Shown here: positions 1 to 64,000 of the stretch, piece after piece
Position numbering within the stretch: the first letter of the stretch is position 1
Layout of the letters: every line of letters begins with the position of its first letter
Assembly (NCBI RefSeq): GCF_000337775.1
Contig: NZ_AOLQ01000007.1
Coordinates: 124,001 to 188,000 of the forward strand
Direction of reading: 5' to 3'
Source of the DNA: Haloarcula vallismortis ATCC 29715
Lineage (GTDB): Archaea; Halobacteriota; Halobacteria; Halobacteriales; Haloarculaceae
Length of the DNA: 64,000 nucleotides
Translations under genes and position numbers: made by a program
Notes under the pieces: model-generated
Database searches by the model: none
What the model was told of the DNA's origin: nothing
The model's input: the letters and a program-made list of their open reading frames with translations, nothing else

Positions 1-362
1 GTAATCGTTCCACCCTTCACGCGCTTGTCCCGATCTGCCCGCTTCCCCTCGTAGGTGGGCGAGTTCTTCGCGACGAAATAGAACTGGAACTCACGGACGT
101 TCTGGATCTGGAACTCGGGATTGTCCCACGCATCCAGGCCGCTCTCAGAGTAGTCGAAGCAGGTGGCCCACGTTTCGCCGTTGAACTCGATGTCTCTAGT
201 CGGCTTCCCTTCGGTTTCCCAGCGGTCGCCCCACTCCTTGATGAGCGAATCCATCGCGTAGTAGGGCTTCAGCCCATAGTCTGGCACGCCAGGGTCGGGA
301 TGCACGCCAATCGTAAAGCGCACGTCGCCCTCATGAGGGGCGCACTTGAGATGCCGCGACAT
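1..362 (-). CDS. Partial hypothetical protein of an integrated element (C-terminal part outside window)
   Basis: An open minus-strand frame begins at ATG 362 and runs off the left edge, giving 120 residues. The protein opens MSRHLKCAPHEGDVRF and has many aromatic residues (KPYYAMDSLIKEW, NVREFQFYFV). This layout resembles a family I associate with haloarchaeal proviruses and plasmids (I believe DUF7845), but that is recall, not a search. It is the last visible gene of a tightly packed operon: the upstream gene stops two bases before this start. Its function is unknown. The operon lies beside a tRNA 3' end, so I infer that it belongs to an integrated element. Confidence 0.6.
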   Translation of the reverse strand, partial: MSRHLKCAPHEGDVRFTIGVHPDPGVPDYGLKPYYAMDSLIKEWGDRWETEGKPTRDIEFNGETWATCFDYSESGLDAWDNPEFQIQNVREFQFYFVAKNSPTYEGKRADRDKRVKGGTI

Positions 363-364
363 CC

Positions 365-508
365 CTACCTCCCGCCCTCTATCTCCGCGACGGCCTGCTC
401 GACTTCCGCCTGACTCTCCGCGAGTGGCTGGTGCTTTGTCCAGTCGAACTGAAGGGGTTCACCTGCTTCTACGTCGTACAGTTCTGAGGCCCGAACGAAC
501 CCTCTCAC
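365..508 (-). CDS. Small hypothetical protein, 47 aa
   Basis: A GTG at 508 overlaps the stop of the upstream HTH gene (GTGA), and the frame continues for 47 codons to TAG at 365-367. The product starts VRGFVRASELYDVEAG and ends EQAVAEIEGGR; it is acidic and carries no recognisable domain. Support comes from the perfect coupling on both sides: a 4-base overlap upstream and a 2-base gap to the next start. It is short and I know no family for it, so it could be a chance frame, but the operon spacing argues against that. Confidence 0.55.
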   Translation of the reverse strand: MRGFVRASELYDVEAGEPLQFDWTKHQPLAESQAEVEQAVAEIEGGR

Positions 509-702
509 GCGCTGGTCACCTCGATTTTCTCGCGGGCTCGCCGAAGCAGATTCCCGACTGTACCGGGTGCGCGGTCGGTCTTCCGGGCGTACTCACGGGG
601 CCCATACTGGCCCATGCCCACAGCTTCGAACACCTCGCGTTCGGCGTCAGTCAGCGGCGACAGGTCCGGTTCGTAGTCGAAGAGCGACGACTGCGGACTC
701 AC
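505..702 (-). CDS. Helix-turn-helix (sigma-70 region 4-like) DNA-binding protein
   Basis: This 65-residue protein reads PLTDAEREVFEAVGMGQYG followed by PREYARKTDRAPGTVGNLLRRAREKI. That is the pattern of a sigma-70 region-4/LuxR-type helix-turn-helix, with the recognition helix near residues 44-58. Such single-domain HTH proteins are common regulators in haloarchaeal proviruses. Its start overlaps the stop of the upstream gene by four bases (699-702) and its stop overlaps the next start, so the genes are translationally coupled. I infer a regulator of the element; the target site is unknown, though a palindrome lies before the operon at 975-991. Confidence 0.7.
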   Translation of the reverse strand: MSPQSSLFDYEPDLSPLTDAEREVFEAVGMGQYGPREYARKTDRAPGTVGNLLRRAREKIEVTSA

Positions 703-929
703 CGCCAGTCACCTCCGAAACACTCCGGGTTCCCACAGAGTTTGTAGTGGGGCCGATACGCGGCGATAGGAACGTCCGTGAACTCAGCGTCACTGCGGTA
801 CTCGGCTTCGGGACAGGCGGGTTGTGGCTCGTCAGCGTCCTGATCGAGGCGATGGAGCGTGTCCGCGTACTGCGAACGGTTCCGTACGCCCTTCTCAGGG
901 AGCGTAGCGGGCGCTGACGCCTTACTCAT
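699..929 (-). CDS. Small Cys-containing protein of the element, 76 aa
   Basis: I chose ATG 929 (MSKASAPATLPEKG); the frame extends to 980, but that N-terminus looks non-coding and reads through the palindrome. The 76 residues include Cys in CPEAEYR and in the C-terminal LCGNPECFGG, an incomplete zinc-ribbon-like arrangement. Small Cys-rich proteins of this kind sit beside HTH genes in haloarchaeal mobile elements. It is the first gene of the four-gene operon running left. Function unknown. Confidence 0.55.
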   Translation of the reverse strand: MSKASAPATLPEKGVRNRSQYADTLHRLDQDADEPQPACPEAEYRSDAEFTDVPIAAYRPHYKLCGNPECFGGDWR

Positions 930-974
930 CGTTCGCACCTCCGAATCGCAAAACCGCCAGACAGCGGCGACCCC

Positions 975-991
975 CAACAAGAGGCTTGTTG
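975..991. promoter_or_regulatory. Palindrome, candidate operator of the element operon
   Basis: CAACAAG and CTTGTTG form perfect 7-base arms around a 3-base spacer. The site lies 46 bases before the first start codon of the element operon and 110 bases from the tRNA 3' end. A dimeric HTH repressor could bind here; that role is inferred. Confidence 0.35.
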
Positions 992-1101
992 AACTCAGGT
1001 TTCAGCGGGGGTGTTCGAGAGCGGCGGAAACGCGGATTACCGCACTCTCGTGTACCTGATGCTGCCGAACTGTTTCGGTCACGGAACGGGCAGAAGCGGG
1101 A

Positions 1102-1176
1102 TGGGCCCTGCCGGATTTGAACCAGCGCTCAATCGGTTATGAGCCGATCGCTTTAACCAGACTAAGCTAAGGGCCC
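1102..1176 (-). tRNA. tRNA with anticodon CAT (probably tRNA-Ile2, alternatively tRNA-Met)
   Basis: The minus strand folds as a cloverleaf: a 7-bp acceptor stem GGGCCCT/AGGGCCC, a D-arm with GCTTAG, a 5-bp anticodon stem around loop CTCATAA (anticodon CAT), a T-arm with GGTTCAAATCC, and discriminator A. CCA is not encoded. The GGGCCC acceptor stem suits the Ile2 species (C34 modified to read AUA) better than initiator tRNA, but elongator Met cannot be excluded. Its 3' end faces the integrated element at 1-980, the usual position of an archaeal attachment site. Confidence 0.92.
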
Positions 1177-1354
1177 TCAGAATGGTGTTGATGAGTCCGC
1201 ATCTTTAGCCTGTCGGGTTGGAGTGGTGGGATTCGGAGAGACGAACAGGTCGATGCAAAGAGTCATGCATCGCTTGTATGTTCACCATCCAGCAACCGGA
1301 AAAGCCGACAGCAGCAGAGTCTCAGTGCTTGTCGGTTTGTGAGTGAAAGAACGA

Positions 1355-1427
1355 CGCCACCGCCAGGGCTCGAACCTGGGACAACCTGGGTAACAACCAG
1401 GTGCTCTACCAACTGAGCTACGGCGGC
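1355..1427 (-). tRNA. tRNA-Asn (GTT)
   Basis: The minus strand forms a full cloverleaf with acceptor stem GCCGCCG/CGGTGGC, D-arm GCTCAG, anticodon stem CCTGG/CCAGG enclosing TTGTTAC (anticodon GTT), and T-loop GGTTCGAGCC. No intron and no encoded CCA are seen. It lies 95 bases from the divergent CCA-adding enzyme gene, whose product matures tRNAs. Confidence 0.93.
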
Positions 1428-1522
1428 GCGAACGCATTCAGTCATTGCCAGAGTTGGTAATTAGGGCTTTCGTTTCCAGTCGGCATCGACACGCTTTCAC
1501 GCACTTGTGCGCAAGCGGCAGT

Positions 1523-2923
1523 ATGAGCGATGAGTTGGATGTCGTCGTCGATGCGGTGCGAGCGCGGGTCTCGCCCACTGACGACGAACGAGCGCAGTTA
1601 CAGCGGGTCGCCAACGCGGTGATGGCCGACGCCGAAGCAGCCATCGCCAATCTTCCGGTCGAAGCGGACGTGGTGCAAGTCGGCTCGACGGCACGAGGGA
1701 CGTGGACCGCTGGGGACCGAGACGTGGATGTGTTCGTCTGCTTTCCGCCGTCTCTGGACCGCGAGCAGTTAGAAGAGTACGGGCTGGACGTCGGGCACGA
1801 TGTCCTCCCCGATGGGCGCGAGGAGTACGCCGAGCATCCCTATGTCGTCGGAGAGCGCGAGGGATACGCCGTTGACCTCGTGCCCTGTTATGCGGTCGAG
1901 GACGCCACCGAAATCCAGTCCGCGGTCGACCGGACGCCGTTTCACACCAGATATCTACAGGCGCGACTGGACGACGACAGCGCGGGCGAGGTCCGGGTGG
2001 CAAAGCAGTTCCTGAAAGGCATCGGCGTCTACGGGAGCGACCTCCGAACGCGTGGGTTCTCGGGCTATCTGACGGAACTACTGGTGCTTGAGTACGGCGG
2101 CTTCCGGGCGTTCGTCGAGGCAGTCGCAGACTGGCACCCGCCGGTTCGGCTGGACCCTGAGGACCACGGAACCGAGACGTTTGACGACCCGCTGGTCGTC
2201 ATCGACCCGACGGACCCGGAGCGCAACGTCGCGGCGGTGCTGTCCGTCGCAAACGTCGCCACGCTCCAGCATCACGCCCGGGACCTCCTTGCCGAGCCGC
2301 GGGCGTCGCTGTTCACCAAAGATGACCCGGACCCGTTTACCACAGCAGACATCGAGGCCGCGGTGTCACGGCGCGGGACAACGCCGGTCGCGCTTCGCTT
2401 TGCGGCCCCGGATGTCGTAGACGACCAGCTCTGGCCACAGCTCCGGAAGTCCCTCAGCGGGCTCTGCAGCGAGCTCGACCGACGGGGGTTCGAGATTCTG
2501 CGGTCGGCCGCGTTCGTCGAGACCGACAGCCGTGGGGAGGAAACGCTGGACAGGGAGAGTCAGGAACGGGACGCCGTCCTGCTGCTCGAATTTGCCGTCG
2601 CCGAGCGGCCGGCCGTCGAGCGCCACGAGGGGCCGCCGGTGCACGTCCGCGAGCACGCGAGCGGGTTCTTCCAGAAGTACGACGACGACCCCGAGGTGGC
2701 CGGCCCCTTCATCGACGACGACCGCTACGTCGTCGAGCGGCCACGGGCGGTCACTACAGCTACTGGGTTCCTGTCGAGTGATGCCGTCTTCGACGTGGGA
2801 CTCGGGCCGCAAATCGAGTCGGCACTTGAGAGCGGGTACGAAGTACTGGTCGGCACAGACATCGCAACGCTTGCCGACGGCTTCGGCACCGATCTGGCGA
2901 GCTACTTCGCGCCGAAGCCCTGA
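1523..2923 (+). CDS. cca: CCA-adding enzyme (archaeal class I tRNA nucleotidyltransferase)
   Basis: This 466-residue protein adds CCA to tRNA 3' ends using CTP and ATP without a nucleic-acid template. The nucleotidyltransferase core shows GSTARGT at residues 54-60 followed by DRDVDVFV, giving catalytic Asp67 and Asp69; the C-terminal tRNA-binding region follows, and the length is normal for the archaeal enzyme. The frame is open from 1445, but ATG 1523 (MSDELDVVVDAV) matches family N-termini. Two tRNA genes lie just upstream on the other strand. The last 22 bases overlap the 3' end of the convergent deacetylase gene. Confidence 0.95.
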   Translation: MSDELDVVVDAVRARVSPTDDERAQLQRVANAVMADAEAAIANLPVEADVVQVGSTARGTWTAGDRDVDVFVCFPPSLDREQLEEYGLDVGHDVLPDGREEYAEHPYVVGEREGYAVDLVPCYAVEDATEIQSAVDRTPFHTRYLQARLDDDSAGEVRVAKQFLKGIGVYGSDLRTRGFSGYLTELLVLEYGGFRAFVEAVADWHPPVRLDPEDHGTETFDDPLVVIDPTDPERNVAAVLSVANVATLQHHARDLLAEPRASLFTKDDPDPFTTADIEAAVSRRGTTPVALRFAAPDVVDDQLWPQLRKSLSGLCSELDRRGFEILRSAAFVETDSRGEETLDRESQERDAVLLLEFAVAERPAVERHEGPPVHVREHASGFFQKYDDDPEVAGPFIDDDRYVVERPRAVTTATGFLSSDAVFDVGLGPQIESALESGYEVLVGTDIATLADGFGTDLASYFAPKP

Positions 2924-3909
2924 TCCGCGAGGGCATCGAGAACATCGCGGGCGTCGTCGCTGACATCGTCGTCCGGTTCCATCGGCTGGTAGCCGTCAAA
3001 GACCTCGTGAACGGTCGTAACCGAGTCTGAGAGCGTATCAAGCCCGTAGCCGCCTTCGAGAATGATTCCCAACGCGGCGTCACAGGCGTCGGTGAGTGAG
3101 CGCATCCGGTCGGTCATCGCACCGTACCCTTCCGTCGAGACGCGCATCCGTGAGATGGGGTCGTGTTCGTGCGCGTCGAAGCCGGCGCTGATGAGCAACA
3201 GGTCGGGGTCGTAGTCCTCGATCGCCGGCGCGATGCACTCGTCGATTGCGGCGAGGTAGTCGACGGTGTCAGCGCCGGGCTTGTACTTCACGTTGAGGTT
3301 CGTGCCGTCGGCGTCGCCCGTGCCGGTCTCCGAAATGTCGCCGGTACCGGGGTAGAGCCCGTCCTCGTGTATCGAGGCGTAGAACACGTCTGACCGGTCG
3401 TAGAAGATATCCTGTGTGCCGTTCCCGTGGTGGACGTCCCAGTCGAAGATGGCGACGCGGTCTGCGTCGGTTTCGAGAGCCGCCTGTGCCGCGACGGCCG
3501 CGTTGTTGATGAAACAGAAGCCCATGGCGTCGTCACCCACGGCGTGATGGCCGGGCGGTCGGCCGAGGGAGAACGGCGTGTCGCGGCCGGAGTTGCCATC
3601 GAGCGCCGCTTCCGCCGCCCAGACGGCGAGGCCGGCCGAGGCAAGCGCGGCGTCCCACGTCTCCTCGACCGCGACGGTGTCGGCGTCCCAGTTCCCGCCG
3701 CCGTCGTCACAGAACTCGCGGAACTCCGAGATGTAGTCGGTGTCGTGGACCTCGCGCACGAGGTCGATGTCGGCGTCATCGGCGGCGACGTACTCGACAC
3801 CGTGGTTCTCTTTAAGCGCGCGCCGTATCGCTCGAAGTCTGTCGGGACTCTCCGGATGTCGCGGCCCGGTGTCGTGGTCCAGACAGACCTCGCGGTAGCC
3901 GAAGTTCAT
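2902..3909 (-). CDS. hdaI: Histone deacetylase/acetylpolyamine amidohydrolase family protein
   Basis: This zinc-dependent deacylase of the HDAC/AcuC superfamily has 335 residues. Visible active-site motifs are RPPGHHA (His121-His122), DWDVHHGNG (zinc ligands Asp158 and His160), SAGFDAH (third ligand Asp245) and EGGYGL (catalytic Tyr288), so the enzyme looks intact. It starts one base after the stop of the histone gene, so the two are almost certainly co-transcribed, and rpa2 lies upstream. The symbol follows the haloarchaeal name for this orthologue. The substrate may be histone, another acetylated protein or a polyamine; the sequence cannot decide. Its 3' end overlaps cca by 22 bases. Confidence 0.9.
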   Translation of the reverse strand: MNFGYREVCLDHDTGPRHPESPDRLRAIRRALKENHGVEYVAADDADIDLVREVHDTDYISEFREFCDDGGGNWDADTVAVEETWDAALASAGLAVWAAEAALDGNSGRDTPFSLGRPPGHHAVGDDAMGFCFINNAAVAAQAALETDADRVAIFDWDVHHGNGTQDIFYDRSDVFYASIHEDGLYPGTGDISETGTGDADGTNLNVKYKPGADTVDYLAAIDECIAPAIEDYDPDLLLISAGFDAHEHDPISRMRVSTEGYGAMTDRMRSLTDACDAALGIILEGGYGLDTLSDSVTTVHEVFDGYQPMEPDDDVSDDARDVLDALADQGFGAK

Positions 3910-4347
3910 TCAGTAGTACTGGGCGAGTTCGAAGTACGTTTCGACGTCAGCTGCCTTGATAGTCCGACGGTCAGCGTGACGAGCCAACGTGGCAGCCGCA
4001 GCGGCCGTGTCGTCGGCATACGTTTCAAGCAGCGACGCGAGCGCGACGCGAGCATCCATGGCGACGCGGTAGTCGTCGTCGATGTCGAGCCGTGCGATGC
4101 GGTCGACCGGCGCGACGGGGAGTTCGAGGCCGTCCTTCTCCGGGACCTGCTCGATACCGAAGTCGGCCGGCATCAGCGTCTTTCGGCCGTCCGTGGTGGC
4201 CTCCGTGGCTGCCGTGACGGCAAGCGAAGCGCCGTGGTCCTGTATTCGACGAGCCAGTTCCTCCGCAGCGTCGGCACTCACCCGGAGCCCGTCCGCGTTC
4301 CGCCGAATGACCGCATCCACCGGTGCGAACGGTAGCTCGACACTCAT
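3910..4347 (-). CDS. hstA: Archaeal histone with two fused histone folds
   Basis: The 145-residue protein is an end-to-end duplication of the archaeal histone fold. ELPFAPVDAVIRR opens the first half and ELPVAPVDRIARL the second, and each half has the fold's helix-strand-helix spacing. The frame extends upstream to 4449, but ATG 4347 begins exactly at the first fold. It is acidic and has only three lysines (56, 71, 131), unlike DNA-compacting histones of methanogens. It is sandwiched between rpa2 (upstream, 55 bases) and the deacetylase (no gap). Haloarchaeal work suggests such histones act more as transcription regulators than as bulk packagers. Confidence 0.93.
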   Translation of the reverse strand: MSVELPFAPVDAVIRRNADGLRVSADAAEELARRIQDHGASLAVTAATEATTDGRKTLMPADFGIEQVPEKDGLELPVAPVDRIARLDIDDDYRVAMDARVALASLLETYADDTAAAAATLARHADRRTIKAADVETYFELAQYY

Positions 4348-4402
4348 ACCCAAACCCGGGAGTGTTGCGGTCTTAAGAGTTTCCGTAGCGTCGCTCGGCG
4401 AC

Positions 4403-5875
4403 TCAGAACACGTCCTCAGCGTGGAGCCGGTCGTCGCGGAGTTCGCCACGGACCGTTATCTCCTGTCCTAACTGCACGCGCTCGCCGGTTTCGACGCTCA
4501 TCGTCTGCTCGCCGTCGTCGAGTACGACCGGGTCGCCGGTCTGGACGACGGTGCCGGTGAACTCCATCTGCTGGCCGGTGCTCTGCGCGCCGCCGTCCGG
4601 CGACGTGTTGCCGGTGCCAGCGCTGACTGCGGCCGCGTCGTCGCCACTGCTGTCAGCGTCTGTGCCAGCGTCGTCCCCACCGTCGCCGAAGGAGGAGAGG
4701 CCGGCGTGTTCGGCGTCGGTCGTCTCGGCGCTGGCTCCCCCACCTACGCCACCAGTCGCCAAGTCCGCACCGTCGTCGAGCACGACAATCGTCGAGTTCC
4801 AGCTCGCCGACGCTTCCTTGTCGTCCTGCCAGCCGTCCTGTATTTCGACGTCGGCCGCGAGGACCTCATCACCCGGTGCGATGTCCTTGTCCGCCTTGTC
4901 GCCCCACAGCGCCACGCGGATGTCGCCCGTCGCGTCCTGAATGCGGACGTTCCGGACCTGTCCCTCGCTGCCGTCGTCCCGGTCAAACGTCCGCTTGGGG
5001 TCGGCCGAGCGGACGACGCCGGCGATGTCAACCGTTTCTTCGAGTGCAACCTCCGCAATCGGGTCGGCATCGGGCTCGAAGGCCACGTCGTCTTCCACTT
5101 CGTCGACGGCCCCTTGATCGCCGACGTGGAGTTCTAGCGAGCCATCCCGCTCCCGGACGTACCCGTCGATAATCTCGACGGCTGCACCGGAATCGAGTTC
5201 TTCGGCGCGGTCAGCGCGGTCGTCCCACAGCGTCACCCGGATGCGCCCCGTCTCGTCGCCGAGCGTAAGGTTCGAGACGCGGCCCTCGCTGCCGTCGTCG
5301 CGGTCGAAGGTCCGAATCGTGTCGGTATCGAGCACAAGCCCGCGCAACGTCACGTCGGACTGGCCCATCGTCAGCGCGTCGATGGACGAGCCAGCGCCCG
5401 GCTCCACGTCGATTGTGGCGTCCTCGTCCGGCTCTGCCTTGTCGACGGACACCTCTAGCCCGTTGTAGCCGTCCTTCGGTCGTCCCTTGACGCGGAGCAC
5501 GTCGCCGACTTCCAGTTGTCCCTCGTCGATGTCGACGGCCTGGCCGTCCCAGAAAGCGAGCCTGACGCTGCCGCTCTCGTCGGCAGCCTCGACGTTGATG
5601 ACCCGCCCATCCTCGTCCTCGTCGTCGCGTTCGAATGTCTTCAGGTCGCCGACGGCCATCACCTTGGCGAGGAACTTCACCTCGTTCATTCCGGGTTCGA
5701 TATCGGCGATGGCGTTGACCTCGTTCTCGTTGAGTTCGTGGGCCAACAGCATCGCGGCCGTCTCCTCGTCGGCGAGCCCACCCATCTGCTCGACCTTCTC
5801 CTCGACGGCCTCCCGGAATTCCTCCTCGGAGACGTCCGTCTCTAAGTCCTCGTAAATGTCCTCTATCGCACCCAT
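4403..5875 (-). CDS. rpa2: Replication protein A homologue (single-stranded DNA-binding, RPA2 type)
   Basis: This 490-residue protein binds ssDNA during replication and repair. Three OB-fold repeats are recognisable at about residues 65-145, 173-255 and 283-375, each with the pattern FDRDDGSEGxVxN...GxIRVxLW. An acidic Gly/Ala/Asp linker follows (about 380-440), then a short C-terminal OB-like segment. The length matches haloarchaeal Rpa2, which acts alone rather than in the Rpa1/3 complexes. It is first in the rpa2-histone-deacetylase operon. The start MGAIEDIYEDLETDVSEEEF is clear. Confidence 0.92.
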   Translation of the reverse strand: MGAIEDIYEDLETDVSEEEFREAVEEKVEQMGGLADEETAAMLLAHELNENEVNAIADIEPGMNEVKFLAKVMAVGDLKTFERDDEDEDGRVINVEAADESGSVRLAFWDGQAVDIDEGQLEVGDVLRVKGRPKDGYNGLEVSVDKAEPDEDATIDVEPGAGSSIDALTMGQSDVTLRGLVLDTDTIRTFDRDDGSEGRVSNLTLGDETGRIRVTLWDDRADRAEELDSGAAVEIIDGYVRERDGSLELHVGDQGAVDEVEDDVAFEPDADPIAEVALEETVDIAGVVRSADPKRTFDRDDGSEGQVRNVRIQDATGDIRVALWGDKADKDIAPGDEVLAADVEIQDGWQDDKEASASWNSTIVVLDDGADLATGGVGGGASAETTDAEHAGLSSFGDGGDDAGTDADSSGDDAAAVSAGTGNTSPDGGAQSTGQQMEFTGTVVQTGDPVVLDDGEQTMSVETGERVQLGQEITVRGELRDDRLHAEDVF

Positions 5876-6067
5876 CTATCTATGGGACGCTGGGCTGGGG
5901 CGCGCTTAAGCGTTGTCGTTGGGCGAGCGAGCGGCCGCTGTCGGTCGATTTCGGGGGTCTTCCGTCCATTGCTCGATGGTGGTCATGCGATGGGATATAA
6001 ATCCTCGTCGACTGGTCCGGGGGTAGACGCCACCATTCCACCACGGTGACAGCAGCACAAGGAGCCG

Positions 6068-6538
6068 TTAGCGTATCGCTGTTGTTACACTGCTCCGACC
6101 GTCACCAGTGTCGTGAGAAACGACCACTGTGCCCGGGAGTCCGTTCGCAAACGTCACTGTAGCCCGGTAGTCGATTTCCATAATCGCTTGCGTACACATA
6201 TCACCAGCATCTGTCTGCTGCTTTGTTCCAACGCTAATGCGCAGTTCATCGGACGCAGAATCATACGCTGCCTCTGTCATTTCGGCCGTTTTACACCCGT
6301 CAGCCCCCCAGATAGTGCCTTCGACGACAACCTGATTGCCGTCGAAAGCCACTGTTGCTGAACTCGTCTGTGACCCGGACTGCCGCCTGGTAACACTGAA
6401 TGTCGCTTCGCTCACACTCGGGGCTTCACTCGCACCCCCTGTGGATGTTTCCCCGTTACCGGGAGCATCATCAAAGCAGCCGGCAAGCGCTATCGAGCAG
6501 CCAAGACCACCGTATTGGAGGAGTCGTCGCCGTTTCAT
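6068..6538 (-). CDS. Tat-exported lipoprotein, hypothetical
   Basis: I start at ATG 6538 (MKRRRLLQYGGLGCSIALAG): the twin-arginine RRRLL motif and LAGC lipobox at residues 18-21 fit a haloarchaeal Tat lipoprotein of 156 aa. After a Gly/Ser/Thr-rich spacer the mature part is beta-rich and resembles no family I can name. The protein should be anchored outside the cell by lipid on the Cys. It stands alone, between rpa2 and tRNA-Arg. Confidence 0.75.
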   Translation of the reverse strand: MKRRRLLQYGGLGCSIALAGCFDDAPGNGETSTGGASEAPSVSEATFSVTRRQSGSQTSSATVAFDGNQVVVEGTIWGADGCKTAEMTEAAYDSASDELRISVGTKQQTDAGDMCTQAIMEIDYRATVTFANGLPGTVVVSHDTGDGRSSVTTAIR

Positions 6539-6673
6539 ATCCGCCCAAATGTATTTCAGTTGAAATGGATTTTCGGTCACTCAAACCAGCGTTGTAGCGA
6601 CGTGTGCCGACACGTCGCGTGACGGCACACGAATCGTCACCCTTTTTAGGTGCACCACCCTCTCTCGATATGA

Positions 6674-6746
6674 GTCCGGATAGGGTAGTGGACTATCCTC
6701 TTGGCTTGCGGAGCCAGGGACCGGAGTTCAAATCTCCGTCCGGACG
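6674..6746 (+). tRNA. tRNA-Arg (GCG)
   Basis: The cloverleaf has acceptor stem GTCCGGA/TCCGGAC, a D-arm with GGGTAGTGGACTATCC, an anticodon stem TTGGC/GCCAG around TTGCGGA (anticodon GCG, reading CGC/CGU), T-arm GGAGTTCAAATCTCC and discriminator G. No intron is present. It stands alone between a lipoprotein gene and the DUF309 gene. Confidence 0.92.
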
Positions 6747-6857
6747 TTTCTGTCGACACCTAACCGCGAGCGACAGCGAGCGGCAGTAAACGGCCGCGGT
6801 GGCGAAACGCTGCACAGACGCCGATGTGGTTTTCTGGCTACGAATGCAACCCAGCGT

Positions 6858-7475
6858 GTGCGCGACCATCTCCGTGCCGGCATCGCAGTGTACAACGACG
6901 GTCGCTACCACGCCGCTCACGACGCGTGGGAGGAGTACTGGCTGGACCTTGAAGCGGGAGACGACGAGCGGTTCCTGCACGGCCTCATCCAGTTCACCGC
7001 GGTCGTCCACCACGCCCGCGAGGAAAACTGGTCGGGTGCACAGGGATTGGCCGAAAGCGCAACAGAGTATCTTGAGGGCCTGTCCGACCCGTATCACGGC
7101 GTGGCACTAGACGAGGTTCGGTCGTTTCTCGTGGCGACAGCGTCGGACCCACACCACGCAGCAGTGGACCCGCCGGCGTTGACCCACGACGGCGAAGCCA
7201 TTGACTACAACACGCTGGATTTCGACGCCACCGCCATTGCCGCCGAGGTGCTGGCGGAGGCCGGCCAGTACGACGCGGCGGTCATCGCCGACGCGGTTGA
7301 CCGAGCCCGGAGTGAACTGGCGGGCGACGGCGGCTCACAGTTCGTCGGGATGGTGTTCTCCTTCGTGCGCGAGCGCGAGCAGCGGCCCGTCGTCTACCAG
7401 CGACTCCGAGACCACGTCGAACTGGAACAACAGAAAGACGACGACGTTCGAGGGTTGTTCGGCGAGTCCGAGTGA
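6858..7475 (+). CDS. DUF309 domain protein
   Basis: The 205-residue protein begins at GTG 6858 with RDHLRAGIAVYNDGRYHAAH and continues DAWEEYWLDL, then FLHGLIQFTAVVHHAREENW. This is the His/Trp-rich helical signature of DUF309, a soluble family of unknown activity. No in-frame ATG lies upstream; a nearby ATG at 6844 is out of frame. It converges on azf with a 27-base gap. Its role is unknown. Confidence 0.82.
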   Translation: MRDHLRAGIAVYNDGRYHAAHDAWEEYWLDLEAGDDERFLHGLIQFTAVVHHAREENWSGAQGLAESATEYLEGLSDPYHGVALDEVRSFLVATASDPHHAAVDPPALTHDGEAIDYNTLDFDATAIAAEVLAEAGQYDAAVIADAVDRARSELAGDGGSQFVGMVFSFVREREQRPVVYQRLRDHVELEQQKDDDVRGLFGESE

Positions 7476-7502
7476 CGGGCGACGTTGAGGGGAGAGTGGC
7501 TG

Positions 7503-8276
7503 TTACGGCTCCGGTTCGGCGACGCGCTCTTCGCCGTCGAAGTGCGCGGAGTTGTCCCGCGGCTCGTAGCCAAGCACCTCTTTGGCGCGCTCGATGGAGT
7601 AGTACTTGCGGTCGTTGTCGGAGATGCCGTAGACGATCTCGTACTCGTAGTCGGCCTGCAGCGCGCAGTCGTGGATGTGGGCACAGTCTCGGTACGAGAG
7701 CCACATCGCCTGCCCACGCTCGTAGTCGATTGGCGGGTGGCCACGCGTGAGGTTGCCGATGCGGATGTTGCAGATGGAAAGTCCGTACTCGTCGTGATAA
7801 TAGCGGCCCAGCACCTCGCCGGTGGCTTTCGAGACGCCGTAGAGGTTGCCGGGACGGGGGAGTTCCGTCCCGTCGAGGCGATACTGGTCGTCCGGGCGGT
7901 ACATCTCGGGCGTGCGCTCGTCCGTTTCGAAGGAGCCGACGGCGTGGTTCGAGGACGCGAAGATGAACGTCTCGACGCCCTCGTCGACGGCGGCTTCGTA
8001 CATCTTCTGGGTGCCGTCGATGTTGTTTTCGAGGACGGAGTCCCAGGGGGCTTCCGGCCGAGGGTCGCCCGCCAGGTGGATGACGGCGCCGACGCCGTCC
8101 ATCGCCGCGGCCACGTCGCCCTCGCTCGATACGTCCCCGACGAGGTACTCGTGGTCGGGCTCCTCGGCGGGTGGGCTGTGGAACATGAGTTTCCACTCGT
8201 AGGCGTCCTCGAGGCCTTCGAGGATAGCCGCCCCGACAGCGCCGCCAGCGCCGGTGAGCAGAACCGGGTCGTCCAT
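7503..8276 (-). CDS. azf: Extended SDR, probable NAD-dependent glucose-6-phosphate dehydrogenase
   Basis: The 257-residue protein is an NAD(P)-binding Rossmann epimerase/dehydratase-type SDR. The dinucleotide loop is LLTGAGGAVGAAIL at residues 6-19, and the catalytic YxxxK is in NLYGVSKATGE. The start MDDPVLLTGAGG, the size and the sequence style match the archaeal zwischenferment of Haloferax, which oxidises glucose 6-phosphate with NAD+ in the oxidative pentose phosphate route. The gene name rests on recall; a generic NAD-dependent epimerase is the alternative. ATG 8276 is preferred over the upstream in-frame codon at 8303. Confidence 0.7.
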   Translation of the reverse strand: MDDPVLLTGAGGAVGAAILEGLEDAYEWKLMFHSPPAEEPDHEYLVGDVSSEGDVAAAMDGVGAVIHLAGDPRPEAPWDSVLENNIDGTQKMYEAAVDEGVETFIFASSNHAVGSFETDERTPEMYRPDDQYRLDGTELPRPGNLYGVSKATGEVLGRYYHDEYGLSICNIRIGNLTRGHPPIDYERGQAMWLSYRDCAHIHDCALQADYEYEIVYGISDNDRKYYSIERAKEVLGYEPRDNSAHFDGEERVAEPEP

Positions 8277-8350
8277 TCGTATGAGACGATACGTCGCACG
8301 CAATAGGTAGCTTGCGGTTCGCTTTTGTGTCGCCCAGCCGGACCGATTGT

Positions 8351-8698
8351 ATGGAACCCACAGCTCCGCAGGAGGCGTGTTTCGAAGCGGGCGTCAAGTT
8401 CGGGTCGCTGTATCACCAGTTTGCAGGGACACCAATCAGCCCCGACAGCGCCGATTCGCTCGCGGCGGCGATGGAGGAGGCCATAGAGAACCAGCCGTTC
8501 TGTGAGGCGGTCACCGTCAGCGTCCGCATGGGGGTACTCGAAGACGCTATTGCCGAGGGCGGAGCGGATTATACGGAACTCACCGGGCGGTTCATCGATG
8601 TCGAGATGCGCATCGAATACGAGGGAGTCACAGTCGAGACGAGCATGGCGATGGAAGACGGGTACCCGCTGATGCAGGTCGACGCGGTGCGAGACTGA
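8351..8698 (+). CDS. mptD: Dihydroneopterin aldolase, archaeal MptD type (DUF381)
   Basis: The 115-residue protein contains EACFEAGVKFGSLYHQFAG near the N-terminus, the signature of the archaeal DUF381/MptD family. MptD cleaves 7,8-dihydroneopterin to 6-hydroxymethyl-dihydropterin in pterin cofactor (folate or methanopterin-like) synthesis. I use ATG 8351, because the family begins just before this motif; the frame opens at 8312. It diverges from azf with a 74-base shared promoter region. Family assignment is by pattern recognition. Confidence 0.72.
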   Translation: MEPTAPQEACFEAGVKFGSLYHQFAGTPISPDSADSLAAAMEEAIENQPFCEAVTVSVRMGVLEDAIAEGGADYTELTGRFIDVEMRIEYEGVTVETSMAMEDGYPLMQVDAVRD

Positions 8699-8772
8699 AA
8701 TAGCCAGAGAGCGGCCTGAATCCCTGGCACAGCCCCGAAAATTTTACCAGAGGGGGCTGTGAGACTTCCGAC

Positions 8773-9879
8773 ATGGCCCTCCACGCAGTCGACGATATCG
8801 ACGATGCAATCGACGCGACCAAGTCGTTTCTGTTCCCGTTCGAGAAATGGACGTGGCTCCGGATGGCGTTCGTCGTGTTCTTCATCGGTGGTGGCGGTGT
8901 CGGACTGAACAACGTCCAGTCGTTCAGCAACCTCGGTGATTTCGGCGGGAACGGTGGACCGAGCGGCCCCGGCGGCCCGGGGAGCGACTTCCAGCTTGCT
9001 GCGCCACTCGAAAGCGTGGCGTCCCTGCCGGGGAACCTCGCCTTGCAAGTCTCAGGGCCCGGTGTCCCGTCCGGCGCGCCGGACGAGCTACTCGCTGGGG
9101 CCGGGCTCCTCGTGCTCGCCGTTGTCGGCCTTTTGATTCTGCTCGCACTCGCGTATGGCATCCTGAGCAACTTCATGGAGTTCGTGTTGACGCAGGCGCT
9201 TATCGACAGGGAGATTCACGTCCGGCAGTATTTCAACGAGCACGTCGGGAACGGGATACGGCTGTTCCTCTTCCGGCTTGCGCTTGGCGTTATCTGGCTC
9301 GGCATCGCACTCGTAATCGGTGCGGCCGTGTTCTTCCTGGCGCTCGGTGGAGAAGCCGCGAACGTCGGGGCATCAAGCATTCTCGCGCTCTCAGGGCTGG
9401 TCATCGCCGTGTTCGCAGTGTTTGCGATCAGCTACGGGATCGTCTTCGGCTTCACGACGGTGTTTGTCGTCCCGCTGATGACGGCAGATAATGACGGCGT
9501 TCTCTCCGGTTGGGCGCGGCTTTGGGGCTCCATCAAAAGCCAGCCGAAACAGTACCTCGCCTACCTGTTTTTCTCTATCGTCCTCCAGATCGGTGTCGGT
9601 ATCGTCGGTGCGATTCTCAGGATTATCGCGTTCATCGTCGTCGCGATTCCGGTCGGACTCGGTGCGTTTGCGCTGTATCTTGCCCTGCAGAACACTATCG
9701 GGATCGCCTTGGCCGGCGTTCTCGGCCTACTGGGCGGGCTGGTTTTCCTCGTCCTCAGCGCGCTGATTCAGGTGCCGCTGACGACGTTCCTGCGGTACTA
9801 CGCGATGCTTGTGCTGGGAGACATCGACGCCGACATGGACCCGATTCCAGAGGTGCGCTCGGATATCCGGACCAAGTAA
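8773..9879 (+). CDS. Multi-pass membrane protein of a haloarchaeal family
   Basis: This 368-residue protein starts MALHAVDDIDDAIDATKSF and has a first hydrophobic stretch near residues 34-46. A Gly/Pro/Ser-rich extracytoplasmic-looking loop follows (about 50-105), then about six more membrane segments rich in Val, Leu and Ile. It resembles a haloarchaeal membrane family I recall as DUF7544. There are no catalytic motifs. It may share transcription with the downstream DUF5790 gene 105 bases away. Transport or envelope roles are possible but unsupported. Confidence 0.75.
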   Translation: MALHAVDDIDDAIDATKSFLFPFEKWTWLRMAFVVFFIGGGGVGLNNVQSFSNLGDFGGNGGPSGPGGPGSDFQLAAPLESVASLPGNLALQVSGPGVPSGAPDELLAGAGLLVLAVVGLLILLALAYGILSNFMEFVLTQALIDREIHVRQYFNEHVGNGIRLFLFRLALGVIWLGIALVIGAAVFFLALGGEAANVGASSILALSGLVIAVFAVFAISYGIVFGFTTVFVVPLMTADNDGVLSGWARLWGSIKSQPKQYLAYLFFSIVLQIGVGIVGAILRIIAFIVVAIPVGLGAFALYLALQNTIGIALAGVLGLLGGLVFLVLSALIQVPLTTFLRYYAMLVLGDIDADMDPIPEVRSDIRTK

Positions 9880-9984
9880 TCACAACGGCTTTTCGGTTTC
9901 AGGATTGGCCGGGCGGTCGCGTCCTGCGGTTTCACTTTCACTTTCAGGCGGGCTTTTAATCCCTCACCACACCAATTGTTCTGT

Positions 9985-10425
9985 ATGAGTCAGTCAAGTC
10001 TGGACGACGACGAACTGTTCGGCGAGGCGGCAAACGAGATGCGAACCGATGTCGAGGAATCGCTCTCGAAGGCCCGCGACGCGCTCCCCGAAGCCGATTC
10101 AGTCTGGGACGTGGAGGCCGACAACACGCTTGGCGTGCTGAACTCGCTCAAGACGGCACTCGACGTGGGCGACGCCGAAGACCACCTCCGCGACGCGAAA
10201 AAGTGGTACACGATGGGTGAGCGCGCCGACGCTTTCGAGGACGCCGATGACCTCGCTGAGGAAATCGAGACCATCGCGGACCTCATCGACGACGTCGACG
10301 ACGCCCGTGAGCAGGTCGGTGACCTCACAGCGACGATTCCACAACTCCGCAGCACGCTCGAAGAGTTCGAGGGCGAAGACGGGGCGGACACAGAGGCGGA
10401 CGCCGACGCGGAAGCGGAAGCCTGA
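9985..10425 (+). CDS. DUF5790 family acidic coiled-coil protein
   Basis: The 146-residue product begins MSQSSLDDDELFGEAANEM and contains DVGDAEDHLRDAKKWYTMGERADAF, a pattern I recognise as the haloarchaeal DUF5790 family. It is very acidic and predicted largely helical, with an Asp/Glu/Ala tail (EADADAEAEA). ATG 9985 is chosen because it opens the conserved region; three codons earlier another start is possible. Cytoplasmic; function unknown. Confidence 0.75.
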   Translation: MSQSSLDDDELFGEAANEMRTDVEESLSKARDALPEADSVWDVEADNTLGVLNSLKTALDVGDAEDHLRDAKKWYTMGERADAFEDADDLAEEIETIADLIDDVDDAREQVGDLTATIPQLRSTLEEFEGEDGADTEADADAEAEA

Positions 10426-10577
10426 GTTTCCGAGCGGAGCGCGCCACACCCCGTGAACAGCGCTTAGCCCGTGCGTCGTCCAGCGGCTTTTTATCCATCA
10501 GTATCACATCGTAATCGGACCCGATACGGCGGGAGTCGCGACGCCGTTCTCTCAATAGAACACGGCGATAAGCCGTC

Positions 10578-11102
10578 TCAGACGATTGAATCCGGCCGCG
10601 TCGAGAAGTAGTGAAACACCGCGCCGAGGCCGATCCCGTAGACGACGTGAGCCACGAGCGTCAGCACCGCGTACAGCACAAGCGCCAGTCCGGACTGGCC
10701 GGTGTAGAAGGCCAACACGAACCCGGTCCACATCGCGGCGCCGAAGAAGGCCCCGCTGATGTGGTCCGACTGGCCCGGGAGGTACGCCTTCAGTGAGGCG
10801 AACAGCAGCGGCCACGGGAACATCCCGCCACCGAGGAAGATGAAGAATCCAAACAGTACCTCGGGGACGTAGCCGGTCAGACCCACGAGTTCGGTGAGGA
10901 TGGCGAAGTCGTCGAGGCTGAACGCGCCCAGCGACTGCGCGATGAGGAAGACGACCGACATCATCGCCGTCCCGACCAAACCGCCGGCGGCACCGACGAC
11001 GCCATCAGCGAGAATCCCAGCCAAGCTATCGAACTCTTCGACCTCTGTGAGGCCGTCGTCGTTGACCGGCGGGTCCTCGACGCCGGGTGACGTGTCTTCC
11101 AT
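10578..11102 (-). CDS. Membrane protein next to the oxidase operon (DUF6789-like)
   Basis: From ATG 11102 the protein has 174 residues: an acidic N-terminus, then about four hydrophobic segments with Gly-rich turns (GAAGGLVGTAMMSVV, VLFGFFIFLGGGMFPWPL). It recalls a haloarchaeal family (DUF6789) found near cytochrome oxidase genes. It diverges from coxB, so the two probably share a control region. An AT-rich element lies 24 bases before this ATG, which favours it over the in-frame ATG 11117. No catalytic residues are evident. Confidence 0.72.
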   Translation of the reverse strand: MEDTSPGVEDPPVNDDGLTEVEEFDSLAGILADGVVGAAGGLVGTAMMSVVFLIAQSLGAFSLDDFAILTELVGLTGYVPEVLFGFFIFLGGGMFPWPLLFASLKAYLPGQSDHISGAFFGAAMWTGFVLAFYTGQSGLALVLYAVLTLVAHVVYGIGLGAVFHYFSTRPDSIV

Positions 11103-11120
11103 GGTGTGCCGTAACATACC

Positions 11121-11130
11121 AATAAATAAA
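11121..11130 (-). promoter_or_regulatory. TATA-like box for the DUF6789-like gene
   Basis: The minus strand reads TTTATTTATT, centred about 24 bases before ATG 11102, the distance expected for an archaeal TATA box driving a leaderless transcript. Confidence 0.5.
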
Positions 11131-11211
11131 AAACTTCCCGCACACGTTTGGGTCCCGAAGTATATATGTCATAAATCCGTCCCCAATACCTATTACAGGG
11201 TGGGAAGAATC

Positions 11212-12000
11212 ATGAAGATAATGGCGGAACCCATGGTAGTATATACCGCGGCTGTGTTCCCCTTGCATGGCGGCGACGTGCGCGCACCCAGTGCGGTGTT
11301 CGACCAGATATTCGAGGTGTTCCTGCTTCTGGGGACGGCCGTCGGGGTTGTCGTCGTGGCCTACACGATGTACCACGCGCTCAAGTATCGCGACGACGGC
11401 GGCGGAACGGACCCGTACGCCGACAAGGTTGAGCGGCCGCAGATGGGCGAGATGCCGACCGGCGGTTCGGGCGGGCGGAAGGTGTTCTACTCGTTCAGCA
11501 TCAGCGCTATCATCGTCGTCTCGCTCATCGCCTGGACGTACTCGCAACTGCTGTACATCGAGGAGGGGCCCGATCCGGCACAGGAGGAGGCACTGGAGAT
11601 CGACGTCGAGGGCTACCGCTTCGGCTGGGACTTCATCTACCCGAACGGGCACACGACCAACACGCTCTACGTGCCACAGGACCGGGTGGTCAGATTACAG
11701 GTGACCGCGACGGACGTGTTCCACAACTTCGGCATCCCGGAGTTACGGGTCAAGACCGACGCCGTCCCGGGCCAATACACGTCGGCCTGGTTCACGGCCA
11801 ACGAAACGGGGACCTACGCCGCCAAGTGCTACGAGCTGTGTGGCAGCGGCCATTCGCTGATGACGACGGATGTGGTTGTGATGCCACAGGACGAGTACGA
11901 GGAGTGGTATGCGGAGACGAACGGGACAGCGGCGAGCGGCAACGAGACGGACAAGCGAATCGCGCCTGAGGCGACTGCCCTCGGAGGTGTCCCGGCATGA
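11212..12000 (+). CDS. coxB: Cytochrome c oxidase subunit II (CuA subunit)
   Basis: This subunit accepts electrons through its CuA centre and passes them to CoxA. From ATG 11212 it has 262 residues: two transmembrane helices (about 31-57 and 92-115), then a cupredoxin domain. CuA ligands are all visible: His171, then CYELCGSGHSLM giving Cys206, Glu208, Cys210, His214 and Met217. The open frame extends far upstream without coding character. A TATA-like CTATTA near 11192 lies about 29 bases before ATG 11221, so that second ATG could be the true leaderless start. The stop overlaps the coxA start (ATGA). Confidence 0.93.
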   Translation: MKIMAEPMVVYTAAVFPLHGGDVRAPSAVFDQIFEVFLLLGTAVGVVVVAYTMYHALKYRDDGGGTDPYADKVERPQMGEMPTGGSGGRKVFYSFSISAIIVVSLIAWTYSQLLYIEEGPDPAQEEALEIDVEGYRFGWDFIYPNGHTTNTLYVPQDRVVRLQVTATDVFHNFGIPELRVKTDAVPGQYTSAWFTANETGTYAAKCYELCGSGHSLMTTDVVVMPQDEYEEWYAETNGTAASGNETDKRIAPEATALGGVPA

Positions 12001-14567
12001 GCCAGGAACACGAACACGGGCTACCGCCCAAATCATCTGTCAGCCGGTGGTTTCTCACGACCAATCACAAGGACATCGGCGTCCTGTATCTGATTACCGC
12101 GCTGTTTTTCCTCGTCTTCGGCGGCGTCCTCGCCCTGCTGTTCCGTCTCGAACTGATCTCCCCAGGCGCTGACCTGCTGGGGTCGATGGGATACAATCAG
12201 GCGGTGTCGACCCACGGCCTGCTGATGGTGTTCTGGTTCATCTCGCCGTTTGCCTTCGGCTTCGCGAACTACCTCGTCCCGCTGCAGATCGGCGCGGACG
12301 ACCTCGCCTTCCCGCGGCTGAACGCCCTGTCGTACTGGCTGTACCTGTTCTCGGGTATCCTGATGGGCGTCTCTTTCTTCCAGGGGACCACCTTCGCGGG
12401 CGGGTGGACGATGTACGCCCCGCTGAACACGCCGGCGTACATCCCCGGCGAGGGACTTGGCGCGACTTCGGTCGTCCTGGCGCTCATCATGTTCACCGCC
12501 GCCGTGACGCTGGGGTCGGTGAACTTCCTGACGACGATGTATCGCATGCGCGCCGAAGGGCTCCGGATGCGGGATATCCCCATCTTCTCGCTGTCGATCA
12601 ACCTCACCGTCTGGATGATGCTGTTCGCGTTCGCGGCCCTGCTCGCGGCGCTGATGATACTCGCCTCCGACCACATCCTCGGGACGACCTACTTCCAGTA
12701 CTCAATCGACGGGACGACGATGGCGACCGACGCGGACAATCCGGGTGCATCGCTGTTGTGGGCCCATCTGTTCTGGTTCTTCGGCCATCCGGAGGTGTAC
12801 ATCGTCTTCTTCCCCGCGTTGGGCGTGATGGCCGAGTGCTTCCAGACCTTCACCGGCCGGCGGCTGGTCGGCCGTAAGTGGTTCATCATCTCGATGGTGC
12901 TGGTGGCGCTCCAGAGCTTCGTCGTCTGGATGCACCACATGTTCCTGACCGGCATCAACCTCCCCATCAAGACCATCTTCATGGCGACGACCATCGGGAT
13001 ATCGCTGCCCTTCGACCTGATGGTGTTCTCACTCATCTACACGATGGCGAAGGGGCGAGTCCGGTTTACCACGCCGTTCCTGTTCTCGCTGGGCGCGCTC
13101 ATCCTGTTCATCATCGGCGGCATCACCGGCGTGTTCCTCGGCGCAATCGTGCTCGACTACCAGTTCCGCGGGACCTACTGGGTCGTCGCCCACTTCCACT
13201 ACGTGATGGTCGCGGGCGCGACAGCCCTCTTTGGCGGCCTCTACTACTGGTATCCCAAGATAACGGGGAAGATGTACAACGAGACGCTGGGGAAGATACA
13301 GTTCGGCGTCTACTTCCTCGGATTCAATCTGCTGTACTTCCCGATGTTCATCGCCTGGGAGACGCCGCGGCGAGTGTTCGTCTACCCCGACGGCCTGCAG
13401 ATCTGGCACTCGATGGCGACCGTCGGCGGGTTCATTCTCGGTGCGAGCTTCCTCCTCATGTTCTACAATCTCTTCGTGAGCCTCTGGCGCGGTGAAGACG
13501 TCGGCCCAAACCCCTGGGAGTACGCCACCTCCGCCGAGTGGGCCGTCTCCTCGCCGCCGTCGCTGGAGAACTTCCCCGGCGTGCCGAGCTACGCCACCGG
13601 CAAACTGGAGTTCCTCGACGACGAGACGGTGGCCGAGCGGACCGAACGTACGCCCGGGGCCGCAGCCCACGGCCACGCAGCGACCGACGGCGGCACCGCG
13701 ACGGACGGCGGTGCAGTAACGGCGAGAACTGCGGTGACAGCCACCGCGATGGAGACGGCCCACGAAGTCGGCGGCGAGGACCACGCCAGCCACGCCAGTT
13801 TCTGGCCGTTCCTCGTCAGCCTCGGCGGGTTCATCGCCTTCCTCGGGCTCTCGGGCGTGCGAACGGGAAGCGTGTTCTACCTGTCGATAGCGGCTGTCGG
13901 CAGCCTAACGATGTTCGGCTCGCTCGTCGGGATGACCCGCGAGCCGTTCCACGCGCCGGAGATGGCCATCGCCGAGCGATGGCCCTTCTCCGAGGTCGAG
14001 AAGATGAAACTCGGGATGTGGACGTTCCTCGCCAGCGACATCGTCCTGTTCGGGGCGTTCATCGGCTCGTATGCCTTCGTCAGAGTGGCGTACGGCTGGA
14101 CGGCCTGGCACCACGACCTCATCCCCGCCGAGCACGTGACGATGCCCGGCCTCATCAACACGTACCTGTTGCTCACGTCGAGTTTCCTCGTCGTGCTGGC
14201 GATGGTCGCCGCCGAACGGGAGAGCAAACGGGGGACCGTCGCGGCGCTGGTCGGGACGTTTGCGCTCGGCGTCGGCTTCCTCATCAACAAGGGAATCGAG
14301 TGGAACCACCTGTTCCACATCAGCACAGAGACGTTCCCGAACGGCTGGAACCTCTCGACGAACATCGCGTCGTCGACGTTCTACCTGACGACTGGGCTGC
14401 ACGGGGCTCACGTCATCATCGGGCTCATCATCTGTGCGTACATGACCGTCAGGGCCTGGAACGGGGCCTACCAGGGCGACGACAGAGCCATCGAGTACTT
14501 CGGCCTGTACTGGCACTTCGTCGACATCGTCTGGCTGTTCCTGTTCCCCCTCTTCTACATCCTCTAG
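11997..14567 (+). CDS. coxA: Fused cytochrome c oxidase subunits I and III
   Basis: The 856-residue protein joins the haem-copper catalytic subunit to subunit III. In the CoxA part, His73 (low-spin haem), GHPEVY at 263-268 (CuB ligand His264, proton-channel Glu266, cross-linked Tyr268), His313-His314 (CuB) and HFH at 399-401 (haem ligands) are intact, which marks an A-type oxidase. A flexible Ala/Gly/Thr/His linker spans about 550-600. The rest matches subunit III, with five or more helices ending in FVDIVWLFLFPLFYIL. It overlaps coxB by four bases and is followed by coxD after four bases. Confidence 0.95.
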   Translation: MSQEHEHGLPPKSSVSRWFLTTNHKDIGVLYLITALFFLVFGGVLALLFRLELISPGADLLGSMGYNQAVSTHGLLMVFWFISPFAFGFANYLVPLQIGADDLAFPRLNALSYWLYLFSGILMGVSFFQGTTFAGGWTMYAPLNTPAYIPGEGLGATSVVLALIMFTAAVTLGSVNFLTTMYRMRAEGLRMRDIPIFSLSINLTVWMMLFAFAALLAALMILASDHILGTTYFQYSIDGTTMATDADNPGASLLWAHLFWFFGHPEVYIVFFPALGVMAECFQTFTGRRLVGRKWFIISMVLVALQSFVVWMHHMFLTGINLPIKTIFMATTIGISLPFDLMVFSLIYTMAKGRVRFTTPFLFSLGALILFIIGGITGVFLGAIVLDYQFRGTYWVVAHFHYVMVAGATALFGGLYYWYPKITGKMYNETLGKIQFGVYFLGFNLLYFPMFIAWETPRRVFVYPDGLQIWHSMATVGGFILGASFLLMFYNLFVSLWRGEDVGPNPWEYATSAEWAVSSPPSLENFPGVPSYATGKLEFLDDETVAERTERTPGAAAHGHAATDGGTATDGGAVTARTAVTATAMETAHEVGGEDHASHASFWPFLVSLGGFIAFLGLSGVRTGSVFYLSIAAVGSLTMFGSLVGMTREPFHAPEMAIAERWPFSEVEKMKLGMWTFLASDIVLFGAFIGSYAFVRVAYGWTAWHHDLIPAEHVTMPGLINTYLLLTSSFLVVLAMVAAERESKRGTVAALVGTFALGVGFLINKGIEWNHLFHISTETFPNGWNLSTNIASSTFYLTTGLHGAHVIIGLIICAYMTVRAWNGAYQGDDRAIEYFGLYWHFVDIVWLFLFPLFYIL

Positions 14568-14571
14568 AACA

Positions 14572-14838
14572 ATGGACTGGAAAGGCTACACCGTCATATA
14601 CGTCGTGTTGTTCGTGTTCGCAACCGCACAGGCCGTCGTCGAGTTCGCCGGCCTCGTCGACAGCGCCTACTGGGCCGCCTTCGGGCTCATCATGGTGCTG
14701 TCGGTCATCAAGGCCGTCGGCGTCGCCGCCTACTACCAGCACCTCCGCTGGGAACCCCGCGCCGTCACGTACCTCGTACTGGGCGGCACCGTCGCCGCGC
14801 TCGCGCTGACCGGCGCAGCGGCGTACTCGATACTGTGA
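14572..14838 (+). CDS. coxD: Cytochrome c oxidase subunit IV-like membrane protein
   Basis: The 88-residue protein has three hydrophobic helices: after MDWKGYT, around 44-56 and at the C-terminus. It contains VLSVIKAVGVAAYYQHLRWE, typical of prokaryotic CoxD/caa3 subunit IV. It lies four bases after the coxA-C stop and is probably translated with it. It likely stabilises the oxidase in the membrane. Confidence 0.85.
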   Translation: MDWKGYTVIYVVLFVFATAQAVVEFAGLVDSAYWAAFGLIMVLSVIKAVGVAAYYQHLRWEPRAVTYLVLGGTVAALALTGAAAYSIL

Positions 14839-14858
14839 GTAGCAAAGCAGCCTGAAAA

Positions 14859-15299
14859 TCAAGCCACCAACTGGAAGCCAATGGCGATGAGAAAGAGCAC
14901 GCCGGCGACGGTTGCGGATTCCGCGACGGCCAGCGAGCGGGGGTGGCCGCGGCGCGTCGCCGACAGGTAGACGCCAAACAGCAGGTAGCCACAGAGGCCC
15001 GCCCCACCGACCACGGCGACCACAAGCCCCGCTGTCGCCTGCGTCTCGACGGGGCCGGAGATAGACGCGACGACGCCGATCAGGAGGCCGACGGCCAGCA
15101 CCGCGAACCCGGCGACCCAGACCAGTGGCTGGTCAGCGTACGCCTCGAACCGGCTCTCGCGGTCGCTCGCCGGAGACTGGCTGCTCGTCGACGCCCGCGG
15201 GCTGTACTGATACCAGCCGTGCCCGCGGACCATCCATGTGACTACCGCTATCACCAGCACCCCCATCAGTGCCGTGCTAACGAGGTACGTGGTTGCCAT
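14859..15299 (-). CDS. Membrane protein convergent with the oxidase operon
   Basis: From ATG 15299 (MATTYLVSTALMG) there are 146 residues with about four membrane helices: an N-terminal one, a polar Ser/Arg/Glu loop at about 30-55, then three Val/Gly-rich segments. A homologue commonly accompanies halobacterial cox genes, but I cannot name a family. The 3' end is 20 bases from coxD on the opposite strand. An accessory role in respiration is a guess from context. Confidence 0.7.
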   Translation of the reverse strand: MATTYLVSTALMGVLVIAVVTWMVRGHGWYQYSPRASTSSQSPASDRESRFEAYADQPLVWVAGFAVLAVGLLIGVVASISGPVETQATAGLVVAVVGGAGLCGYLLFGVYLSATRRGHPRSLAVAESATVAGVLFLIAIGFQLVA

Positions 15300-15370
15300 G
15301 TGATAGCAGTACAACACAACGCGTAATAATCATTTGTACTCGGTCGACCAACAGTCGATGTTTTCGCCGG

Positions 15371-15500
15371 GTCAATCGTCGACAGGTGCTGATTTCTGAC
15401 GGCTTGGACATAGTATCCTCGCCGAGTCAGTCGTCGGCAACTGCTACTAACTGACGGTTCGAACATTGCGTTCTCACGGCGTCAGTCATCAGCATCTGTC
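15371..15500. repeat. Degenerate 55-bp tandem repeat reaching into the ABC exporter 3' end
   Basis: GTCAATCGTCG at 15371, GTCAGTCGTCG at 15426 and GTCAGTCATCAGCATCTG at 15481 start three copies exactly 55 bases apart. TGCT and CTGACGG are also shared inside the first two copies. The third copy contains the stop codon and last codons of the ABC exporter (minus strand), so the spacer appears to be built from duplications of the gene's tail. Confidence 0.6.
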
Positions 15501-17404
15501 CGCGCCCGTCGCTGGATCGCCCGCTCGACGAACTCCGCTGGGAGCTCATCGATCTCGCCGGCCTGAACCGCCCAGAGGTTGGCGTAGAGGCCATCGGCGG
15601 AAAGCAGTTCGTCGTGGGACCCCCGTTCGACGATGCGGCCGTCCTCGACGACGAGAATCGTGTCTGCGTCTTTCACCGTCGAGAGGCGGTGCGCGATGGC
15701 GAATGTGGTCCGGTCGGCGGTCAGGTCGTCGAGCGACCGCTGGATGAGCATCTCCGTCTCCGTGTCCACGTCGCTGGTCGCCTCGTCGAGGATGAGGACC
15801 TCCGGGTCTTTCAGGATCGCCCGCGCGATGGCGATGCGCTGGCGCTGGCCGCCCGAGAGTTTGACGCCCCGTTCGCCGACCATCGTGTCGTAACCGTCCG
15901 GAAGATTGCGGACGAACTGGTCAGCTTCGGCAGCCTCCGCAGCGGCGACGATCTCCTCGTCGGTGGCGTCGAACGTCCCGTAGGCGATGTTCTCGCGGAC
16001 GGTACCATAGAAGAGGAACGTCTCCTGGCTGACGTAGCCGATAGCTCGCCTGATGCTCTGGATCTGGACGTCCCGGACGTTCTGGCCGTCGATGCGGACC
16101 GCGCCGGCGTCTACGTCGTACATTCGGAGCAGGAGCTTCAACACGGTGGATTTCCCCGCGCCGGTCGGGCCGACGAGGGCGACCGTCTCGCCGCCGTCGG
16201 CCTCGAAGGAGATATCTGAGAGCACCGGATCGTCGTCGCTGTCGTAGGAGAACGACACGTCGTCGTACTCGACTCGCCCCTCGGTCACGGCAAGTGGTGG
16301 TGCGTCCTCGGCCTCTTCGAGGCGGCCAGGGGTGTCCATCAGCCCGAACACGCGCTCGGCGGAGGCGTAGGCCCTTTGGTACATGTTGATGATCTGCCCG
16401 AACTGCGCCATCGGCCAGACGAAGCGCTGGGTGTAGATGATGAAGGCGACGAACTGCCCGGGCGAGAGACTCGCCGTCAGCGGCCCCGGCGGCTGGCCGA
16501 CGACCATGAGACCGCCGACGACGAACGTCGCCACGAACCCCAGCCCGGACACCAGCCTGAGCCCAGGGAAGAAAGTGATGCGCGTCTCGATTGCGTCCCA
16601 GTTAGCGTCGAGGTAGTCCTCAGAGGTGTCTTCGACCCGGTCGGCCTCGTACGGTTCGGTGTTTGCCGTCTTGATTATCTGGATGCCGCTGAGATTGTTT
16701 TCGAGCCTGGAGTTGAGTTTCCCGACGGTCGACCGCACTTCGGCGTATTTCGGCTGGATCGTTTCGATGAACCGCTTGGTGAACACGGCGATGAGTGGCA
16801 CCGGCAGGAGGGCCACGAGCGCCAGTTGCCAGTTCATGTAGAACAGATACGCGGCGATGCCGACGACCATGATAATCATCCGCGAGGCGGAGTTCAGGCC
16901 GTCGTTGAGGAATTTCTCCAGCCGGTTCACGTCGTTCGACAGAACGGACATCATTTCGCCGGTCTGCTTGTCGGCGAAGAAGTCCATGTTCAGCCGTTGC
17001 ATCGTCTCGTAGGTGTCCGTCCGCAGGGCGTGCTGGACGTGCTGGGCGAACTTGTTCCAGCCCCAGTTGCGACTCCAGTGGAAGACGGCCCCGAGGCCAA
17101 AGGACGCGGCGATAATGCCCGCCGTAAGCCACAACTGTGCCCCTTGCTCGCCAGGGAGGAGGCTGTCGGGCACCAGAAAGAGACTGTAGGCGGTTTGCTG
17201 CTGAATGACGGCGTCGATAGCCAGCGCTAAGAGGAGCGGCGGCAGCAGGTCCAGCATCCGAGCCACGATAGAACTGAACAGGCCGACGACGAACGCTATC
17301 CACTGGCCCCGACCGTAGCCGGTGAACAGTCGGAGCATCGGCCGGTCGACGCGATCTCTGGCGTCCTCGAACACGTCGTCGTCCGAACCCGCGTCGAAAT
17401 CCAT
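15482..17404 (-). CDS. ABC exporter, fused permease and ATPase
   Basis: The 640-residue half-transporter has an N-terminal exporter-type membrane domain (six helices, about residues 30-330) and a nucleotide-binding domain. The latter shows Walker A GPTGAGKST, Q-loop YVSQETFLF, signature LSGGQRQRIAIARAI, Walker B VLILDEATSDVD and the H-loop in AIAHRLST. It would act as a homodimer, exporting a lipid, drug or peptide; the substrate is not evident. ATG 17404 (MDFDAGSDDDVFEDARDRVD) is preferred to upstream 17431. It ends in repeated spacer DNA. Confidence 0.9.
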   Translation of the reverse strand: MDFDAGSDDDVFEDARDRVDRPMLRLFTGYGRGQWIAFVVGLFSSIVARMLDLLPPLLLALAIDAVIQQQTAYSLFLVPDSLLPGEQGAQLWLTAGIIAASFGLGAVFHWSRNWGWNKFAQHVQHALRTDTYETMQRLNMDFFADKQTGEMMSVLSNDVNRLEKFLNDGLNSASRMIIMVVGIAAYLFYMNWQLALVALLPVPLIAVFTKRFIETIQPKYAEVRSTVGKLNSRLENNLSGIQIIKTANTEPYEADRVEDTSEDYLDANWDAIETRITFFPGLRLVSGLGFVATFVVGGLMVVGQPPGPLTASLSPGQFVAFIIYTQRFVWPMAQFGQIINMYQRAYASAERVFGLMDTPGRLEEAEDAPPLAVTEGRVEYDDVSFSYDSDDDPVLSDISFEADGGETVALVGPTGAGKSTVLKLLLRMYDVDAGAVRIDGQNVRDVQIQSIRRAIGYVSQETFLFYGTVRENIAYGTFDATDEEIVAAAEAAEADQFVRNLPDGYDTMVGERGVKLSGGQRQRIAIARAILKDPEVLILDEATSDVDTETEMLIQRSLDDLTADRTTFAIAHRLSTVKDADTILVVEDGRIVERGSHDELLSADGLYANLWAVQAGEIDELPAEFVERAIQRRARTDADD

Positions 17405-17443
17405 TATCGAATTCAGGGGCTGAACCCGCAAAAGGCCGTCGGG

Positions 17444-18031
17444 CTACGTGGCTTCGGGCGGCAGTTCGACCCGGTCACCGACCTCGACGCCGGTCCGGTT
17501 GGTCCACCCGCGGTTCACTTCGAGGACGTACTTGCCCTGCCCCTCGTAGCCCGTCAGGTTACTTTCGCTGGTCCCCTCTGGTGGGAGCGGCGCGTGGTGA
17601 ATAGTGGTGATGGTGCCGTTGGCGTCGATGAAGATGATGTCGAGTGGAAACGACATGTTCCGCATGACGTAGGTGTGCTGGCCTTCCTCCTCGTGGACGA
17701 ACAGCATCCCTTCGTTGGGCCCCAGCGACTCCGTCTCGCTCAGTCCGACGTACCGCTGATTGAACGTTTGTGCGATGCGAACTTCTACCGTGCCAAGCGG
17801 TTCCCCCGCCTCTTTTTCACGCACCGCGACGGTCGTTCCCGGCGTCGAAGCATCCGTCTCGGGCTGTGTCGCAGTCGTCGCCGCTTCCTCCGACCCCTCC
17901 CGGACCGTCACTGTTCCCTCCTCGTACTCGCCGGTCCCGAGCACCTCGACCCAGAGCCCGGTCTGGAGGACCACAGCAGCGGCGACAAGCAGGCCGACGA
18001 GTCCGAGGACAATCACAGCGGGGCGCTGCAT
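17444..18031 (-). CDS. DUF192 protein with N-terminal membrane anchor
   Basis: The 195-residue product starts MQRPAVIVLGLVGLLVAAAV, a single signal-anchor helix. A Thr/Glu-rich linker follows (about 35-75), then a DUF192 domain: TVEVRIAQTFNQRYVGLS, GMLFVHEEEGQHTYVMRNM, PLDIIFID and KYVLEVNRGW. DUF192 proteins are small beta-barrels of unknown function, usually exported. The gene lies 39 bases upstream of the ABC exporter on the same strand and may be co-transcribed with it. Confidence 0.87.
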   Translation of the reverse strand: MQRPAVIVLGLVGLLVAAAVVLQTGLWVEVLGTGEYEEGTVTVREGSEEAATTATQPETDASTPGTTVAVREKEAGEPLGTVEVRIAQTFNQRYVGLSETESLGPNEGMLFVHEEEGQHTYVMRNMSFPLDIIFIDANGTITTIHHAPLPPEGTSESNLTGYEGQGKYVLEVNRGWTNRTGVEVGDRVELPPEAT

Positions 18032-18128
18032 ACCCCGTGTGAGGGGCAGGCCGTGGGTAATACTGTCGGTGCCCACTGTCGACCGAGAGAGAAAGCGTTA
18101 TTCCTGCCGATGGAAAACGGTGGGATAC

Positions 18129-18202
18129 GGGTCCGTGGTCTAGTTGGTTATGACGTGGCCTTTACAAGGCCGAGGCCGGTGGTTCGAATCCGCCCGGACC
18201 CA
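18129..18202 (+). tRNA. tRNA-Val (TAC)
   Basis: The cloverleaf shows acceptor stem GGGTCCG/CGGACCC, D-arm GTCTAGTTGGTTATGAC, an anticodon stem TGGCC/GGCCG around TTTACAA (anticodon TAC), T-arm CGGTGGTTCGAATCCGCC and discriminator A. No intron is seen. The 14-base T-arm core recurs 110 bases downstream. Confidence 0.93.
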
Positions 18203-18465
18203 CTTCTGACACCGGCTGCGACGAGTGTAACGAGGAGCCAGCGGTGTCTGTGTGGAACAGCGGATTCGATTCCTGCCAGTCGCGCGCAACGCAGTGAGTA
18301 CGTCTGGCTTCGGTTCGAATCCGCCGGGAGAGTACTCTCCCGAGCCCTCGTTCGCTTCGCTCGCAAGGACGCCCGGATCGATAAATTCTATCGCGGCCAC
18401 TCGTGAGCGGCGAGTCCAACCCCAGAGATCAGGGCTTCTATCTCGATTGATAGTCGCCCGTAACC
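18203..18465. other. Spacer after tRNA-Val with tRNA T-arm copy and palindromes
   Basis: No protein gene is convincing here. The 14 bases GGTTCGAATCCGCC at 18312-18325 repeat the T-arm of the adjacent tRNA-Val, and a weaker T-arm-like GGATTCGATTCCTGCC lies at about 18260. A perfect 18-bp palindrome and small inverted repeats follow (CGATA/TATCG near 18375; CTATC/GATAG near 18440). This looks like the scar of past integrations at the tRNA, with most of the insert lost; that history is inferred. Confidence 0.45.
18325..18342. repeat. Perfect 18-bp palindrome
   Basis: CGGGAGAGTACTCTCCCG is fully self-complementary and directly abuts the copied tRNA-Val T-arm. It could be a protein-binding site, a recombination core or a cruciform; nothing in the neighbourhood decides between these. 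Confidence 0.6.
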
Positions 18466-18472
18466 CATATAT
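18466..18472 (+). promoter_or_regulatory. TATA box for the 39-aa zinc protein
   Basis: CATATAT is centred 27 bases before ATG 18496, the spacing of an archaeal leaderless promoter. It is the main support that the very short downstream gene is expressed. Confidence 0.55.
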
Positions 18473-18495
18473 CCGGAGTGGTGGTACTGCGTGGC

Positions 18496-18615
18496 ATGAT
18501 AGATGGTTCGACGTGTCCGGCCTGCAACGGGCACGTTTCGACGACCAATGGCACTGAGTACGAATGCGACGACTGCGGCGAGACGTTCGATAGCGCGGAC
18601 CTATTTCTCCCGTAA
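18496..18615 (+). CDS. Zinc-ribbon microprotein, 39 aa
   Basis: The frame encodes 39 residues: MIDGSTCPACNGHVSTTNG, then TEYECDDCGETFD and an ADLFLP tail. Two CxxC pairs (CPAC and CDDC) separated by 15 residues form a complete zinc ribbon like those of known haloarchaeal zinc microproteins. The TATA box at the leaderless distance supports the start. Such proteins are often involved in stress, biofilm or swarming phenotypes, but no role can be assigned here. It lies between tRNA-Val and tRNA-Phe. Confidence 0.75.
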   Translation: MIDGSTCPACNGHVSTTNGTEYECDDCGETFDSADLFLP

Positions 18616-18704
18616 CCGGCAGTCGAGTTCGCCGGCAGGTCCCACAGAACCTGCGCTTGCTTTCGAAATGCTTTTTTCTACCCTCGCCATCGCTTGGAGT
18701 GCAC

Positions 18705-18778
18705 GCCGCCTTAGCTCAGACTGGGAGAGCACTCGACTGAAGATCGAGCTGTCCCCGGTTCAAATCCGGGAGGCGGCA
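18705..18778 (+). tRNA. tRNA-Phe (GAA)
   Basis: The acceptor stem is GCCGCCT/AGGCGGC. The D-arm is GCTCAGACTGGGAGAGC. The anticodon stem CTCGA/TCGAG encloses CTGAAGA (anticodon GAA). The T-arm is CCCGGTTCAAATCCGGG, with discriminator A. No intron is seen. Confidence 0.94.
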
Positions 18779-19096
18779 TTTTCCCGCGAACAAAGTGAAC
18801 AGTGAAAACACTCCCAAGCCGATTGGACGAGGCCAGAAGAGCGGAGTGAGCGTTTCTAGACGGGGTTAGCGCTCCAAGACCCGACACGCCACCTTTTCAC
18901 ATTCGCTAGAAGCGAACCACTCGGCAGCAAAAGTGGGTAGAAGAGTCGGCGGTCCCACCGATACCGCCCGGTGAGACCGTTACTCGTTTCGCTTGTCACA
19001 GGCCGTGGATTCTCTGTGACCCCGTCCACACGTCAGTGGATGAGGAAGAGTGACCCGAACATATTTCTACAGTGGAATCAGTGACGAAACAAGGTC
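18779..19096. other. 318-base gene-free spacer with serial hairpins
   Basis: I find no coding frame with gene character between tRNA-Phe and the methyltransferase. The spacer holds several short inverted repeats in a row: TTCGCT/AGCGAA (18902-18916); GGTC-CACCG/CGGTG-GACC with one mismatch (18951-18978); GTCACAG/CTGTGAC (18995-19020); TCCAC/GTGGA (19025-19040). The row of stems could mark a structured RNA or decayed mobile DNA. CATATTTC near 19059 may be the TATA box of the next gene. Confidence 0.4.
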
Positions 19097-19738
19097 ATGG
19101 CCAGGGGCGATATTCAGTTCCATCCAGTCGTTGCGGCACTCTACGACCCCATACAGTGGTACTTCGAGCGGTGTCAGGTCCCGGAGCATCGAGAGTATCT
19201 GGCGGCTGGACTGGACGGGGCGGTTCTCGAAATCGGCCCCGGAACCGGGCCGATGCTGCCGTACTACGAGTCAGAGGCCGAGGCGACGGCATCATTTCAT
19301 GCTGTCGAGCCGGACCCGGGGATGTGGCAGCGAGCAGCGGAGAAAATCGCGGACAGCACGGTCGAAATGGCACTGGTCAGTGGCCGCGGCGAAACGTTGC
19401 CGTACAATGACAATACCTTCGACTACGTTGTTGAGTGTGGGGTGTGCTGTTCAGTGTCGACTATCGATCCGATGCTCGCAGAGATAGCCCGAGTGCTCCG
19501 GCCCGACGGAGAGTTTCGGTTTCTGGACCACATCCGGTCGGACGGGTGGGTCGGTCGGAGTCAGGACCTGTTGACGCCGCTGTGGCGCAGAATCGGCGGG
19601 AACTGCCACCTGAATCGGCGTCTGCGGCCGAGAATTAGGGCATCAGACCACCTCCAGTTGACCGAGTGTACGACGCCGACGATTGGTATCTGGCCGATTC
19701 GCGAGTTCGCTCGCGGGACCGCGACAGCGAGCGATTAG
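19097..19738 (+). CDS. Class I SAM-dependent methyltransferase
   Basis: The 213-residue protein has the SAM-binding motif VLEIGPGTGPMLPYY at about residues 43-57, the acidic VEPDP at the end of the second strand, and LRPDGEFRFLDHI for the later strands. This is the fold of UbiE/ubiquinone-type methyltransferases. The substrate could be a quinone, lipid or small molecule; no operon partner helps. ATG 19097 opens the family-like N-terminus MARGDIQFHPVVAALYD. Confidence 0.85.
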   Translation: MARGDIQFHPVVAALYDPIQWYFERCQVPEHREYLAAGLDGAVLEIGPGTGPMLPYYESEAEATASFHAVEPDPGMWQRAAEKIADSTVEMALVSGRGETLPYNDNTFDYVVECGVCCSVSTIDPMLAEIARVLRPDGEFRFLDHIRSDGWVGRSQDLLTPLWRRIGGNCHLNRRLRPRIRASDHLQLTECTTPTIGIWPIREFARGTATASD

Positions 19739-19809
19739 GCGGCGATCCTGCATTGCCCCGGGCAGTTCGACACAATCGCCGGAACAGGTAATTCCGTGGC
19801 GACGAGTGC

Positions 19810-20379
19810 ATGGGTATGACAGCAGAACCAGCACACGAGCAGATGGAGCGCCACGAGAGTTTGACAGCCGAACTTGCAGACCTCAGTGCAGAGCGGGACG
19901 CCGTGGCGGCATCGGTACAGGACCAGCTTGCTGACGCGGTTTCGGCGGCGATAGCAGAAGCGGGCACGAACGTTGGGAGTCTCGGCCAGTCCAAAGACGG
20001 CAAGCGGTTTCGGTTCGAGGCGCGACTCGACCGGGCAGCGCTGGTGGCGGCGGTCACGGAAACGTTGCCGGACGGGTTCGTCGTCTCGCACGTCAACGAA
20101 GACGGGACGCTGAGCGTGGACTGGACCGGCGACGGCACCACGCCGTCGAAGCGGGAACATGGGGCTATCCTGAAAGCCATCATCGCGGAGGAGACGGAGA
20201 CAGACAGCGACGGCTTCATCGAGTCCGTGCCCAGCCGCGACCGCGTGCTGGCGCGGGCGGTGGAACTGGACATCGACGAGAGTGACGCGGCAGACCGCCT
20301 CAGCCGGCTGGCGACGCTGGACGTGGTGGATATCGCGGACGATGGGGTCTATCCCGACGAGAACTTCTCGCGGTACTAG
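19810..20379 (+). CDS. Hypothetical haloarchaeal protein with N-terminal coiled coil
   Basis: The 189-residue protein starts MGMTAEPAHEQ (a second ATG lies at 19816) and has an N-terminal helix of heptad character (about 10-60). A mixed alpha/beta middle follows (FRFEARLDRAALVAAVTETL), then a C-terminal region that may be a small winged helix (VPSRDRVLARAVELDIDESD). I do not recognise the family. It is acidic and presumably cytoplasmic. It is followed on the same strand by a small PRC-like protein gene. Confidence 0.65.
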   Translation: MGMTAEPAHEQMERHESLTAELADLSAERDAVAASVQDQLADAVSAAIAEAGTNVGSLGQSKDGKRFRFEARLDRAALVAAVTETLPDGFVVSHVNEDGTLSVDWTGDGTTPSKREHGAILKAIIAEETETDSDGFIESVPSRDRVLARAVELDIDESDAADRLSRLATLDVVDIADDGVYPDENFSRY

Positions 20380-20484
20380 CGAGCGAGAGTGGATGCAAGT
20401 CGACGGCAGGCGACAGAAACATCGGGGGTCGGCGTCGGCGTGACCGACGTTTATTACTTGGTACAGTCAGTGGTGTCAGTCGGA

Positions 20485-20730
20485 ATGGCAGTATTATCGA
20501 CAGAAGACGAGGGGAAGTTCCTCATGGACGCTCAGGGAGAACAGATCGGCATTGTGACAGAAGTTGACCCGAAAGAACAGGTCGCGTACGTCGAACCGGA
20601 CCCGGACCTCACCGAGGCTTGGGTGCAGGGACTCGGGTTCGGTGACGCCGACGAGGACGACATCGAGGTCGCGGCCGACGCCATCGGGACGATAACCGAC
20701 AGCGAACTACGCGTGATTGTCGACCTGTAG
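20485..20730 (+). CDS. Small beta-barrel (PRC-like) protein, 81 aa
   Basis: From ATG 20485 the product is MAVLSTEDEGKFLMDAQGEQ, then IGIVTEVDPKEQVAYVEPDP. The pattern of a marker residue, Gly-x-x-x-Gly-x-Val and alternating strands resembles PRC-barrel modules, which bind RNA-processing or chromosome proteins. The assignment is tentative. The open frame extends to 20389, but a TATA-like TTTATTA near 20450 supports the later start. It ends immediately against the convergent methyltransferase gene with no spacer. Confidence 0.65.
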   Translation: MAVLSTEDEGKFLMDAQGEQIGIVTEVDPKEQVAYVEPDPDLTEAWVQGLGFGDADEDDIEVAADAIGTITDSELRVIVDL

Positions 20731-21405
20731 TCAGGCCACAGACTCGGGACGCTCGCCCACCACGAACGTCCACCATTTGACGAACTGCGTCCGTTCGTAG
20801 AAGTCGAGGAGCCGCGCCGACGCGTCCGACTCGGAGATACTCGCGAGCATCAGCGGCGAGCCGAGCGTCTGTTTCTCGACGACGTCGAACGGGCCGGAGA
20901 CGAGGTCGATGACGGCGTCCGCCGAGAGGTGGCCGTAGATATCTGTGTCTTCCTCCAGCAGGCCCAGTCGGAACGCGGCATCCTTGGTGAGTTTCCGGTA
21001 CAGCCCCGGCGTTCCTTCCAACAGGACCACGCGGCCGCCGGGGCGGAGCACACGAGCGGTTTCCTGAAGGATTTCGGGGCGGTCCGCGGGCGGAACGTGA
21101 TGGAGGAACCGGCGACCGACGACGGCAGCGAAGGAGTTGTCGGCGAACGGGAGCGCCCGGGCGTCGCCGGCCAGCGCCGGCTGGGGAACGGTGTCGACAT
21201 TGGACGGCCAGCCTTCGAGTCCGACATCGGCCCGGGGGTGCATATGCTGGCCGAACGCGATTTCGAGGGTTCGGCCGACCGGAAGCTGCTCGGCGATCAG
21301 GGCGTCGTGTCGCTCGTAGATTCGGTGCAACAGCGGGTGTTTCCGGACGTTTCGCGGCCGCTCGACGATAGCGCCGTCCTGAACGTCCCAGGTCGCTTCG
21401 GACAT
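20731..21405 (-). CDS. Class I SAM-dependent methyltransferase
   Basis: The 224-residue protein shows a loose SAM motif RTLEIAFGQHMHPRADVGLE, then ALPFADNSFAAVVGRRFLHH and the post-motif VLRPGGRVVLLEGTPGLY. These order the methyltransferase fold as in UbiE/MenG-type enzymes. Motif I lacks the usual GxGxG (it reads AFGQHMHP), so cofactor binding may be altered. The substrate is unknown. Its stop abuts the stop of the convergent 81-aa gene. Confidence 0.78.
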   Translation of the reverse strand: MSEATWDVQDGAIVERPRNVRKHPLLHRIYERHDALIAEQLPVGRTLEIAFGQHMHPRADVGLEGWPSNVDTVPQPALAGDARALPFADNSFAAVVGRRFLHHVPPADRPEILQETARVLRPGGRVVLLEGTPGLYRKLTKDAAFRLGLLEEDTDIYGHLSADAVIDLVSGPFDVVEKQTLGSPLMLASISESDASARLLDFYERTQFVKWWTFVVGERPESVA

Positions 21406-21532
21406 GTTACGGCCTCACGACGTACAGTCGACGGCGGCGCTACGAGACTATAGAGAGGATAAGGACGTTTATACCGGAAGTAAGCAGCTGATGATAACAG
21501 ATTAATAGCCTGATAAAAGACGGCTGCGAACC

Positions 21533-22033
21533 CTATTCGATATCGATTCGACGCGAATCATCAGCGTCGTCCGCGCGCGGCAGCGTTATTTCGAGGACCC
21601 CGTTGTGGTAGGTGGCGGTGATGTCCTCGTCCACGACCGGCTCGGGAACGGTGACGTGTTCGGCAACCCGGCGGCTGTGTCGGCGAGCGCCGCCATCGGT
21701 GTCCTCTGTGACCGCGGTTTCACCCTGAATGCTGAGGACGCCGTCCACGAAGCGAACGACGAGTTCGTCTCGCTCGAAGCCCGGGAGGTCGACCATCACG
21801 GCGTATCCGTCGTCGGTCTCGTCGACGTGGAGGTTCGTGTCGATGCCGTGGCTGTGGTGGCGGTCTCGGCGTGCAGCCGTGGCTGGTCGGTCGGCGCGGG
21901 GCACCGGACTGTCGTCCATCCGGCGGCGCGAACTGGTGTCCATCAAGCGGCTCGGACTGTCCTCCAGCATTGTCTGTCGCGTCTGGGCGAAGAGTCGGAG
22001 CATCGTCTCGAACGGGTCGTTGCTGTGTGTCAT
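21533..22033 (-). CDS. Hsp20/alpha-crystallin family small heat-shock protein
   Basis: From ATG 22033 (MTHSNDPFETMLRLFAQTRQ) the 166-residue protein has a disordered Arg/Asp/Ser N-terminal region. An alpha-crystallin domain follows: LHVDETDDGYAVMVDLPGFERDELVV is split by me as two blocks, LHVDETDDGYAVMVDLPGF and ERDELVV; then VLSIQGE and the GVLEITLPR strand. It holds unfolding proteins as oligomers. A TATA-like GTATATAC sits only about 12 bases before this ATG, so the transcript may instead start inside the frame, with translation from ATG 22003. A second Hsp20 gene is at 45256. Confidence 0.87.
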   Translation of the reverse strand: MTHSNDPFETMLRLFAQTRQTMLEDSPSRLMDTSSRRRMDDSPVPRADRPATAARRDRHHSHGIDTNLHVDETDDGYAVMVDLPGFERDELVVRFVDGVLSIQGETAVTEDTDGGARRHSRRVAEHVTVPEPVVDEDITATYHNGVLEITLPRADDADDSRRIDIE

Positions 22034-22256
22034 AATCACCGTATATACGCTAGTACAGATAGTAACAGTTGCGTAACACGTGCTATCACGGTCGGACAGT
22101 CGAACGCGGGACGCCGGACGGCAGACAGCCGGATCGAAAGTGCGTGATGGGATACCGTAGCGGAACTGTTTTGACAGGCGTACAGCTAGAACAGCCATAG
22201 ATAACCGCCGAGTGCCCGGTCCGTCGGTGGCCGGGCGACTGGACACGAAACACACC

Positions 22257-25200
22257 ATGGCAACCGATTCCGGCACCCGAACAGACCCGTCGGCCGACGA
22301 GGTATCGAACTACGACTATCAGAACGACAGCGTCGCCCGGTCGGGGCTCGTCGACGACCTGCAAGCGCGCATCGACGGCGAGGTCCGGTTCGACGAGTAC
22401 TCGCGGCAGTTGTATGCGACCGACGCCAGCCTCTATGAGGTACTACCAATCGGCGTCGTCTACCCGCGGTCGACCGAGGACGTGGCGGTCGTCATGTCCT
22501 ACTGCGCCCAGCGTGAGATACCGGTCCTACCCCGCGGTGGTGGGACAAGTCTCGCCGGCCAGACCGTCAACGAAGCCGTCGTGCTGGATTTCTCGCGGTA
22601 CATGAACGACCTCGTCGAAGCCCGGCCGTCCGACCGGCGAGCGCGGGCCCAGCCAGGCATCAAGCTCGGTGACTTGAACGGCGAACTGGCCGAGCACGGG
22701 CTGAAGTTCGCGCCGGACCCCGCGTGGGGTGACAAGAGCGTCCTCGGTGGCGCTATCGGGAACAACTCCACTGGGGCCCACTCCCTGCAGTACGGCAAGA
22801 CGGACGCCTACATCGAGGAATGCGAGGTCGTTCTCGCGGACGGCACCGTCACCACCTTCGGTGAGATCACTCGTGAGGAACTGCGCGACTGGGCGGACCC
22901 CGACGGTGACCTCGAAGAGCGAATCTACGCCGAAATCGAGCGGATACTCACCGAAGAGGGCGAGGAAATCGAGAGTCACTACCCGGACCTGAAGCGCAAC
23001 GTCTCGGGGTACAATCTCGACTGGGTTCTGGAGGATGCGCAGGACGGGACCATCAACGTCGCGTCGCTGCTGGCCGGCAGCGAGGGGACGCTGGCCATCG
23101 TCACCGAGGCCGAGGTGTCCCTGGAGCCGATTCCCGAGACCAAGTCGATGGCCCTGCTCGCCTACGAGGGGCTCATCGAGGCGATGGAGGATATCGCGGA
23201 CATCCTCGAACACGACCCGGCGGCCGTCGAGGTGCTCGACGACGTGCTCATCGACCTGGCACGGGACACCGCCGAGTTCGAGGACGTGGTTGGCATGTTG
23301 CCCGACGGGACCCGGGCGGTCCTCATCGTGGAGTTCTACGCCGACGACGAGGAGAGCGGCCGGCGGAAGGTCGCCGACCTGCTGGCGGACCGAACCGAGG
23401 GCGTCGATTCGGTCGCCGAACCGACAGAGGGGCGGACCGTCGTTGACGCGCCGATTCGGGCCTTCGACGCTATGGAGGCCCACGACGAGGCGAAACGCGA
23501 GAAGTTCTGGAAGATGCGTAAATCCGGCCTCCCCATCCTGCTCTCGCGGACGACCGACGAGAAACACGGCTCGTTCATCGAAGACACCGCCATCCCGCCG
23601 GCGAACCTCCCGGAGTACGTCGCTGACTTCCAAAAGATTCTGGAGGAGCACGACACCTTCGCCTCCTTCTACGCCCACGCCGGCCCCGGCGTGCTCCACA
23701 TCCGCCCGCTTATCAACACCAAGACGGTCGAGGGCGTCGAGACGATGGAGTCTATCGCCGACGCGGTGACCGACCTCGTCGTCAAATACGGCGGGAGCGT
23801 CTCGGGCGAACACGGCGACGGCCGCGCCCGCACGCAATGGAACGAGAAACTCTACGGGGCGGGTCTCTGGGAGACGTTCCAGAAACTCAAATCGGCGTTC
23901 GACCCCGACTGGCTGCTCAACCCCGGGCAGGTCGTCGGCGTCGACAGCGCCGCGGTCGAGTCCGGTTCAATGCCCGAGCGGGCGCGCACAGTCGACATGA
24001 CCGAAAATCTCCGATTCGACCCTGAGTACGAGTTTGACGCCGGCTTCGACCCCGCGCTGGAGTGGGACAACGATAACGGGATGCAGGGGATGGTCGAGCT
24101 CTGCCACGGCTGTGGCGGCTGTCGTGGCCCGCAGGAGACCACCGGCGGCGTGATGTGCCCGACCTACCGCGCATCCGAGGAGGAGATGACGACGACCCGC
24201 GGCCGGGCGAACATGCTCCGGCAAGCGATGAGCGGCGACCTGCCGGACGATCCCACCGATGAGGAGTTCATGCACGAGGTGCTCGACCTCTGTATCGGCT
24301 GCAAGGGATGTGCGAAGGACTGCCCGAGCGAGGTCGACATGGCGAAGCTCAAGGCCGAAGTGACCCACGCGTACCACCAGGAACACGGCTCCAGCCTGCG
24401 GGACAAGGTGTTCGCCAACGTCGACGCGCTGGCCGGTCTCGGGAGCACCTTCGCGCCGCTGTCGAACCTCGCAACCAAAGTTCCGGGCGCTCGAACGGTG
24501 CTGGAGAAGGCGGTCGGCATTGCCCCGGACCGCACACTGCCGAGCTTCCAGCGGACGACGCTACGGGACTGGTTCGACGAACGCGGTCCGCAAGTCCCGG
24601 CCGAGGACGCCGAGCGGCAAGCGTTGCTGTTCCCCGACACGTACACGAACTACAGCCACCCCGAAGTCGGGAAAGCCGCCGTACGCGTGCTCGAAGCCGC
24701 GGGCGTCCACGTTCGACTCGCCAATCGAACCGACAGCGGGCGACCGGCCCACTCGAAGGGATTTCTCGACCAGTCCCGGGCGACTGCGCGAGATAACGTC
24801 GACGCACTCGTTCCCGCAGTCGAGGAAGGCTGGGACGTGGTGCTGGTCGAACCAAGCGACGCCGTGATGTTCCAGTCGGACTATCTGGACCTGCTTTCCG
24901 GTGAAGACGTAGAGACGCTTGCGGCCAACGCCTACGGCGTCTGTGAGTACCTCGACACCTTCCGGCTGGACGAGAGCGCTGACTGGGATGCCGGCCGCGA
25001 GACGCTGACCTACCACGGCCACTGTCACCAGAAGGCGACGAAGAAGGACCACCACGCCGTCGGCGTCCTCCGGCGGGCCGGCTACGACGTCGACCCGCTG
25101 GATTCGGGCTGCTGTGGCATGGCCGGCTCCTTCGGCTACGAGACCGAGCACTTCTCGATGAGCAAAGCTATCGGCTCCATCCTGTTCGACCAGATAGGCA

Positions 25201-25322
25201 ATAGTCGCGGCGACACCGTCGTCGCGCCCGGTGCGTCCTGTCGCACGCAACTGGACGACTGGGACGAGAGTGACGGCGAACCGCCGCATCCAGTCGAGAA
25301 GCTCGACGCAGCCCTAGCCTGA
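22257..25322 (+). CDS. dld: FAD-linked and Fe-S D-lactate/glycolate dehydrogenase
   Basis: The 1021-residue single-chain enzyme combines an FAD-binding PCMH domain (VLPRGGGTSLAGQTV, about residues 97-111), the FAD-oxidase C-terminal domain (ending GEHGDGRARTQW), a 4Fe-4S region (CHGCGGC near 615 and CIGCKGCAKDCP near 678) and a CCG-type heterodisulfide-like region (HGHCHQ near 921, SGCCGMAG near 951). It would oxidise D-lactate or a similar 2-hydroxy acid and pass electrons to the respiratory chain. ATG 22257 is used; the frame opens at 22212. The last nine bases overlap a convergent membrane-protein gene. Confidence 0.88.
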   Translation: MATDSGTRTDPSADEVSNYDYQNDSVARSGLVDDLQARIDGEVRFDEYSRQLYATDASLYEVLPIGVVYPRSTEDVAVVMSYCAQREIPVLPRGGGTSLAGQTVNEAVVLDFSRYMNDLVEARPSDRRARAQPGIKLGDLNGELAEHGLKFAPDPAWGDKSVLGGAIGNNSTGAHSLQYGKTDAYIEECEVVLADGTVTTFGEITREELRDWADPDGDLEERIYAEIERILTEEGEEIESHYPDLKRNVSGYNLDWVLEDAQDGTINVASLLAGSEGTLAIVTEAEVSLEPIPETKSMALLAYEGLIEAMEDIADILEHDPAAVEVLDDVLIDLARDTAEFEDVVGMLPDGTRAVLIVEFYADDEESGRRKVADLLADRTEGVDSVAEPTEGRTVVDAPIRAFDAMEAHDEAKREKFWKMRKSGLPILLSRTTDEKHGSFIEDTAIPPANLPEYVADFQKILEEHDTFASFYAHAGPGVLHIRPLINTKTVEGVETMESIADAVTDLVVKYGGSVSGEHGDGRARTQWNEKLYGAGLWETFQKLKSAFDPDWLLNPGQVVGVDSAAVESGSMPERARTVDMTENLRFDPEYEFDAGFDPALEWDNDNGMQGMVELCHGCGGCRGPQETTGGVMCPTYRASEEEMTTTRGRANMLRQAMSGDLPDDPTDEEFMHEVLDLCIGCKGCAKDCPSEVDMAKLKAEVTHAYHQEHGSSLRDKVFANVDALAGLGSTFAPLSNLATKVPGARTVLEKAVGIAPDRTLPSFQRTTLRDWFDERGPQVPAEDAERQALLFPDTYTNYSHPEVGKAAVRVLEAAGVHVRLANRTDSGRPAHSKGFLDQSRATARDNVDALVPAVEEGWDVVLVEPSDAVMFQSDYLDLLSGEDVETLAANAYGVCEYLDTFRLDESADWDAGRETLTYHGHCHQKATKKDHHAVGVLRRAGYDVDPLDSGCCGMAGSFGYETEHFSMSKAIGSILFDQIGNSRGDTVVAPGASCRTQLDDWDESDGEPPHPVEKLDAALA

Positions 25323-25838
25323 CGAGTCGTCGGGCTGGCGAACTGCCTGAACGATGCCGACCGTCTGGCCGACCAGCGCGAGCCCAATGCCGGCGAGCAG
25401 TGCAGTTTCCGCCGCCGGGAACAACGCGGCGGCATAGACCGCCGCACCGAGAATACTCAGCACTGCGCCGGCCATGTACATCCGCTGGCCTGCCGGAACC
25501 CGCTTCCCGGTGTAGTAGAGGCCGACGCCCGGAACGACCATCCACCCCAGCAGTGTCGTCGTCAGGAACGGGACCCGAAGCGGAGAGTGGAGCAAGCCGA
25601 CGATACCACCGACAGTGAGTAAGAGCCCGACGAGGAGAATGTCGCGCCAGATCCGGAGGACGCCAGTCACCATCTCGTCCCACGAGAGGGCGGCAAAAGC
25701 AGCGATGAGGACGGCGGCGACGACGTGAAAGACTAGAACTGTTCGGTCGGTGACCACATCAAGATGTGCCAACCCCACAAGCAGCCACGCGAGCGGGATG
25801 AGCACAGTCGGGCCCTGTGCGCGCAAGCGGGAGAACAT
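25314..25838 (-). CDS. Hypothetical integral membrane protein, 174 aa
   Basis: From ATG 25838 (MFSRLRAQGPTVLIPLAWLL) the product has about six hydrophobic helices and a charged Lys/Arg turn (GLYYTGKRVPAGQRMYMAG). It ends VRQPDDSSG. Much of the longer open frame upstream is the antisense shadow of the kinase gene. No family is recognised. Its 3' end overlaps that of dld by nine bases. Confidence 0.65.
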   Translation of the reverse strand: MFSRLRAQGPTVLIPLAWLLVGLAHLDVVTDRTVLVFHVVAAVLIAAFAALSWDEMVTGVLRIWRDILLVGLLLTVGGIVGLLHSPLRVPFLTTTLLGWMVVPGVGLYYTGKRVPAGQRMYMAGAVLSILGAAVYAAALFPAAETALLAGIGLALVGQTVGIVQAVRQPDDSSG

Positions 25839-25890
25839 ACGCCTCACTGTGCCGCCCACAATCAAGAAACGTCGGTCGTGCGGATGGGTG

Positions 25891-27078
25891 TCATGCCCGC
25901 GGGAGTTCGACGATGAAATGCGCGCCGTCGAGATCGGTGTCGAGGACGGCTCTATTGGCGGCGTCGGCGAGGTAGATGTCGCCGCCAAAGCTCGTAACGA
26001 GCGTCTCGACGAGATGGAGTCCGCCGCCGTGCGTGTCGCCCACCCGCGGATCGAAAACGCTGTCTCGCTGGTCGCGGGGAATCCCTGGCCCGTCATCGAC
26101 AACGTGGATCTCGACGACATCGTCGGCTTCGCGGATCGCGACGAACACCGACGGGTGATTGTGTCCGCTGCCAGTCTGCTGGGCCGTCTCCGCCCGCTGT
26201 GGCTCGTCCTGCAGCGCTGCCCCGTCCATAGCGGTCCCCTCTGCGGAGAGTTCGGCTGCCGGCGTCCCGTGTTCGACGGCGTTTTCCAGGAGATTCCGGA
26301 GAACCGGGCGGGCGGCTTCGTTGGCGCAGACCACTGCGCTGTCCGGAGCCTGAAGGTCAATAGCGATGGTGTGTGTTTGCTCGATGCGCTGTATCACCGT
26401 CTCGGCGATCTCTACGATGTCAGTCGGTTCGAAGGACGGGTCGGTACCAAGCGTTTCCGCGATAGCACCAGCATTGTTAACCAGGCTGTCGAGTTCAGTT
26501 ACCTGCTCGTAAATCGCGTCCGCTGCCGTCTGTACGACCTTGGAGTCAGCGTTACGCTGGATGATTGTCGCCCGGCCGTCGATAACGACCAGCCCGTTCG
26601 CGATATCGTGTCGAAACAGGTCGTTAACGAACGATAGCGTGTTGCTGGTGCGGGTCGCACGGCGGGCATCCTCCCGGGCTCGAACCGCGAGCGCACCTGC
26701 GACGAGGCCCATGATAGCGCCCGTCTCTATCGCCAACAGGGTGACGAACACCGGTTCGGCGATTGTTCGGCCCTCTATCATGCGGATGAAAACGCTCAAG
26801 CCGATGACAGTCCCGACTGCGAGACTGCTAACGACACTCCAGACGAAAACGGTCCAGATCTGCTCACCCGGTGTCGACGACGAGACGAGGCGATAGCTGC
26901 CATACACCAGCACCAGCGGCAATAGCCCGTCAAGGCCCAGGGCGAGTGCGGGGCCGCCGATCTGTCCGATTCGCTGTGTCTCGATACCGAGGTGCCAGAC
27001 GACGGCCACCCCTGTGAGAGCGAGACCGAAGCCGGCGAGCAGCCACGGCGCAAGGCGGGCCCGGACACCACGGAACAT
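25891..27078 (-). CDS. Membrane-bound sensor histidine kinase
   Basis: From ATG 27078 (MFRGVRARLAPWLLAGFG) the protein has 395 residues. Four to six membrane helices occupy about 1-140, then the dimerisation helix carries the phospho-accepting His in FRHDIANGL. The ATPase domain shows LRNLLENAVEHG (N box), VVDDGPGIP (G1) and GGGLHLVETL (G2). No response regulator is adjacent, as is common for haloarchaeal kinases. The sensed signal is probably in or near the membrane. ATG 27111 is an alternative start. Confidence 0.85.
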   Translation of the reverse strand: MFRGVRARLAPWLLAGFGLALTGVAVVWHLGIETQRIGQIGGPALALGLDGLLPLVLVYGSYRLVSSSTPGEQIWTVFVWSVVSSLAVGTVIGLSVFIRMIEGRTIAEPVFVTLLAIETGAIMGLVAGALAVRAREDARRATRTSNTLSFVNDLFRHDIANGLVVIDGRATIIQRNADSKVVQTAADAIYEQVTELDSLVNNAGAIAETLGTDPSFEPTDIVEIAETVIQRIEQTHTIAIDLQAPDSAVVCANEAARPVLRNLLENAVEHGTPAAELSAEGTAMDGAALQDEPQRAETAQQTGSGHNHPSVFVAIREADDVVEIHVVDDGPGIPRDQRDSVFDPRVGDTHGGGLHLVETLVTSFGGDIYLADAANRAVLDTDLDGAHFIVELPRA

Positions 27079-27300
27079 AGTTACGGCTTGTGCTCGAATG
27101 GCTAATTCCATTCGGTTAGTGAGCTAGTAAGACCGAACGCGACACCGCAGCCTCTACAGCCAGCAGGAAATCAGTCGGCGTATGTGGCATGACAGTATTA
27201 CACACTCCATAATCGCAAGACTGCGACCGGATATCTCTGTTTCCCACCAGAGCATCGTACCGACACTGTTATCCGTGGTGCTGGCATCTCTTTGGTTGCA

Positions 27301-27495
27301 ATGGCGAAAGGAACGGTTGATTTCTTCAACGACACTGGCGGTTACGGTTTCATCGACACTGAGGACGCGGACGAAGACGTCTTCTTCCACATGGAAGACA
27401 TCGGCGGCCCGGACCTCGAGGAAGGACAAGAGCTCGAATTTGACATCGAGCAGGCGGACAAGGGTCCGCGCGCCAACAACGTCACACGGCTCTAA
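27301..27495 (+). CDS. cspA: Cold-shock domain protein (first of a tandem pair)
   Basis: The 64-residue protein is a complete CspA-type OB-fold: MAKGTVDFFNDTGGYGFI with RNP1-like GGYGFI, then DVFFHME as RNP2, and an acidic tail DIEQADKGPRANNVTRL. It should bind single-stranded nucleic acid and melt RNA structure. An in-frame ATG at 27292 is an alternative start. The second copy starts after a 2-base spacer, so the pair is almost certainly one transcript. Confidence 0.93.
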   Translation: MAKGTVDFFNDTGGYGFIDTEDADEDVFFHMEDIGGPDLEEGQELEFDIEQADKGPRANNVTRL

Positions 27496-27497
27496 CA

Positions 27498-27692
27498 ATG
27501 GCGGAAGGCACTGTCGACTTCTTCAACGACACTGGTGGTTACGGCTTCATCGAAACCGACGATGCGGACGAAGACGTCTTCTTCCACATGGAAGACGTCG
27601 GCGGCCCTGACCTCGAAGAGGGGCAGGAAGTCGAGTTCGACATCGAGCAGGCGGACAAGGGTCCGCGTGCGACCAACCTCACGCGACTGTAA
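27498..27692 (+). CDS. cspA2: Cold-shock domain protein (second of a tandem pair)
   Basis: This is a near-identical paralogue of the preceding gene, also 64 residues and with the same RNP motifs. Changes are conservative (Lys to Glu at position 3, Ile-Asp-Thr-Glu to Ile-Glu-Thr-Asp, Glu-Leu to Glu-Val, Asn-Asn to Thr-Asn). Copies are 197 bases apart, consistent with tandem gene duplication followed by selection for function. The two-base spacing implies translational coupling. Confidence 0.93.
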   Translation: MAEGTVDFFNDTGGYGFIETDDADEDVFFHMEDVGGPDLEEGQEVEFDIEQADKGPRATNLTRL

Positions 27693-27820
27693 GACGGCTT
27701 CTGTCTACAGTCTAGCACTATAATCACTTGTCAGCGGTCGCGGTGTACCATAGCGTACACGACAGTTCGCTGGCACGCACATAACTCACGGCGAGCGACG
27801 GTACTCGCCGGGACACGCCA

Positions 27821-28561
27821 CTACGTGAGCAGTGGCGACGCCGCCCGATAAACGACCTCCATCAGCAGTCCCGCCGCGTCTCGCGGCGGTTCGGGTGGAA
27901 GCGTGTGTAGCTCTCCGTCACCCGGGACGGCCGTGTACGCGAGGACGACCGCGTCCAGCACGTCGTCGATGGCCACTGCCGTGCCGCCAGTCGCTTCGGC
28001 GGCCTTCTGGACTGTCGGGGCAGCGTCACGGTCGTAATGTGCGAGTATCCGCATTCGCTCGGCGTATCCCCCAGCAGTGTGCTTCGAGTAGCGAAGCGGC
28101 TCACCGGCAAAGGCCCGGAAACAGACTTCTGGGTGGGACGCCCGGATAGCGGCGGCGGCCTCGGGGAGTTCCTGCAGGAGTTCGTCGACCCGGGCGAGGC
28201 TGTCGCTGCGTTCGAACGCTCGCTCGGAGAGGTCGTGCCCGGTCTTGCGCTTGTGGACGCGATTGGCCGTCGAGTAGCGCTGTTTTCGCGTCGCTTCCCG
28301 TACCGGCGGTGTGTGGATAGCCGGACTGCGGGCACCGAGGACTGACCGGGCGAGTTCGTCACACCGGCGTTCCGGCTCGCCGGACTCGACGAGTCCAATC
28401 GGCACCCCGACCAGAATCCGGCGTGCGCGCTCGTCGTAGGCTGACCAGCACGCACCGATGCTGTCGAACACAGACGCGTGGTCGAAGCCGTCGCCAGTGA
28501 ACGCGACAGCAACCCAGGAGTCGTCGCTCCGGTCGACACCGACGTACAGCGATTCCGCCAT
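27821..28561 (-). CDS. DUF429 family protein
   Basis: From ATG 28561 (MAESLYVGVDRSDDSWVAVAF) the 246-residue protein carries the DUF429 signature. An RNase H-like first strand GVDRSDDSW is followed by VGVPIGLVESGEPERRCDEL, ARSVLGAR, and HPEVCFRAFAGEPLRYSKHT. The fold suggests a nuclease-like or nucleotide-binding core; acidic residues (GVDR, DDVLDAVVLAYT) are in the expected places. Function is unproven. The frame opens at 28633, but that extension is not family-like. Confidence 0.8.
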   Translation of the reverse strand: MAESLYVGVDRSDDSWVAVAFTGDGFDHASVFDSIGACWSAYDERARRILVGVPIGLVESGEPERRCDELARSVLGARSPAIHTPPVREATRKQRYSTANRVHKRKTGHDLSERAFERSDSLARVDELLQELPEAAAAIRASHPEVCFRAFAGEPLRYSKHTAGGYAERMRILAHYDRDAAPTVQKAAEATGGTAVAIDDVLDAVVLAYTAVPGDGELHTLPPEPPRDAAGLLMEVVYRAASPLLT

Positions 28562-28669
28562 TACCTGTACTCGTTCCGACGGGCGCAAAAGTGTATCCCG
28601 AGGTGTTCGCTGTCCAACCGGTCCAGCGCTCAAGTCATCAGCTGAGGCGCTGCTTCCACCACCGAGTCG

Positions 28670-28855
28670 TTACGAGCGCCCGAACTTCGTGAGGTCTTGC
28701 AACGGCACCAGCCGGTGTTCCATCGCCGGCTTCGTGTAGCCGGCTGACTCCTCGGAGACGCCGCTTGTGAACACCAGCAGCTTCTGCTGGAGGACGTGGG
28801 GCACGCCGTCGTTGTCCCGGATGATGTCGACCGAGCGCCACGCTTCGTCTTCCAT
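28670..28855 (-). CDS. Small hypothetical protein, 61 aa
   Basis: The 61 residues (MEDEAWRSVDIIRDNDGVPH ... PLQDLTKFGRS) look like a genuine soluble haloarchaeal protein with several beta strands; no known domain. It follows the 51-aa zinc-ribbon gene by 41 bases on the same strand and is probably in its transcript. No function is proposed. Confidence 0.6.
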   Translation of the reverse strand: MEDEAWRSVDIIRDNDGVPHVLQQKLLVFTSGVSEESAGYTKPAMEHRLVPLQDLTKFGRS

Positions 28856-28896
28856 GCCTCAGAGTCACACACTGCTGGCACCTGTCTCTTTCCCCG

Positions 28897-29052
28897 CTAG
28901 TCCGGCCGGACGAATATCGTCCGGAGCCGCGCACCACAGTCCGGACAGCACAGCGTCTGCCAGCGGTCGCTGTCGAGGTCGCCAAACGTCTCCCGGCGGA
29001 TCGCCTCGTCGACGCTGACCGACCGGCCGCAGGTGTCACACTCCGCAGCCAT
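28897..29052 (-). CDS. Zinc-ribbon small protein, 51 aa
   Basis: ATG 29052 opens MAAECDTCGRSVSVDEA, and the frame ends TLCCPDCGARLRTIFVRPD before TAG at 28897-28899. Two CxxC pairs (CDTC, CPDC) 30 residues apart make a complete zinc ribbon. The gene diverges from the sugar nucleotidyltransferase, with a 74-base shared promoter region, and precedes the 61-aa gene. Function unknown; nucleic-acid or protein binding is typical of the class. Confidence 0.7.
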   Translation of the reverse strand: MAAECDTCGRSVSVDEAIRRETFGDLDSDRWQTLCCPDCGARLRTIFVRPD

Positions 29053-29126
29053 GCAGAATCTTTGCGAGCCACGGACAAAGCCCGCTCGCCCACAGGCATT
29101 TAGCCGGCCCGAGCGTGCGGCAGGAT

Positions 29127-29834
29127 ATGGATGGCGTCGTACTCGCTGCCGGCGAAGGGACGCGGCTGCGACCGCTCACCGCCGATAAGCCAAAGGGGCT
29201 GGTCGAGGTGGCCGAAAAGCCGCTACTGACACACTGCTTCGAGACGCTGCTGTCGGTCGGCGTTGACCGATTCGTGGTCGTCGTCGGATACCGCGGTGAC
29301 GACATCGTATCCTACTACGGCGACCAGTACCGGGACACGCCGATAGCGTACGTCCGGCAAGACGAGCAGTTGGGACTGGCTCACGCGCTCGAACAGGCCA
29401 ACTCAGCCGTCGACGGGACCTTCGTCATGCTGAACGGCGACAACATCTGTCGAGCGAACGTCGGCGACGCGCTCGACCGCCACCGCAGCAGCGACGCCAG
29501 TGCCACGCTACTGGTCGAGGCCGTGTCGCGGGCAGAGGCAAGGTCGACCGGCGTCGTCACGACAGACGAGGCGGGACGGGTGACCGGCCTCGTCGAGAAG
29601 CCGTCGGACCCGCCGTCGACGCTGGTCACGCGAGGCTTTTTTGTGTTCGAGCCGGCCATTGGTCACGCCTGTGCGCTGACATGCCCCTCCGAACGGGGCG
29701 AGTACGAACTCCCCGACGCAATCGACCTGTTGCTGAGTGCCGGTCATCGCGTCGAGGCGGTCGAACTGGAGGGGTGGTGTCACAACGTCAACGAACCGAG
29801 CGACATCGAGGCGGTCGAGGACCGACTCAGCTGA
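29127..29834 (+). CDS. Sugar-phosphate nucleotidyltransferase (AglF/RfbA type)
   Basis: From ATG 29127 the 235-residue protein has the NTP-transferase signature VVLAAGEGTRLRPLTADKPKG at the N-terminus (catalytic Arg and Lys), VMLNGDNIC as the metal-binding strand and GLVEKPSDP further on. It should make an NDP-sugar from NTP and a sugar 1-phosphate, feeding glycan or S-layer glycosylation. Which nucleotide and sugar are used cannot be read here. A GTG at 29115 is a less likely start. Confidence 0.85.
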   Translation: MDGVVLAAGEGTRLRPLTADKPKGLVEVAEKPLLTHCFETLLSVGVDRFVVVVGYRGDDIVSYYGDQYRDTPIAYVRQDEQLGLAHALEQANSAVDGTFVMLNGDNICRANVGDALDRHRSSDASATLLVEAVSRAEARSTGVVTTDEAGRVTGLVEKPSDPPSTLVTRGFFVFEPAIGHACALTCPSERGEYELPDAIDLLLSAGHRVEAVELEGWCHNVNEPSDIEAVEDRLS

Positions 29835-29906
29835 CGGTGTCGACTGGGAAGCAGCGAACGGACACAGTGACAGAACACCGAAGGGGCTCCACCCCAATAC
29901 AGGGGT

Positions 29907-30500
29907 ATGACAACCGTTCGGCCGCTGGCGCTCGTCGCGCTCGCTGTCCTCGTCTCACTGGCGGGCTGTGGGGCGTTTTTCGGTGGTGGTGACTCGGCAG
30001 GGTCGGAAGCGACGATAACGCCCGCCGCCGTGCCGACGGACGAGCCGGAAGCGACGGGGACGACGGGCGAGTACTGGGGGAACGTCTCCGTCGACGCCAA
30101 CAGGTCGGTTGTGACACAGCCGCGGGTCCTCGGACTGCGACCGAACTGTGAGCGGCCGCCGGGACTTGTCATCCACATTCAGGTGCTGGCGCTGCAGAAC
30201 AACGACCCGGCGACGAACGAGGGCATCAACACCACCTGGCAGTTCGCGTCCCCATCGAACCGGGACCTGACGGGACCGTACTCGAACTTCGTCCGGACTA
30301 TCGAGAGCGGGTTCGAGCCGCTCCTGAATGCGACGGGGGTGCGGTACGGGCCGCTCGACCGCGACGGCGATACCGCGTCACAACCAGTGACGGTCGTCGA
30401 TGGGAACGGGACGACGACGAGCTACCAGTGGACGGTCGAAAAGCAGAGTGATGCTCCCTACGAGGGCTGCTGGATGACGGCGGGCGTCGCGCCGGCTTAG
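29907..30500 (+). CDS. Secreted lipoprotein, hypothetical
   Basis: The N-terminus MTTVRPLALVALAVLVSLAGC is a Sec-type signal with lipobox LAGC at residues 18-21. A Gly/Ser/Thr-rich linker follows, then a mature domain of about 140 residues with two Cys (LRPNCERP, EGCWMT) that may form a disulfide. It has no recognised family. Its last four bases overlap the 3' end of the convergent permease gene. Confidence 0.72.
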   Translation: MTTVRPLALVALAVLVSLAGCGAFFGGGDSAGSEATITPAAVPTDEPEATGTTGEYWGNVSVDANRSVVTQPRVLGLRPNCERPPGLVIHIQVLALQNNDPATNEGINTTWQFASPSNRDLTGPYSNFVRTIESGFEPLLNATGVRYGPLDRDGDTASQPVTVVDGNGTTTSYQWTVEKQSDAPYEGCWMTAGVAPA

Positions 30501-31576
30501 CCTTCCATCCCGCTGAAGGAGAGGCCACCCTCGATGTAGCGCTGGGCGAACAGATACGCCAGCATGATCGGCGAGGCGAAGGTGAGCGCGAACGCGGAGA
30601 AGCGCGCCCACGGGATGGAGTACTCGTCGACCATGGCGTACAGGCCGACCGGCAGCGTGTAGTTCTCTGTCCCGAGTAGCGTCTGGGCGACGACGAACTC
30701 CGTCCAGCCGGTGAGGAAGACGAAGATGAACACCGTCGCCAGCCCGGCCGTCGACATCGGGATGATGACCTCCGTGACGACCCGCCACGGCGGCGCACCA
30801 TCGACGACGGCCGCCTCCTCGTAGGAGACGGGAATGCCGTCCATGTAGGTCTTCAGCAGCCACGTGTTGAACGGCACGGCGGTCGCCGCGTAGTACACCG
30901 CAAGGGCGAGTTTGCTGTCGTTGATACCGAACTGAACGTACAGCGCATACATTCCGATGAGCAGAGCGACACCGAGGCCGCCCCCGACTTGCGTCATCAG
31001 GACATAGAGAAACAGAACTTTCCGACGGAAGAGGAACTCACGGCGGGAGAGAGCATAGGCCGCCGGAACGATGAGCGACATTGCGATGAGGACGGTCGGA
31101 ATCGCCACCATGAGACTGTTCCAGAGGAAGCGCTTGAACTCCGACGGGCGGTCGACACCGTAGTCGGAGGCGTCCAGAATTTCGATCCCCGGCGTTTGGA
31201 ACACGAAGGCGAGATCGGTGAACGGGATGGCAGCGGAGATTGAGTACGACGGCACGACGAGGTCGCCGATAACCCAGATGAACGGTTTGACCGTTGGGTT
31301 AGAGGGAAACAGCGAGAAGCTCTCTGAGGTGTACAGTGAGCTCCCGGAGCCGGAGAGGGCCGCCATCAGAATCCAGTAGATGGGAAAGAGGAGTGCCAGC
31401 ACCACCAGCGTCGCCCCGATAGTCGAGAGGATTACCTTCAGGACCTCCGAAGCGGGCAGCTCGCCCCGACGGACCGCCTGCACGGTATAAGACCACTTTC
31501 GGACCGTCCGCACGGGCATCGTCGCGAACGTCTTGATGTCGTCACTGAGTTTCCGTGCAATTGCGCCGAGCAACAT
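30497..31576 (-). CDS. malG: Sugar ABC transporter permease, MalG type
   Basis: From ATG 31576 the 359-residue protein has six membrane helices and the permease-to-ATPase coupling loop EEAAVVDGAPPWRVVTEVIIP (EAA motif; the first 20 residues suffice). This is the hallmark of the MalG/carbohydrate uptake 1 class. Its start shares one base with the stop of the MalF-like gene (TGATG), so translation is coupled. A longer frame to 31624 would overlap malF and is less likely. It is the last gene of malE-malF-malG. Symbol by analogy; the sugar is inferred from the amylase genes nearby. Confidence 0.87.
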   Translation of the reverse strand: MLLGAIARKLSDDIKTFATMPVRTVRKWSYTVQAVRRGELPASEVLKVILSTIGATLVVLALLFPIYWILMAALSGSGSSLYTSESFSLFPSNPTVKPFIWVIGDLVVPSYSISAAIPFTDLAFVFQTPGIEILDASDYGVDRPSEFKRFLWNSLMVAIPTVLIAMSLIVPAAYALSRREFLFRRKVLFLYVLMTQVGGGLGVALLIGMYALYVQFGINDSKLALAVYYAATAVPFNTWLLKTYMDGIPVSYEEAAVVDGAPPWRVVTEVIIPMSTAGLATVFIFVFLTGWTEFVVAQTLLGTENYTLPVGLYAMVDEYSIPWARFSAFALTFASPIMLAYLFAQRYIEGGLSFSGMEG

Positions 31577-32538
31577 CAGTCGTTCACCCCGTCGGCGAGC
31601 TTGCCTTTCTTGACGTTGAGCCACATGAACGCGCCGATGAACACGAGCGCGATGATGCTGATAGCCGCACCACGGCCGTACTGCTGGAACGACAGCGCCT
31701 CGCGATAGCCGTAGACGACGATGAGTTCGTTCGCCCGTGCTGGGCCGCCCTGGTTAAACACGAACGGGATGAGGAACTGCTGGAACGACGCCGCCGAGGT
31801 CAGAATCGACGCGAACAGGACCGGTCGTTTGATCGACGGGAGGGTGATGTGGGCAAAGCGTGCGAGAAAGCCCGCACCGTCGACGACGGCCGCCTCGTGG
31901 AGCTCTTCGGGCACGTCCTGCAGCGCGCTGACAGTGATGATGACCATGAACGGGTACGCCAGCCACGCCTCCGTGACGTTGTACGCGACGAAGGCGGTCC
32001 AGCGGCCCGAAAGCCACGCGACTGAACTCACTCCGAACGCGGTCAGCAGTTGGTTCATCAGCCCGAACTCGGCGGAGCTAAAGATGCCGCGCCACACCGT
32101 GATGGTGAAGATCGGCGGCAGCCCCATCGGGAAGATGATGAGCGAGCGCAGGACGCGTTTGCCGCGGACGAGGTCGCTTGTTACAATAAGCGCGATAGCC
32201 AGGCTCGCCCCGATTTTGAGCGTGACGCTCGTGGCGACGAACAGCCAGGTGACCCCGAAGGAGTTCCAGAACTGGCCGTCGGTCAATACGTCGGCGTAGT
32301 TCTCTAGGCCGACGAACAGCGCGTCACCGAACGTGAGCACGGCGACAATGCCCTCACCAGCGAACAGGTTCGCCGGTTCGGCGTTGGTAAAGGAGATCCC
32401 CAGCAGGTAGAGGACCGGGAACAGCATGAACGCCGAGAAGACGAACAGTCCCGGAAGCACTAGCAGTAACGACGCGTCGTCTCGCGTCAGAAACGGGACC
32501 GACTCAATGCGGTCCGCCGCTCGTGAAACGGTACTCAT
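31576..32538 (-). CDS. malF: Sugar ABC transporter permease, MalF type
   Basis: This 320-residue permease has six helices, the first near residues 25-47, and the EAA coupling motif ELHEAAVVDGAGFLARFAH near 210-228. It pairs with the MalG-type permease to form the membrane channel for a sugar or oligosaccharide. It starts ten bases after the binding-protein stop and couples to malG by TGATG. It lacks the extra MalF loop of enterobacteria, as usual for this family. Confidence 0.88.
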   Translation of the reverse strand: MSTVSRAADRIESVPFLTRDDASLLLVLPGLFVFSAFMLFPVLYLLGISFTNAEPANLFAGEGIVAVLTFGDALFVGLENYADVLTDGQFWNSFGVTWLFVATSVTLKIGASLAIALIVTSDLVRGKRVLRSLIIFPMGLPPIFTITVWRGIFSSAEFGLMNQLLTAFGVSSVAWLSGRWTAFVAYNVTEAWLAYPFMVIITVSALQDVPEELHEAAVVDGAGFLARFAHITLPSIKRPVLFASILTSAASFQQFLIPFVFNQGGPARANELIVVYGYREALSFQQYGRGAAISIIALVFIGAFMWLNVKKGKLADGVND

Positions 32539-32548
32539 GGGTCAGTGC

Positions 32549-33829
32549 TCACTCCCAGTTGCTGCGGATTTCCTCGGCGGCGGTCGTCAGCGCGTCTTTG
32601 GCGCTCGAATCGCCGTTGAACGCCTCGATGAGGGCGTTCTCCAGTGGCGACCACACCTTGTTCATGCGCGGGTCGGTCGGCATCGGGACGCCCTGGCTGA
32701 CGGTCTGTGAGTACGTCTGGACGTGGTCCGGGAGTTCGTCGCTGCCGACGAGGCTGTCGAGCACCGGAATCGCGCCCTGCTCTTCAGCGAGTCGCGTGGC
32801 GTGATCCTCGTTGGTGGCGAACCACTCGACGAAGTTCCGGGCGGCCGTGGCGGCGGCTCCGCCCTCGTTCATCGCGTCCGCGAAGTACCACATCGAGATG
32901 CCGGTGTACGGCGTCACCTCGCCGCCGTCGATTTCAGGGAACGTCGCCACCTCGTAGTTCAGGTCGCTCTGGTTCAGTGTCGCCAGGTACCACGGCCCGT
33001 TGACCGCGAAGGCGGCGTTGCCCTCCGAGAACGTCGCGGCCTGCGGTTCGTAGTTCGGGTCGTCGGGCATGTACGGACGGAGAGTATCGAGCGCGAACTG
33101 GAGCCCTTCGATGGCTTCGTCGGCATCCAGCCCGAGCGCCGGGTCCTGCTCCGGGTCGAAGTAGTAGCCGCCAAAGGCCTGTATCCACCCGCTGGTGAAG
33201 TACGGGTCAAACGGCGCGGCGAGCCCATACTGGCTGCTGCTCGGGTCGTGGTAGGCCTCCATTGCCGCCACCATGTCGTCGATAGTCTCAGGCGGTTCGT
33301 CGACGATATCTGCGTTGTAGATGAGCGTCACCGTCTCCGCCGAGTGCGGGAGGCCGACGACGGCGTCGTCGAACTGGACGGCCGAGGCGGCAGCATCCGT
33401 GAACTGGTCTAAGCTCACGGAGAGTGCGTCGGACTGGTCGACGACAAACTCCCGCTGGTAGTAGTCGCCGACCCAGTCGTGTGCCCACTCGAAGATCTCC
33501 GGCCCCTGGCCGGCCGGAATCGCGCTTGTGGTCTTCTTCTCCATGTTGGAGATATCCGACCCCTCGACGCCGAACTCCGTCTCGCTCTCGAAGGCCTGCA
33601 TCGCGGCCTTGCGTGCAGGAATCTCCGAATCCTGCAGCTGGTACCACGCCGTCGCGGTCCCGCCGGACTGCTGACTCCCGCCGCCGGACCCATCGCCCGA
33701 ACCGTCGCCGGTTGCCGTTCCCCCGTCCGAGCCGCCGCTTCCCTGCTCTTGCACGCTACAGCCAGCCAAGGCTGCAGCCGCCCCGATACCGCCGATTCGT
33801 TTGAGCACCGCCCGTCGTTCCATTGTCAT
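32549..33829 (-). CDS. malE: Sugar ABC transporter solute-binding lipoprotein, MalE type
   Basis: From ATG 33829 (MTMERRAVLKRIGGIGAAAA) the 426-residue protein has a twin-arginine lipoprotein signal (RRAVLKRIGG ... LAGC). A Gly/Ser spacer follows, then the extracellular binding-protein family 1 fold: AMQAFESETEFGVEG, GQGPEIFEWAHDWVGDYY, NGPWYLATLNQSDLNYEV. It would capture maltodextrin-like sugars outside the cell. It leads the malEFG operon and diverges from the amylase gene. A second in-frame ATG at 33823 is equally possible. Confidence 0.88.
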   Translation of the reverse strand: MTMERRAVLKRIGGIGAAAALAGCSVQEQGSGGSDGGTATGDGSGDGSGGGSQQSGGTATAWYQLQDSEIPARKAAMQAFESETEFGVEGSDISNMEKKTTSAIPAGQGPEIFEWAHDWVGDYYQREFVVDQSDALSVSLDQFTDAAASAVQFDDAVVGLPHSAETVTLIYNADIVDEPPETIDDMVAAMEAYHDPSSSQYGLAAPFDPYFTSGWIQAFGGYYFDPEQDPALGLDADEAIEGLQFALDTLRPYMPDDPNYEPQAATFSEGNAAFAVNGPWYLATLNQSDLNYEVATFPEIDGGEVTPYTGISMWYFADAMNEGGAAATAARNFVEWFATNEDHATRLAEEQGAIPVLDSLVGSDELPDHVQTYSQTVSQGVPMPTDPRMNKVWSPLENALIEAFNGDSSAKDALTTAAEEIRSNWE

Positions 33830-33851
33830 TGATAGATATGGGATGAAATAG

Positions 33852-33886
33852 TCCTTCACAACTTAAATCATTCGGAAATCGAAGGA
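33852..33886. promoter_or_regulatory. malE promoter with inverted repeat around TATA box
   Basis: On the minus strand ATTTAAGT is the best TATA box, about 36 bases before ATG 33829. It is enclosed by TCCTTC and GAAGGA arms (33852-33857 and 33881-33886). Six-base arms this far apart can arise by chance, so the operator role is tentative. Confidence 0.35.
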
Positions 33887-34040
33887 GACAATGATGATAG
33901 ATTCCGGGGACCGACCTGTGATAGCCCCGCTGTGTGTCGGTTCAACGAAGTCGAACGTTGGCCGATAAATGAGGTAATAGTCATTCTCAAATTCAACTGG
34001 AAGCGTAACACTCACGGCACCAACCCCGCACCGTAGGCGT

Positions 34041-36140
34041 ATGCATCACCCAGGTCCGCCGCGGTTTGTCACCGTCGGCGAATCGGTCGAACTGGCACCG
34101 CGCCAGCCCGACCCCGACATGACTGCCGAGTGGCAGTTAGTCGAGCGGCCAGCGGCAAGTACGGCGACGCTCGGCGACGGTCCGGTCTGTCACCTCGAAC
34201 CAGACGCTCCGGGCGCCTACCGGGCCGAGCTAACCGCCCCTGACGGGACACACGAGCAGGTCGTCCGGGCGTTCCCGGGCGTCACCGAGACAGCACAGTT
34301 CAGCGTCACGCAAGAGGACTTCGAGCACGACGACGACACCGATGCCCTCGCTGTTGCCGACCGTGCCATCGTCATCGGGAAATTCAACGATTTCACGATG
34401 GGGACACACTGGGCTGAGCGCGAGGGCGACGAGTGGGTCATCGAGACAGACCTGCCGCCGGGAACCCACCACGCCATCTTCAGCTTCGACGGCTCCTTCG
34501 AGTCGACCGCGACCGACGAGGTCACTGTCGACGGTCCCGGCCGACCGCGGGTCGAACTCACCGGTACGACAGCAGACGGCGACCTCGTCGTCTCGGCGGA
34601 CGCCCACGCGGCTCCGTCGGGGAGCGAACCGGAAGTCGAGTTCTATCTCGACGGCCGAGACGCGCTGGAAGAGTCGGCTGTGCTCATCGACGGCGACGAA
34701 CTCCGGGTTCCACGGGAAGCACTACCCGGAACGGCCCGCATTCACGCGGTTGCCGTCGCCGAGCGCCACAGCGTCGCGGATACGCTGGTCGTGGAATGCG
34801 GCAGGGAAAGCGGGGAGACGGGCACAGGCAAGACGGGTTCCGTCTCGCGACCGGCAGACCCACCGTCTTGGGCCAGCGACGCCACCATCTACGAGATATT
34901 CGTCCGGTCGTTCGCCGGCGAAACCGTCGACACCACCTTCGAGGCCATCGAACGCCGAGTCCCCTATATCGAGTCACTGGGCGTCGACGTGGTGTGGCTC
35001 ACGCCCGTCCAGGCGAGTCCGACCCGGCACGGCTACCACATCACGGACTTCTTCGACACTGCCGCGGATCTGGGGACGCGCGAGGAATTCGAATCGCTGG
35101 TCGACCGACTCCACGACGCAGGAATCCGAGTCGTCTTCGACCTGGTAATCAACCACAGCTCGCGGGACCACCCGGCCTTCCAGCTCCACCGGGCCGGCGT
35201 CCCCGAGTACGCCGATTACTACGAGCGAATCCCGGCGTCACAGGACGTCTCCGACGTCGATTGGGCGGGGGAGGATGCCCCGGGCTACTACTTCAACTGG
35301 ACGCGGATTCCGAACCTCAACTACGACTCGCTTTCCGTCCGGCGCTGGATGCTCGACGTGGTAGACGAATGGCGCGACGTGGTCGATGGGTTCCGCTGTG
35401 ACGTGGCCTGGGGCGTACCACACGGGTTCTGGAAGGAGGCCCGGGAGCGGGTGAAAGCCGACGACCCCGGGTTCCTGCTGCTCGACGAGACGGTCCCGCG
35501 TGACGCCGCCTTCGCCGAAAACGAGTTCGACGTCCACTACGACACAGACCTGTTCGACACGCTCCGCGACATCGGAACCGGCGACGAACCGGCGTCAGCA
35601 CTGTTCGAAGCGCTTGACGCGACTGTCGAGCACGGCTACCCCGACCGCGCCGGCCACATGCGATACGTCGATAACCACGACGAGGACCGCTACATCGACG
35701 AGTGCGGGGGTGCGTCGCTACGGGCGGCTGTCGGGGCTACGTTTACGCTCCCCGGAACGCCGATGATATACGCCGGACAGGAACGGGGCGTCGAACAACA
35801 GCGCGGGACGATGCGCTGGCATGACGGCGACAACGCGCTGACCGACTTCCACCGGCGACTGGTAGCGCTGCGATCGGACCACGCCGCACTCCGCGCGCCC
35901 GGGGTGTATCCGGTGTCCCACACCGTCGAAACGGGCGATTCGGACAGAGTCGTCGCGTACGAGCGCACCGACGGCGACGAGACGCTGATAGTCGTTCTGC
36001 ACTTCGGCGACGGCACGGTGAGTGTCTCACTGGACAGTGCAGTTGGGGACACTGACCTTCTCAGCGGTAATCCGGTCGGTAGCGACGGAACGGTTGCGGT
36101 CGAAGATATCGTCGTGTTACCGGCGGCGAGCGGCCGCTGA
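34041..36140 (+). CDS. GH13 alpha-amylase family enzyme (cytoplasmic maltodextrinase-like)
   Basis: The 699-residue protein has no signal peptide. About 270 N-terminal residues of beta-rich E-set/CBM-like domains precede the catalytic barrel (WASDATIYEIFVRSFAGE onward). The catalytic triad is visible: nucleophile Asp454 in DGFRCDVAWG, acid/base Glu483 in LLLDETVPRD and Asp547 in YVDNHDEDR. It likely hydrolyses maltodextrins, cyclodextrins or related glucans after import. It diverges from malEFG and is followed by malK. Neopullulanase or trehalose-forming activity cannot be excluded. Confidence 0.88.
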   Translation: MHHPGPPRFVTVGESVELAPRQPDPDMTAEWQLVERPAASTATLGDGPVCHLEPDAPGAYRAELTAPDGTHEQVVRAFPGVTETAQFSVTQEDFEHDDDTDALAVADRAIVIGKFNDFTMGTHWAEREGDEWVIETDLPPGTHHAIFSFDGSFESTATDEVTVDGPGRPRVELTGTTADGDLVVSADAHAAPSGSEPEVEFYLDGRDALEESAVLIDGDELRVPREALPGTARIHAVAVAERHSVADTLVVECGRESGETGTGKTGSVSRPADPPSWASDATIYEIFVRSFAGETVDTTFEAIERRVPYIESLGVDVVWLTPVQASPTRHGYHITDFFDTAADLGTREEFESLVDRLHDAGIRVVFDLVINHSSRDHPAFQLHRAGVPEYADYYERIPASQDVSDVDWAGEDAPGYYFNWTRIPNLNYDSLSVRRWMLDVVDEWRDVVDGFRCDVAWGVPHGFWKEARERVKADDPGFLLLDETVPRDAAFAENEFDVHYDTDLFDTLRDIGTGDEPASALFEALDATVEHGYPDRAGHMRYVDNHDEDRYIDECGGASLRAAVGATFTLPGTPMIYAGQERGVEQQRGTMRWHDGDNALTDFHRRLVALRSDHAALRAPGVYPVSHTVETGDSDRVVAYERTDGDETLIVVLHFGDGTVSVSLDSAVGDTDLLSGNPVGSDGTVAVEDIVVLPAASGR

Positions 36141-36191
36141 CAGCGGCCGGTCCCACACCCGCATCGGCCCGCTAGAACTTCTATGAAAAAT

Positions 36192-36215
36192 CCCATCAAA
36201 CTTATTAGCGATGGG
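36192..36215 (+). promoter_or_regulatory. malK promoter: TATA box inside CCCATC/GATGGG inverted repeat
   Basis: CTTATTA (36201-36207) is centred 28 bases before ATG 36232, a leaderless spacing. Perfect 6-base arms CCCATC (36192-36197) and GATGGG (36210-36215) bracket it symmetrically. A dimeric regulator bound here would mask the TATA box; TrmB at 39816 is the obvious candidate, but the link is inferred. Confidence 0.5.
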
Positions 36216-36231
36216 TGTGAGACTCTGTGTA

Positions 36232-37398
36232 ATGGCGAGTCTCGAACTAGACGGTCTCCGCAAGGAGTTCGACGGTGGCTCCATCGTGGCGGTCGACGAC
36301 ATCGACCTGTCCATCAACGATGGAGAGTTCGTAACGGTCGTCGGCCCCTCGGGGTGTGGGAAGTCGACGACACTGCGGATGATTGCCGGCCTCGAACGAC
36401 CGACGAGCGGCCGTATCCGCATCGGCGACGAGGACGTGACGGATGTCCACGCCCGCAAGCGCGACGTGGCGATGGTGTTTCAGAACTACGCGCTGTACCC
36501 GCACAAGTCCATCCGGCAGAACATGGCGTTCGGTCTTCGGATGAGTACGGACCTCTCAAAAGCGGAACGGCAGGAGCGAGTCACTGAGACGGCCGAGATG
36601 ATGGGCATCGGCGACCTGCTTGATGACACGCCGGACCAGCTCTCCGGCGGACAGAAGCAGCGAGTCGCGCTCGGGCGCGCTATCGTCCGGGAGCCGGACG
36701 TGTTCCTCTTCGACGAGCCGCTCAGCAACCTCGACGCGAAGCTCCGGACGACGATGCGGACGGAGATACAGCGCCTGCAAGAAGAACTCGGAATCACGGC
36801 CGTCTACGTCACCCACGACCAGGAGGAAGCTATGACGATGGGCGACCGCATCGTCATCCTCAACGACGGAAAACTCCAGCAGGCCGGCCAGCCAAAGACG
36901 GTGTACGAGAACCCGACGAACCAGTTCGTCGGCGGCTTCGTCGGCTCACCCTCGATGAATTTCCTCGACGTGACCGCGGAGCCAGTCGGCGACGGCGTGC
37001 GCCTCACCGGCGTGAACAATGAGTTCGCGTATGACCTCACGGGCGGCCGTGCCGGTTCGTTCGGAGATATCCAGCGCGGGTCGTACGTGCTGGGTGTCCG
37101 ACCGGAACACGTTTCGGTCAGCAGTGGTGGCGAACAGAATGCCGTCCCGGCGACAGTCGACGTGCTCGAACCCATCGGCAGCGACAATTACCTCTATCTC
37201 GATCTGGGCGGATCGAAAACCGGGTTCGAGGGCGACAGTGCACCGGATTTCATCGCCAGAGTGAGCACCGACGTGGAGCCGGCCATCGGCGAGCAAGTTC
37301 GTGTGTCGTTCGACGAATCCGCCGTCCACCTGTTCGACCCGGAGACCGGCGAGGCAGTTACGGCCGGCGAGGACGCGCCCGTTGCAACGCCACAGTAG
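36232..37398 (+). CDS. malK: ABC transporter ATPase, MalK/UgpC type
   Basis: The 388-residue ATPase has Walker [12 protein letters not shown]-loop [11 protein letters not shown], signature [16 protein letters not shown], Walker [13 protein letters not shown] and the switch His in [10 protein letters not shown]. It ends with a C-terminal TOBE/MOP regulatory domain from about residue 240, typical of sugar importers. It should power malEFG, although the genes are split across the divergent amylase. The start ATG 36232 is fixed by the TATA spacing; an earlier ATG 36211 lies inside the inverted repeat. One such ATPase can serve several sugar importers. Confidence 0.92.
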
Positions 37399-37537
37399 GG
37401 CCATAGCCAGTGACTCACGGTCAGGCGTAGTCGCTGTTTTCGACTCGTTATAGACCGCCTACGGCCATCCACGACGTTGTCCACCGTCAAGCATCCCGGT
37501 CTATCTAAAACGGTTACTCGCAGGCGCCCGGTTACTC

Positions 37538-37617
37538 ATACTGTTGGACGTAACTTCGTGAAGATCTTCGCTACTCCGGGGTGGCGAAGTTCTTGAAAGG
37601 CTTACGTCCGACAGTAT
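37538..37617. repeat. 80-base near-palindromic hairpin between convergent genes
   Basis: The outer arms ATACTGTTGGACGTAA (37538-37553) and TTACGTCCGACAGTAT (37602-37617) are complementary at 15 of 16 bases. The interior is itself an imperfect palindrome (GAAGATCTTCGCTAC against the GGCGAAGTTCTT side, meeting at CCGG near the centre). The whole folds into one long hairpin. It ends eight bases before the glucoamylase stop and lies 140 bases after malK, so it could be a bidirectional terminator or a miniature (PATE/MITE-like) element. Confidence 0.7.
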
Positions 37618-37624
37618 CAGCAGT

Positions 37625-39643
37625 TTACTCGCGGACGCTCAGCGGCTCGGCAGTGAGCTCCCCGGTGTCAGCGAGGTGGGCCACAGTTGCCAGCCGGAGC
37701 GCGTGGGGCCAGCCGAGCGGCGTGCCACAGTCCGGCGTCCCGTCGTCGAACAGTTGCTCGGGGAGATAGCCGCTGGACTGGACGAGCGAGCCACCGGGAA
37801 GAATCTCGTCCAGCAGATCACGGGACCGGGCGTAGGCCGCCGCCGCCCGGCTGTCGTCGGCAGCACGTAGAAGCGCACCCAGTTGAGCGGCGCTGTTTGC
37901 GCCCCATGCCGTCGAGACGGTCCAGATTTTTTCGCGGTCTTGCGAGCCACGCCGCCAGTCGTCGCCCTCGAAGCGGATGAGGCCGCGGATGTCGCCGGTG
38001 TCCCGTTCCAGCCCGTCGAGTGTCGTCTCGACGTGGGTCCAGAGCCGGTCGAGGGTCTTCGCCGGCAGGTCGATGCTCTTGGCGGCGACGCGACAGGCCG
38101 CAGGGAGGGCCAGCGTCGCGGAGTCCAGCCGGTCATCGATTGCGCCGTCGTGTTCGCGGAGGGCGTAGCAATCACCGGTCCAGAGTGCATCCAGCGCCGA
38201 CAGCATCGTTTTAGCCTGTGCTCGGGCGTGGTCCCGGAGCGTGGCACAGACGGGCGCGCGGGCGACGGCCGCGTAGGCGTGCAAGAAGGTCGCAGCGGTG
38301 TGCGTGAACCGGCCCTGCATGTTCTCCCATGCGTTCTGGCAAGCGATGGGGAGGCCGTCGTCGCCCAGTGTGTCGTCGATGCTCTCGACGGCGCGCCCAA
38401 GTGTGGCTTCGATTCGGTCCGAGTCTGCCGGCTCGCCGGTCCGGAGGAACGTCGCGAGGAAAGTAGCGACGCTCGCGGTCTGGTCGGCCTGATAGTCCGC
38501 GTCGGAGCCGCTTTCGAGTCGGGCGTTCGCCCAGCCCGGCGCGAGCGTCTCGTCGCCGGGCCAGACGCGGTGGGGCCAGCTCCCGTCCGGCTGCTGAGTG
38601 CGACAGTAGAATTCGGCGGAGCGCCGGTGCCAGGAATCGAGCCCGAGGTCGAACGCCGAGTCGGCTTCAAGCAGGAACGCCGAGATCTCAGCGTCGTCAC
38701 GGAACCATGTGTAGCCATAGCCGCCAGAGGTGACGTAGTACGGGTCGAAGTCCGGCGCGGCGATTCTAGCCCCGTTTGCGGCCGATAGCAGCGAGAGGAC
38801 GCGGAGGTCGGCCACGACGCTCTCGCGGCTCGGCGTGTCAGCGGGTACGACCCATCGCCGCTGTGCCTGTCCCGCTTCAAGCAGCGTCTCCGAGGTGTAG
38901 TGGTCGCTCACCAGCCGGTCGATAGTCGATAGCGCCGCGTCACGGTCGATATCGTTGGTGTCCGTCAGCAACGTCGCCAGCGTGACGCCGCCGTCGACGA
39001 ACGGCGCGGCCAGCACGACGCCGCCGGTCAGTGTCGTGTCCTCGTACCGCCGCGCCCCGGTAGCCCGAGGGAACGAAACCGGGTCGTCGTCAACGAGTTC
39101 GGGGAATCGCTCGGGAATCTGTCCACGGACGGTGTCGAGTTCGGTGGAGACGCCGGCAAAGTCGTGTTCGGACCGGTGGTAAGCCTCGATGGTGTTTCCG
39201 TGCATCAGGAGGCTCTGCTGGCCGTCCCGCCCGTCCGGTGCGAAGTCGAGGAACGCCCGCAGCGACACCCTCTCGGGCGCGTCGCCGCGGAGTTCGAACC
39301 GGGTGACGTGGGCCTGCTCGATGGTGCGGTCCGTCTGGACGACGGCCCAGTCGCCACAGTCGTGGACTGTCTCGACAACACCGGTGTCGCCGCGATATCG
39401 CTGGTCGGTGTTGGGCCCGAACCACGTCTTCGAGTCCGCCTCGACGCCGAACCGCGAGCGGTCGATACCAGTGAGCCCACACAGCGGATAGGAGTAGTCC
39501 CGCAGCGAGCCATCGCTGTCGACATGCACCAACCGGCCGTCGAGTCCGGAGAACATGCCCGTCGTAGAGCGGAACTCGCCCGGGAACTGATGGCGGCGGT
39601 CCCGCGTCCGCTTGAAGTCGTTGAGTGCCGTCCGGAGCGTCAT
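37625..39643 (-). CDS. GH15 glucoamylase/glucodextranase family enzyme
   Basis: From ATG 39643 (MTLRTALNDFKRTRDRRHQF) the 672-residue protein has an N-terminal super-beta-sandwich region (about 1-250). The GH15 alpha/alpha-barrel follows, with SGGYGYTWFRDDAEISAFLL, CRTQQPDGSWPHRVWPGDE and, near the end, STAWGANSAAQLGALLRAAD. It releases glucose from non-reducing ends of alpha-glucans. There is no signal peptide, so it is intracellular. It shares the cluster with the GH13 enzyme and importer and diverges from the TrmB regulator. The upstream extension of the frame is not coding. Confidence 0.88.
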   Translation of the reverse strand: MTLRTALNDFKRTRDRRHQFPGEFRSTTGMFSGLDGRLVHVDSDGSLRDYSYPLCGLTGIDRSRFGVEADSKTWFGPNTDQRYRGDTGVVETVHDCGDWAVVQTDRTIEQAHVTRFELRGDAPERVSLRAFLDFAPDGRDGQQSLLMHGNTIEAYHRSEHDFAGVSTELDTVRGQIPERFPELVDDDPVSFPRATGARRYEDTTLTGGVVLAAPFVDGGVTLATLLTDTNDIDRDAALSTIDRLVSDHYTSETLLEAGQAQRRWVVPADTPSRESVVADLRVLSLLSAANGARIAAPDFDPYYVTSGGYGYTWFRDDAEISAFLLEADSAFDLGLDSWHRRSAEFYCRTQQPDGSWPHRVWPGDETLAPGWANARLESGSDADYQADQTASVATFLATFLRTGEPADSDRIEATLGRAVESIDDTLGDDGLPIACQNAWENMQGRFTHTAATFLHAYAAVARAPVCATLRDHARAQAKTMLSALDALWTGDCYALREHDGAIDDRLDSATLALPAACRVAAKSIDLPAKTLDRLWTHVETTLDGLERDTGDIRGLIRFEGDDWRRGSQDREKIWTVSTAWGANSAAQLGALLRAADDSRAAAAYARSRDLLDEILPGGSLVQSSGYLPEQLFDDGTPDCGTPLGWPHALRLATVAHLADTGELTAEPLSVRE

Positions 39644-39652
39644 TGGAGAGAG

Positions 39653-39683
39653 ACACCACTGCAGGGGATATAAAATATGGTGT
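39653..39683 (-). promoter_or_regulatory. Glucoamylase promoter: TATA box flanked by ACACCA/TGGTGT
   Basis: On the minus strand the AT-rich TATTTTATAT is about 30 bases before ATG 39643. ACACCA (39653-39658) and TGGTGT (39678-39683) form 6-base arms around it. The design resembles the malK promoter, but the arm sequences differ, so a shared regulator is not demonstrated. Confidence 0.4.
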
Positions 39684-39815
39684 AATAGTTTTTCATTCTT
39701 GTGACCGCCGGCGCGAGACGGTCGACGGTACGTCCCCCGCCGGCGGCTCCAAGGCATTTCCGGGCTACACAGCACCGAAACACAGTTATCCGCCGCCCGT
39801 ACCAGATGTGAACAG

Positions 39816-40871
39816 ATGGACGATTCGACTCTCAGGGATAGGCTGGGGCAACTGGGCCTGTCGGAGAAGGAAGTCGACACGTACCTGTCGATTCTCGGCA
39901 GCGGCGAGGCCACAGCCAGCGAAATCGCCGACGACACCGGCGTCTCCAAACGGTACGTCTACAGCATCAGCGAATCGCTCGAAGACCGCGGGTTCGTCGA
40001 GGTCAACGACCACGTCGTGCCCACGACGATACGCGCCCGGCCGCCCGAGGAAGTCATCGACGCGCTGACCGACCAACTCGAAGAGATGGGCGGGGCGCTC
40101 GACTCCCGGTACTCCGCGAGCGCGCGGGAACCCCAGCAGTTCGACGTCATCAAGTCGCGGGTGACAGTCATCAAGCGGCTCACCGAGTACATCAGGAACG
40201 CGGAGCGCGAGATTATGCTGTCGGTGCCCCAGCAGTACCTCCCGGAGATATCGGGAGAGCTAACCGCGGCCGTCGACCGCGGCGTCCTCGTGATGCTGGT
40301 CGTCAGCAGCGCCGACGGCATAGTTCCCGAGGACGTGAGCGGGCTGGCCTCTGTCACCCGGTCCTGGGACCAGCCGATGCCGATAATGCTCACCGTCGAC
40401 GCCCAGTTCGGCCTCGTCTCACCGACCGAAATGGTGATACGCACCAACTCCGACCAGCGCGCAATCGCCTTCGTCCAGCAACAGCTCGTCCCCGTGCTGT
40501 CGGGGTCGTTCCTCGGCAACTACTGGCTGATGGCCACCGAGGAAACCGTCGCCGACCCGACCACGCTCCCGGCCACCTACCACGACTTCCGTCACGCCGT
40601 GCTTCAGGCGACGCTGCACCTGCGCGCCGGCCACGACATCCACGTCTCCGCGGGCGTGCGGGCTGTACAGGCCGACGACGACACCACGACCACCATCGAG
40701 GGGACCGTCGTCGAGACGAAACAGGGGCTCGTCGAGCCGGGGACCAACTCCTACCCTATCGAACACACGCTGATCGTCGATATCGGCGACCGGACTGTCT
40801 CGCTGGGCGGCCCCGGGTCGTTCATCGAAGACTACGAGACCGACGAGGTTACGCTCTCACAGCCGGAGTAA
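39816..40871 (+). CDS. TrmB-family sugar-responsive transcription regulator
   Basis: The 351-residue protein has the TrmB winged helix-turn-helix at the N-terminus (LGLSEKEVDTYLSILGSGEA then TASEIADDTGVSKRYVYSIS). A coiled-coil segment follows, then the TrmB sugar-sensing PLD-like domain from about residue 110 (REIMLSVPQQYLPEISGEL) and a C-terminal beta domain. TrmB proteins bind promoters and release or activate on sugar binding. It diverges from glucoamylase with a 172-base shared spacer, and is the evident regulator of the whole glucan cluster. Confidence 0.9.
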   Translation: MDDSTLRDRLGQLGLSEKEVDTYLSILGSGEATASEIADDTGVSKRYVYSISESLEDRGFVEVNDHVVPTTIRARPPEEVIDALTDQLEEMGGALDSRYSASAREPQQFDVIKSRVTVIKRLTEYIRNAEREIMLSVPQQYLPEISGELTAAVDRGVLVMLVVSSADGIVPEDVSGLASVTRSWDQPMPIMLTVDAQFGLVSPTEMVIRTNSDQRAIAFVQQQLVPVLSGSFLGNYWLMATEETVADPTTLPATYHDFRHAVLQATLHLRAGHDIHVSAGVRAVQADDDTTTTIEGTVVETKQGLVEPGTNSYPIEHTLIVDIGDRTVSLGGPGSFIEDYETDEVTLSQPE

Positions 40872-40904
40872 CGGACGCCGTCCCGCCGACGCGAGCCGAG
40901 CGGC

Positions 40905-41399
40905 TCAGTTACGCTGGCTCGGGTCCGGCCAGCGGTAAATGACGTACGTTTCCGACTCCGGTTCGTCCGCAGGATTCCAGACCAGGCGAAGCGTCGCGTC
41001 GCGCAGGTCCAGAGCTGTCCCGCTACCGGTGAACTGCCCCTGATGTATCGTAATTTTCGTCCCCGACGTAATCCGCGTCGAGGCCTGTTGTATCGGGTCG
41101 GTGTCCAGTGTCACGTCGCTGCCGTCAGCTCGCTTGGCACCGGAGACGACAACGGTGAGGTTGTCCCTGTAGACGGTTTCACCGCTTTTGAAGCTGAGGT
41201 TCAGGTACTCTCCGTTGCCGGTGGTTCGCTCGCTGTAGTCGGCCACGATTGCGACCTGCGGTGCCTGTGTGGGTCGTTGCTCGCTGAAGCCGAGCGCGAA
41301 CACACCGATGGTGGCAGCGAGAATTGCGGCAATTCCGACGAGAATAACTACCCCGATGACTGGGCTCACGGCCCGACTTCGCCCATCTACCCGACTCAT
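40905..41399 (-). CDS. Type IV pilin-like secreted protein
   Basis: The 164-residue protein starts MSRVDGRSRAVSPVIGVVIL: a basic leader, the pilin peptidase region RAVSPVIG and a hydrophobic N-helix, as in archaeal DUF1628 pilins. The rest is a beta-rich domain (residues 45-164). After leader cleavage it would assemble into an adhesion pilus or sit in the membrane. It stands alone, with no assembly ATPase nearby. ATG 41399 matches the usual short leader. Confidence 0.82.
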   Translation of the reverse strand: MSRVDGRSRAVSPVIGVVILVGIAAILAATIGVFALGFSEQRPTQAPQVAIVADYSERTTGNGEYLNLSFKSGETVYRDNLTVVVSGAKRADGSDVTLDTDPIQQASTRITSGTKITIHQGQFTGSGTALDLRDATLRLVWNPADEPESETYVIYRWPDPSQRN

Positions 41400-41477
41400 T
41401 GGCCACAGGTGGGAACTGGGTATATAAAAGGAGCAGTGTCGACTCAGCGTTCGATATCTGACAGCGATACCACCCGG

Positions 41478-42476
41478 TTACGCTGTCGGGAACAGCGTCT
41501 CGGGGAGGTCGCCCGGCAGTTCGTCCCGGTGGTGGTCGGCCTCGAAGTCGGGGTCGGGACCCATCGGAACGATACGCTTCGGGCTCACGTCGGGGTGCGT
41601 GGTGTAGTAGTGTTCCGTGATGTGGTCCATATCGACCGTCTCGGCGACGCCGGGAAGCTGGTAGAGGTCCCGGAGGTACGGCCAGAGGTTGTCGTACTCG
41701 CGGATGAGCTTGTGGTTGCACATGAAGTGGGTGTGATACACTTCGTCGAAGCGAACGAGCGTCGTGAACATACAGATGTCTGCCTCAGTCAGGCGGTCGC
41801 CGGCGAGGAAGCGCTGGTCTTCGAGCACGGCGTCCCAGTGGTCCAGAGCATCGAACAGTTCTTCGACAGCCTCGTCGTAGGCCGACTGGCTGTCGGCGAA
41901 CCCACTGCGGTAGACGCCGTTGTTGATGGGCTCGTAGATGTCGTCGATGATGCGGTCGACCTCGTCCTGATAGCCCTCGGGGTAGAGGTCGACGTCGTTG
42001 GTCGACACATCGTCGAACTCCGTGTCGAGCATCCGGAGGATCTCCCTGGACTCGTTGTTGACGATGGTCTCTTCTTGCTTGTCCCACAGTACCGGGACCG
42101 TCACGCGACAGGTCGCGTCAGGGTCGGCTTCGACGTAGACCTCACGGAGGTAGTCCGACCCGTTGACCGTATCCGGCGTACAGCCCGCCTTCTCGGGCGT
42201 GAACTGCCAGCCGTCCTCACCGCGATACGGGTCGACGTAGTCGACGGTAATGGCGTCTTCGAGCCCCAGCAGCTTCCGGGCGACCAGAATCCGGTGGGCC
42301 CACGGACAGGCCCGGCAGGCGTACAGGTGGTACCGGCCGGCCTCGGGCTGAAACCGTGCGTCGGGGTCGTCCTCAATCCGGCCCCGGAAGGTCGTGTCCT
42401 GCCGGTCGAAGGCCCCGTCCTCGTTCGTTGTTTCGTACGCGTCGGTCCGCCATTCGCCGTCAACGAGCATATTCAT
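41478..42476 (-). CDS. Glutathione S-transferase-like protein, glutathionyl-hydroquinone reductase family
   Basis: From ATG 42476 (MNMLVDGEWRTDAYETTNED) the 332-residue protein has a thioredoxin-like domain with the catalytic CRACPWAHR motif, typical of the Xi-class/YqjG-ECM4 group. It continues with TVPVLWDKQEETIVNNESRE and a helical C-terminal domain. Family members reductively remove thiol adducts from hydroquinones. Haloarchaea use gamma-glutamylcysteine instead of glutathione, so the co-substrate is probably that thiol. ATG 42485 is an alternative start. Confidence 0.88.
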   Translation of the reverse strand: MNMLVDGEWRTDAYETTNEDGAFDRQDTTFRGRIEDDPDARFQPEAGRYHLYACRACPWAHRILVARKLLGLEDAITVDYVDPYRGEDGWQFTPEKAGCTPDTVNGSDYLREVYVEADPDATCRVTVPVLWDKQEETIVNNESREILRMLDTEFDDVSTNDVDLYPEGYQDEVDRIIDDIYEPINNGVYRSGFADSQSAYDEAVEELFDALDHWDAVLEDQRFLAGDRLTEADICMFTTLVRFDEVYHTHFMCNHKLIREYDNLWPYLRDLYQLPGVAETVDMDHITEHYYTTHPDVSPKRIVPMGPDPDFEADHHRDELPGDLPETLFPTA

Positions 42477-42696
42477 CGGTACCATTTGTAGGCGCGCGAA
42501 GCCTAAAAGAACGCGGTGACAGCGGTGTTACCGGGGTCGTACCGGTATTCTCCAGACGACTGGGAACAGCTACCCGGCCACCACAGCGACGGTCAATTTT
42601 GGACCGTTCGGGGTTGTGTGAGACACCACGGCACGCCGCCGGGCGGGTTCGAAGCCCTTATTGGGCCGCTCGGCGACGTATTCTCCAAGAGTACCT

Positions 42697-43230
42697 ATGT
42701 CGGACAAACCCGCCTCAATGTACCGGGACATCGACAAGCCCGCGTACACCCGACGCGAATACATCACAGGCATTCCCGGTTCAAAGATCGCACAGCACAA
42801 GATGGGCCGCAAACAGAAGGACGCCGACGACTACCCCGTCCAGATCAGCCTCATCGTCGAGGAGACCGTCCAGCTCCGCCACGGCTCGCTGGAGGCCTCC
42901 CGCCTGTCGGCCAACCGCCACCTCATCAAGGAGATCGGCGAAGAGGGCGACTACAAGATGACGCTGCGGAAGTTCCCCCACCAGGTCCTGCGCGAGAACA
43001 AGCAGGCGACCGGTGCCGGGGCCGACCGTGTCTCCGACGGGATGCGCGCTGCCTTCGGGAAGATCGTCGGGACCGCCGCCCGCGTTCAGGCCGGCGAGCA
43101 GCTGTTCACCGCCTACTGCAACGTCGAAGACGCAGAGCACGTCAAGGAAGCGTTCCGTCGTGCCTACAACAAGATCACGCCCTCCTGCCGCATCAAGGTC
43201 GAGCGTGGCGAAGAACTGCTGATCGCGTAA
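42697..43230 (+). CDS. rpl10e: Large-subunit ribosomal protein L10e (uL16)
   Basis: The 177-residue protein starts [20 protein letters not shown] and contains [13 protein letters not shown] and the [16 protein letters not shown]-like core (here [16 protein letters not shown]), diagnostic of archaeal L10e/uL16. It binds 23S rRNA near the tRNA acceptor ends. ATG 42697 is favoured over 42661 by family alignment. A TATA-like CCTTATTGG lies about 36 bases upstream. The 3' end of the gene is partly duplicated 64 bases downstream. Confidence 0.94.
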
Positions 43231-43302
43231 CTCGGCCACCAACGTCTTCTGGCCGTTCATAGCACTCGGCAAAGAGCAACTGCTCGCGTCACTCGGACAG
43301 CA
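43213..43302. repeat. Decayed tandem duplication of the rpl10e 3' end
   Basis: GAACTGCTGATCGCGTAACT (from 43213, including the stop codon) recurs from 43277 as CAACTGCTCGCGTCACT, followed in both places by CGGnCA. The copies are 61-64 bases apart, with one 3-base deletion and a few substitutions. The second copy is non-coding. Confidence 0.45.
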
Positions 43303-43474
43303 GCGGTCCCCCGCCGTTCGTACGGCAGACCGACCGCCCCAGCTTCGTTTGTATCCGCCGCTGGAAAAGTATCGAGTGACGTCTCTGTCGGTGAGTAACT
43401 GAACGCAATCGCTTTCTTGAGTTGTGCTACCAACACCCAGAATACTCTTGCCCCCATCCAACGTAGTTCGACGT

Positions 43475-43672
43475 ATGGTACTCCGACTCGCACTCCTGGC
43501 CCTCGGCGTTCTCGAACTACTCCGGCCCCGGAAAGTCGTCAACTTCTGGATGGGGCTCGCAACGACAGATACCGACGAGATAGACCTTCGTCCGTGGGTG
43601 TACACTGCCGCCCGCGTCGAGGGCGCGCTCCTCGTGTTGTGGGTACTCCGGCGGCGTCGCACCAGCGGGTGA
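43475..43672 (+). CDS. Small membrane protein, 65 aa
   Basis: From ATG 43475 (MVLRLALLALGVLELLRPRK) the product has an N-terminal hydrophobic helix, a polar centre (ATTDTDEIDLRPWVYTAARV) and a second helix ending in a basic RRRRTSG tail. The two-helix hairpin layout is typical of small haloarchaeal membrane proteins. No family or function recognised. It converges on the UspA gene. Confidence 0.6.
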   Translation: MVLRLALLALGVLELLRPRKVVNFWMGLATTDTDEIDLRPWVYTAARVEGALLVLWVLRRRRTSG

Positions 43673-43731
43673 CTCGCCAGGCCGGTTGTGAAACGGCCCG
43701 GGCACCACACGACCGGTACTGCTGGCAGTTG

Positions 43732-44163
43732 CTACGTATCGCCGGACAGCCTGACAGTCAACACCGGTGTGTCTGCCGTCCGAACGACCTTCTCAGTGAC
43801 GCTCCCCAGTAGAAACCGATCCAGACCAGTCCGGCCGTGGGTTCCCATGACGATCATGTCGACGCCCGTAGTCTCGGCGTAGTCGATAATCTCCTCGTAC
43901 GGGTCGCCCATGCGGTGCTCGGCGACAACAGCCGCGCCGTGGTCGGCGATATCGTCGACAGTCTCATCGATGACCTGTTCGGTCTGTTCCTGCAGCGATT
44001 CGATGGTCGTTGCTTCTGCCGCAGCGCTCCCGAGATACGTCGAGTCGACGACAGAGAGCACGTGAATCGTCGCGTCGTGCGTCGCTGCCAGTTCGAGTGC
44101 GTGTGCAAGCGCCTCGTCCGCGCCGTCACTCCCGTCCGTCGGGAAGAGAATGTCGTCGTACAC
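43732..44163 (-). CDS. Universal stress protein (UspA) domain protein
   Basis: The 143-residue protein begins at GTG 44163 (YDDILFPTDGSDGADEALAH) and shows the ATP-binding signature GVDMIVMGTHGRTGLDRFLL with the LGSVTEKVVR tail, so it is of the ATP-binding UspA subclass. A TATA-like AATACTAAGT centred about 29 bases upstream fixes the GTG as a leaderless start; the long upstream frame is not coding. It probably supports stress or starvation responses. Confidence 0.88.
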   Translation of the reverse strand: MYDDILFPTDGSDGADEALAHALELAATHDATIHVLSVVDSTYLGSAAAEATTIESLQEQTEQVIDETVDDIADHGAAVVAEHRMGDPYEEIIDYAETTGVDMIVMGTHGRTGLDRFLLGSVTEKVVRTADTPVLTVRLSGDT

Positions 44164-44344
44164 GTATGACCCGTTTTCCCGCAGCGTACTTAGTATTTGT
44201 CTGACAATTTCTCTAATCAGTGTGTATTCATCGATTATACACTGTGGTTGGCGGCAAACAGTGCGCAATACCGAACAGAGTTCGGTCAGCGTGTATCGAA
44301 AGCGGCTGCGAGCGTGTTTTATTCCTTCAAGACAACTACACGCT

Positions 44345-45208
44345 ATGCACAGGCTGGCCGTCGCCACGAACGCCGAGACCTTCAAGCGGATGCAGCAGCC
44401 GCTGGCGGCCCGGGACATCGAGGTGGGCCACGTCGAGACGGCCGAGCGGACACTGGCGCTGGGCGAGAGTCCCTTCGCCGAGTACGACGTAGGCTTCGTC
44501 TACCCCTCCCGAATCATGGAGGGAGCAGTCGCCGACGCCCTGCTTGACGTGCCGTGGGTCAACGACCGCGAGGCTATCCTCCGCTCGCGGAACAAGGCCG
44601 ACGTGCTGGCGCGTCTCGGCCAAGCGGACGTGTCCGTCCCTGAGACTGTGGTCGTGTCGAACCCGGCGAGCGAGGCCGAGCTGACCGCGGCGTTCGAGCG
44701 GTTCGACCCACCCGTGGTCGTGAAGCCGAACTCGACGACCCGCGGTGTCGGCGTCGCAAAGGCCCACGATCTGGACTCGTTTCTCGGCATCGTCGACTAT
44801 CTGGATCTGGTCCACGACTACCGCGCGGTCGGCGACCAGTCGTTTCTTGTTCAGGAGTACATCGCCGACGCCACAGACTACCGCGTGATGGTCATCGACG
44901 GCGAGTACGTCGGCGCGGTCGAGCGCCGCCTCCCCGAAGCGAGCCGCGAGCAGGGCCGGTGGAAGCACAACGTCCACCGTGGGGCTGAGGCCGAAGGGCA
45001 GGAACTGCCGGCAGCGTTGCGCGAACTGGCCGAAGACGCGGCCGAGACACTGGACATCCCGTACCTCGGCGTCGACCTGCTGGTGACCGAAGGCCGCGCA
45101 GTAGTCAACGAAACGAACGCCCGACCGACAATCGACTCGGCGACGAAGTACGAAGACGGCTTCTGGGATGATCTCGCGGCGTTGATACGGCAAACCGCGG
45201 AGCGGTAG
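44345..45208 (+). CDS. RimK-like ATP-grasp ligase
   Basis: From ATG 44345 (MHRLAVATNAETFKRMQQPL) the 287-residue protein has the ATP-grasp elements: VVVKPNSTTRGVGVAKA (nucleotide-binding Lys and Gly loop), LVQEYIADATDYRVMVID and the metal-binding VNETNARPTI. RimK-type ligases attach glutamate or other amino acids to proteins, cofactors (F420) or LysW-type carriers. No carrier gene is nearby, so the acceptor is unknown. Confidence 0.87.
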   Translation: MHRLAVATNAETFKRMQQPLAARDIEVGHVETAERTLALGESPFAEYDVGFVYPSRIMEGAVADALLDVPWVNDREAILRSRNKADVLARLGQADVSVPETVVVSNPASEAELTAAFERFDPPVVVKPNSTTRGVGVAKAHDLDSFLGIVDYLDLVHDYRAVGDQSFLVQEYIADATDYRVMVIDGEYVGAVERRLPEASREQGRWKHNVHRGAEAEGQELPAALRELAEDAAETLDIPYLGVDLLVTEGRAVVNETNARPTIDSATKYEDGFWDDLAALIRQTAER

Positions 45209-45255
45209 CGAAGGGAGTGCGCTGTTCTCGCGTACCAACAGCAAGAGCGTGCGCG

Positions 45256-45642
45256 CTACAGTTCGATGTCGGCGGAGTCTTCTTCAGGGTCGAAGGTGAC
45301 CTCGAGGATACCGTTGTTGTACGTCGCGGCGGCGGAGTGCTCGTCGACACGGGTCGGCAGCGTCAGTCGTTCGTGGTACTCGCGCTCTGGACTTTCGGCG
45401 TTGATCGTGAGGACAGACCCGTCACACTTGAGGTCGATTGCGTCCTTGTCGACACCCGGAACGTCGGCGACGACCCGAATCTCCTCGTCGGTTTCGTGAA
45501 CATCGACGTGGAGGTCGGCCCCGCCGCCACCGGTGTCCCGGTCAATGTGAACGTCGCCTTCGGCCCCCATCATCTCGTCCATCATCCGCTCTATTTCCCG
45601 AAAGAACTCGTCGAACGGGTCGTCACTGTCATCGCGTCTCAT
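45256..45642 (-). CDS. Hsp20/alpha-crystallin family small heat-shock protein
   Basis: The 128-residue chaperone has a short acidic N-terminus (MRRDDSDDPFDEFFREIERM), then the alpha-crystallin domain: ADLHVDVHETDEEIRVVADV, PGVDKDAIDLKCDG, and the strand pair TYNNGILEVTF. The C-terminus lacks a clear IxI motif. CTTTTGAAAC about 28 bases upstream suits a leaderless start. It is shorter and more acidic than the Hsp20 at 21533. Confidence 0.9.
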   Translation of the reverse strand: MRRDDSDDPFDEFFREIERMMDEMMGAEGDVHIDRDTGGGGADLHVDVHETDEEIRVVADVPGVDKDAIDLKCDGSVLTINAESPEREYHERLTLPTRVDEHSAAATYNNGILEVTFDPEEDSADIEL

Positions 45643-45842
45643 TCCTATCGGTCAGTACGTCCGTCCGTTTCAAAAGCCTTCGGACGAATCTAGTATCTGC
45701 CAACAGCTACCATCGAGGGGCATCATCAGCCGAGATAGCACCCTCACTATTAATCATTCGAGCTCGAACACGCATAAACAAACACAAATTTACAACAAAT
45801 CCGAAAACACTTTACACTGACCGACTGCCTCTCTAGACACCA

Positions 45843-46847
45843 ATGAGTGAGCCAGTCCGCGTCGGCCTCAACGGCTTCGGCCGTATCGGCCGCAACGTAT
45901 TCCGCGCATCGTTACACAGCGACGACGTCGAGATCGTCGGTATCAACGACGTGATGGACGATTCGGAGATCGACTACTTCGCCCAGTACGACAGCGTCAT
46001 GGGCGAACTCGAAGGGGCAAGCGTCGACGACGGCGTCCTCACGGTCGACGGCACCGACTTCGAAGCGGGCATCTTCCACGAGACCGACCCCACACAGCTC
46101 CCGTGGGACGACCTCGACGTTGATGTGGCATTCGAAGCGACCGGCATCTTCCGCACCAAAGAGGACGCGAGCCAGCACCTCGACGCCGGGGCCGACAAAG
46201 TCCTCATCTCCGCGCCGCCGAAGGGCGACGAGCCGGTCAAACAGCTCGTCTACGGCGTCAACCACGACGAGTACGACGGCGAAGACGTCGTCTCGAACGC
46301 CTCCTGTACGACCAACTCCATCACGCCGGTGGCGAAGGTCCTTGACGAGGAGTTCGGCATCAACGCCGGCCAGCTGACCACGGTTCACGCATACACCGGC
46401 TCCCAGAACCTGATGGACGGCCCGAACGGCAAGCCCCGCCGTCGCCGCGCCGCCGCCGAGAACATCATCCCGACCTCGACCGGTGCCGCGCAGGCGGCCA
46501 CAGAGGTCCTGCCCGAACTTGAGGGCAAACTCGACGGAATGGCTATCCGCGTTCCGGTGCCGAACGGCTCTATCACCGAGTTCGTCGTCGACCTCGACGA
46601 CGACGTGACGGAAAGCGATGTCAACGCCGCCTTCGAAGACGCCGCCGCCGGCGAACTCGAAGGCGTGCTGGGCGTTACGAGCGACGACGTCGTCTCCTCG
46701 GACATCCTCGGGGACCCGTACTCCACGCAGGTCGACCTGCAGTCGACGAACGTTGTCTCCGGGATGACGAAGATTCTCACCTGGTACGACAACGAGTACG
46801 GCTTCTCGAACCGGATGCTCGACGTGGCCGAGTACATCACGGAGTAA
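45843..46847 (+). CDS. gap: Glyceraldehyde-3-phosphate dehydrogenase, bacterial (class I) type
   Basis: The 334-residue enzyme oxidises glyceraldehyde 3-phosphate with NAD(P)+ and phosphate. The Rossmann motif GLNGFGRIGRNVFRA opens the protein, the catalytic Cys155 lies in SNASCTTNS, and PNGSITEFVVD and WYDNEYGFSNR are present, all of the bacterial-type family rather than the archaeal class II enzyme. CTTTACAC about 31 bases before ATG 45843 is the likely TATA box. It is followed by pgk with an intervening candidate small RNA. Confidence 0.96.
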   Translation: MSEPVRVGLNGFGRIGRNVFRASLHSDDVEIVGINDVMDDSEIDYFAQYDSVMGELEGASVDDGVLTVDGTDFEAGIFHETDPTQLPWDDLDVDVAFEATGIFRTKEDASQHLDAGADKVLISAPPKGDEPVKQLVYGVNHDEYDGEDVVSNASCTTNSITPVAKVLDEEFGINAGQLTTVHAYTGSQNLMDGPNGKPRRRRAAAENIIPTSTGAAQAATEVLPELEGKLDGMAIRVPVPNGSITEFVVDLDDDVTESDVNAAFEDAAAGELEGVLGVTSDDVVSSDILGDPYSTQVDLQSTNVVSGMTKILTWYDNEYGFSNRMLDVAEYITE

Positions 46848-46905
46848 GCGCTGAAACGGTTTGGGACGCCAGTAAAGTTTATAATTATTATTCGCTAAGA
46901 ATAGG

Positions 46906-47049
46906 GCACACATAGAGTCCGAACCAGCACCTGACCCCTGTTCGGCTCTGTGTGTCGACACAGGCCCGTTTTCCCAGCCGGCGTGCTGTGTCCCGGCGCC
47001 GGCTGTGTACGGCGCAGGTGTCCCCACCACTCTCCGACCCCATTTTTTA
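46906..47049 (+). ncRNA. Candidate small non-coding RNA between gap and pgk
   Basis: A TATA-like TTTATAATTATT (46879-46890) lies about 25 bases before a highly structured stretch. Stem 1 (46908-46955) pairs CACACA, GAG, CCGAAC and AG with CT, GTTCGG, CTC and TGTGTG, with all bulges on one side. The palindrome TGTGTCGACACA (46952-46963) follows, then a 9-bp stem CAGCCGGCG/CGCCGGCTG (46976-47006), and a T6 run at 47044-47049. This is promoter, folded body and terminator in order. pgk has its own promoter-like GTTAAG near 47119. The ends are estimates. Confidence 0.5.
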
Positions 47050-47143
47050 CGTTGGCAGCAAGGCAGACCGCAGTGTTACCCCCAGCAGGTCGCTCGCTGT
47101 TCGGACTCGGAAACCGTTAAGCGGGCGGCAGGTTTCCTCTCGA

Positions 47144-48352
47144 ATGATGACTTTCCAGACGCTCGATGACCTCGACGATGGACAGCGCGTCCTCGTCCGA
47201 CTCGACCTCAACTCACCGGTCGAGGACGGCACAGTACAGGACAATCGACGGTTCGACCGCCACGCGGAGACTGTCAAGGAACTCGCTGACCGGGGGTTCG
47301 AGGTCGCAGTGCTGGCCCATCAGGGCCGCCCGGGCCGCGACGACTTCGTCTCGCTCGACCAGCACGCCGACATCCTCGCCGACCACATCGACCGCGACGT
47401 GGATTTCGTCGACGAGACCTACGGGCCACAGGCGATTCACGATATCGCCGACCTCGATAGTGGCGACGTGCTCGTTCTGGAGAACACGCGGATGTGTGAC
47501 GACGAACTGCCCGAGGAAGACCCCGAAGTGAAGGCCCAGACGGAGTTCGTCAAGACGCTGGCCGGGGAGTTCGACGCCTACATCAACGACGCCTACTCCG
47601 CGGCCCACCGCTCGCACGCCTCGCTCGTGGGCTTCCCGCTCGTGATGGATGCCTACGCCGGTCGCGTGATGGAGACCGAGTACGAGGCCAACACCGCCAT
47701 CGCCGAGAAGGAGTTCGACGGGCAGGTGACGATGGTCGTCGGCGGGACGAAGGCCACCGACGTCATCGACGTGATGACCCACTTAGACGAGAAGGTCGAC
47801 GACTTCTTGCTTGGCGGTATCGCCGGGGAACTGTTCCTGCGGGCCGCCGGCCACCCAGTCGGCTACGACATCGACGACGCGAACCTCTACGACGAGCAGT
47901 GGGAGGCAAACAGTGAGAAGATCGAGTCCATGCTCGAAGACCACCGGGACCAGATTACCCTCGCGGTCGACCTGGCCTACGAGGACGAGAACGACGACCG
48001 CGCCGAGCAGGCCGTCGACGACATCGACGAGAAAAGCGTCTCGTACCTCGACGTGGGCAGCGAGACCCTCATGGAGTACTCGCCGATCATCCGCGAGTCC
48101 GAGGCCGTCTTCGTGAAGGGCGCGCTAGGGATGTTCGAAGACGAACGGTTCTCGGTCGGGACTGCCGGTGTGCTCGAAGCCATCGCCGACACCGACTGTT
48201 TCTCCGTCGTCGGCGGCGGCGACACCTCACGCGCTATCGAGATGTACGGGATGGAAGAAGACGAGTTCGGCCACGTCTCCATCGCTGGCGGGGCCTACAT
48301 CCGGGCGTTGACCGGCGCACAACTGGTCGGCGTCGAAGTCCTCCAGCGCTAA
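47144..48352 (+). CDS. pgk: Phosphoglycerate kinase
   Basis: The 402-residue enzyme transfers phosphate between 1,3-bisphosphoglycerate and ADP. Seen are VLVRLDLNSPVEDGTVQDNR at the N-terminal substrate site, LAHQGRPGRDDFVSLDQHA, NDAYSAAHRSHASLVG, the ATP-site GGTKATDVI and the C-terminal VVGGGDTSRAI. ATG 47144 or 47147 (MMTFQTLDDLDDG) starts the conserved protein; the open frame from 46952 runs through the candidate RNA and is not coding. Together with gap it forms the lower glycolysis/gluconeogenesis pair. Confidence 0.96.
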   Translation: MMTFQTLDDLDDGQRVLVRLDLNSPVEDGTVQDNRRFDRHAETVKELADRGFEVAVLAHQGRPGRDDFVSLDQHADILADHIDRDVDFVDETYGPQAIHDIADLDSGDVLVLENTRMCDDELPEEDPEVKAQTEFVKTLAGEFDAYINDAYSAAHRSHASLVGFPLVMDAYAGRVMETEYEANTAIAEKEFDGQVTMVVGGTKATDVIDVMTHLDEKVDDFLLGGIAGELFLRAAGHPVGYDIDDANLYDEQWEANSEKIESMLEDHRDQITLAVDLAYEDENDDRAEQAVDDIDEKSVSYLDVGSETLMEYSPIIRESEAVFVKGALGMFEDERFSVGTAGVLEAIADTDCFSVVGGGDTSRAIEMYGMEEDEFGHVSIAGGAYIRALTGAQLVGVEVLQR

Positions 48353-48492
48353 CTGCGGCCTTTCGTCTCGGCGTGTCGCAGGTCCCAGTCGTTGCGTTCG
48401 TCGGGAACGTCGACGATCCGCCGCGTCTCGGTCGACTCCGTCCGTGCGTGGCGGGCAGTCCAGTCGTGGTCAGCGTCGGGCGTGGCTGCCAT
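48349..48492 (-). CDS. Small hypothetical protein, 47 aa, overlapping pgk end
   Basis: ATG 48492 opens MAATPDADHDWTARHARTES and the frame ends HAETKGRS at TAG 48349-48351, sharing four bases with the pgk 3' end. It is hydrophilic, rich in Arg, Asp and Thr, and contains no Cys. The composition (TETRRIVDVPDERNDWDLRH) looks like real haloarchaeal coding sequence, but I know no family. Expression evidence is needed to accept it. Confidence 0.5.
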   Translation of the reverse strand: MAATPDADHDWTARHARTESTETRRIVDVPDERNDWDLRHAETKGRS

Positions 48493-48620
48493 ACACTGCG
48501 TTACCAGCGGCGAGGGTAAATTCCTTCTGTCCAGAGTGTGTAAGTAATTACTCGATTCCGAGTCTATATTACGTCTCCGGGAAGCGAAGTGCTTTCCGCC
48601 AGCCGCGACGTATCTGGAGT

Positions 48621-49199
48621 ATGTTCACCGGAATCGTCGAGACGACCGGCGAGGTGCAGGCAGTCATCGATGACGAAGGCGGGCGTCGCATGCGGATCGG
48701 CGCGCCGTTCGAGGGACTCGACCACGGCCAGTCGATCAGCGTCAGCGGCGTCTGTCTCACCGTCGAGAAGGCGGCCGACGGCGAGTGGTTCGAGGTGTTT
48801 CTCGCGCAGGAAACCCTCGCCCGGACGTTCTTCGACGACCTCGACGGCGGTGACCGGGTGAACCTCGAACGGGCAATGCCCGCCGACGGCCGGTTCGACG
48901 GCCACATCGTGCAGGGCCACGTCGACACGACAGCCGAGGTTGTCGGTATCGAACAGGAGGGCGAGGACTGGACGTTCACGTTTTCCCTCCCGGAGGCCCA
49001 CCGGGACTATCTGGTACAGAAGGGGTCGATAACGGTCGACGGCATCAGCCTGACCGTCGCCGACCGGCGCTCCGAGGAGTTCGACGTGGCGATCATCCCG
49101 ACGACGTACGCCGAGACGACGCTGTCAGAGAAGTCGGTCGGCGACCCGGTGCATCTGGAGGTCGACGTGGTCGCGAAGTACGTCGAACAGTTGGCTTAA
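48621..49199 (+). CDS. ribE: Riboflavin synthase, alpha chain (lumazine-binding type)
   Basis: The 192-residue protein begins MFTGIVETTGEVQAV at ATG 48621 and shows two similar lumazine-binding halves (CLTVEK and GHIVQGHVDTTAEV, then SLTVADR). It disproportionates 6,7-dimethyl-8-ribityllumazine to riboflavin as a trimer. This is the bacterial-type enzyme, not the archaeal RibC. Its stop overlaps the convergent PrsW gene by four bases. Confidence 0.93.
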   Translation: MFTGIVETTGEVQAVIDDEGGRRMRIGAPFEGLDHGQSISVSGVCLTVEKAADGEWFEVFLAQETLARTFFDDLDGGDRVNLERAMPADGRFDGHIVQGHVDTTAEVVGIEQEGEDWTFTFSLPEAHRDYLVQKGSITVDGISLTVADRRSEEFDVAIIPTTYAETTLSEKSVGDPVHLEVDVVAKYVEQLA

Positions 49200-50230
49200 G
49201 GGTCGAACTCGGTCTGCTCCGGGCGAAGCGCAGTCTCGTCCGGGTCCTCGTGAGCACGGTTGTACGCCTGCCGATAGGCGTGAATCTTCTTGAGCAACAG
49301 CAGGCCGAAGATCGAGTCGTACACGATAACGAATCCGAAGAACGCGACGAGGAAGTCGACGTTGTATATCGTGGCCGCGATGGCGGTGACCGGGCCGGCC
49401 AGCGTGTTGTAGACGGCGTGGATGAGCGAAGCAATGATCAGTCCCTTCAGGACGATGGGGCCAGAATCGTCCGGGTTGAATTTCGCCAGCCCGAGATAGT
49501 AGCCGGCGAACGCCGAGTAGATGACGTGGCCTGGCCCGGCGAGCGCTCTGACCGCAGTGATATCGCTGCTGGCGGCGAGTAACTCCACTGTCCCGCCGAC
49601 CATTTCGGTGTTCTGAGTGATGTACAGCGCGTTCTCGATGGTCGCAAAGCCAAGGCCGGCGATAGCCCCGTACACCGCACCGTCGACGACGGCGTCGAAG
49701 CGGTTGTCGCGGAAGGCGTACAGGCGCACCGCCAGCAACTTTACCGTCTCTTCGACGGGCCCGACGATGAGGAAGAAGAAGAACACCTGGCCGAGAAACG
49801 GTACCAGGCCGAACCCGGAGCCGATAGCCTGAATCGGTGCGCCAAGGAACCCATTGAGAATACCGGCAAAGCCGGCGAACAGCACGCCGAGGAGGAACGT
49901 TCCCACGAGCAGCGTCAGCGGTTCCTGCGTGGTCACGTCGGCGTAGTAGATGTACGCCGCGAGGCCGAGGGCCGGCACGGCCGAAAGGATAGCCATCCCG
50001 GCAAACAGGGGCTGGTCGCCAAGTGCGCCAAGGCTCCCGAACGCGACCTGCAGGAGGAGAATCGCGATCGCTGTAATAACGACTAGATACCGCAGCGTCC
50101 GTATTCCGATGTGGTAGAGCCAGTGGGCGAACCGGTCCAGCCTCGACCGGGGCTCCCAAGTCGATATCTCATAGAGGTCTGCCGACCCGTCCGCGTTTAC
50201 CTCGACCGGGTCCTGCCGTCGCTTTCCCAT
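49196..50230 (-). CDS. PrsW-family intramembrane metalloprotease
   Basis: The 344-residue protein has about eight membrane helices with the PrsW motifs VGPVEETVKLLAVR (EExxK), FDAVVDGAVYGAIAGLGFAT IEN-type (given here as FDAVVDGAVYGAIAGLGF then IEN), and HVIYSAFAGYYLG with a later IHAVYNT. These supply the metal-binding residues. PrsW proteases cut membrane regulators; the substrate here is unknown. It begins MGKRRQDPVEVNADGSADLY. The first segment is cytoplasmic and carries no signal peptide. Confidence 0.87.
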   Translation of the reverse strand: MGKRRQDPVEVNADGSADLYEISTWEPRSRLDRFAHWLYHIGIRTLRYLVVITAIAILLLQVAFGSLGALGDQPLFAGMAILSAVPALGLAAYIYYADVTTQEPLTLLVGTFLLGVLFAGFAGILNGFLGAPIQAIGSGFGLVPFLGQVFFFFLIVGPVEETVKLLAVRLYAFRDNRFDAVVDGAVYGAIAGLGFATIENALYITQNTEMVGGTVELLAASSDITAVRALAGPGHVIYSAFAGYYLGLAKFNPDDSGPIVLKGLIIASLIHAVYNTLAGPVTAIAATIYNVDFLVAFFGFVIVYDSIFGLLLLKKIHAYRQAYNRAHEDPDETALRPEQTEFDP

Positions 50231-50390
50231 GTGCCACGTCTACAGTCCGTCTCACCTAACCGTTTGGTTCGGTTATATCCGAGCGAGCACTGGGTGGCGG
50301 GGCGGCTGACACTGTGCTCAGTCAGGACCGCCGGAACGGACACTTGCAGGAGACGAGAGGCTTTTCGCACGGGGCCACCAACAGAGAGAT

Positions 50391-50984
50391 ATGACGCTAC
50401 GCGCGGGTGTACTCGCGGTTCAGGGCGATGTCTCTGAACACGGGGACGCAATCGAGCGGGCAGCAGCGGCCCACGACCAGACCGCGGAGGTCGTCGAGAT
50501 ACGCGAGGCAGGGCTGGTCCCGGACTGCGATGTCCTGTTGTTACCGGGGGGAGAATCGACCACGATTTCGCGGCTTATCCACCGGGAAGACATCGCGGAA
50601 GAGATCGAGTCGCACGTCGAAGCCGGCAAGCCGGTGCTGGCGACGTGTGCCGGGCTCATCGTCAGCGCGACCGACGCACAGGACGACCGCGTCGATACGC
50701 TGAACATCATCGACGTTTCCGTCGAACGCAACGCCTTCGGGCGACAGAAAGACAGCTTCGAAGCCCCGCTTGATGTTGACGGTCTCGAGGACTCGTTCCC
50801 GGCGGTGTTCATCCGGGCCCCGGTCATCGACTACGTGGGCGATGACGTCGAAGTGCTGGCGACGTGGGACGACCGCCCGGTCGCGGTCCGTGATGGTCCC
50901 GTTGTCGGGACATCGTTCCATCCCGAGCTGACTGAAGACCCACGCATCCACGATCTGGCCTTTTTCGACTCCGTGGAGTCGTAG
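50391..50984 (+). CDS. pdxT: Pyridoxal 5'-phosphate synthase glutaminase subunit
   Basis: The 197-residue class I glutaminase supplies ammonia to PdxS for vitamin B6 synthesis. Its catalytic Cys86 lies in VLATCAGLI, and His177 and Glu179 are in GTSFHPEL; PGGESTTI and RNAFGRQKDSF are PdxT signatures. The synthase partner pdxS is not in this window. hisE follows 36 bases later. Confidence 0.95.
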   Translation: MTLRAGVLAVQGDVSEHGDAIERAAAAHDQTAEVVEIREAGLVPDCDVLLLPGGESTTISRLIHREDIAEEIESHVEAGKPVLATCAGLIVSATDAQDDRVDTLNIIDVSVERNAFGRQKDSFEAPLDVDGLEDSFPAVFIRAPVIDYVGDDVEVLATWDDRPVAVRDGPVVGTSFHPELTEDPRIHDLAFFDSVES

Positions 50985-51020
50985 CGACGGCCTGAAGGCC
51001 CCGCTGGCCGAACGGCGGCT

Positions 51021-51317
51021 ATGAGCGACGACACCGCCGACGTTATCGACGAACTGTTCGCTGTCATCGAGGACCGCAAGGCGAACCTTCCCGACGACTC
51101 CTATACGGCGTCGCTGTTCACCCACGAGAAGGGCGAAAACGCCGTGCTAGAGAAGCTCGGCGAAGAGACGACAGAGCTGATTCTGGCAGCCAAAGACGAC
51201 GACCGCGAGGAGCTAGCCCACGAATCAGCCGACATCGTCTATCACCTGCTCGTCCTGCTGTCGATGAAGGAGATGGATGTCGACGATTTGCGGGCGGAAC
51301 TGGCGAAACGACGGTAA
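51021..51317 (+). CDS. hisE: Phosphoribosyl-ATP pyrophosphatase
   Basis: The 98-residue enzyme hydrolyses phosphoribosyl-ATP to phosphoribosyl-AMP in step 2 of histidine synthesis. It shows the all-helical MazG-like pattern EKLGEETTELILAAKDDDRE then ELAHESADIVYHLLVLL, with the metal-binding Glu and Asp residues in place. HisI is separate, as in other archaea. It probably shares a transcript with pdxT. Confidence 0.94.
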   Translation: MSDDTADVIDELFAVIEDRKANLPDDSYTASLFTHEKGENAVLEKLGEETTELILAAKDDDREELAHESADIVYHLLVLLSMKEMDVDDLRAELAKRR

Positions 51318-51377
51318 GTTCTCCTCGTCAGAGAGAGGCACGACAGATTGACACCGATACGGTGCATATCGACGCCC

Positions 51378-53315
51378 ATGGGCCATGTGGCGTCGGGCGT
51401 TACAGTCCTCTGTGTCGATGACGAACCATCGTACGCCGATCTCATCGCGACACATCTCGAACGCAAGGACAAGGCGATCAGCGCCACCGGCGTCACAAGT
51501 GCTACAGACGGGCTGTCGTATCTGGACGAACACGACGTGGACTGCATCGTCAGTGACTACAATATGCCGGGCACCGACGGGCTGGAGTTTCTGGAAGCAG
51601 TCCGCGCCAGAGATCCGGACATACCGTTCCTGCTGTTTACCAGTCAGGGGAGCGAAACGCTCGCAAGCGAGGCAGTCACCGCCGGTGTCACCGATTACAT
51701 TCAAAAAACGCACGGGGCACAGCAGTACGCCGTACTCGCACAGCGAATCCGAAACGCCGTCGAACGAGTCAGAGTGAAAGCAACAGCTGACGCCGCACAG
51801 AAACGGACAACGCGGATTCTCGATGCGACGAGCGATGCGGTCCTCGTTAGCGTGGGTGACACTGTCGTGTATGCGAACCCGGCGGCGGTGGATTTGTTCG
51901 GCGCAGCCGACAGCGACGAACTCTGTGACCGGCCACTGACCGACCTCGTTGAACCGACATCTGACGGTGGGACCGAAACCGTCGAACGCGTCGTCGAGAA
52001 CGACCAGACGGCCGGTCAGGCCGGACGGATGATACGGACACTAGCCGGCAACAGTGTCCAGACCAGCATTACAGCGTGTGACGTGACGTGGGACGGCGAA
52101 GACGGCACAGTGTCGGTCATCAGCGACCAAAGCGATACCGACGAGCGCGAGCACCGACTCGAAGCGCTACACGAGGCCACGCGGGAGTTGATGGCTGCCG
52201 AAGTCCGCAACAAGGTCGCCGGCATCGGGGTCAACGCGGCCGCGGAGATTATTGGACTCGACGCAAACGCTGTCCACCTCATCAACGACGATGGCCAGTT
52301 AGAGCCCGTCGCCGCGACCGCGTCAGCCCGGAAGCTGGTCGGTGATATCCCGACGTTCGAGCCGAGCGATAGCATCGCCTGGCGAGTGTACGAGAGCGGC
52401 GAGGCAACCGCAGTTCCCGACGTGCGGCTGGACGAAGACGTACAGAACCCCGAGACGCCGACACGCAGCGAGCTGTATCTGCCACTGGGGGGACACGGCA
52501 TTCTCATCGCCGCGTCGACGACCGTCGACGCCTTCAACGAGGCAGACATCGTCGCCGGGCGAATCCTCGCAGCGAACATGGAGGCCGCCCTCGCCGCCGT
52601 CGAGCGCGACAGGCAACTCCGTGACCGTGAGCAGGAGCTGTCGGCGCAAAACGACCGGCTGGAGCAGTTCGCCACGGTCGTCAGTCACGACCTTCGCAAC
52701 CCCCTGAACGTCGCTATCGGCCGGCTGGATGCGCTGAAAAAAGAGTGTGACGACGACAACATCGCTGCGATAGAACAGGCACTCGACCGGATGCAGGCAC
52801 TGATTGACGATCTCCTGTTGCTGGCTCGAACCGGCGACAGCATTACCGAGATGGAAACGGTGGCACTGGCAACGGCAGTCAGGGACTGCTGGGAAGTAGT
52901 CGATACCGGTGACGCGAGGCTTGTGGTCGACACCGACCGCAAGATACAGGCGGACATGACGCGGCTCAAACAGTTGTTGGAAAACCTGATCCGAAACGCC
53001 GTGGAACACAGCGTACCGGACGGTCAGGGACAGTCTGACGATGCCGACAGACACGATGTTTCAGCCGTGACAATAAGGGTCAGTGCAATTCCGAACGGGT
53101 TCGCCGTCTCGGACGATGGCCCGGGAATCCCCGAAGCCGACCGGGAGACAGTGTTCGAGAGCGGCTACTCGACGACGACTGACGGCACCGGGTTCGGGCT
53201 CTCGATAGTCTCACAGATCGCTGCTGCTCACGGGTGGACAGTCACGCTCACCGAAAGTGACAGCGGCGGTACACGCTTCGAGTTTACTGGTATCGACGTG
53301 GTATCGGAACAATAG
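51378..53315 (+). CDS. Hybrid receiver-PAS-GAF sensor histidine kinase
   Basis: From ATG 51378 the 645-residue protein has a receiver domain (residues 8-115: CVDDEPSYAD, phospho-acceptor Asp60 in IVSDYNMPGTDGLEFL, Lys110), a PAS domain (about 140-250, TTRILDATSDAVLV), a GAF domain (about 260-410), a HisKA helix with FATVVSHDLRNPLN, and an HATPase domain (LLENLIRNAVEHS, VSDDGPGIPE, GTGFGLSIV). This receiver-first architecture is common in halobacteria. No membrane segment is seen, so it senses a cytoplasmic signal. An upstream TTG at 51348 is less likely. Confidence 0.9.
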   Translation: MGHVASGVTVLCVDDEPSYADLIATHLERKDKAISATGVTSATDGLSYLDEHDVDCIVSDYNMPGTDGLEFLEAVRARDPDIPFLLFTSQGSETLASEAVTAGVTDYIQKTHGAQQYAVLAQRIRNAVERVRVKATADAAQKRTTRILDATSDAVLVSVGDTVVYANPAAVDLFGAADSDELCDRPLTDLVEPTSDGGTETVERVVENDQTAGQAGRMIRTLAGNSVQTSITACDVTWDGEDGTVSVISDQSDTDEREHRLEALHEATRELMAAEVRNKVAGIGVNAAAEIIGLDANAVHLINDDGQLEPVAATASARKLVGDIPTFEPSDSIAWRVYESGEATAVPDVRLDEDVQNPETPTRSELYLPLGGHGILIAASTTVDAFNEADIVAGRILAANMEAALAAVERDRQLRDREQELSAQNDRLEQFATVVSHDLRNPLNVAIGRLDALKKECDDDNIAAIEQALDRMQALIDDLLLLARTGDSITEMETVALATAVRDCWEVVDTGDARLVVDTDRKIQADMTRLKQLLENLIRNAVEHSVPDGQGQSDDADRHDVSAVTIRVSAIPNGFAVSDDGPGIPEADRETVFESGYSTTTDGTGFGLSIVSQIAAAHGWTVTLTESDSGGTRFEFTGIDVVSEQ

Positions 53316-53320
53316 GGCGC

Positions 53321-53452
53321 TCAGTCGTCGGCTTCGTCGCGGGCTTCGCTCATGTGCTCCCAGATTTCGGTACAGCCACAGCCATCTTCAACGTCTGCGA
53401 GATGCGCCCGCTCCGGGTCGTCTGCCTTCGGCTTCGTCGTCATTTCCGTCAT
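53321..53452 (-). CDS. Small CxC-containing protein, 43 aa
   Basis: ATG 53452 opens MTEMTTKPKADDPERAHLAD and continues VEDGCGCTEIWEHMSEARDE before TGA at 53321-53323. The DGCGCTEIWEHMSE segment looks like a conserved small haloarchaeal protein with a metal-binding CxC. It lies five bases from the convergent kinase stop. Function unknown. Confidence 0.6.
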   Translation of the reverse strand: MTEMTTKPKADDPERAHLADVEDGCGCTEIWEHMSEARDEADD

Positions 53453-53554
53453 GTAGTTACTGAGAGTTACCGGAGTTGATAAGGATTGCCTGCGACGCGG
53501 TGGCAGCCCGCCTGCGGCGCGTGGGGCTGCCGGGAGTCGCTACTCGTCGCGGTG

Positions 53555-53872
53555 TTACTCGTCGACGGGCGCAAACCGGTGGCGGACGACCTCGCTGTCG
53601 TCGTCCCACTCGAAGCTCCCGTGAACTTTCTTCATGCGTTCCTTGTACGCGTCGAGGTCTTCGGACCCCTCACGCTGGGCGTCCTCGTCGGTCATATCGC
53701 CAAGCGTCCGGTGGGTCACATCCGTCACCTCGAACTCTGTGCCGTCGATTTCGAACGTGTCGCCCTCGTCAGCGTACTGGTGGCCGCGGTGCATCTGTGT
53801 GACCCGTCCCTCGGCAGCCATCTGCTGGACGTGGTCGTTGGGCAGAATCTCGCCGGCATCGATGTGTGCCAT
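53555..53872 (-). CDS. ASCH/PUA-like domain protein
   Basis: From ATG 53872 (MAHIDAGEILPNDHVQQMAA) the 105-residue protein has the motifs of a small beta-barrel: GRVTQMHRGHQYADEGDTFE, then FEVTDVTHRTLGDMTDEDAQ. The resemblance is to the ASCH fold, which binds RNA or modified nucleotides. The frame extends to 54124 but overlaps the divergent GTPase gene. Assignment tentative. Confidence 0.65.
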   Translation of the reverse strand: MAHIDAGEILPNDHVQQMAAEGRVTQMHRGHQYADEGDTFEIDGTEFEVTDVTHRTLGDMTDEDAQREGSEDLDAYKERMKKVHGSFEWDDDSEVVRHRFAPVDE

Positions 53873-53966
53873 ACCGGACCTGTGTCCGGGACAGGCAAAA
53901 ACGTGACTCGTAACAGTTTGGGGCGCGATTGAACGCGCTTTTACGCTCCGGCCGTCAACGAAACCT

Positions 53967-54962
53967 ATGAGCCATCCCTTCGAGGGTCTGCCGACGACGC
54001 CTACCGCCGAGGAGCTCGTGGACAAAGCCTTCTCGCGGGCGTCGCGCGCCGGCGGGGCCAAGGACGGGAACGAAGCCCAGCAGTCGATGCTGATGACGGC
54101 GTCGAACATCGCCTCCGACAACATGGAGAACGTGGTGACCGCGTGGCCGACGATTGATGACCTCGACCCCTTCTACGTCGAACTCGCCGACGCCGTCGTC
54201 GGCGAGGCCTACCCCGCGGACGACGACCCCGGTATCGACGCGCTGAAACAGCACCTTTCGGAGATCTCGTGGGCCGCAGACAAGGTCGTCGAGATCCGCC
54301 AGGAGTACGAGAGCCGCGTCGCCCGCGGTGATATCGATACCGCCCGGAAGCTCCGAAAGCAGGCCTTCGCCCGTATCGCCGACGTCGTCGAGGAAGTCGA
54401 AGACGACCTCGCCGCTGTCTCGACCGCCCACAACGCCCTCAAAGACATTCCCGACATCCGCCCGGACGAACCGGCCATCGTCGTTGCCGGCTACCCGAAC
54501 GTCGGCAAGTCGTCGTTCGTCAACCGTGTCACGCGTGCCGACAACGAGATCGCCTCGTACCCGTTCACGACGACCCAGATTCGGGTCGGGCACTTCGAGG
54601 ACCAGCGTATCCGATACCAGCTCGTCGACACGCCCGGCCTGCTCGACCGGCCGCCGGAAGACCGCAACGAAATCGAATCACAGGCCGTGAGCGCGCTCGA
54701 ACACCTCGCCGACGCCGTGCTCGTGTTCGTCGACCCCAGCGGCGAGTGTGGTTACCCGCTGGCGGACCAGCTTGAACTGCGCAACGACATTGAAGCGCGT
54801 TTCGACGTGCCGGTGCTGACCATCGCCAACAAGAGCGACCTCTCGACGGACGTGGAGGCCGATCACTACATGAGCGTCACCGAGGACGACAACGTCGACG
54901 GCGTTCTGCAGGCCGCTATCGACGCGGTAGACTACGAGCTCGAACTGCCGTTTGACGAGTAG
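53967..54962 (+). CDS. NOG1-family GTPase
   Basis: The 331-residue protein has a helical N-terminal NOG1 domain (about 1-160) followed by a circularly ordinary GTPase: G1 GYPNVGKSS, G3 DTPGLLDRP, G4 NKSD. In eukaryotes NOG1 assembles the 60S subunit; the archaeal form probably acts in large ribosomal subunit maturation. The start MSHPFEGLPTTPTAEELVDK is typical. Tandem repeats follow the stop. Confidence 0.92.
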   Translation: MSHPFEGLPTTPTAEELVDKAFSRASRAGGAKDGNEAQQSMLMTASNIASDNMENVVTAWPTIDDLDPFYVELADAVVGEAYPADDDPGIDALKQHLSEISWAADKVVEIRQEYESRVARGDIDTARKLRKQAFARIADVVEEVEDDLAAVSTAHNALKDIPDIRPDEPAIVVAGYPNVGKSSFVNRVTRADNEIASYPFTTTQIRVGHFEDQRIRYQLVDTPGLLDRPPEDRNEIESQAVSALEHLADAVLVFVDPSGECGYPLADQLELRNDIEARFDVPVLTIANKSDLSTDVEADHYMSVTEDDNVDGVLQAAIDAVDYELELPFDE

Positions 54963-54982
54963 CGAGGCATAGCGAGACGCCG

Positions 54983-55150
54983 ACCATCGGGAGGCGTCTC
55001 GAAACGCCGAGCGGGGAGCGACGCGACCCGCGAGGACTGCGGTCACCATCGGGAGGCGTCTCGAAACGCCGAGCGGGGAGCGACGCGACCCGCGAGGACT
55101 GCGGTCGCTACCGGGCGATGTTTTGAGACCGCGAACGGGGAGCGGCGAGA
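54983..55150. repeat. 62-bp tandem direct repeat after the NOG1-like gene
   Basis: Two copies (54983-55044 and 55045-55106) starting ACCATCGGGAGGCGTCTCG are identical over 62 bases. A third, degenerate copy runs to about 55150 (GCTACCGGGCGATGTTTTGAG). Each unit has GAGCGGGGAGCGACGCG and CCGCGAGGACTGCGGTC. The exact identity of the first two points to recent duplication. Confidence 0.85.
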
Positions 55151-55158
55151 AAGAAGTC

Positions 55159-55872
55159 TCAGTCCAGCTCGTAAGTCACACTGACGGAGGCGTCGACAGT
55201 GACATCGCCGGGTTCGATGTTCGTCCGCCCGCCGGCATCGCCGGCGTAGGCGGCCGTCTCGTACGCGACGGGCCGGCCGCGGTCGCTAGTCTGGACCGTG
55301 ACCGCGTCACCGACGGACCGCCCCTCGGTGGCGGCGACGACTTCGGCGTCTGTCCGGGCGTTGTCCATGGCGGTCGTCAAGGCTTCTTCGCGGGCGTTCT
55401 GTCGCGTCTCCTCACTCAGTGAGTAGCGAACGCCCTCGACGCGGTCCGCGCCGGCGTCGACTGCGGCATCAATGAGTGTCCCGGCAGTCGAAACGTTGCT
55501 CGTTTCGGCTTCGACGGTGTGGATCGCCACGTAGCCGACCTGTTCGCGCCCTTCCCTACTCTCCTCGTACTCAGGGCGTATCTGGAACCGCGAGGATGTC
55601 ACGTCTGCGCCCTCGTCTTCCAGCGCCGACGTGATGGCGTCGGCGTCACCGCTGAGGTTGTTTCGCGCTGCTTCGGCGGTCTCACCGCGGCCCACCGCGG
55701 CGACGGTGACAGTTGCACGGTCGGGCGCGCGTTCGACGGTCGCGTCGGCGCTGACGCTCACAGTTGAATTCGACGACGGCGCGACGGTGCCGGTGTCCGC
55801 GAGTGCGAACCCGGCGCCGCCGACGATGAGCAGTGCCAGCACGCCAGCGATTGCAAGTGGTCGTGATACCAT
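55159..55872 (-). CDS. SIMPL (DUF541) domain secreted protein
   Basis: The 237-residue protein has an N-terminal signal-anchor (MVSRPLAIAGVLALLIVGGA), then the SIMPL signature: VSVSADATVERAPDRATVTV and, later, ALTTAMDNARTDAEVVAATE. SIMPL proteins are periplasmic or extracytoplasmic and form ring oligomers; roles in oxidative stress are reported for bacteria. In an archaeon it would be anchored outside the membrane. It is followed on the same strand, upstream, by the DUF389 gene. Confidence 0.87.
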   Translation of the reverse strand: MVSRPLAIAGVLALLIVGGAGFALADTGTVAPSSNSTVSVSADATVERAPDRATVTVAAVGRGETAEAARNNLSGDADAITSALEDEGADVTSSRFQIRPEYEESREGREQVGYVAIHTVEAETSNVSTAGTLIDAAVDAGADRVEGVRYSLSEETRQNAREEALTTAMDNARTDAEVVAATEGRSVGDAVTVQTSDRGRPVAYETAAYAGDAGGRTNIEPGDVTVDASVSVTYELD

Positions 55873-55933
55873 ACCGTCTCCGACACGCCCGACGGTATTT
55901 ATGTCACCGAACGCTCAAAGTCGCCTTTGAGCG

Positions 55934-57214
55934 TCAACCATTCCGTTCGACGGTGACGTAATGAACTTCTGTCGCAACGTCCCGACCGGCCGCATCGTCG
56001 GCCACGGTGTCAAGCTGGTCGACAAGCAGTGGCTGCTCTGCGTCCGGCGGCAGACCGACAGTGACGACGACGCGGCGCGGCTGTTGGAAGATCGCGGTGT
56101 TCGTCGACTCGACTTGGACCGACAGGACACTCGCTGGCGGGTCGACGCTTTCTTCAATACCCTCGCGGATATCCGATTCCGTCGTCGCTCGCTGGTATGA
56201 GTCCAGCGTCACGCCGCCCAGAAACGCCGACAGGACGAGTATCGAGACGACGAGGACGCCGATTCGTTTGACAGTTGCCGACCGTGCGTTGCTCTCCTGA
56301 AACCAGTGTTCGGGGCGATAGCCCTGATACCAGAGGCCGACGAGCACAGCGAGGTTGATCGAAAGAACGTTCACCAGCAACAACACGGCGGATCCGAGAC
56401 TGACGAGCGGTTGGCCCCAGGCGATGCCGATTCCGACCGTGGCCGCCGGTGGAATGAGCGCGACGGCGATCATGACGCCGACCAGTGCCGTCGAGACGCC
56501 GCTGGTGAGGCTGACGACACCCGCTGCGCCGGCTCCGAGTGCGACGACTAAAGAGAGGAAGTCAGGGGCGACCCGCTCGCGTATCTGGCCGACCGCAGTC
56601 ACGTCAGCGAGCGGCGGGATGACGTTGGCATACCGGACGAGCAGGGCGAAGCCGGTGGCGCTCACGACGGCGAGTCCAAGCCCGATAGCCTGAAGTTTGA
56701 CGCCGCGGACGAACATCTCCTGATCATCGACGACAGTGCCGACGTTGGCGGTCATCGCCGGGCCGATGAGCGGTGCGATAACCATTGACCCGACGACGAC
56801 GGCTGGGGAGTCGAGCAACAGCCCCGCGGTTGCGATAATCGCGCTGATAACGGTCATGAGCGCATAGTTCGACATCGAGGGGGCGAGGTCCTTCGCCTTC
56901 GAGGTGAGTTCCTCACGCGCGATACGGTCCTCGTCTTCTTCCTCGGCGTACGTCTCCTCTAGCTCGTCGAACTGGCTGGAGATGACAGTGTTCGCGTCCA
57001 CGACGACGGTATAGCCGTCATCGTTGATGCCGACATCCCGCAACTCTTCGAGGACTGGTTCGAGTGCGTTGGTCGGGACCGGAAAGGTGACCACAGCGGT
57101 GAACTCCCGCCCGCTCGTCTCGTCAGTGAGCACGTAATCGATGCCCTCCTCGGCCAACACGCCCAGGACGGCGTCGCGCTTCCCTGTCGGAATCAGTAGC
57201 TGTACCAACCGCAC
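55934..57214 (-). CDS. DUF389/TIGR00341 membrane protein
   Basis: The 426-residue protein has a cytoplasmic N-terminal part (about 1-110, MRLVQLLIPTGKRDAVLGVL), then six or more helices with the family core SPAVVVGSMVIAPLIGPAMT and SLTSGVSTALVGVMIAVALI, and a C-terminal soluble part of about 90 residues. This is the TIGR00341 family, of unknown transport or envelope function. It diverges from engB. Confidence 0.9.
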   Translation of the reverse strand: MRLVQLLIPTGKRDAVLGVLAEEGIDYVLTDETSGREFTAVVTFPVPTNALEPVLEELRDVGINDDGYTVVVDANTVISSQFDELEETYAEEEDEDRIAREELTSKAKDLAPSMSNYALMTVISAIIATAGLLLDSPAVVVGSMVIAPLIGPAMTANVGTVVDDQEMFVRGVKLQAIGLGLAVVSATGFALLVRYANVIPPLADVTAVGQIRERVAPDFLSLVVALGAGAAGVVSLTSGVSTALVGVMIAVALIPPAATVGIGIAWGQPLVSLGSAVLLLVNVLSINLAVLVGLWYQGYRPEHWFQESNARSATVKRIGVLVVSILVLSAFLGGVTLDSYQRATTESDIREGIEESVDPPASVLSVQVESTNTAIFQQPRRVVVTVGLPPDAEQPLLVDQLDTVADDAAGRDVATEVHYVTVERNG

Positions 57215-57355
57215 GCCTCCGGGTGGGACTCCCGAGGGTAAAAAAGCGGCTGGTCACCGGGTCTCAGGTGCAAGGCAGGAAAAACACGGTTGCCCCAGAC
57301 CTGTCGATCCTCACAAAACGGACGCGCTTTTCCCCGCTGGCAGAGTACACGAGGT

Positions 57356-57973
57356 ATGTTCGAATCACGACCGGACCGGGACGCCGAGGTGGTACTCGTC
57401 GGCCGGTCAAACGTCGGGAAATCGACGTTGATGCGCGAGATAACGGGCCACACGTTCGACACGGGCCAACGGCCTGGCGTCACCCGCTCTCCCAACCACT
57501 TCGACTGGGCCAGCGCCGACTTCGTCATCAGTGACCTGCCCGGCTTCGGGTACATGAAAGGCGTTCCTGCGGACGTCCGTGAGGAGATCAAGACCGACGT
57601 GGTCCAGTACGTCGAGCGCCACGCCGAGCATATTCTCCTCGGTATTCTCGTCGTAGACGGCAAGTCCGTCATCGACATCATCGACCGCCACTCCGGCCCC
57701 GACGAGATTCCACACGATGTAGAGATGTTTCACTTCCTCCGAGAGGTCGGTGTCGAACCGGTCGTCGCCGTCAACAAGATGGACAAAGTCGACGACAAGG
57801 ATGAACGGCTGAACGAACTCTGTGACCGGCTCGGATTGCACCCGCCGTGGCAACAGTGGCAAGAGACTATCGCACCGATCACCGCGAAACGCGGCTCCAT
57901 CGAACCGCTGAACGAGGCCGTCCGACACCACCTTCACGAAGCCCAGCGTGACGATCTGTTCCAGTTCTTCTGA
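57356..57973 (+). CDS. engB: EngB-family ribosome-biogenesis GTPase
   Basis: The 205-residue protein has G1 [13 protein letters not shown] at about residues 14-26, the switch [11 protein letters not shown]3 [10 protein letters not shown] and G4 NKMDKVDD, the EngB (YihA) order. It should act on large-subunit assembly. ATG 57356 ([18 protein letters not shown]) is chosen over an upstream frame start at 57290. A structured spacer and tRNA-Ala follow. Confidence 0.93.
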
Positions 57974-58024
57974 ACAGCGCACCTGCTCGGACCGCTCCCT
58001 AACCGAAACTATGAGTAATACTCC

Positions 58025-58083
58025 AGTAGTTTCGACTGCCCTCTCGAGACGGGTTCTCCCTTCGGGCGCCTCATCAAACTACT
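58025..58083. other. Inverted repeat in the spacer after engB
   Basis: AGTAGTTT (58025-58032) and AAACTACT (58076-58083) can form an 8-bp stem around a 43-base loop that itself contains GCCC/GGGC complementarity. It may help end engB transcription or belong to an unannotated RNA. There is no T-run, so the call stays open. Confidence 0.35.
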
Positions 58084-58183
58084 ACCGGTAAAGCTACCGC
58101 TGACAGAGCAGAGACATGATCCGAACGGGTGGTATGTATAAAACAGCGACGCGTTTGCAAGCACTGAATGCACAGAGCGCGTA

Positions 58184-58255
58184 TGGACTCGCCGGGATTT
58201 GAACCCGGGGCCTCTTCCTTGCGAAGGAAGCGATCTGCCACTGATCTACGAGCCC
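58184..58255 (-). tRNA. tRNA-Ala (CGC)
   Basis: On the minus strand the acceptor stem is GGGCTCG/CGAGTCC (one G-T pair). The D-arm is GATCAGTGGCAGATC. The anticodon stem CTTCC/GGAAG holds TTCGCAA (anticodon CGC, reading GCG). The T-arm is CCGGGTTCAAATCCCGG, with discriminator A. It follows rpsJ in the same direction and probably joins the EF-1alpha-S10 transcript or uses the TATA-like TTTTTATAA near 58285. Confidence 0.93.
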
Positions 58256-58396
58256 GCGTGGTCTGCCACTCGAACGCGGAGTTATAAAAACCCTGCGCGT
58301 GAGAGCGGCCTTCGATAGCGATTCACACTGTCCCGGCCAGCGGTTCGGACGGGCGTACACAACGACGCTGTCGCAAAGCGACAGTTCCCCCGAGGT

Positions 58397-58708
58397 TCAG
58401 TCCTCGAGGACGATCTCGATGGAGACGTCGTTGGGAACCTGGATGCGCATCAGCTGGCGCAGTGCCCGTTCGTCGGCGTCGATATCGATGAGCCGCTTGT
58501 GGACGCGCATCTCCCAGTGTTCCCACGTCGCGGTCCCCTCACCGTCGGGGGACTTGCGGGTGGGAACCTCAAGCGTCTTGGTGGGGAGCGGAACCGGACC
58601 GGAGAGTTCGACACCGGTCTTGTTCGCGATCTCCCGCACGTCGGCGCAGATGTCGTCGAGGTCCTCGGGGCTTGTGCCCGCGAGCCGAACGCGTGCCTGC
58701 TGGGACAT
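58397..58708 (-). CDS. rps10: Small-subunit ribosomal protein S10 (uS10)
   Basis: The 103-residue protein begins [20 protein letters not shown] and contains [18 protein letters not shown] and [20 protein letters not shown], the universal S10 pattern. It sits in the 30S head. Three bases separate it from the EF-1alpha stop, the conserved archaeal pairing. Confidence 0.96.
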
Positions 58709-58711
58709 ACG

Positions 58712-59977
58712 TTATCGCTCGTTGACGCTGAGGACTTTGCCGGCGGCGATGGTCTGACCCATGTCGCGGATGGCGAACGAACCGAGCTCCGGAATCTCGG
58801 AGGACGGCTCGATGCTGAGCGGCTTCTGTGGGCGGACCGTCACGACGGCAGCGTCCCCGTTCTGGATGAAGTCGGGGTTCTCCTCGGCGACCTCGCCGGA
58901 GGACGGGTCGATCTTCTTGTCGATGGACTCGACAGTACAGGCGACCTGTGCCGTGTGAGCGTGGAAGACCGGGGTGTAGCCCTCGGTGATGACGCTTGGG
59001 TGCTGCATCACGACGATCTGGGCCTGGAAGGTTTCAGCGACCGATGGCGGGTCGTCGGCCGGACCACAGACGTCACCGCGCCGGATGTCGTCCTTGCCGA
59101 CGCCGCGGACGTTGAACCCGACGTTGTCACCGGGCTCGGCCTTCGGGACTTCCTCGTGGTGCATCTCGACGGTCTTCACTTCACCGGAGACATCAGACGG
59201 CTGGAAGCTGACGTTGTCGCCCGTGTTCAGGATACCAGTCTCGACACGGCCAACCGGGACCGTACCGATGCCGGAGATGGTGTAGACGTCCTGAATCGGC
59301 AGTCGGAGCGGCGCGTCCGTCGGCGGCTCCGGTGCCGGCAGTTCGTTGAGTGCTTCGAGCAGGATTTCGCCATCGTACCAGCCCGTGTGCTCGGATTCGT
59401 CGGCGATGTTGTCGCCTTCGAACGCGGAGACCGGGATGAACTTGGCGTTATCGGGGTCGAAGCGGACCTGGGTGAGGAGGTCCTTGACCTCTTCGACGAC
59501 CTGCTTGTACTCGGACTCGCCGTAGTCGACGAGGTCCATCTTGTTGACGGCGACGATGAGTTCACCGATGCCCAGGGTACGGGCCAGGAACACGTGCTCC
59601 TGGGTCTGCGGCTGGACGCCGTCGTCGGCGGCGACGACCAGGACGGCGTTGTCGGCCTGGGACGCGCCGGTAATCATGTTCTTCACGAAGTCGCGGTGAC
59701 CAGGACAGTCCACGATGGTGAAATCGTAGGTGTCGGTGCTGAACTCCTGGTGGGCGATGTCGATGGTGACACCACGCTCACGCTCTTCGGCGAGGTTGTC
59801 CATGACGTAGGCGAACTCGAATCCGCCCTTGCCCTTCTCCTCGGCTTCTTCCTTGTGCTGTTCGATGACGTGCTCCGGTACCGATCCTGTCTCGTACAGG
59901 AGTCGGCCGACGAGCGTGCTCTTCCCGTGGTCGACGTGGCCGATGATGGCCAGGTTCTGGTGTTGTTCGTCGCTCAT
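58712..59977 (-). CDS. tef1a: Translation elongation factor EF-1 alpha
   Basis: The 421-residue GTPase delivers aminoacyl-tRNA to the ribosome. G1 GHVDHGKST at residues 13-21, switch and [17 protein letters not shown] and the C-terminal beta barrels are all present, with normal length for archaeal EF-1alpha. The promoter region holds TTTTATG near 60030 and TAATAAAT near 60015 on the minus strand. Cotranscribed with rps10 and perhaps tRNA-Ala. Confidence 0.97.
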
Positions 59978-60253
59978 TGTTATCTCTCACGCGCAGAGGC
60001 GCTGTATCGGATTTATTAGCTGGTGGTTCATAAAACGATTTCGAAAGCGTGTAAGCGTCAGGCCGTCGCTTTCTTGCGATTCGGCACGCCATGGCATGGT
60101 AGTGTGGCACCCGATAGCTCGACCGCCCGGAGCGGTCAGTACCGACAGTCACGGCCGGGTTTGTGTCCTTCGGAGTGACAAACGGGACTGGTGGCTGGGA
60201 AACGTGATGAATACGAAGAACGACGCAGCCGCGTCGGAAGTCCTGCTGGCCCG

Positions 60254-61198
60254 TTACAGTCGGCCGATATCGGCAAGCACGGCGCTTGCCGTCTCCGGAC
60301 CACCAGCACCGCGACCGGAGATGTTGAGCTGGCCGGCGTGTTCGGTCTCTAGCTGGGCGATGTTCCGAGTGCCTGAGACGGCGAGCGGGGCGTTGTCCGG
60401 AACAAGTCGCGGGCCGACGCGGACGGACCCTTCGACGACCTCGGCGATGAGCCGGACGGTCCGACCGTCCGCACGCGCGAGTTCGAGCGCGCTGCCGGAG
60501 ATATCTTGAATTCCCTCTACCACAGCGTCATCAAGGGTGTACTCTGTTTCGTCGCCGGACAGAACGTTCGCGATGATGACGCCTTTCAGCGCCGCATCGG
60601 TGCCATCCACGTCGAAGGTCGGGTCGGCCTCGGCGACACCGAGGTCCTGTGCCTCCGCGAGGACGTGCTCGTAATCGAGGCCCTCGGTCGCCATCCGGGA
60701 GAGTATGAAGTTCGCGGTCCCATTCAGCACCCCGCGAACGGCGGTGATATGGCTCGGGTCGAAGTCGTTGATAGTCGAGAGAATCGGCATCGCGCCGCCG
60801 ACGGTCGCCTCGAACAGCACTGACCCATCGCTTTCGCGCTCCAACGAGCGAACGTCCGCGTACCGTTCGGCGACCGGTCCCTTGTTCGCCAGCACAGCGT
60901 GGCGGTCACGTTCGAGTGCGGTCTGAACGTGGCCGAATCCCGGCTCGGCGTCGCCAAGCGTCGTCGGCGTTGCCTCGACGAGGACGTCGTAGTCGGCCGA
61001 GAGCGCGTCCGCAGGTTCGTCACTGCCGACGACGCCGTCGGTCCGCTTCCGGTCGAGTGCTTCGGCGGTATCGATGCCGGCGCTATCGATAACGGCGCTG
61101 CTGGAATCGGCAAACGCAGTAACCGAGTGGCCGTGGTCGCTCGCCAGTTCGACGACAGAGGAGCCGACTGCGCCGGCACCGATGACAGCGAGTCTCAT
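60254..61198 (-). CDS. hom: Homoserine dehydrogenase (stand-alone)
   Basis: The 314-residue enzyme reduces aspartate semialdehyde to homoserine. It begins MRLAVIGAGAVGSSVVELAS (Rossmann loop), followed by VLVEATPTTLGD, HAVLANKGPVAERY (cofactor/catalytic Lys region) and GVLNGTANFILSRM, all diagnostic. It lacks an aspartokinase part and lacks its own ACT domain; the ACT protein is encoded by the preceding overlapping gene. A strong Shine-Dalgarno lies just before ATG 61198. Confidence 0.94.
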   Translation of the reverse strand: MRLAVIGAGAVGSSVVELASDHGHSVTAFADSSSAVIDSAGIDTAEALDRKRTDGVVGSDEPADALSADYDVLVEATPTTLGDAEPGFGHVQTALERDRHAVLANKGPVAERYADVRSLERESDGSVLFEATVGGAMPILSTINDFDPSHITAVRGVLNGTANFILSRMATEGLDYEHVLAEAQDLGVAEADPTFDVDGTDAALKGVIIANVLSGDETEYTLDDAVVEGIQDISGSALELARADGRTVRLIAEVVEGSVRVGPRLVPDNAPLAVSGTRNIAQLETEHAGQLNISGRGAGGPETASAVLADIGRL

Positions 61199-61728
61199 GC
61201 CTCACCTCCCGCAGCGAGTGGCTCAATTACGTGGAGTCCCTTCTCATCGGCGACAGCACGAATGGCAGACATCGTCTCGTCGACCGCCCCTTCCTCCGTG
61301 GCCAGTCGGATGCGCGCGCTGGAGGCGTCGTCGGTCCCCTCCGGTGCCGACAGCGAGAGGTCGGTCACGGTCGCGTCCGTGGACTCGTGAATCCGCGAGA
61401 GCGTGTCGGAGAGATCGGTGTTGACGAGGTGACCGGTGAGGATGATCGTCAGCGCCTCGCTGTACTGCTCGGCCCCGGCCTGGATGACGTTGATGCCCGC
61501 GTCCCGGAGTGCGTCGACGATCCCGTCGAACCGCTCGGGGGTCGCCTCCAAGTCGACCTCCACGGGGATGTGGCCCCGCGGGGTCACGTTCCCCCGCTCG
61601 TGGAAGATAGAGAGGAGGTTCCCGCCGTTGTTGGCGATGGGGTCGAGCGCCCGCAGCAGTTCGCCCGGTTCGTCGACCAGTTCCAGCCGAACTGTGTAGG
61701 ACCGTACCTCGTCGGTCGAGTCGCTCAT
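61195..61728 (-). CDS. ACT-domain amino-acid-binding protein, partner of homoserine dehydrogenase
   Basis: The 177-residue protein starts MSDSTDEVRSYTVRLELVDE then PGELLRALDPIANNGGNLLS, a classical ACT ligand-binding opening; a second ACT-like half follows from about residue 90. It overlaps hom by four bases (ATGA). I infer that it supplies the allosteric amino-acid (threonine) control that single-chain bacterial enzymes carry in cis. A perfect Shine-Dalgarno precedes it. Confidence 0.88.
   Translation of the reverse strand: MSDSTDEVRSYTVRLELVDEPGELLRALDPIANNGGNLLSIFHERGNVTPRGHIPVEVDLEATPERFDGIVDALRDAGINVIQAGAEQYSEALTIILTGHLVNTDLSDTLSRIHESTDATVTDLSLSAPEGTDDASSARIRLATEEGAVDETMSAIRAVADEKGLHVIEPLAAGGEA
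61202..61209 (-). promoter_or_regulatory. Shine-Dalgarno of hom (inside the ACT gene)
   Basis: The minus strand reads GGAGGTGA, three bases before ATG 61198 (six from the GGAGG core). A full match to the anti-SD is unusual among the mainly leaderless genes here and suits an internal operon gene. Confidence 0.7.
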
Positions 61729-61735
61729 CGCCCGC

Positions 61736-61743
61736 TCACCTCC
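61736..61743 (-). promoter_or_regulatory. Shine-Dalgarno of the ACT-domain gene
   Basis: GGAGGTGA lies seven bases before ATG 61728 and identifies the start. Because a first gene with a strong SD needs a leader, its transcript must begin well upstream, within the 61761-61807 spacer or beyond. Confidence 0.65.
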
Positions 61744-61807
61744 TGGGTATCTCGGCTCATTGTAGATGACTCAGCGGGGGCACGTATAAGAAACCGTTCG
61801 TTTGGTC

Positions 61808-62029
61808 TCAGGGCAGAAAGCGGTCGTACAGGTCGTCGATCCACTCGTTGTACGCCTCGCCGCGGGTCGACCCCCAGGGATTTCGCGAGAAGTAGTACAT
61901 CGCCGCGAACATCCCTGCAAGCGTCAGCGCCAGCCCCGTCGGCAGGACGAAGCTCCAGATGAACGTCGACGTGCCGGCGATAACAGCAGCAACGAGAAGA
62001 TCCACAATCTGATGCAAGCGGTCGCTCAT
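61808..62029 (-). CDS. Small two-helix membrane protein, 73 aa
   Basis: The 73 residues (MSDRLHQIVDLLVAAVIAGT ... DDLYDRFLP) contain two hydrophobic helices (about 9-25 and 30-48) and a Trp/Arg-rich C-terminal tail (RNPWGSTRGEAYNEWIDDLY). The family is common in haloarchaea near the hom/EF-2 block but unnamed to me. It lies about 80 bases upstream of the ACT gene on the same strand. Confidence 0.65.
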   Translation of the reverse strand: MSDRLHQIVDLLVAAVIAGTSTFIWSFVLPTGLALTLAGMFAAMYYFSRNPWGSTRGEAYNEWIDDLYDRFLP

Positions 62030-62128
62030 ACCCTGCCGTTCGGTGCCGGGTGACCTAAGCGTGGGGTCCGCCTCCGTCGTGACAGCCAGTTTCAGGGGAA
62101 CGCTACGTTTTTTTCCTGCCGGTGAAGC

Positions 62129-63232
62129 GTGTCGTATGTGTACGCCCTCCAGTCAAGCCCGATATCGATAGGTACGGCGGTGTTCGTCGTCAGTGTCCTC
62201 GCCGTCGTCGGAATTGCCCTCGGCGCGCTCGGAAGCGCAGTCGTACAGCGACTCTCGAACCCTGTCGCCAGGTATCGACAGTTGTACCTCGGCGTCCTGC
62301 TCCCGTTCGCCCTGCTGTCGTACGTCGTCTTTCGACTGCTCGGATTCGGCTACGTGGTGGTCGGCGGCGGGGCCGGAACGGTCGAGGCGTTGCTGGCGAC
62401 GTTCACCGAACTGCTCGCCGCCGGTGTCGTCGGACTGACCGCCTACGCCCCGACCGTTCGGGGTGTCCGTAGCGTCCGGGACATCGACCTCTCGACCGGT
62501 CGAGCGCTCGTCCGTATGGGGCGGTACGTGCTCGGGCTCTCGGTTTTCGCGGCCCTCATCACCGCACCGCTTGAGACCGGACTGTCGCCGGTCGTCCTGC
62601 TCGCCGCCGTCGCCGCGCTCATCGTCGCCGCGCAGGCCGCGGCACCCTGGATTATCCCGGTAGTTCGGTCGGTCCGGACACCGGACGAGTCGACAGAAGC
62701 GACGCTGACTCGACTCCGGGAACGGGCAGGATTGACCGTCCGTGACGTTCGGATTCTCGACACCGACCGGGAGGGGACAGCGAACGCGACCGTCCGCGGC
62801 GTCCCCGGATACCGCCGCCTGTTCGTGACGAGTACGTTCCTGAATACGCTCGACGACGAAACGGCGACGGCTCTACTCGCGGTCCAGGCCGGCCGCCAGG
62901 ACGCCCGGGTGCTCGCTCGGGTCGTCGCCGGTCTGTTGCTCGCGCTGGTCCCGCTGTTCATGACGCTGGCCGACCGCGGCCCGCTGTGGCCCCTTTTCGG
63001 GGCGAGTCTTGGGGTTTTCATTGTCAGTCTGTGGACCGCTCGCCGCGGCGTCCGCGCGGCCGACGACTATGCGGCCGAGCGCGTCGGCCCGGACGCCGTC
63101 GCCGACGCGCTCGAACGGTACGCCGACGTCCACGACATGGAACCATCGAGACGACGAGTATCGAATCCCTTCTCGCAATCGCCGCCGCTGGGGAACCGAA
63201 TCGACCGACTGCGGGAACAAGCAGGTAAATAA
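62129..63232 (+). CDS. M48-like membrane protein lacking the HExxH zinc motif
   Basis: The 367-residue protein starts at GTG 62129 (SYVYALQSSPISIGTAVFVV) and has about five N-terminal helices. A soluble part resembles M48 peptidases: VRILDTDREGTANATVRGVP then RLFVTSTFLNTLDDETATALLAVQ-like (first 20 residues RLFVTSTFLNTLDDETATAL). Where M48 enzymes carry HExxH, it reads LAVQAGRQDARV, so no zinc site is visible. It is therefore probably a non-peptidase relative or a scaffold. It converges on EF-2. Confidence 0.75.
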   Translation: MSYVYALQSSPISIGTAVFVVSVLAVVGIALGALGSAVVQRLSNPVARYRQLYLGVLLPFALLSYVVFRLLGFGYVVVGGGAGTVEALLATFTELLAAGVVGLTAYAPTVRGVRSVRDIDLSTGRALVRMGRYVLGLSVFAALITAPLETGLSPVVLLAAVAALIVAAQAAAPWIIPVVRSVRTPDESTEATLTRLRERAGLTVRDVRILDTDREGTANATVRGVPGYRRLFVTSTFLNTLDDETATALLAVQAGRQDARVLARVVAGLLLALVPLFMTLADRGPLWPLFGASLGVFIVSLWTARRGVRAADDYAAERVGPDAVADALERYADVHDMEPSRRRVSNPFSQSPPLGNRIDRLREQAGK

Positions 63233-63278
63233 GGCAGTCCTGTAGCGAAGCGAAGACAAGAGAACGGCAGACAAGCAT

Positions 63279-63385
63279 ACCGCGCGCCGCAGGCGCGTGG
63301 TTTCCCGCGAATCGCTCCGCGATTCGCGCCTTTTTCGCCCACGTTTTTGCGCGGGGGTTGAGGGCGCGTAGCGCCCGAACCCCCC
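63279..63385. terminator. Three successive hairpins between convergent M48-like and EF-2 genes
   Basis: ACCGCGCGCC/GGCGCGTGGT (63279-63301, 10 bp, one G-T pair), CGCGAATCGC/GCGATTCGCG (63306-63328, 10 bp, followed by T5) and GGGGG..GGGCGC/GCGCCC..CCCCC (63353-63385) sit in a row. They can act on either strand. A T-run follows the second on the plus strand and an A-run follows the third, i.e. T-run on the minus strand. Confidence 0.55.
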
Positions 63386-63400
63386 GTGGAAAAAGGTGGT

Positions 63401-64000
63401 CTAGAAGTAGTCGATAGCCGGGTTCAGTTCCTGCTTCATGCCCTTGCGCTCGCGGATCTCGCTGATCTTGTCGGGCTGGAGGTTGTCGGCAAGGACCTGG
63501 AAGCCGGCGTTCTCAGTGTTCCAGGAGGCACGGCCCTCGGTAGCCGAGCGGATGTCGGAGGAGAAGCCGATCATCTCATCGACCGGCGCGACGCCTTCGA
63601 CGACCATCAGGTCGCCTTCCTGGTACATGTCGTCGACGCGGCCACGGCGGCCCTGAATCTCACCGCTCGCAGCGCCCATGTGGTCGTTGGGCACGTCGAT
63701 GCGGACCTGCTGAATCGGCTCAAGCAGCTTGATACTGGCGTCGATGAGCGCGTTGTGGACGGCCTCACGCACCGCAGGGATGACCTGGGCCGGACCGCGG
63801 TGGATAGCGTCCTCGTGGAGGCGGGCGTCGTGGAGACGGATGAGCGACCCCTGGACCGGCTCGGACGCGAGCGGACCGTCGTCGAGGGCTTCTTCGAGAC
63901 CCTCGATGACGAGTTCCATCGTCTCGTTGAGGTGCTGGATACCCTTCGTCTCATCGAGCAGGATGTTGGTCCCGTGGATGTGCTCGATGTTCTGGGAGTC
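63401..64000 (-). CDS. fusA: Translation elongation factor EF-2, C-terminal part (partial)
   Basis: The frame ends at TAG 63401-63403 and runs off the right edge, giving 199 C-terminal residues. [17 protein letters not shown] contains the diphthamide histidine (encoded at about 63800-63802), and [33 protein letters not shown] and [12 protein letters not shown] are domain V/C-terminal signatures. EF-2 translocates tRNA on the ribosome. The gene heads the hom/EF-1alpha translation block in other haloarchaea. Confidence 0.96.

Follow-up and report, generated by a model that had tools for sequence, protein, structure and literature searches.

Within a window of 64 kb of the Haloarcula vallismortis ATCC 29715 genome (NZ_AOLQ01000007.1, forward-strand positions 124,001-188,000), which is the whole stretch of DNA analysed, a starch-utilisation cluster was found at positions 34041-39949, encoding an alpha-amylase of the MalA type, a MalK/UgpC-type ABC ATPase and a glucoamylase-type protein of family GH15. 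Between the last two genes lies the 80-base palindrome (37538-37617) that a first-pass annotation had described, whose letters were confirmed. On recount, its outer arms matched at 15 of 16 bases, as had been claimed, and its interior was indeed self-complementary, with 30 of 40 arm positions matching ungapped across the whole palindrome. The best 80-base stretch elsewhere in the window reached 13 of 16 and 26 of 40 (shifts of up to five bases being excluded), while 40 dinucleotide shuffles of the whole window gave maxima of 14 of 16 and 25 of 40, none of them equalling the palindrome. Moreover, the RNA fold predicted for positions 37520-37640 had an energy of −55.5 kcal/mol, compared to a shuffled mean of −34.8 (z = −6.0), and none of 200 shuffles was as good.

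Regarding the two neighbours, the gene previously called malK does encode an ABC ATPase of the MalK/UgpC type, with OB_MalK and TOBE_2 domains, its product scoring above the cut-off of the UgpC model and below that of the MalK model. The naming of the other gene as a glucoamylase agreed with its assignment to glycosyl hydrolase family 15, glucoamylase-type, and it ends 8 bases beyond the element. The mobile unit was delimited to 78 bp (Table 1), as the outermost A and T of the 80 bases are part of the TCA triplets on either side; any TNA triplet has T first and A last, which lengthens the palindrome by one base on each side and accounts for the earlier count of 80.

Table 1. Coordinates of the features described in the text; positions are those of the window unless a locus is named.
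Feature	Position	Strand	Basis or remark
Palindromic MITE (very probable), mobile unit TACTG...CAGTA	37539-37616		78 bp; insertion compared with empty sites; boundaries fit the 92 of 101 copies with identical triplets
Left target-duplication copy, TCA	37536-37538	+	Same as 37617-37619; single at empty sites
Right target-duplication copy, TCA	37617-37619	+	Window sequence; empty sites
Left terminal inverted repeat TACTGTTGGACGTAA (family consensus TACTGNNGGCTGTAA)	37539-37553	+	Sequence and family alignment
Right terminal inverted repeat TACTGTCGGACGTAA	37602-37616	-	Sequence and family alignment
Inner hairpin, stem 37568-37574 / 37581-37587	37568-37587		94.8% of cells paired in the 28-sequence alignment
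MalK/UgpC-type ABC ATPase gene, upstream	36211-37398	+	Domain and family models
GH15 glucoamylase-type gene, convergent	37625-39949	-	Start uncertain; codon model prefers 39643
219-bp elements at other loci	L287 2156-2374; L294 2824-3042; L309 4095-4313; L337 1143-1362

Copies in the genome and across the order

When the own genome was searched with the window copy at the DNA level, 15 places were returned at E ≤ 10, and three of them had E < 0.01 (the window copy, C21:53051 and C69:196088). Of 60 related genomes, 27 had a match to the same query at E ≤ 0.01. A family alignment of 28 copies was then converted into a covariance model, with which a search for further genomic copies, as proposed in the first-pass annotation, gave 14 separate places in the own genome (E ≤ 0.001). 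In other genomes, the model produced 52 (G011), 70 (G029), 124 (G291), 148 (G034) and at least 150 (G093) rows, which count both strands, the true copies being about half of the row number. In a sample of the order, 126 of 293 genomes and 44 of 87 genera were matched, while 14 out of 246 genomes were matched in a sample of the phylum, 13 of them from the same order and the sole outsider with a weak score of 27-30 bits. Furthermore, 18 plasmid records matched one copy, all the organisms named being haloarchaea, and a search of 50,697 phage records with one copy (L042) gave no match. The end pattern was present in 44 stretches of the viral_contigs set, of which 42 had no partner end within 400 bp, and L200 and L201 showed a weak partner end with unequal triplets; these viral matches look like chance.

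The length of the copies varied from 68 to 79 bp across 101 copies (lengths of 66-85 bp being searched), and the outer helix was paired in 97.8% of cells over the 28 aligned copies. As a separate observation, two ends (TGATAGTGACTGCTGTAA and TCATAGTGATTGCTGTAA) lie about 86 bp apart at G029:C1:229371-229456, a pair that may represent a further diverged subfamily. In three Haloarcula genomes (G005, G028 and G018), a copy sits between the same flanks (L022, L025 and L032), so that some copies are old enough to have been inherited across species.

Target duplications and empty sites

A total of 101 distinct copies, a few of them orthologous between species, were taken from 155 loci with no condition imposed on the flanks. 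Identical flanking triplets were found in 92 of them (59 TCA, 27 TGA, 3 TAA and 3 TTA), a figure slightly biased towards TSA flanks because the searches and the model bringing in the copies included flank columns, while the triplets differed in the other nine; no copy had four or more identical flanking bases. Beside the triplet, C preceded in 69 and G followed in 71 of the 101 copies, with a weaker A/T and then G/C further out, which defines the target as cTSAg, weakly extended to gACTSAGTc. In G029, all 29 end pairs had TGA at one end and TCA at the other, as predicted by duplication, under a pattern that requires TSA at both ends. Regarding element orientation, the left triplet was TCA in 59 and TGA in 26 of 91 oriented copies, an excess seen equally at stop codons and in non-coding DNA, suggesting a preferred orientation of insertion at the asymmetric target; the bias was not apparent in G029 when judged by eye.

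The locus between the ATPase and glucoamylase-type genes was matched in 23 other genomes out of 31 in the genus, and the best 13 (L127-L139) were examined. In all 13, the flanks aligned on both sides with the element missing, and no alignment reached more than five bases into it. The junctions compared in six of these loci were diverged and readable only in L128, L129 and L135, as exemplified by GTGAC-CCA-GCAGT in L129 vs. GTTAC-TCA-[78 bp]-TCA-GCAGT in the window. The own genome carries another copy two bases past the stop codon of nadE. At that site, G011 and G006 carry a diverged copy with equal triplets, and a stretch of roughly equal length in G015 shows no recognisable ends. In G018, G019, G021, G027 and G028, exactly 78 bases are absent and the matches to the two flanks share exactly 3 bases, as predicted by a 78-bp insertion with a 3-bp duplication.

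Overall, the family is dispersed, bears terminal repeats and 3-bp TNA duplications, and has empty sites at two loci, which bears out the mobile-element reading among those initially offered for the palindrome. We are highly confident that the palindrome is a MITE of 78 bp, presumably moved in trans by a transposase with a 3-bp staggered cut at cTSAg.

Placement at gene ends and alternative readings

The placement of the copies was determined with a gene caller based on codon usage, which reproduced the gene ends of the window and 14 out of 14 annotated plus-strand ends in a 20-kb test stretch. Four of the 101 copies, with less than 1 kb of flank, were dropped. Of the remaining 97, 48 lay between genes in tandem, 25 between convergent ones and 18 between divergent ones, one was inside a gene and five were at edges or overlapped gene ends. 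The duplicated triplet was the stop codon of the neighbouring gene in 41 of these 97 copies (39 TGA and 2 TAA). Control CTSAG sites at the same loci fell on 38 stop codons, 150 non-coding and 282 coding positions; outside coding DNA, the stop-codon share was 41 of 96 for the copies vs. 20% of the control sites (odds ratio of 2.9, P = 0.0001), although the loci overlap and these counts are not fully independent. The NCBI annotation of pLC1Hm-01 agreed with these calls: over the first 200 of its 224 kb there are 11 copies, of which 5 lie exactly against an annotated stop codon (those of the CDSs ending at 12940, 70886 and 150402 on the plus strand, and at 129982 and 166626 on the minus strand), and none of the 11 lay within an annotated CDS of that stretch, whose gene table may be incomplete. 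Two more annotated cases involve a CPBP protease gene in H. hispanica and nadE in H. marismortui.

GAC preceded the stop in 16 of the 41 stop-codon copies, while GAC-TGA accounted for 45 of 506 called gene ends. When the control sites outside coding DNA were divided by target length, the stop share was 38 of 188 for CTSAG, 15 of 102 for ACTSAG or CTSAGT and 0 of 9 for ACTSAGT, and as it did not rise with longer matches, the target alone does not explain the excess of stop codons in this control. This excess may reflect a target preference, given the resemblance to GAC-TGA, or selection. Selection may contribute, since a duplicated TGA keeps the gene whole and many other sites would not.

The first-pass annotation had also proposed a bidirectional terminator, and such a function, or that of a 3′-end mRNA hairpin serving two convergent genes, would fit a very stable hairpin between convergent 3′ ends. 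The arms moreover covary across the family, with 19 cells changed on both sides compared to a shuffled mean of 3.4; in the window copy both arms were changed from GGCTGTAA to GGACGTAA, as in the copies of G023 and G011. However, covariation is also expected of terminal repeats changing together, and as the arms of a mobile inverted repeat may do so, paired changes do not show an RNA function. Neither strand has a T-run after the stem, no terminator-like site was found in 37300-37800, and all 13 loci examined, out of the 23 genomes with a match, lack the hairpin between these two genes. Moreover, the copies were not concentrated between convergent genes, where 25 of 97 were placed. At stop codons, 27 antisense and 12 sense copies were counted, which matches the TCA:TGA bias also seen in non-coding copies (31:14 vs. 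27:10), so that the orientation at stop codons reflects insertion. The terminator was accordingly abandoned as the role of the hairpin, being very unlikely in our judgement, while a side effect of the element on transcripts is possible.

A gene for a structured non-coding RNA, or a binding site for nucleoid or replication proteins, maintained by selection, was judged more doubtful still. The two helices are kept in 96.9% of cells over the 28 copies and the family is found across the order, in favour of such a gene or site, but the element is present or absent between related species at two loci, the window has no above-threshold Rfam match other than tRNA, and the orthologous nadE copies in G011 and G006 have an inner stem that, by eye, seems decayed. 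Least probable of all is a REP/REPIN or IS605-derived single-strand palindrome of the PATE kind, mobilised by a Y1/HUH transposase, since palindromic, dispersed and intergenic classes of this sort are described in Haloquadratum but, according to Table 4 of PMC3119063, PATEs have no terminal inverted repeats or target duplication, whereas here the repeats are terminal and 92 of 101 copies have a 3-bp duplication.

Candidate parents, sister elements and proposed mechanism

A search of G029 and G000 with the end pattern, allowing up to two mismatches, revealed no autonomous element with the ends of the MITE. Nearly all the hits with zero or one mismatch in these two genomes paired at about 78 bp, the exceptions being G029:C3:447652, a half copy at G000:C65:111594 and a short one at G000:C38:42401-42446. 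Unpaired hits with two mismatches, counted by eye, numbered 5 in G029 and 13 in G000 vs. 5 and 8 for a reversed-pattern control. Searches by transposase were also negative for a parent with these ends, both for DDE_Tnp_1 (PF01609) in four genomes, at 30 loci among the 36 matches listed, and for the ISH3 family in five genomes, at 30 loci among the 40 matches listed. An origin as an ISH3-family derivative was rejected, as those elements had the ends CAGTAC, CAGTCGATC or CG(T/G)TACTTCCC and duplications of 5 bp, as seen at the 8 loci out of 30 whose ends could be located. Another 18 of 96 unpaired ends, many of the 96 being bacterial or viral, were inspected and had no autonomous element; by eye, the frames beside these 18 resemble host genes or more of the 108-bp elements.

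Thirteen pairs of ends with equal triplets were found 0.4-5 kb apart, among which L121 and L122 are neighbouring MITEs by position; L168, L322 and L337 were examined, L320 was partly so, and L026, L124, L232, L283 and L316 were left out. The candidate L168, where DDE_Tnp_1 stands between two such ends, was discarded as a parent, as a 1403-bp insertion sequence sits there inside a MITE copy and four other copies of it lack those ends. At this locus (G034:C1:2843050-2846760, positions 1008-2498), the insertion sequence, which encodes a DDE transposase of 458 aa and is present in five nearly identical copies in G034, lies within one of the palindromic MITEs.

Sister elements of 108 and 219 bp were found in other Halobacteria, sharing the terminal repeat TACTGNNGGCTGTA(A/C) but with a non-palindromic interior. 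Equal TNA triplets flanked 21 of 22 pairs of the 108-bp sisters, and the 219-bp form is a 108-bp sister with a nested element of 111 bp, which has the ends GACAGCCAGACGTGA and apparently a TA duplication.

Duplications of TNA or TWA are made by the IS1031 group of the IS5 family and by the eukaryotic PIF/Harbinger elements, which resemble the 78-bp family in a 3-bp duplication with T and A at its ends. To our knowledge, however, the consensus TACTGNNGGCTGTAA does not resemble the ends of either group, and no such parent was found for the family. Among bacteria, ERIC, Correia and similar palindromic MITEs (reviewed in PMC10969869) are imperfect palindromes of about 80-130 bp located between genes. 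The 78-bp family shares with them the form of an imperfect intergenic palindrome and differs in host domain, ends and target duplication.

Closer in host, the MITEs of Haloquadratum walsbyi have inverted repeats related to known transposons in the account of Dyall-Smith et al. 2011 (PMC3119063); they are likewise short and transposase-free, with terminal inverted repeats and target duplications, but have a related transposon, while none was found for the 78-bp family. The Haloquadratum SMRs of the same account (SMR-A of about 110 bp, and SMR-B including HqIRS41 of 80 bp) are similar in size and in their prominent terminal inverted repeats unrelated to a known transposon, but are described there as having no target duplication, in contrast to the 3 bp duplicated in 92 of 101 copies here. 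Compared by description only, SMR-A targets IS605/PATE palindromes (PMC3119063), while the 78-bp family targets cTSAg in intergenic DNA and stop codons. The family was classified as a MITE for its anatomy and behaviour, fitting neither the MITE nor the SMR description given in PMC3119063 completely. The literature search retrieved no description of this repeat family, which may be included among the supplementary repeats of PMC3119063 that lay outside the comparison.

In the proposed mechanism, an element too small to encode a transposase, with terminal inverted repeats of about 15 bp around a self-complementary interior, would be moved by a putative DDE-type transposase acting in trans, whose 3-bp staggered cut at cTSAg would duplicate the TNA triplet. 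Copies would survive mainly where genes are undisturbed, including exactly at stop codons, where a duplicated TGA would leave the gene end intact; in the window, the landing site would be the one 8 bases past the end of the glucoamylase gene. A bolder extension is that an order-wide palindromic MITE family (78 bp, with 108-bp sisters) owes its continued activity to a transposase not yet described that no longer has an element of its own with these ends, and that the likeness of gACTSAGTc to GAC-TGA, a gene end common in haloarchaea, makes the MITE settle in stop codons rebuilt by target duplication, a harmless landing site being built into its target specificity. This extension is put forward as an unlikely one, since longer target matches in the control were not more often on stop codons.

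The landing at stop codons and the missing parent raise two testable questions, namely which transposase is involved and whether targeting or selection is at work. What appeared as an isolated hairpin in H. vallismortis belongs to a defined family of mobile elements common in Halobacteriales. Such hairpins at haloarchaeal 3′ ends should be checked for this repeat before they are called a terminator or an RNA gene.

Follow-up and report, generated by a model that had tools for sequence, protein, structure and literature searches.

The window, a 64,000-nt stretch of Haloarcula vallismortis DNA, carries two neighbouring glycolytic genes on the + strand. The upstream neighbour, gapI (45843–46847), is a 334-aa ORF encoding a bacterial-type glyceraldehyde-3-phosphate dehydrogenase, and the downstream neighbour, pgk (47144–48352), is an ORF encoding phosphoglycerate kinase; the gapI stop at 46847 and the pgk ATG at 47144 leave a spacer of 296 nt. 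The name gapI follows from the stretch WYDNEYGFSNR, which is of the bacterial GAPDH type, and from PMC10817205, in which a gapI/pgk operon of saccharolytic haloarchaea is described. A gap homologue is present in all 32 Haloarcula genomes, and pgk adjoins gap on the same strand in each of the 30 loci inspected. From 5′ to 3′, the spacer comprises a TATA box, two stem-loops (SL1 and SL2), a C/U-rich tail that ends in six Ts, a stretch of low conservation and the putative promoter of pgk. Past pgk (48349–48640), a 47-codon ORF on the reverse strand diverges from the riboflavin synthase gene ribC, with TACTCGATTCCGAGT (48549–48563) lying between the two; this divergent pair corresponds to the promoter pair HAH_2805/HAH_2806 of H. 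hispanica, which is reported to be bound by TrmB (PMC10817205).

The putative small-RNA promoter (46871–46893, + strand) was recognised by its conservation and spacing, and consists of a purine-rich, BRE-like stretch followed by the TATA box TTTATAATTATT, which occupies 46878–46889, one base upstream of the position (46879–46890) given in the initial annotation. Across 15 orthologues, mean pairwise identity reaches 0.77 in the TATA region, compared with 0.57 upstream of it and 0.49 in the spacer between the TATA box and the start site. In particular, the distance from the TATA box to the first stem is 27–30 nt in all 15 orthologues, as expected if transcription begins at the foot of SL1, and the predicted start of the transcript is about 46907, the 5′ edge of SL1. 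An exact match to the extended AT-rich TATA motif occurs once in the 3.9-Mb genome, and just one further site has two or fewer mismatches. Alternatively, the stem-loops may be part of the gapI 3′ UTR, protecting or terminating the gapI mRNA and possibly being released as a processed RNA. The element does start about 60 nt past the gapI stop, and T-runs occur in the short post-gapI spacer of many Haloarcula species that do not carry it, so that it sits in a terminator region. This reading, which we consider improbable, leaves unexplained why a TATA box stands 27–30 nt from the stem base in every carrier, and calls for two long stems, more than archaeal termination is known to need.

SL1 (46907–46955, + strand) and SL2 (46956–47024, + strand) were delineated from the fold, the alignment and covariation. 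In SL1, the arm beginning with ACACATAGAG pairs with the arm ending in CUCUGUGUGU, the stem running from 46908 to 46955, which bears out the first stem of the initial annotation. Its basal stem, ACACA.AGAG/CUCUGUGUGU, is near-invariant, whereas its apical stem, CCAG(ug)/(ca)CUGG, is variable; the basal helix is paired in 94.5% of cells and the apical helix in 87%, the latter with changes on both sides. Most of the basal pairs never vary and thus do not test the helix; this near-invariance suggests that the sequence is recognised besides the shape. Mean pairwise identity among the 15 orthologues is 0.72 in SL1 and 0.61 in SL2. SL2 is built on a long stem around CAGCCGGCG/CGCCGGCTG, the 9-bp GC stem noticed earlier, with an outer helix GACAC/GUGUC and an apical loop that holds GUG(A/U)CCC. 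The loop reads GUGACCC or GUGUCCC in 13 of the 15 orthologues; it is CUGACCC in L019, which we take to be H. marismortui, and the motif is missing in L022. In L028, whose score of 27.5 bits places it with the most divergent carriers, the SL2 architecture and the loop GUGACCC are kept with a largely different stem sequence. A 12-base palindrome reported at this place is present as TGTGTCGACACA, but it is not kept as a perfect palindrome in relatives, which have TGTGTCGGCACA there.

The 144-nt RNA has a predicted minimum free energy of −60.6 kcal/mol, compared with −42.9 ± 3.5 kcal/mol in dinucleotide shuffles (z = −5.06), and none of 200 shuffles folds as well. It ranks first in folding excess among 594 equally long windows drawn from the two strands of the 64-kb stretch, while its reverse complement, at rank 136, is unremarkable; the excess is thus confined to the + strand. 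In an alignment of the ten closer orthologues, 93.6% of cells are paired in the two-stem structure, 26–43% with partners slid by one to three columns. Cells changed on both sides number 14, against 5.8 in shuffles, and the covariation score is reached by none of 500 shuffles; since the shuffles do not correct for relatedness, this covariation is support for the structure rather than proof. The strongest compensatory case is the SL2 pair of columns 80 and 94, which is A-U in five sequences and G-C in five. The stems thus covary across relatives and, taken overall, are not broken by uncompensated changes; SL2 is nevertheless degraded in L016 and L022. Additionally, there are 36 G-U cells on the + strand and 14 A-C cells, which would be G-U if read on the − strand, and this wobble bias in the alignment favours the + strand. 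We also considered a DNA-level element, such as an inverted-repeat operator for a regulator that has no RNA function, and the near-invariant inverted repeat formed by the SL1 basal arms would fit it. Compensated changes in the apical SL1 and SL2 stems, the many G-U wobbles and a folding excess on the + strand alone are not expected of a duplex-DNA operator, and make this explanation very improbable.

The RNA would end in an unpaired C/U-rich tail (47025–47048, + strand), recognised from the sequence as the likely 3′ end or terminator. The T6 run noted before is present, but at 47043–47048 rather than 47044–47049, and it is not conserved: the corresponding tract of relatives is pyrimidine-rich and 7–20 nt long with a longest T-run of 2–6, and in many orthologues runs of T2–T5 lie inside it. 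The tail varies in length and has a mean pairwise identity of 0.44. Because the T-run is not conserved, termination ahead of pgk is not assured, and the predicted 3′ end is less certain than the start.

A second promoter-like element in the spacer (47104–47143, + strand; GACTCGGAAACCGTTAAGCGG...) is the putative pgk promoter and would be of the leaderless type, with a TATA-like GTTAAG 28 nt before the ATG. Its mean identity is 0.91 in the 15 carriers, and of 15 genus members without the RNA, 13 have a related GAAAC-(C/T)TA(A/T) element equally far from the ATG. The core of this promoter is near letter-identical among the carriers, more than TATA and BRE alone seem to need, and a regulator site not yet recognised may lie within it (GACTCGGAAAC). 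A conserved promoter for pgk alone, with a related form in most species that lack the element, speaks for the element being dispensable for pgk expression and probably a separate small noncoding RNA, not a leader of pgk. The main rival to this reading is a cis-acting pgk leader, produced by read-through from the TATA box at 46878, in which SL1 and SL2 would tune pgk apart from gapI, as an attenuator or a stability element. Such a leader accords with the position of the element on the same strand immediately 5′ of pgk, with its occurrence only ever at the gapI–pgk locus and with the weak T-run of many carriers, which makes read-through plausible. We nevertheless judge it unlikely, because the pgk promoter is more conserved than the element and recurs in most non-carriers, because no Rfam cis-element matches, and because the approximately 50-nt stretch from the T-run to the pgk promoter is poorly conserved (0.54; 0.41 between groups), unlike a functional leader junction. 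On the other hand, gapI has been described with a cotranscribed pgk (PMC10817205), and cotranscription would place the region inside a longer mRNA, which counts against the small-RNA reading.

The orthologous element occurs at the same place, in single copy, in 15 of the 32 Haloarcula genomes. A covariance model, in which helix 3 was two columns off, still recovered all 15 orthologues and, when searched against the 32 Haloarcula genomes and 293 genomes sampled from the order, returned the same 15 carriers with one locus each. No convincing copy was detected in the other Haloarcula or in the 293 sampled genomes, and no further copy above 16.5 bits in the genome studied here; weak matches in G022, G144 and G190 were rejected as short GC-rich hairpin pieces only. 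Carriers include H. amylolytica, H. sebkhae, H. argentinensis, H. mannanilytica and H. salina, and non-carriers include H. rara, H. pellucida and Halomicroarcula rubra. The spacer measures 287–346 nt in the carriers and mostly 111–161 nt in the non-carriers, with the exception of L029, L030 and L033 (241–504 nt), whose extra length has no match to the covariance model. The 490–500-nt spacers of L030 and L033 apparently hold another insertion, possibly a small gene on the reverse strand. In a tree of the gap and pgk proteins, the carriers group as a single clade (branch support 0.996), most simply explained by one gain at the root of that Haloarcula branch. Within the carriers, conservation is arranged in islands, the TATA region and the two stem-loops standing above the spacers around them. 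L014 and L020, the latter presumably H. hispanica, have near-identical gap/pgk proteins and very different spacers, and L018 and L021 have in common an upstream spacer type that is absent in L019. Among L011–L028, spacer types do not track gap/pgk relatedness, which suggests recombination or fast turnover of the RNA locus between species.

Comparison with known RNA classes and with coding sequence yielded no assignment. The view that no frame here looks coding holds: a coding reading, including an in-frame extension of pgk by 64 codons, was rejected as relatives show frame-breaking gaps that are not multiples of three, and stops close the pgk-frame opening in most orthologues. The element was also put forward as undescribed, and this stands, since Rfam 15 contains no family that matches the locus at the gathering cut-off (a relaxed search gave chance-level hits, E = 0.18–8.4) and a full-text literature search of open-licence papers found no published description. 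H/ACA-type and C/D guide RNAs are likewise small structured archaeal RNAs with hairpins, yet they require box elements and conserved guides, and the element has neither. Specifically, a role as an H/ACA-type guide for rRNA modification would account for the two hairpins and for an ACA 14 nt from the SL1 pocket in nine of the 15 orthologues, but the triplet is GCA, CAG, AGA or GCT in the remaining six, SL2 is not followed by an ANA box, the internal-loop sequences that would serve as guides are not conserved and Rfam gives no match, which leaves this role with hardly any credibility. A C/D guide would have both a C box (RUGAUGA) and a D box (CUGA), and no C box was found in any of the 15 orthologues.

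The closest likeness is to the intergenic small RNAs of Haloferax (for example Hfx. mediterranei, PMC5852579), which are also intergenic, haloarchaeal and tens to a few hundred nucleotides long, adjoin metabolic genes and have mostly unknown targets. Unlike them, the element is known from sequence comparison rather than expression and is confined to a Haloarcula clade, with no sequence homologue in the 293 sampled genomes of the order. For an unannotated TrmB-induced transcript of about 200 nt in H. hispanica (peak 3), a role as regulatory RNA in carbon metabolism has been proposed (PMC10817205); that transcript resembles the element in being small, unannotated and from the same genus. We rejected identity of the two, because the novel transcripts in the S7 Fig legend of PMC10817205 lie antisense to HAH_2649 and HAH_0885, whereas ribC, which follows closely after pgk, corresponds to HAH_2806, so that peak 3 probably marks another locus, and because the spacer has no TrmB-like site.

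The initial annotation further suggested a regulator of glycolysis/gluconeogenesis acting in trans or on its neighbours, for which location is the one argument. This suggestion is not upheld: predicted pairing of the RNA with the gapI and pgk 5′ regions does not rise above shuffled controls in the carriers, save in isolated species, no TrmB-like site (TACT-N7/8-AGTA) occurs in any of the 15 carrier spacers, and the rest of the genus keeps gapI and pgk without the element. The exact complement of the C-rich tail has three sites in the genome studied here, compared with one for a control.

Taken together, the conserved TATA box at fixed spacing, the covarying stems, the strand-specific wobbles and the separate pgk promoter agree with the earlier proposal of a probable small RNA with its own promoter. 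At the sequence level, the observation of a real, conserved and undescribed structured element is confirmed, and the promoter, the + strand, the two-stem fold, the single origin and the independence of the pgk promoter are supported. Transcription itself, the precise ends of the RNA, its action in trans, Lsm binding and any targets are inferred. We propose, with some confidence, that the locus is an intergenic gene for a small noncoding RNA of about 140 nt, specific to this clade and most likely of the trans-acting antisense type. RNA polymerase would be recruited at the TATA box (46878–46889) and start at about 46907, and the RNA would fold into the two stem-loops followed by the unpaired C/U-rich tail and end at the pyrimidine/T tract near 47048, while pgk would be transcribed separately from its own leaderless-type promoter. 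The exposed C-rich parts, namely the SL2 loop GUG(A/U)CCC and the CCCACCCC-like tail, may base-pair with mRNAs encoded elsewhere, and the U-rich 3′ end would be a plausible binding site for archaeal Lsm/SmAP proteins. An extended form of this proposal, in which a Haloarcula-specific riboregulator arose once inside the gapI–pgk unit and links the horizontally acquired glycolytic gapI/pgk to mRNAs elsewhere via the GUGACCC loop and the C-rich tail, is speculative and rather doubtful.

By comparative evidence, the element is probably an ordinary small RNA gene that is limited to one archaeal clade. Few archaeal RNAs that act in trans have known targets. This element is single-copy, syntenic and structurally conserved, and it arose once, in a genus with a genetically tractable member, Haloarcula hispanica, and with sister species that lack the element and can serve as natural controls. 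Should it prove to be transcribed, it would offer a clean case for studying how an archaeal small RNA is born and what it does, and would qualify the usual description of gapI–pgk as a simple operon in this Haloarcula clade.
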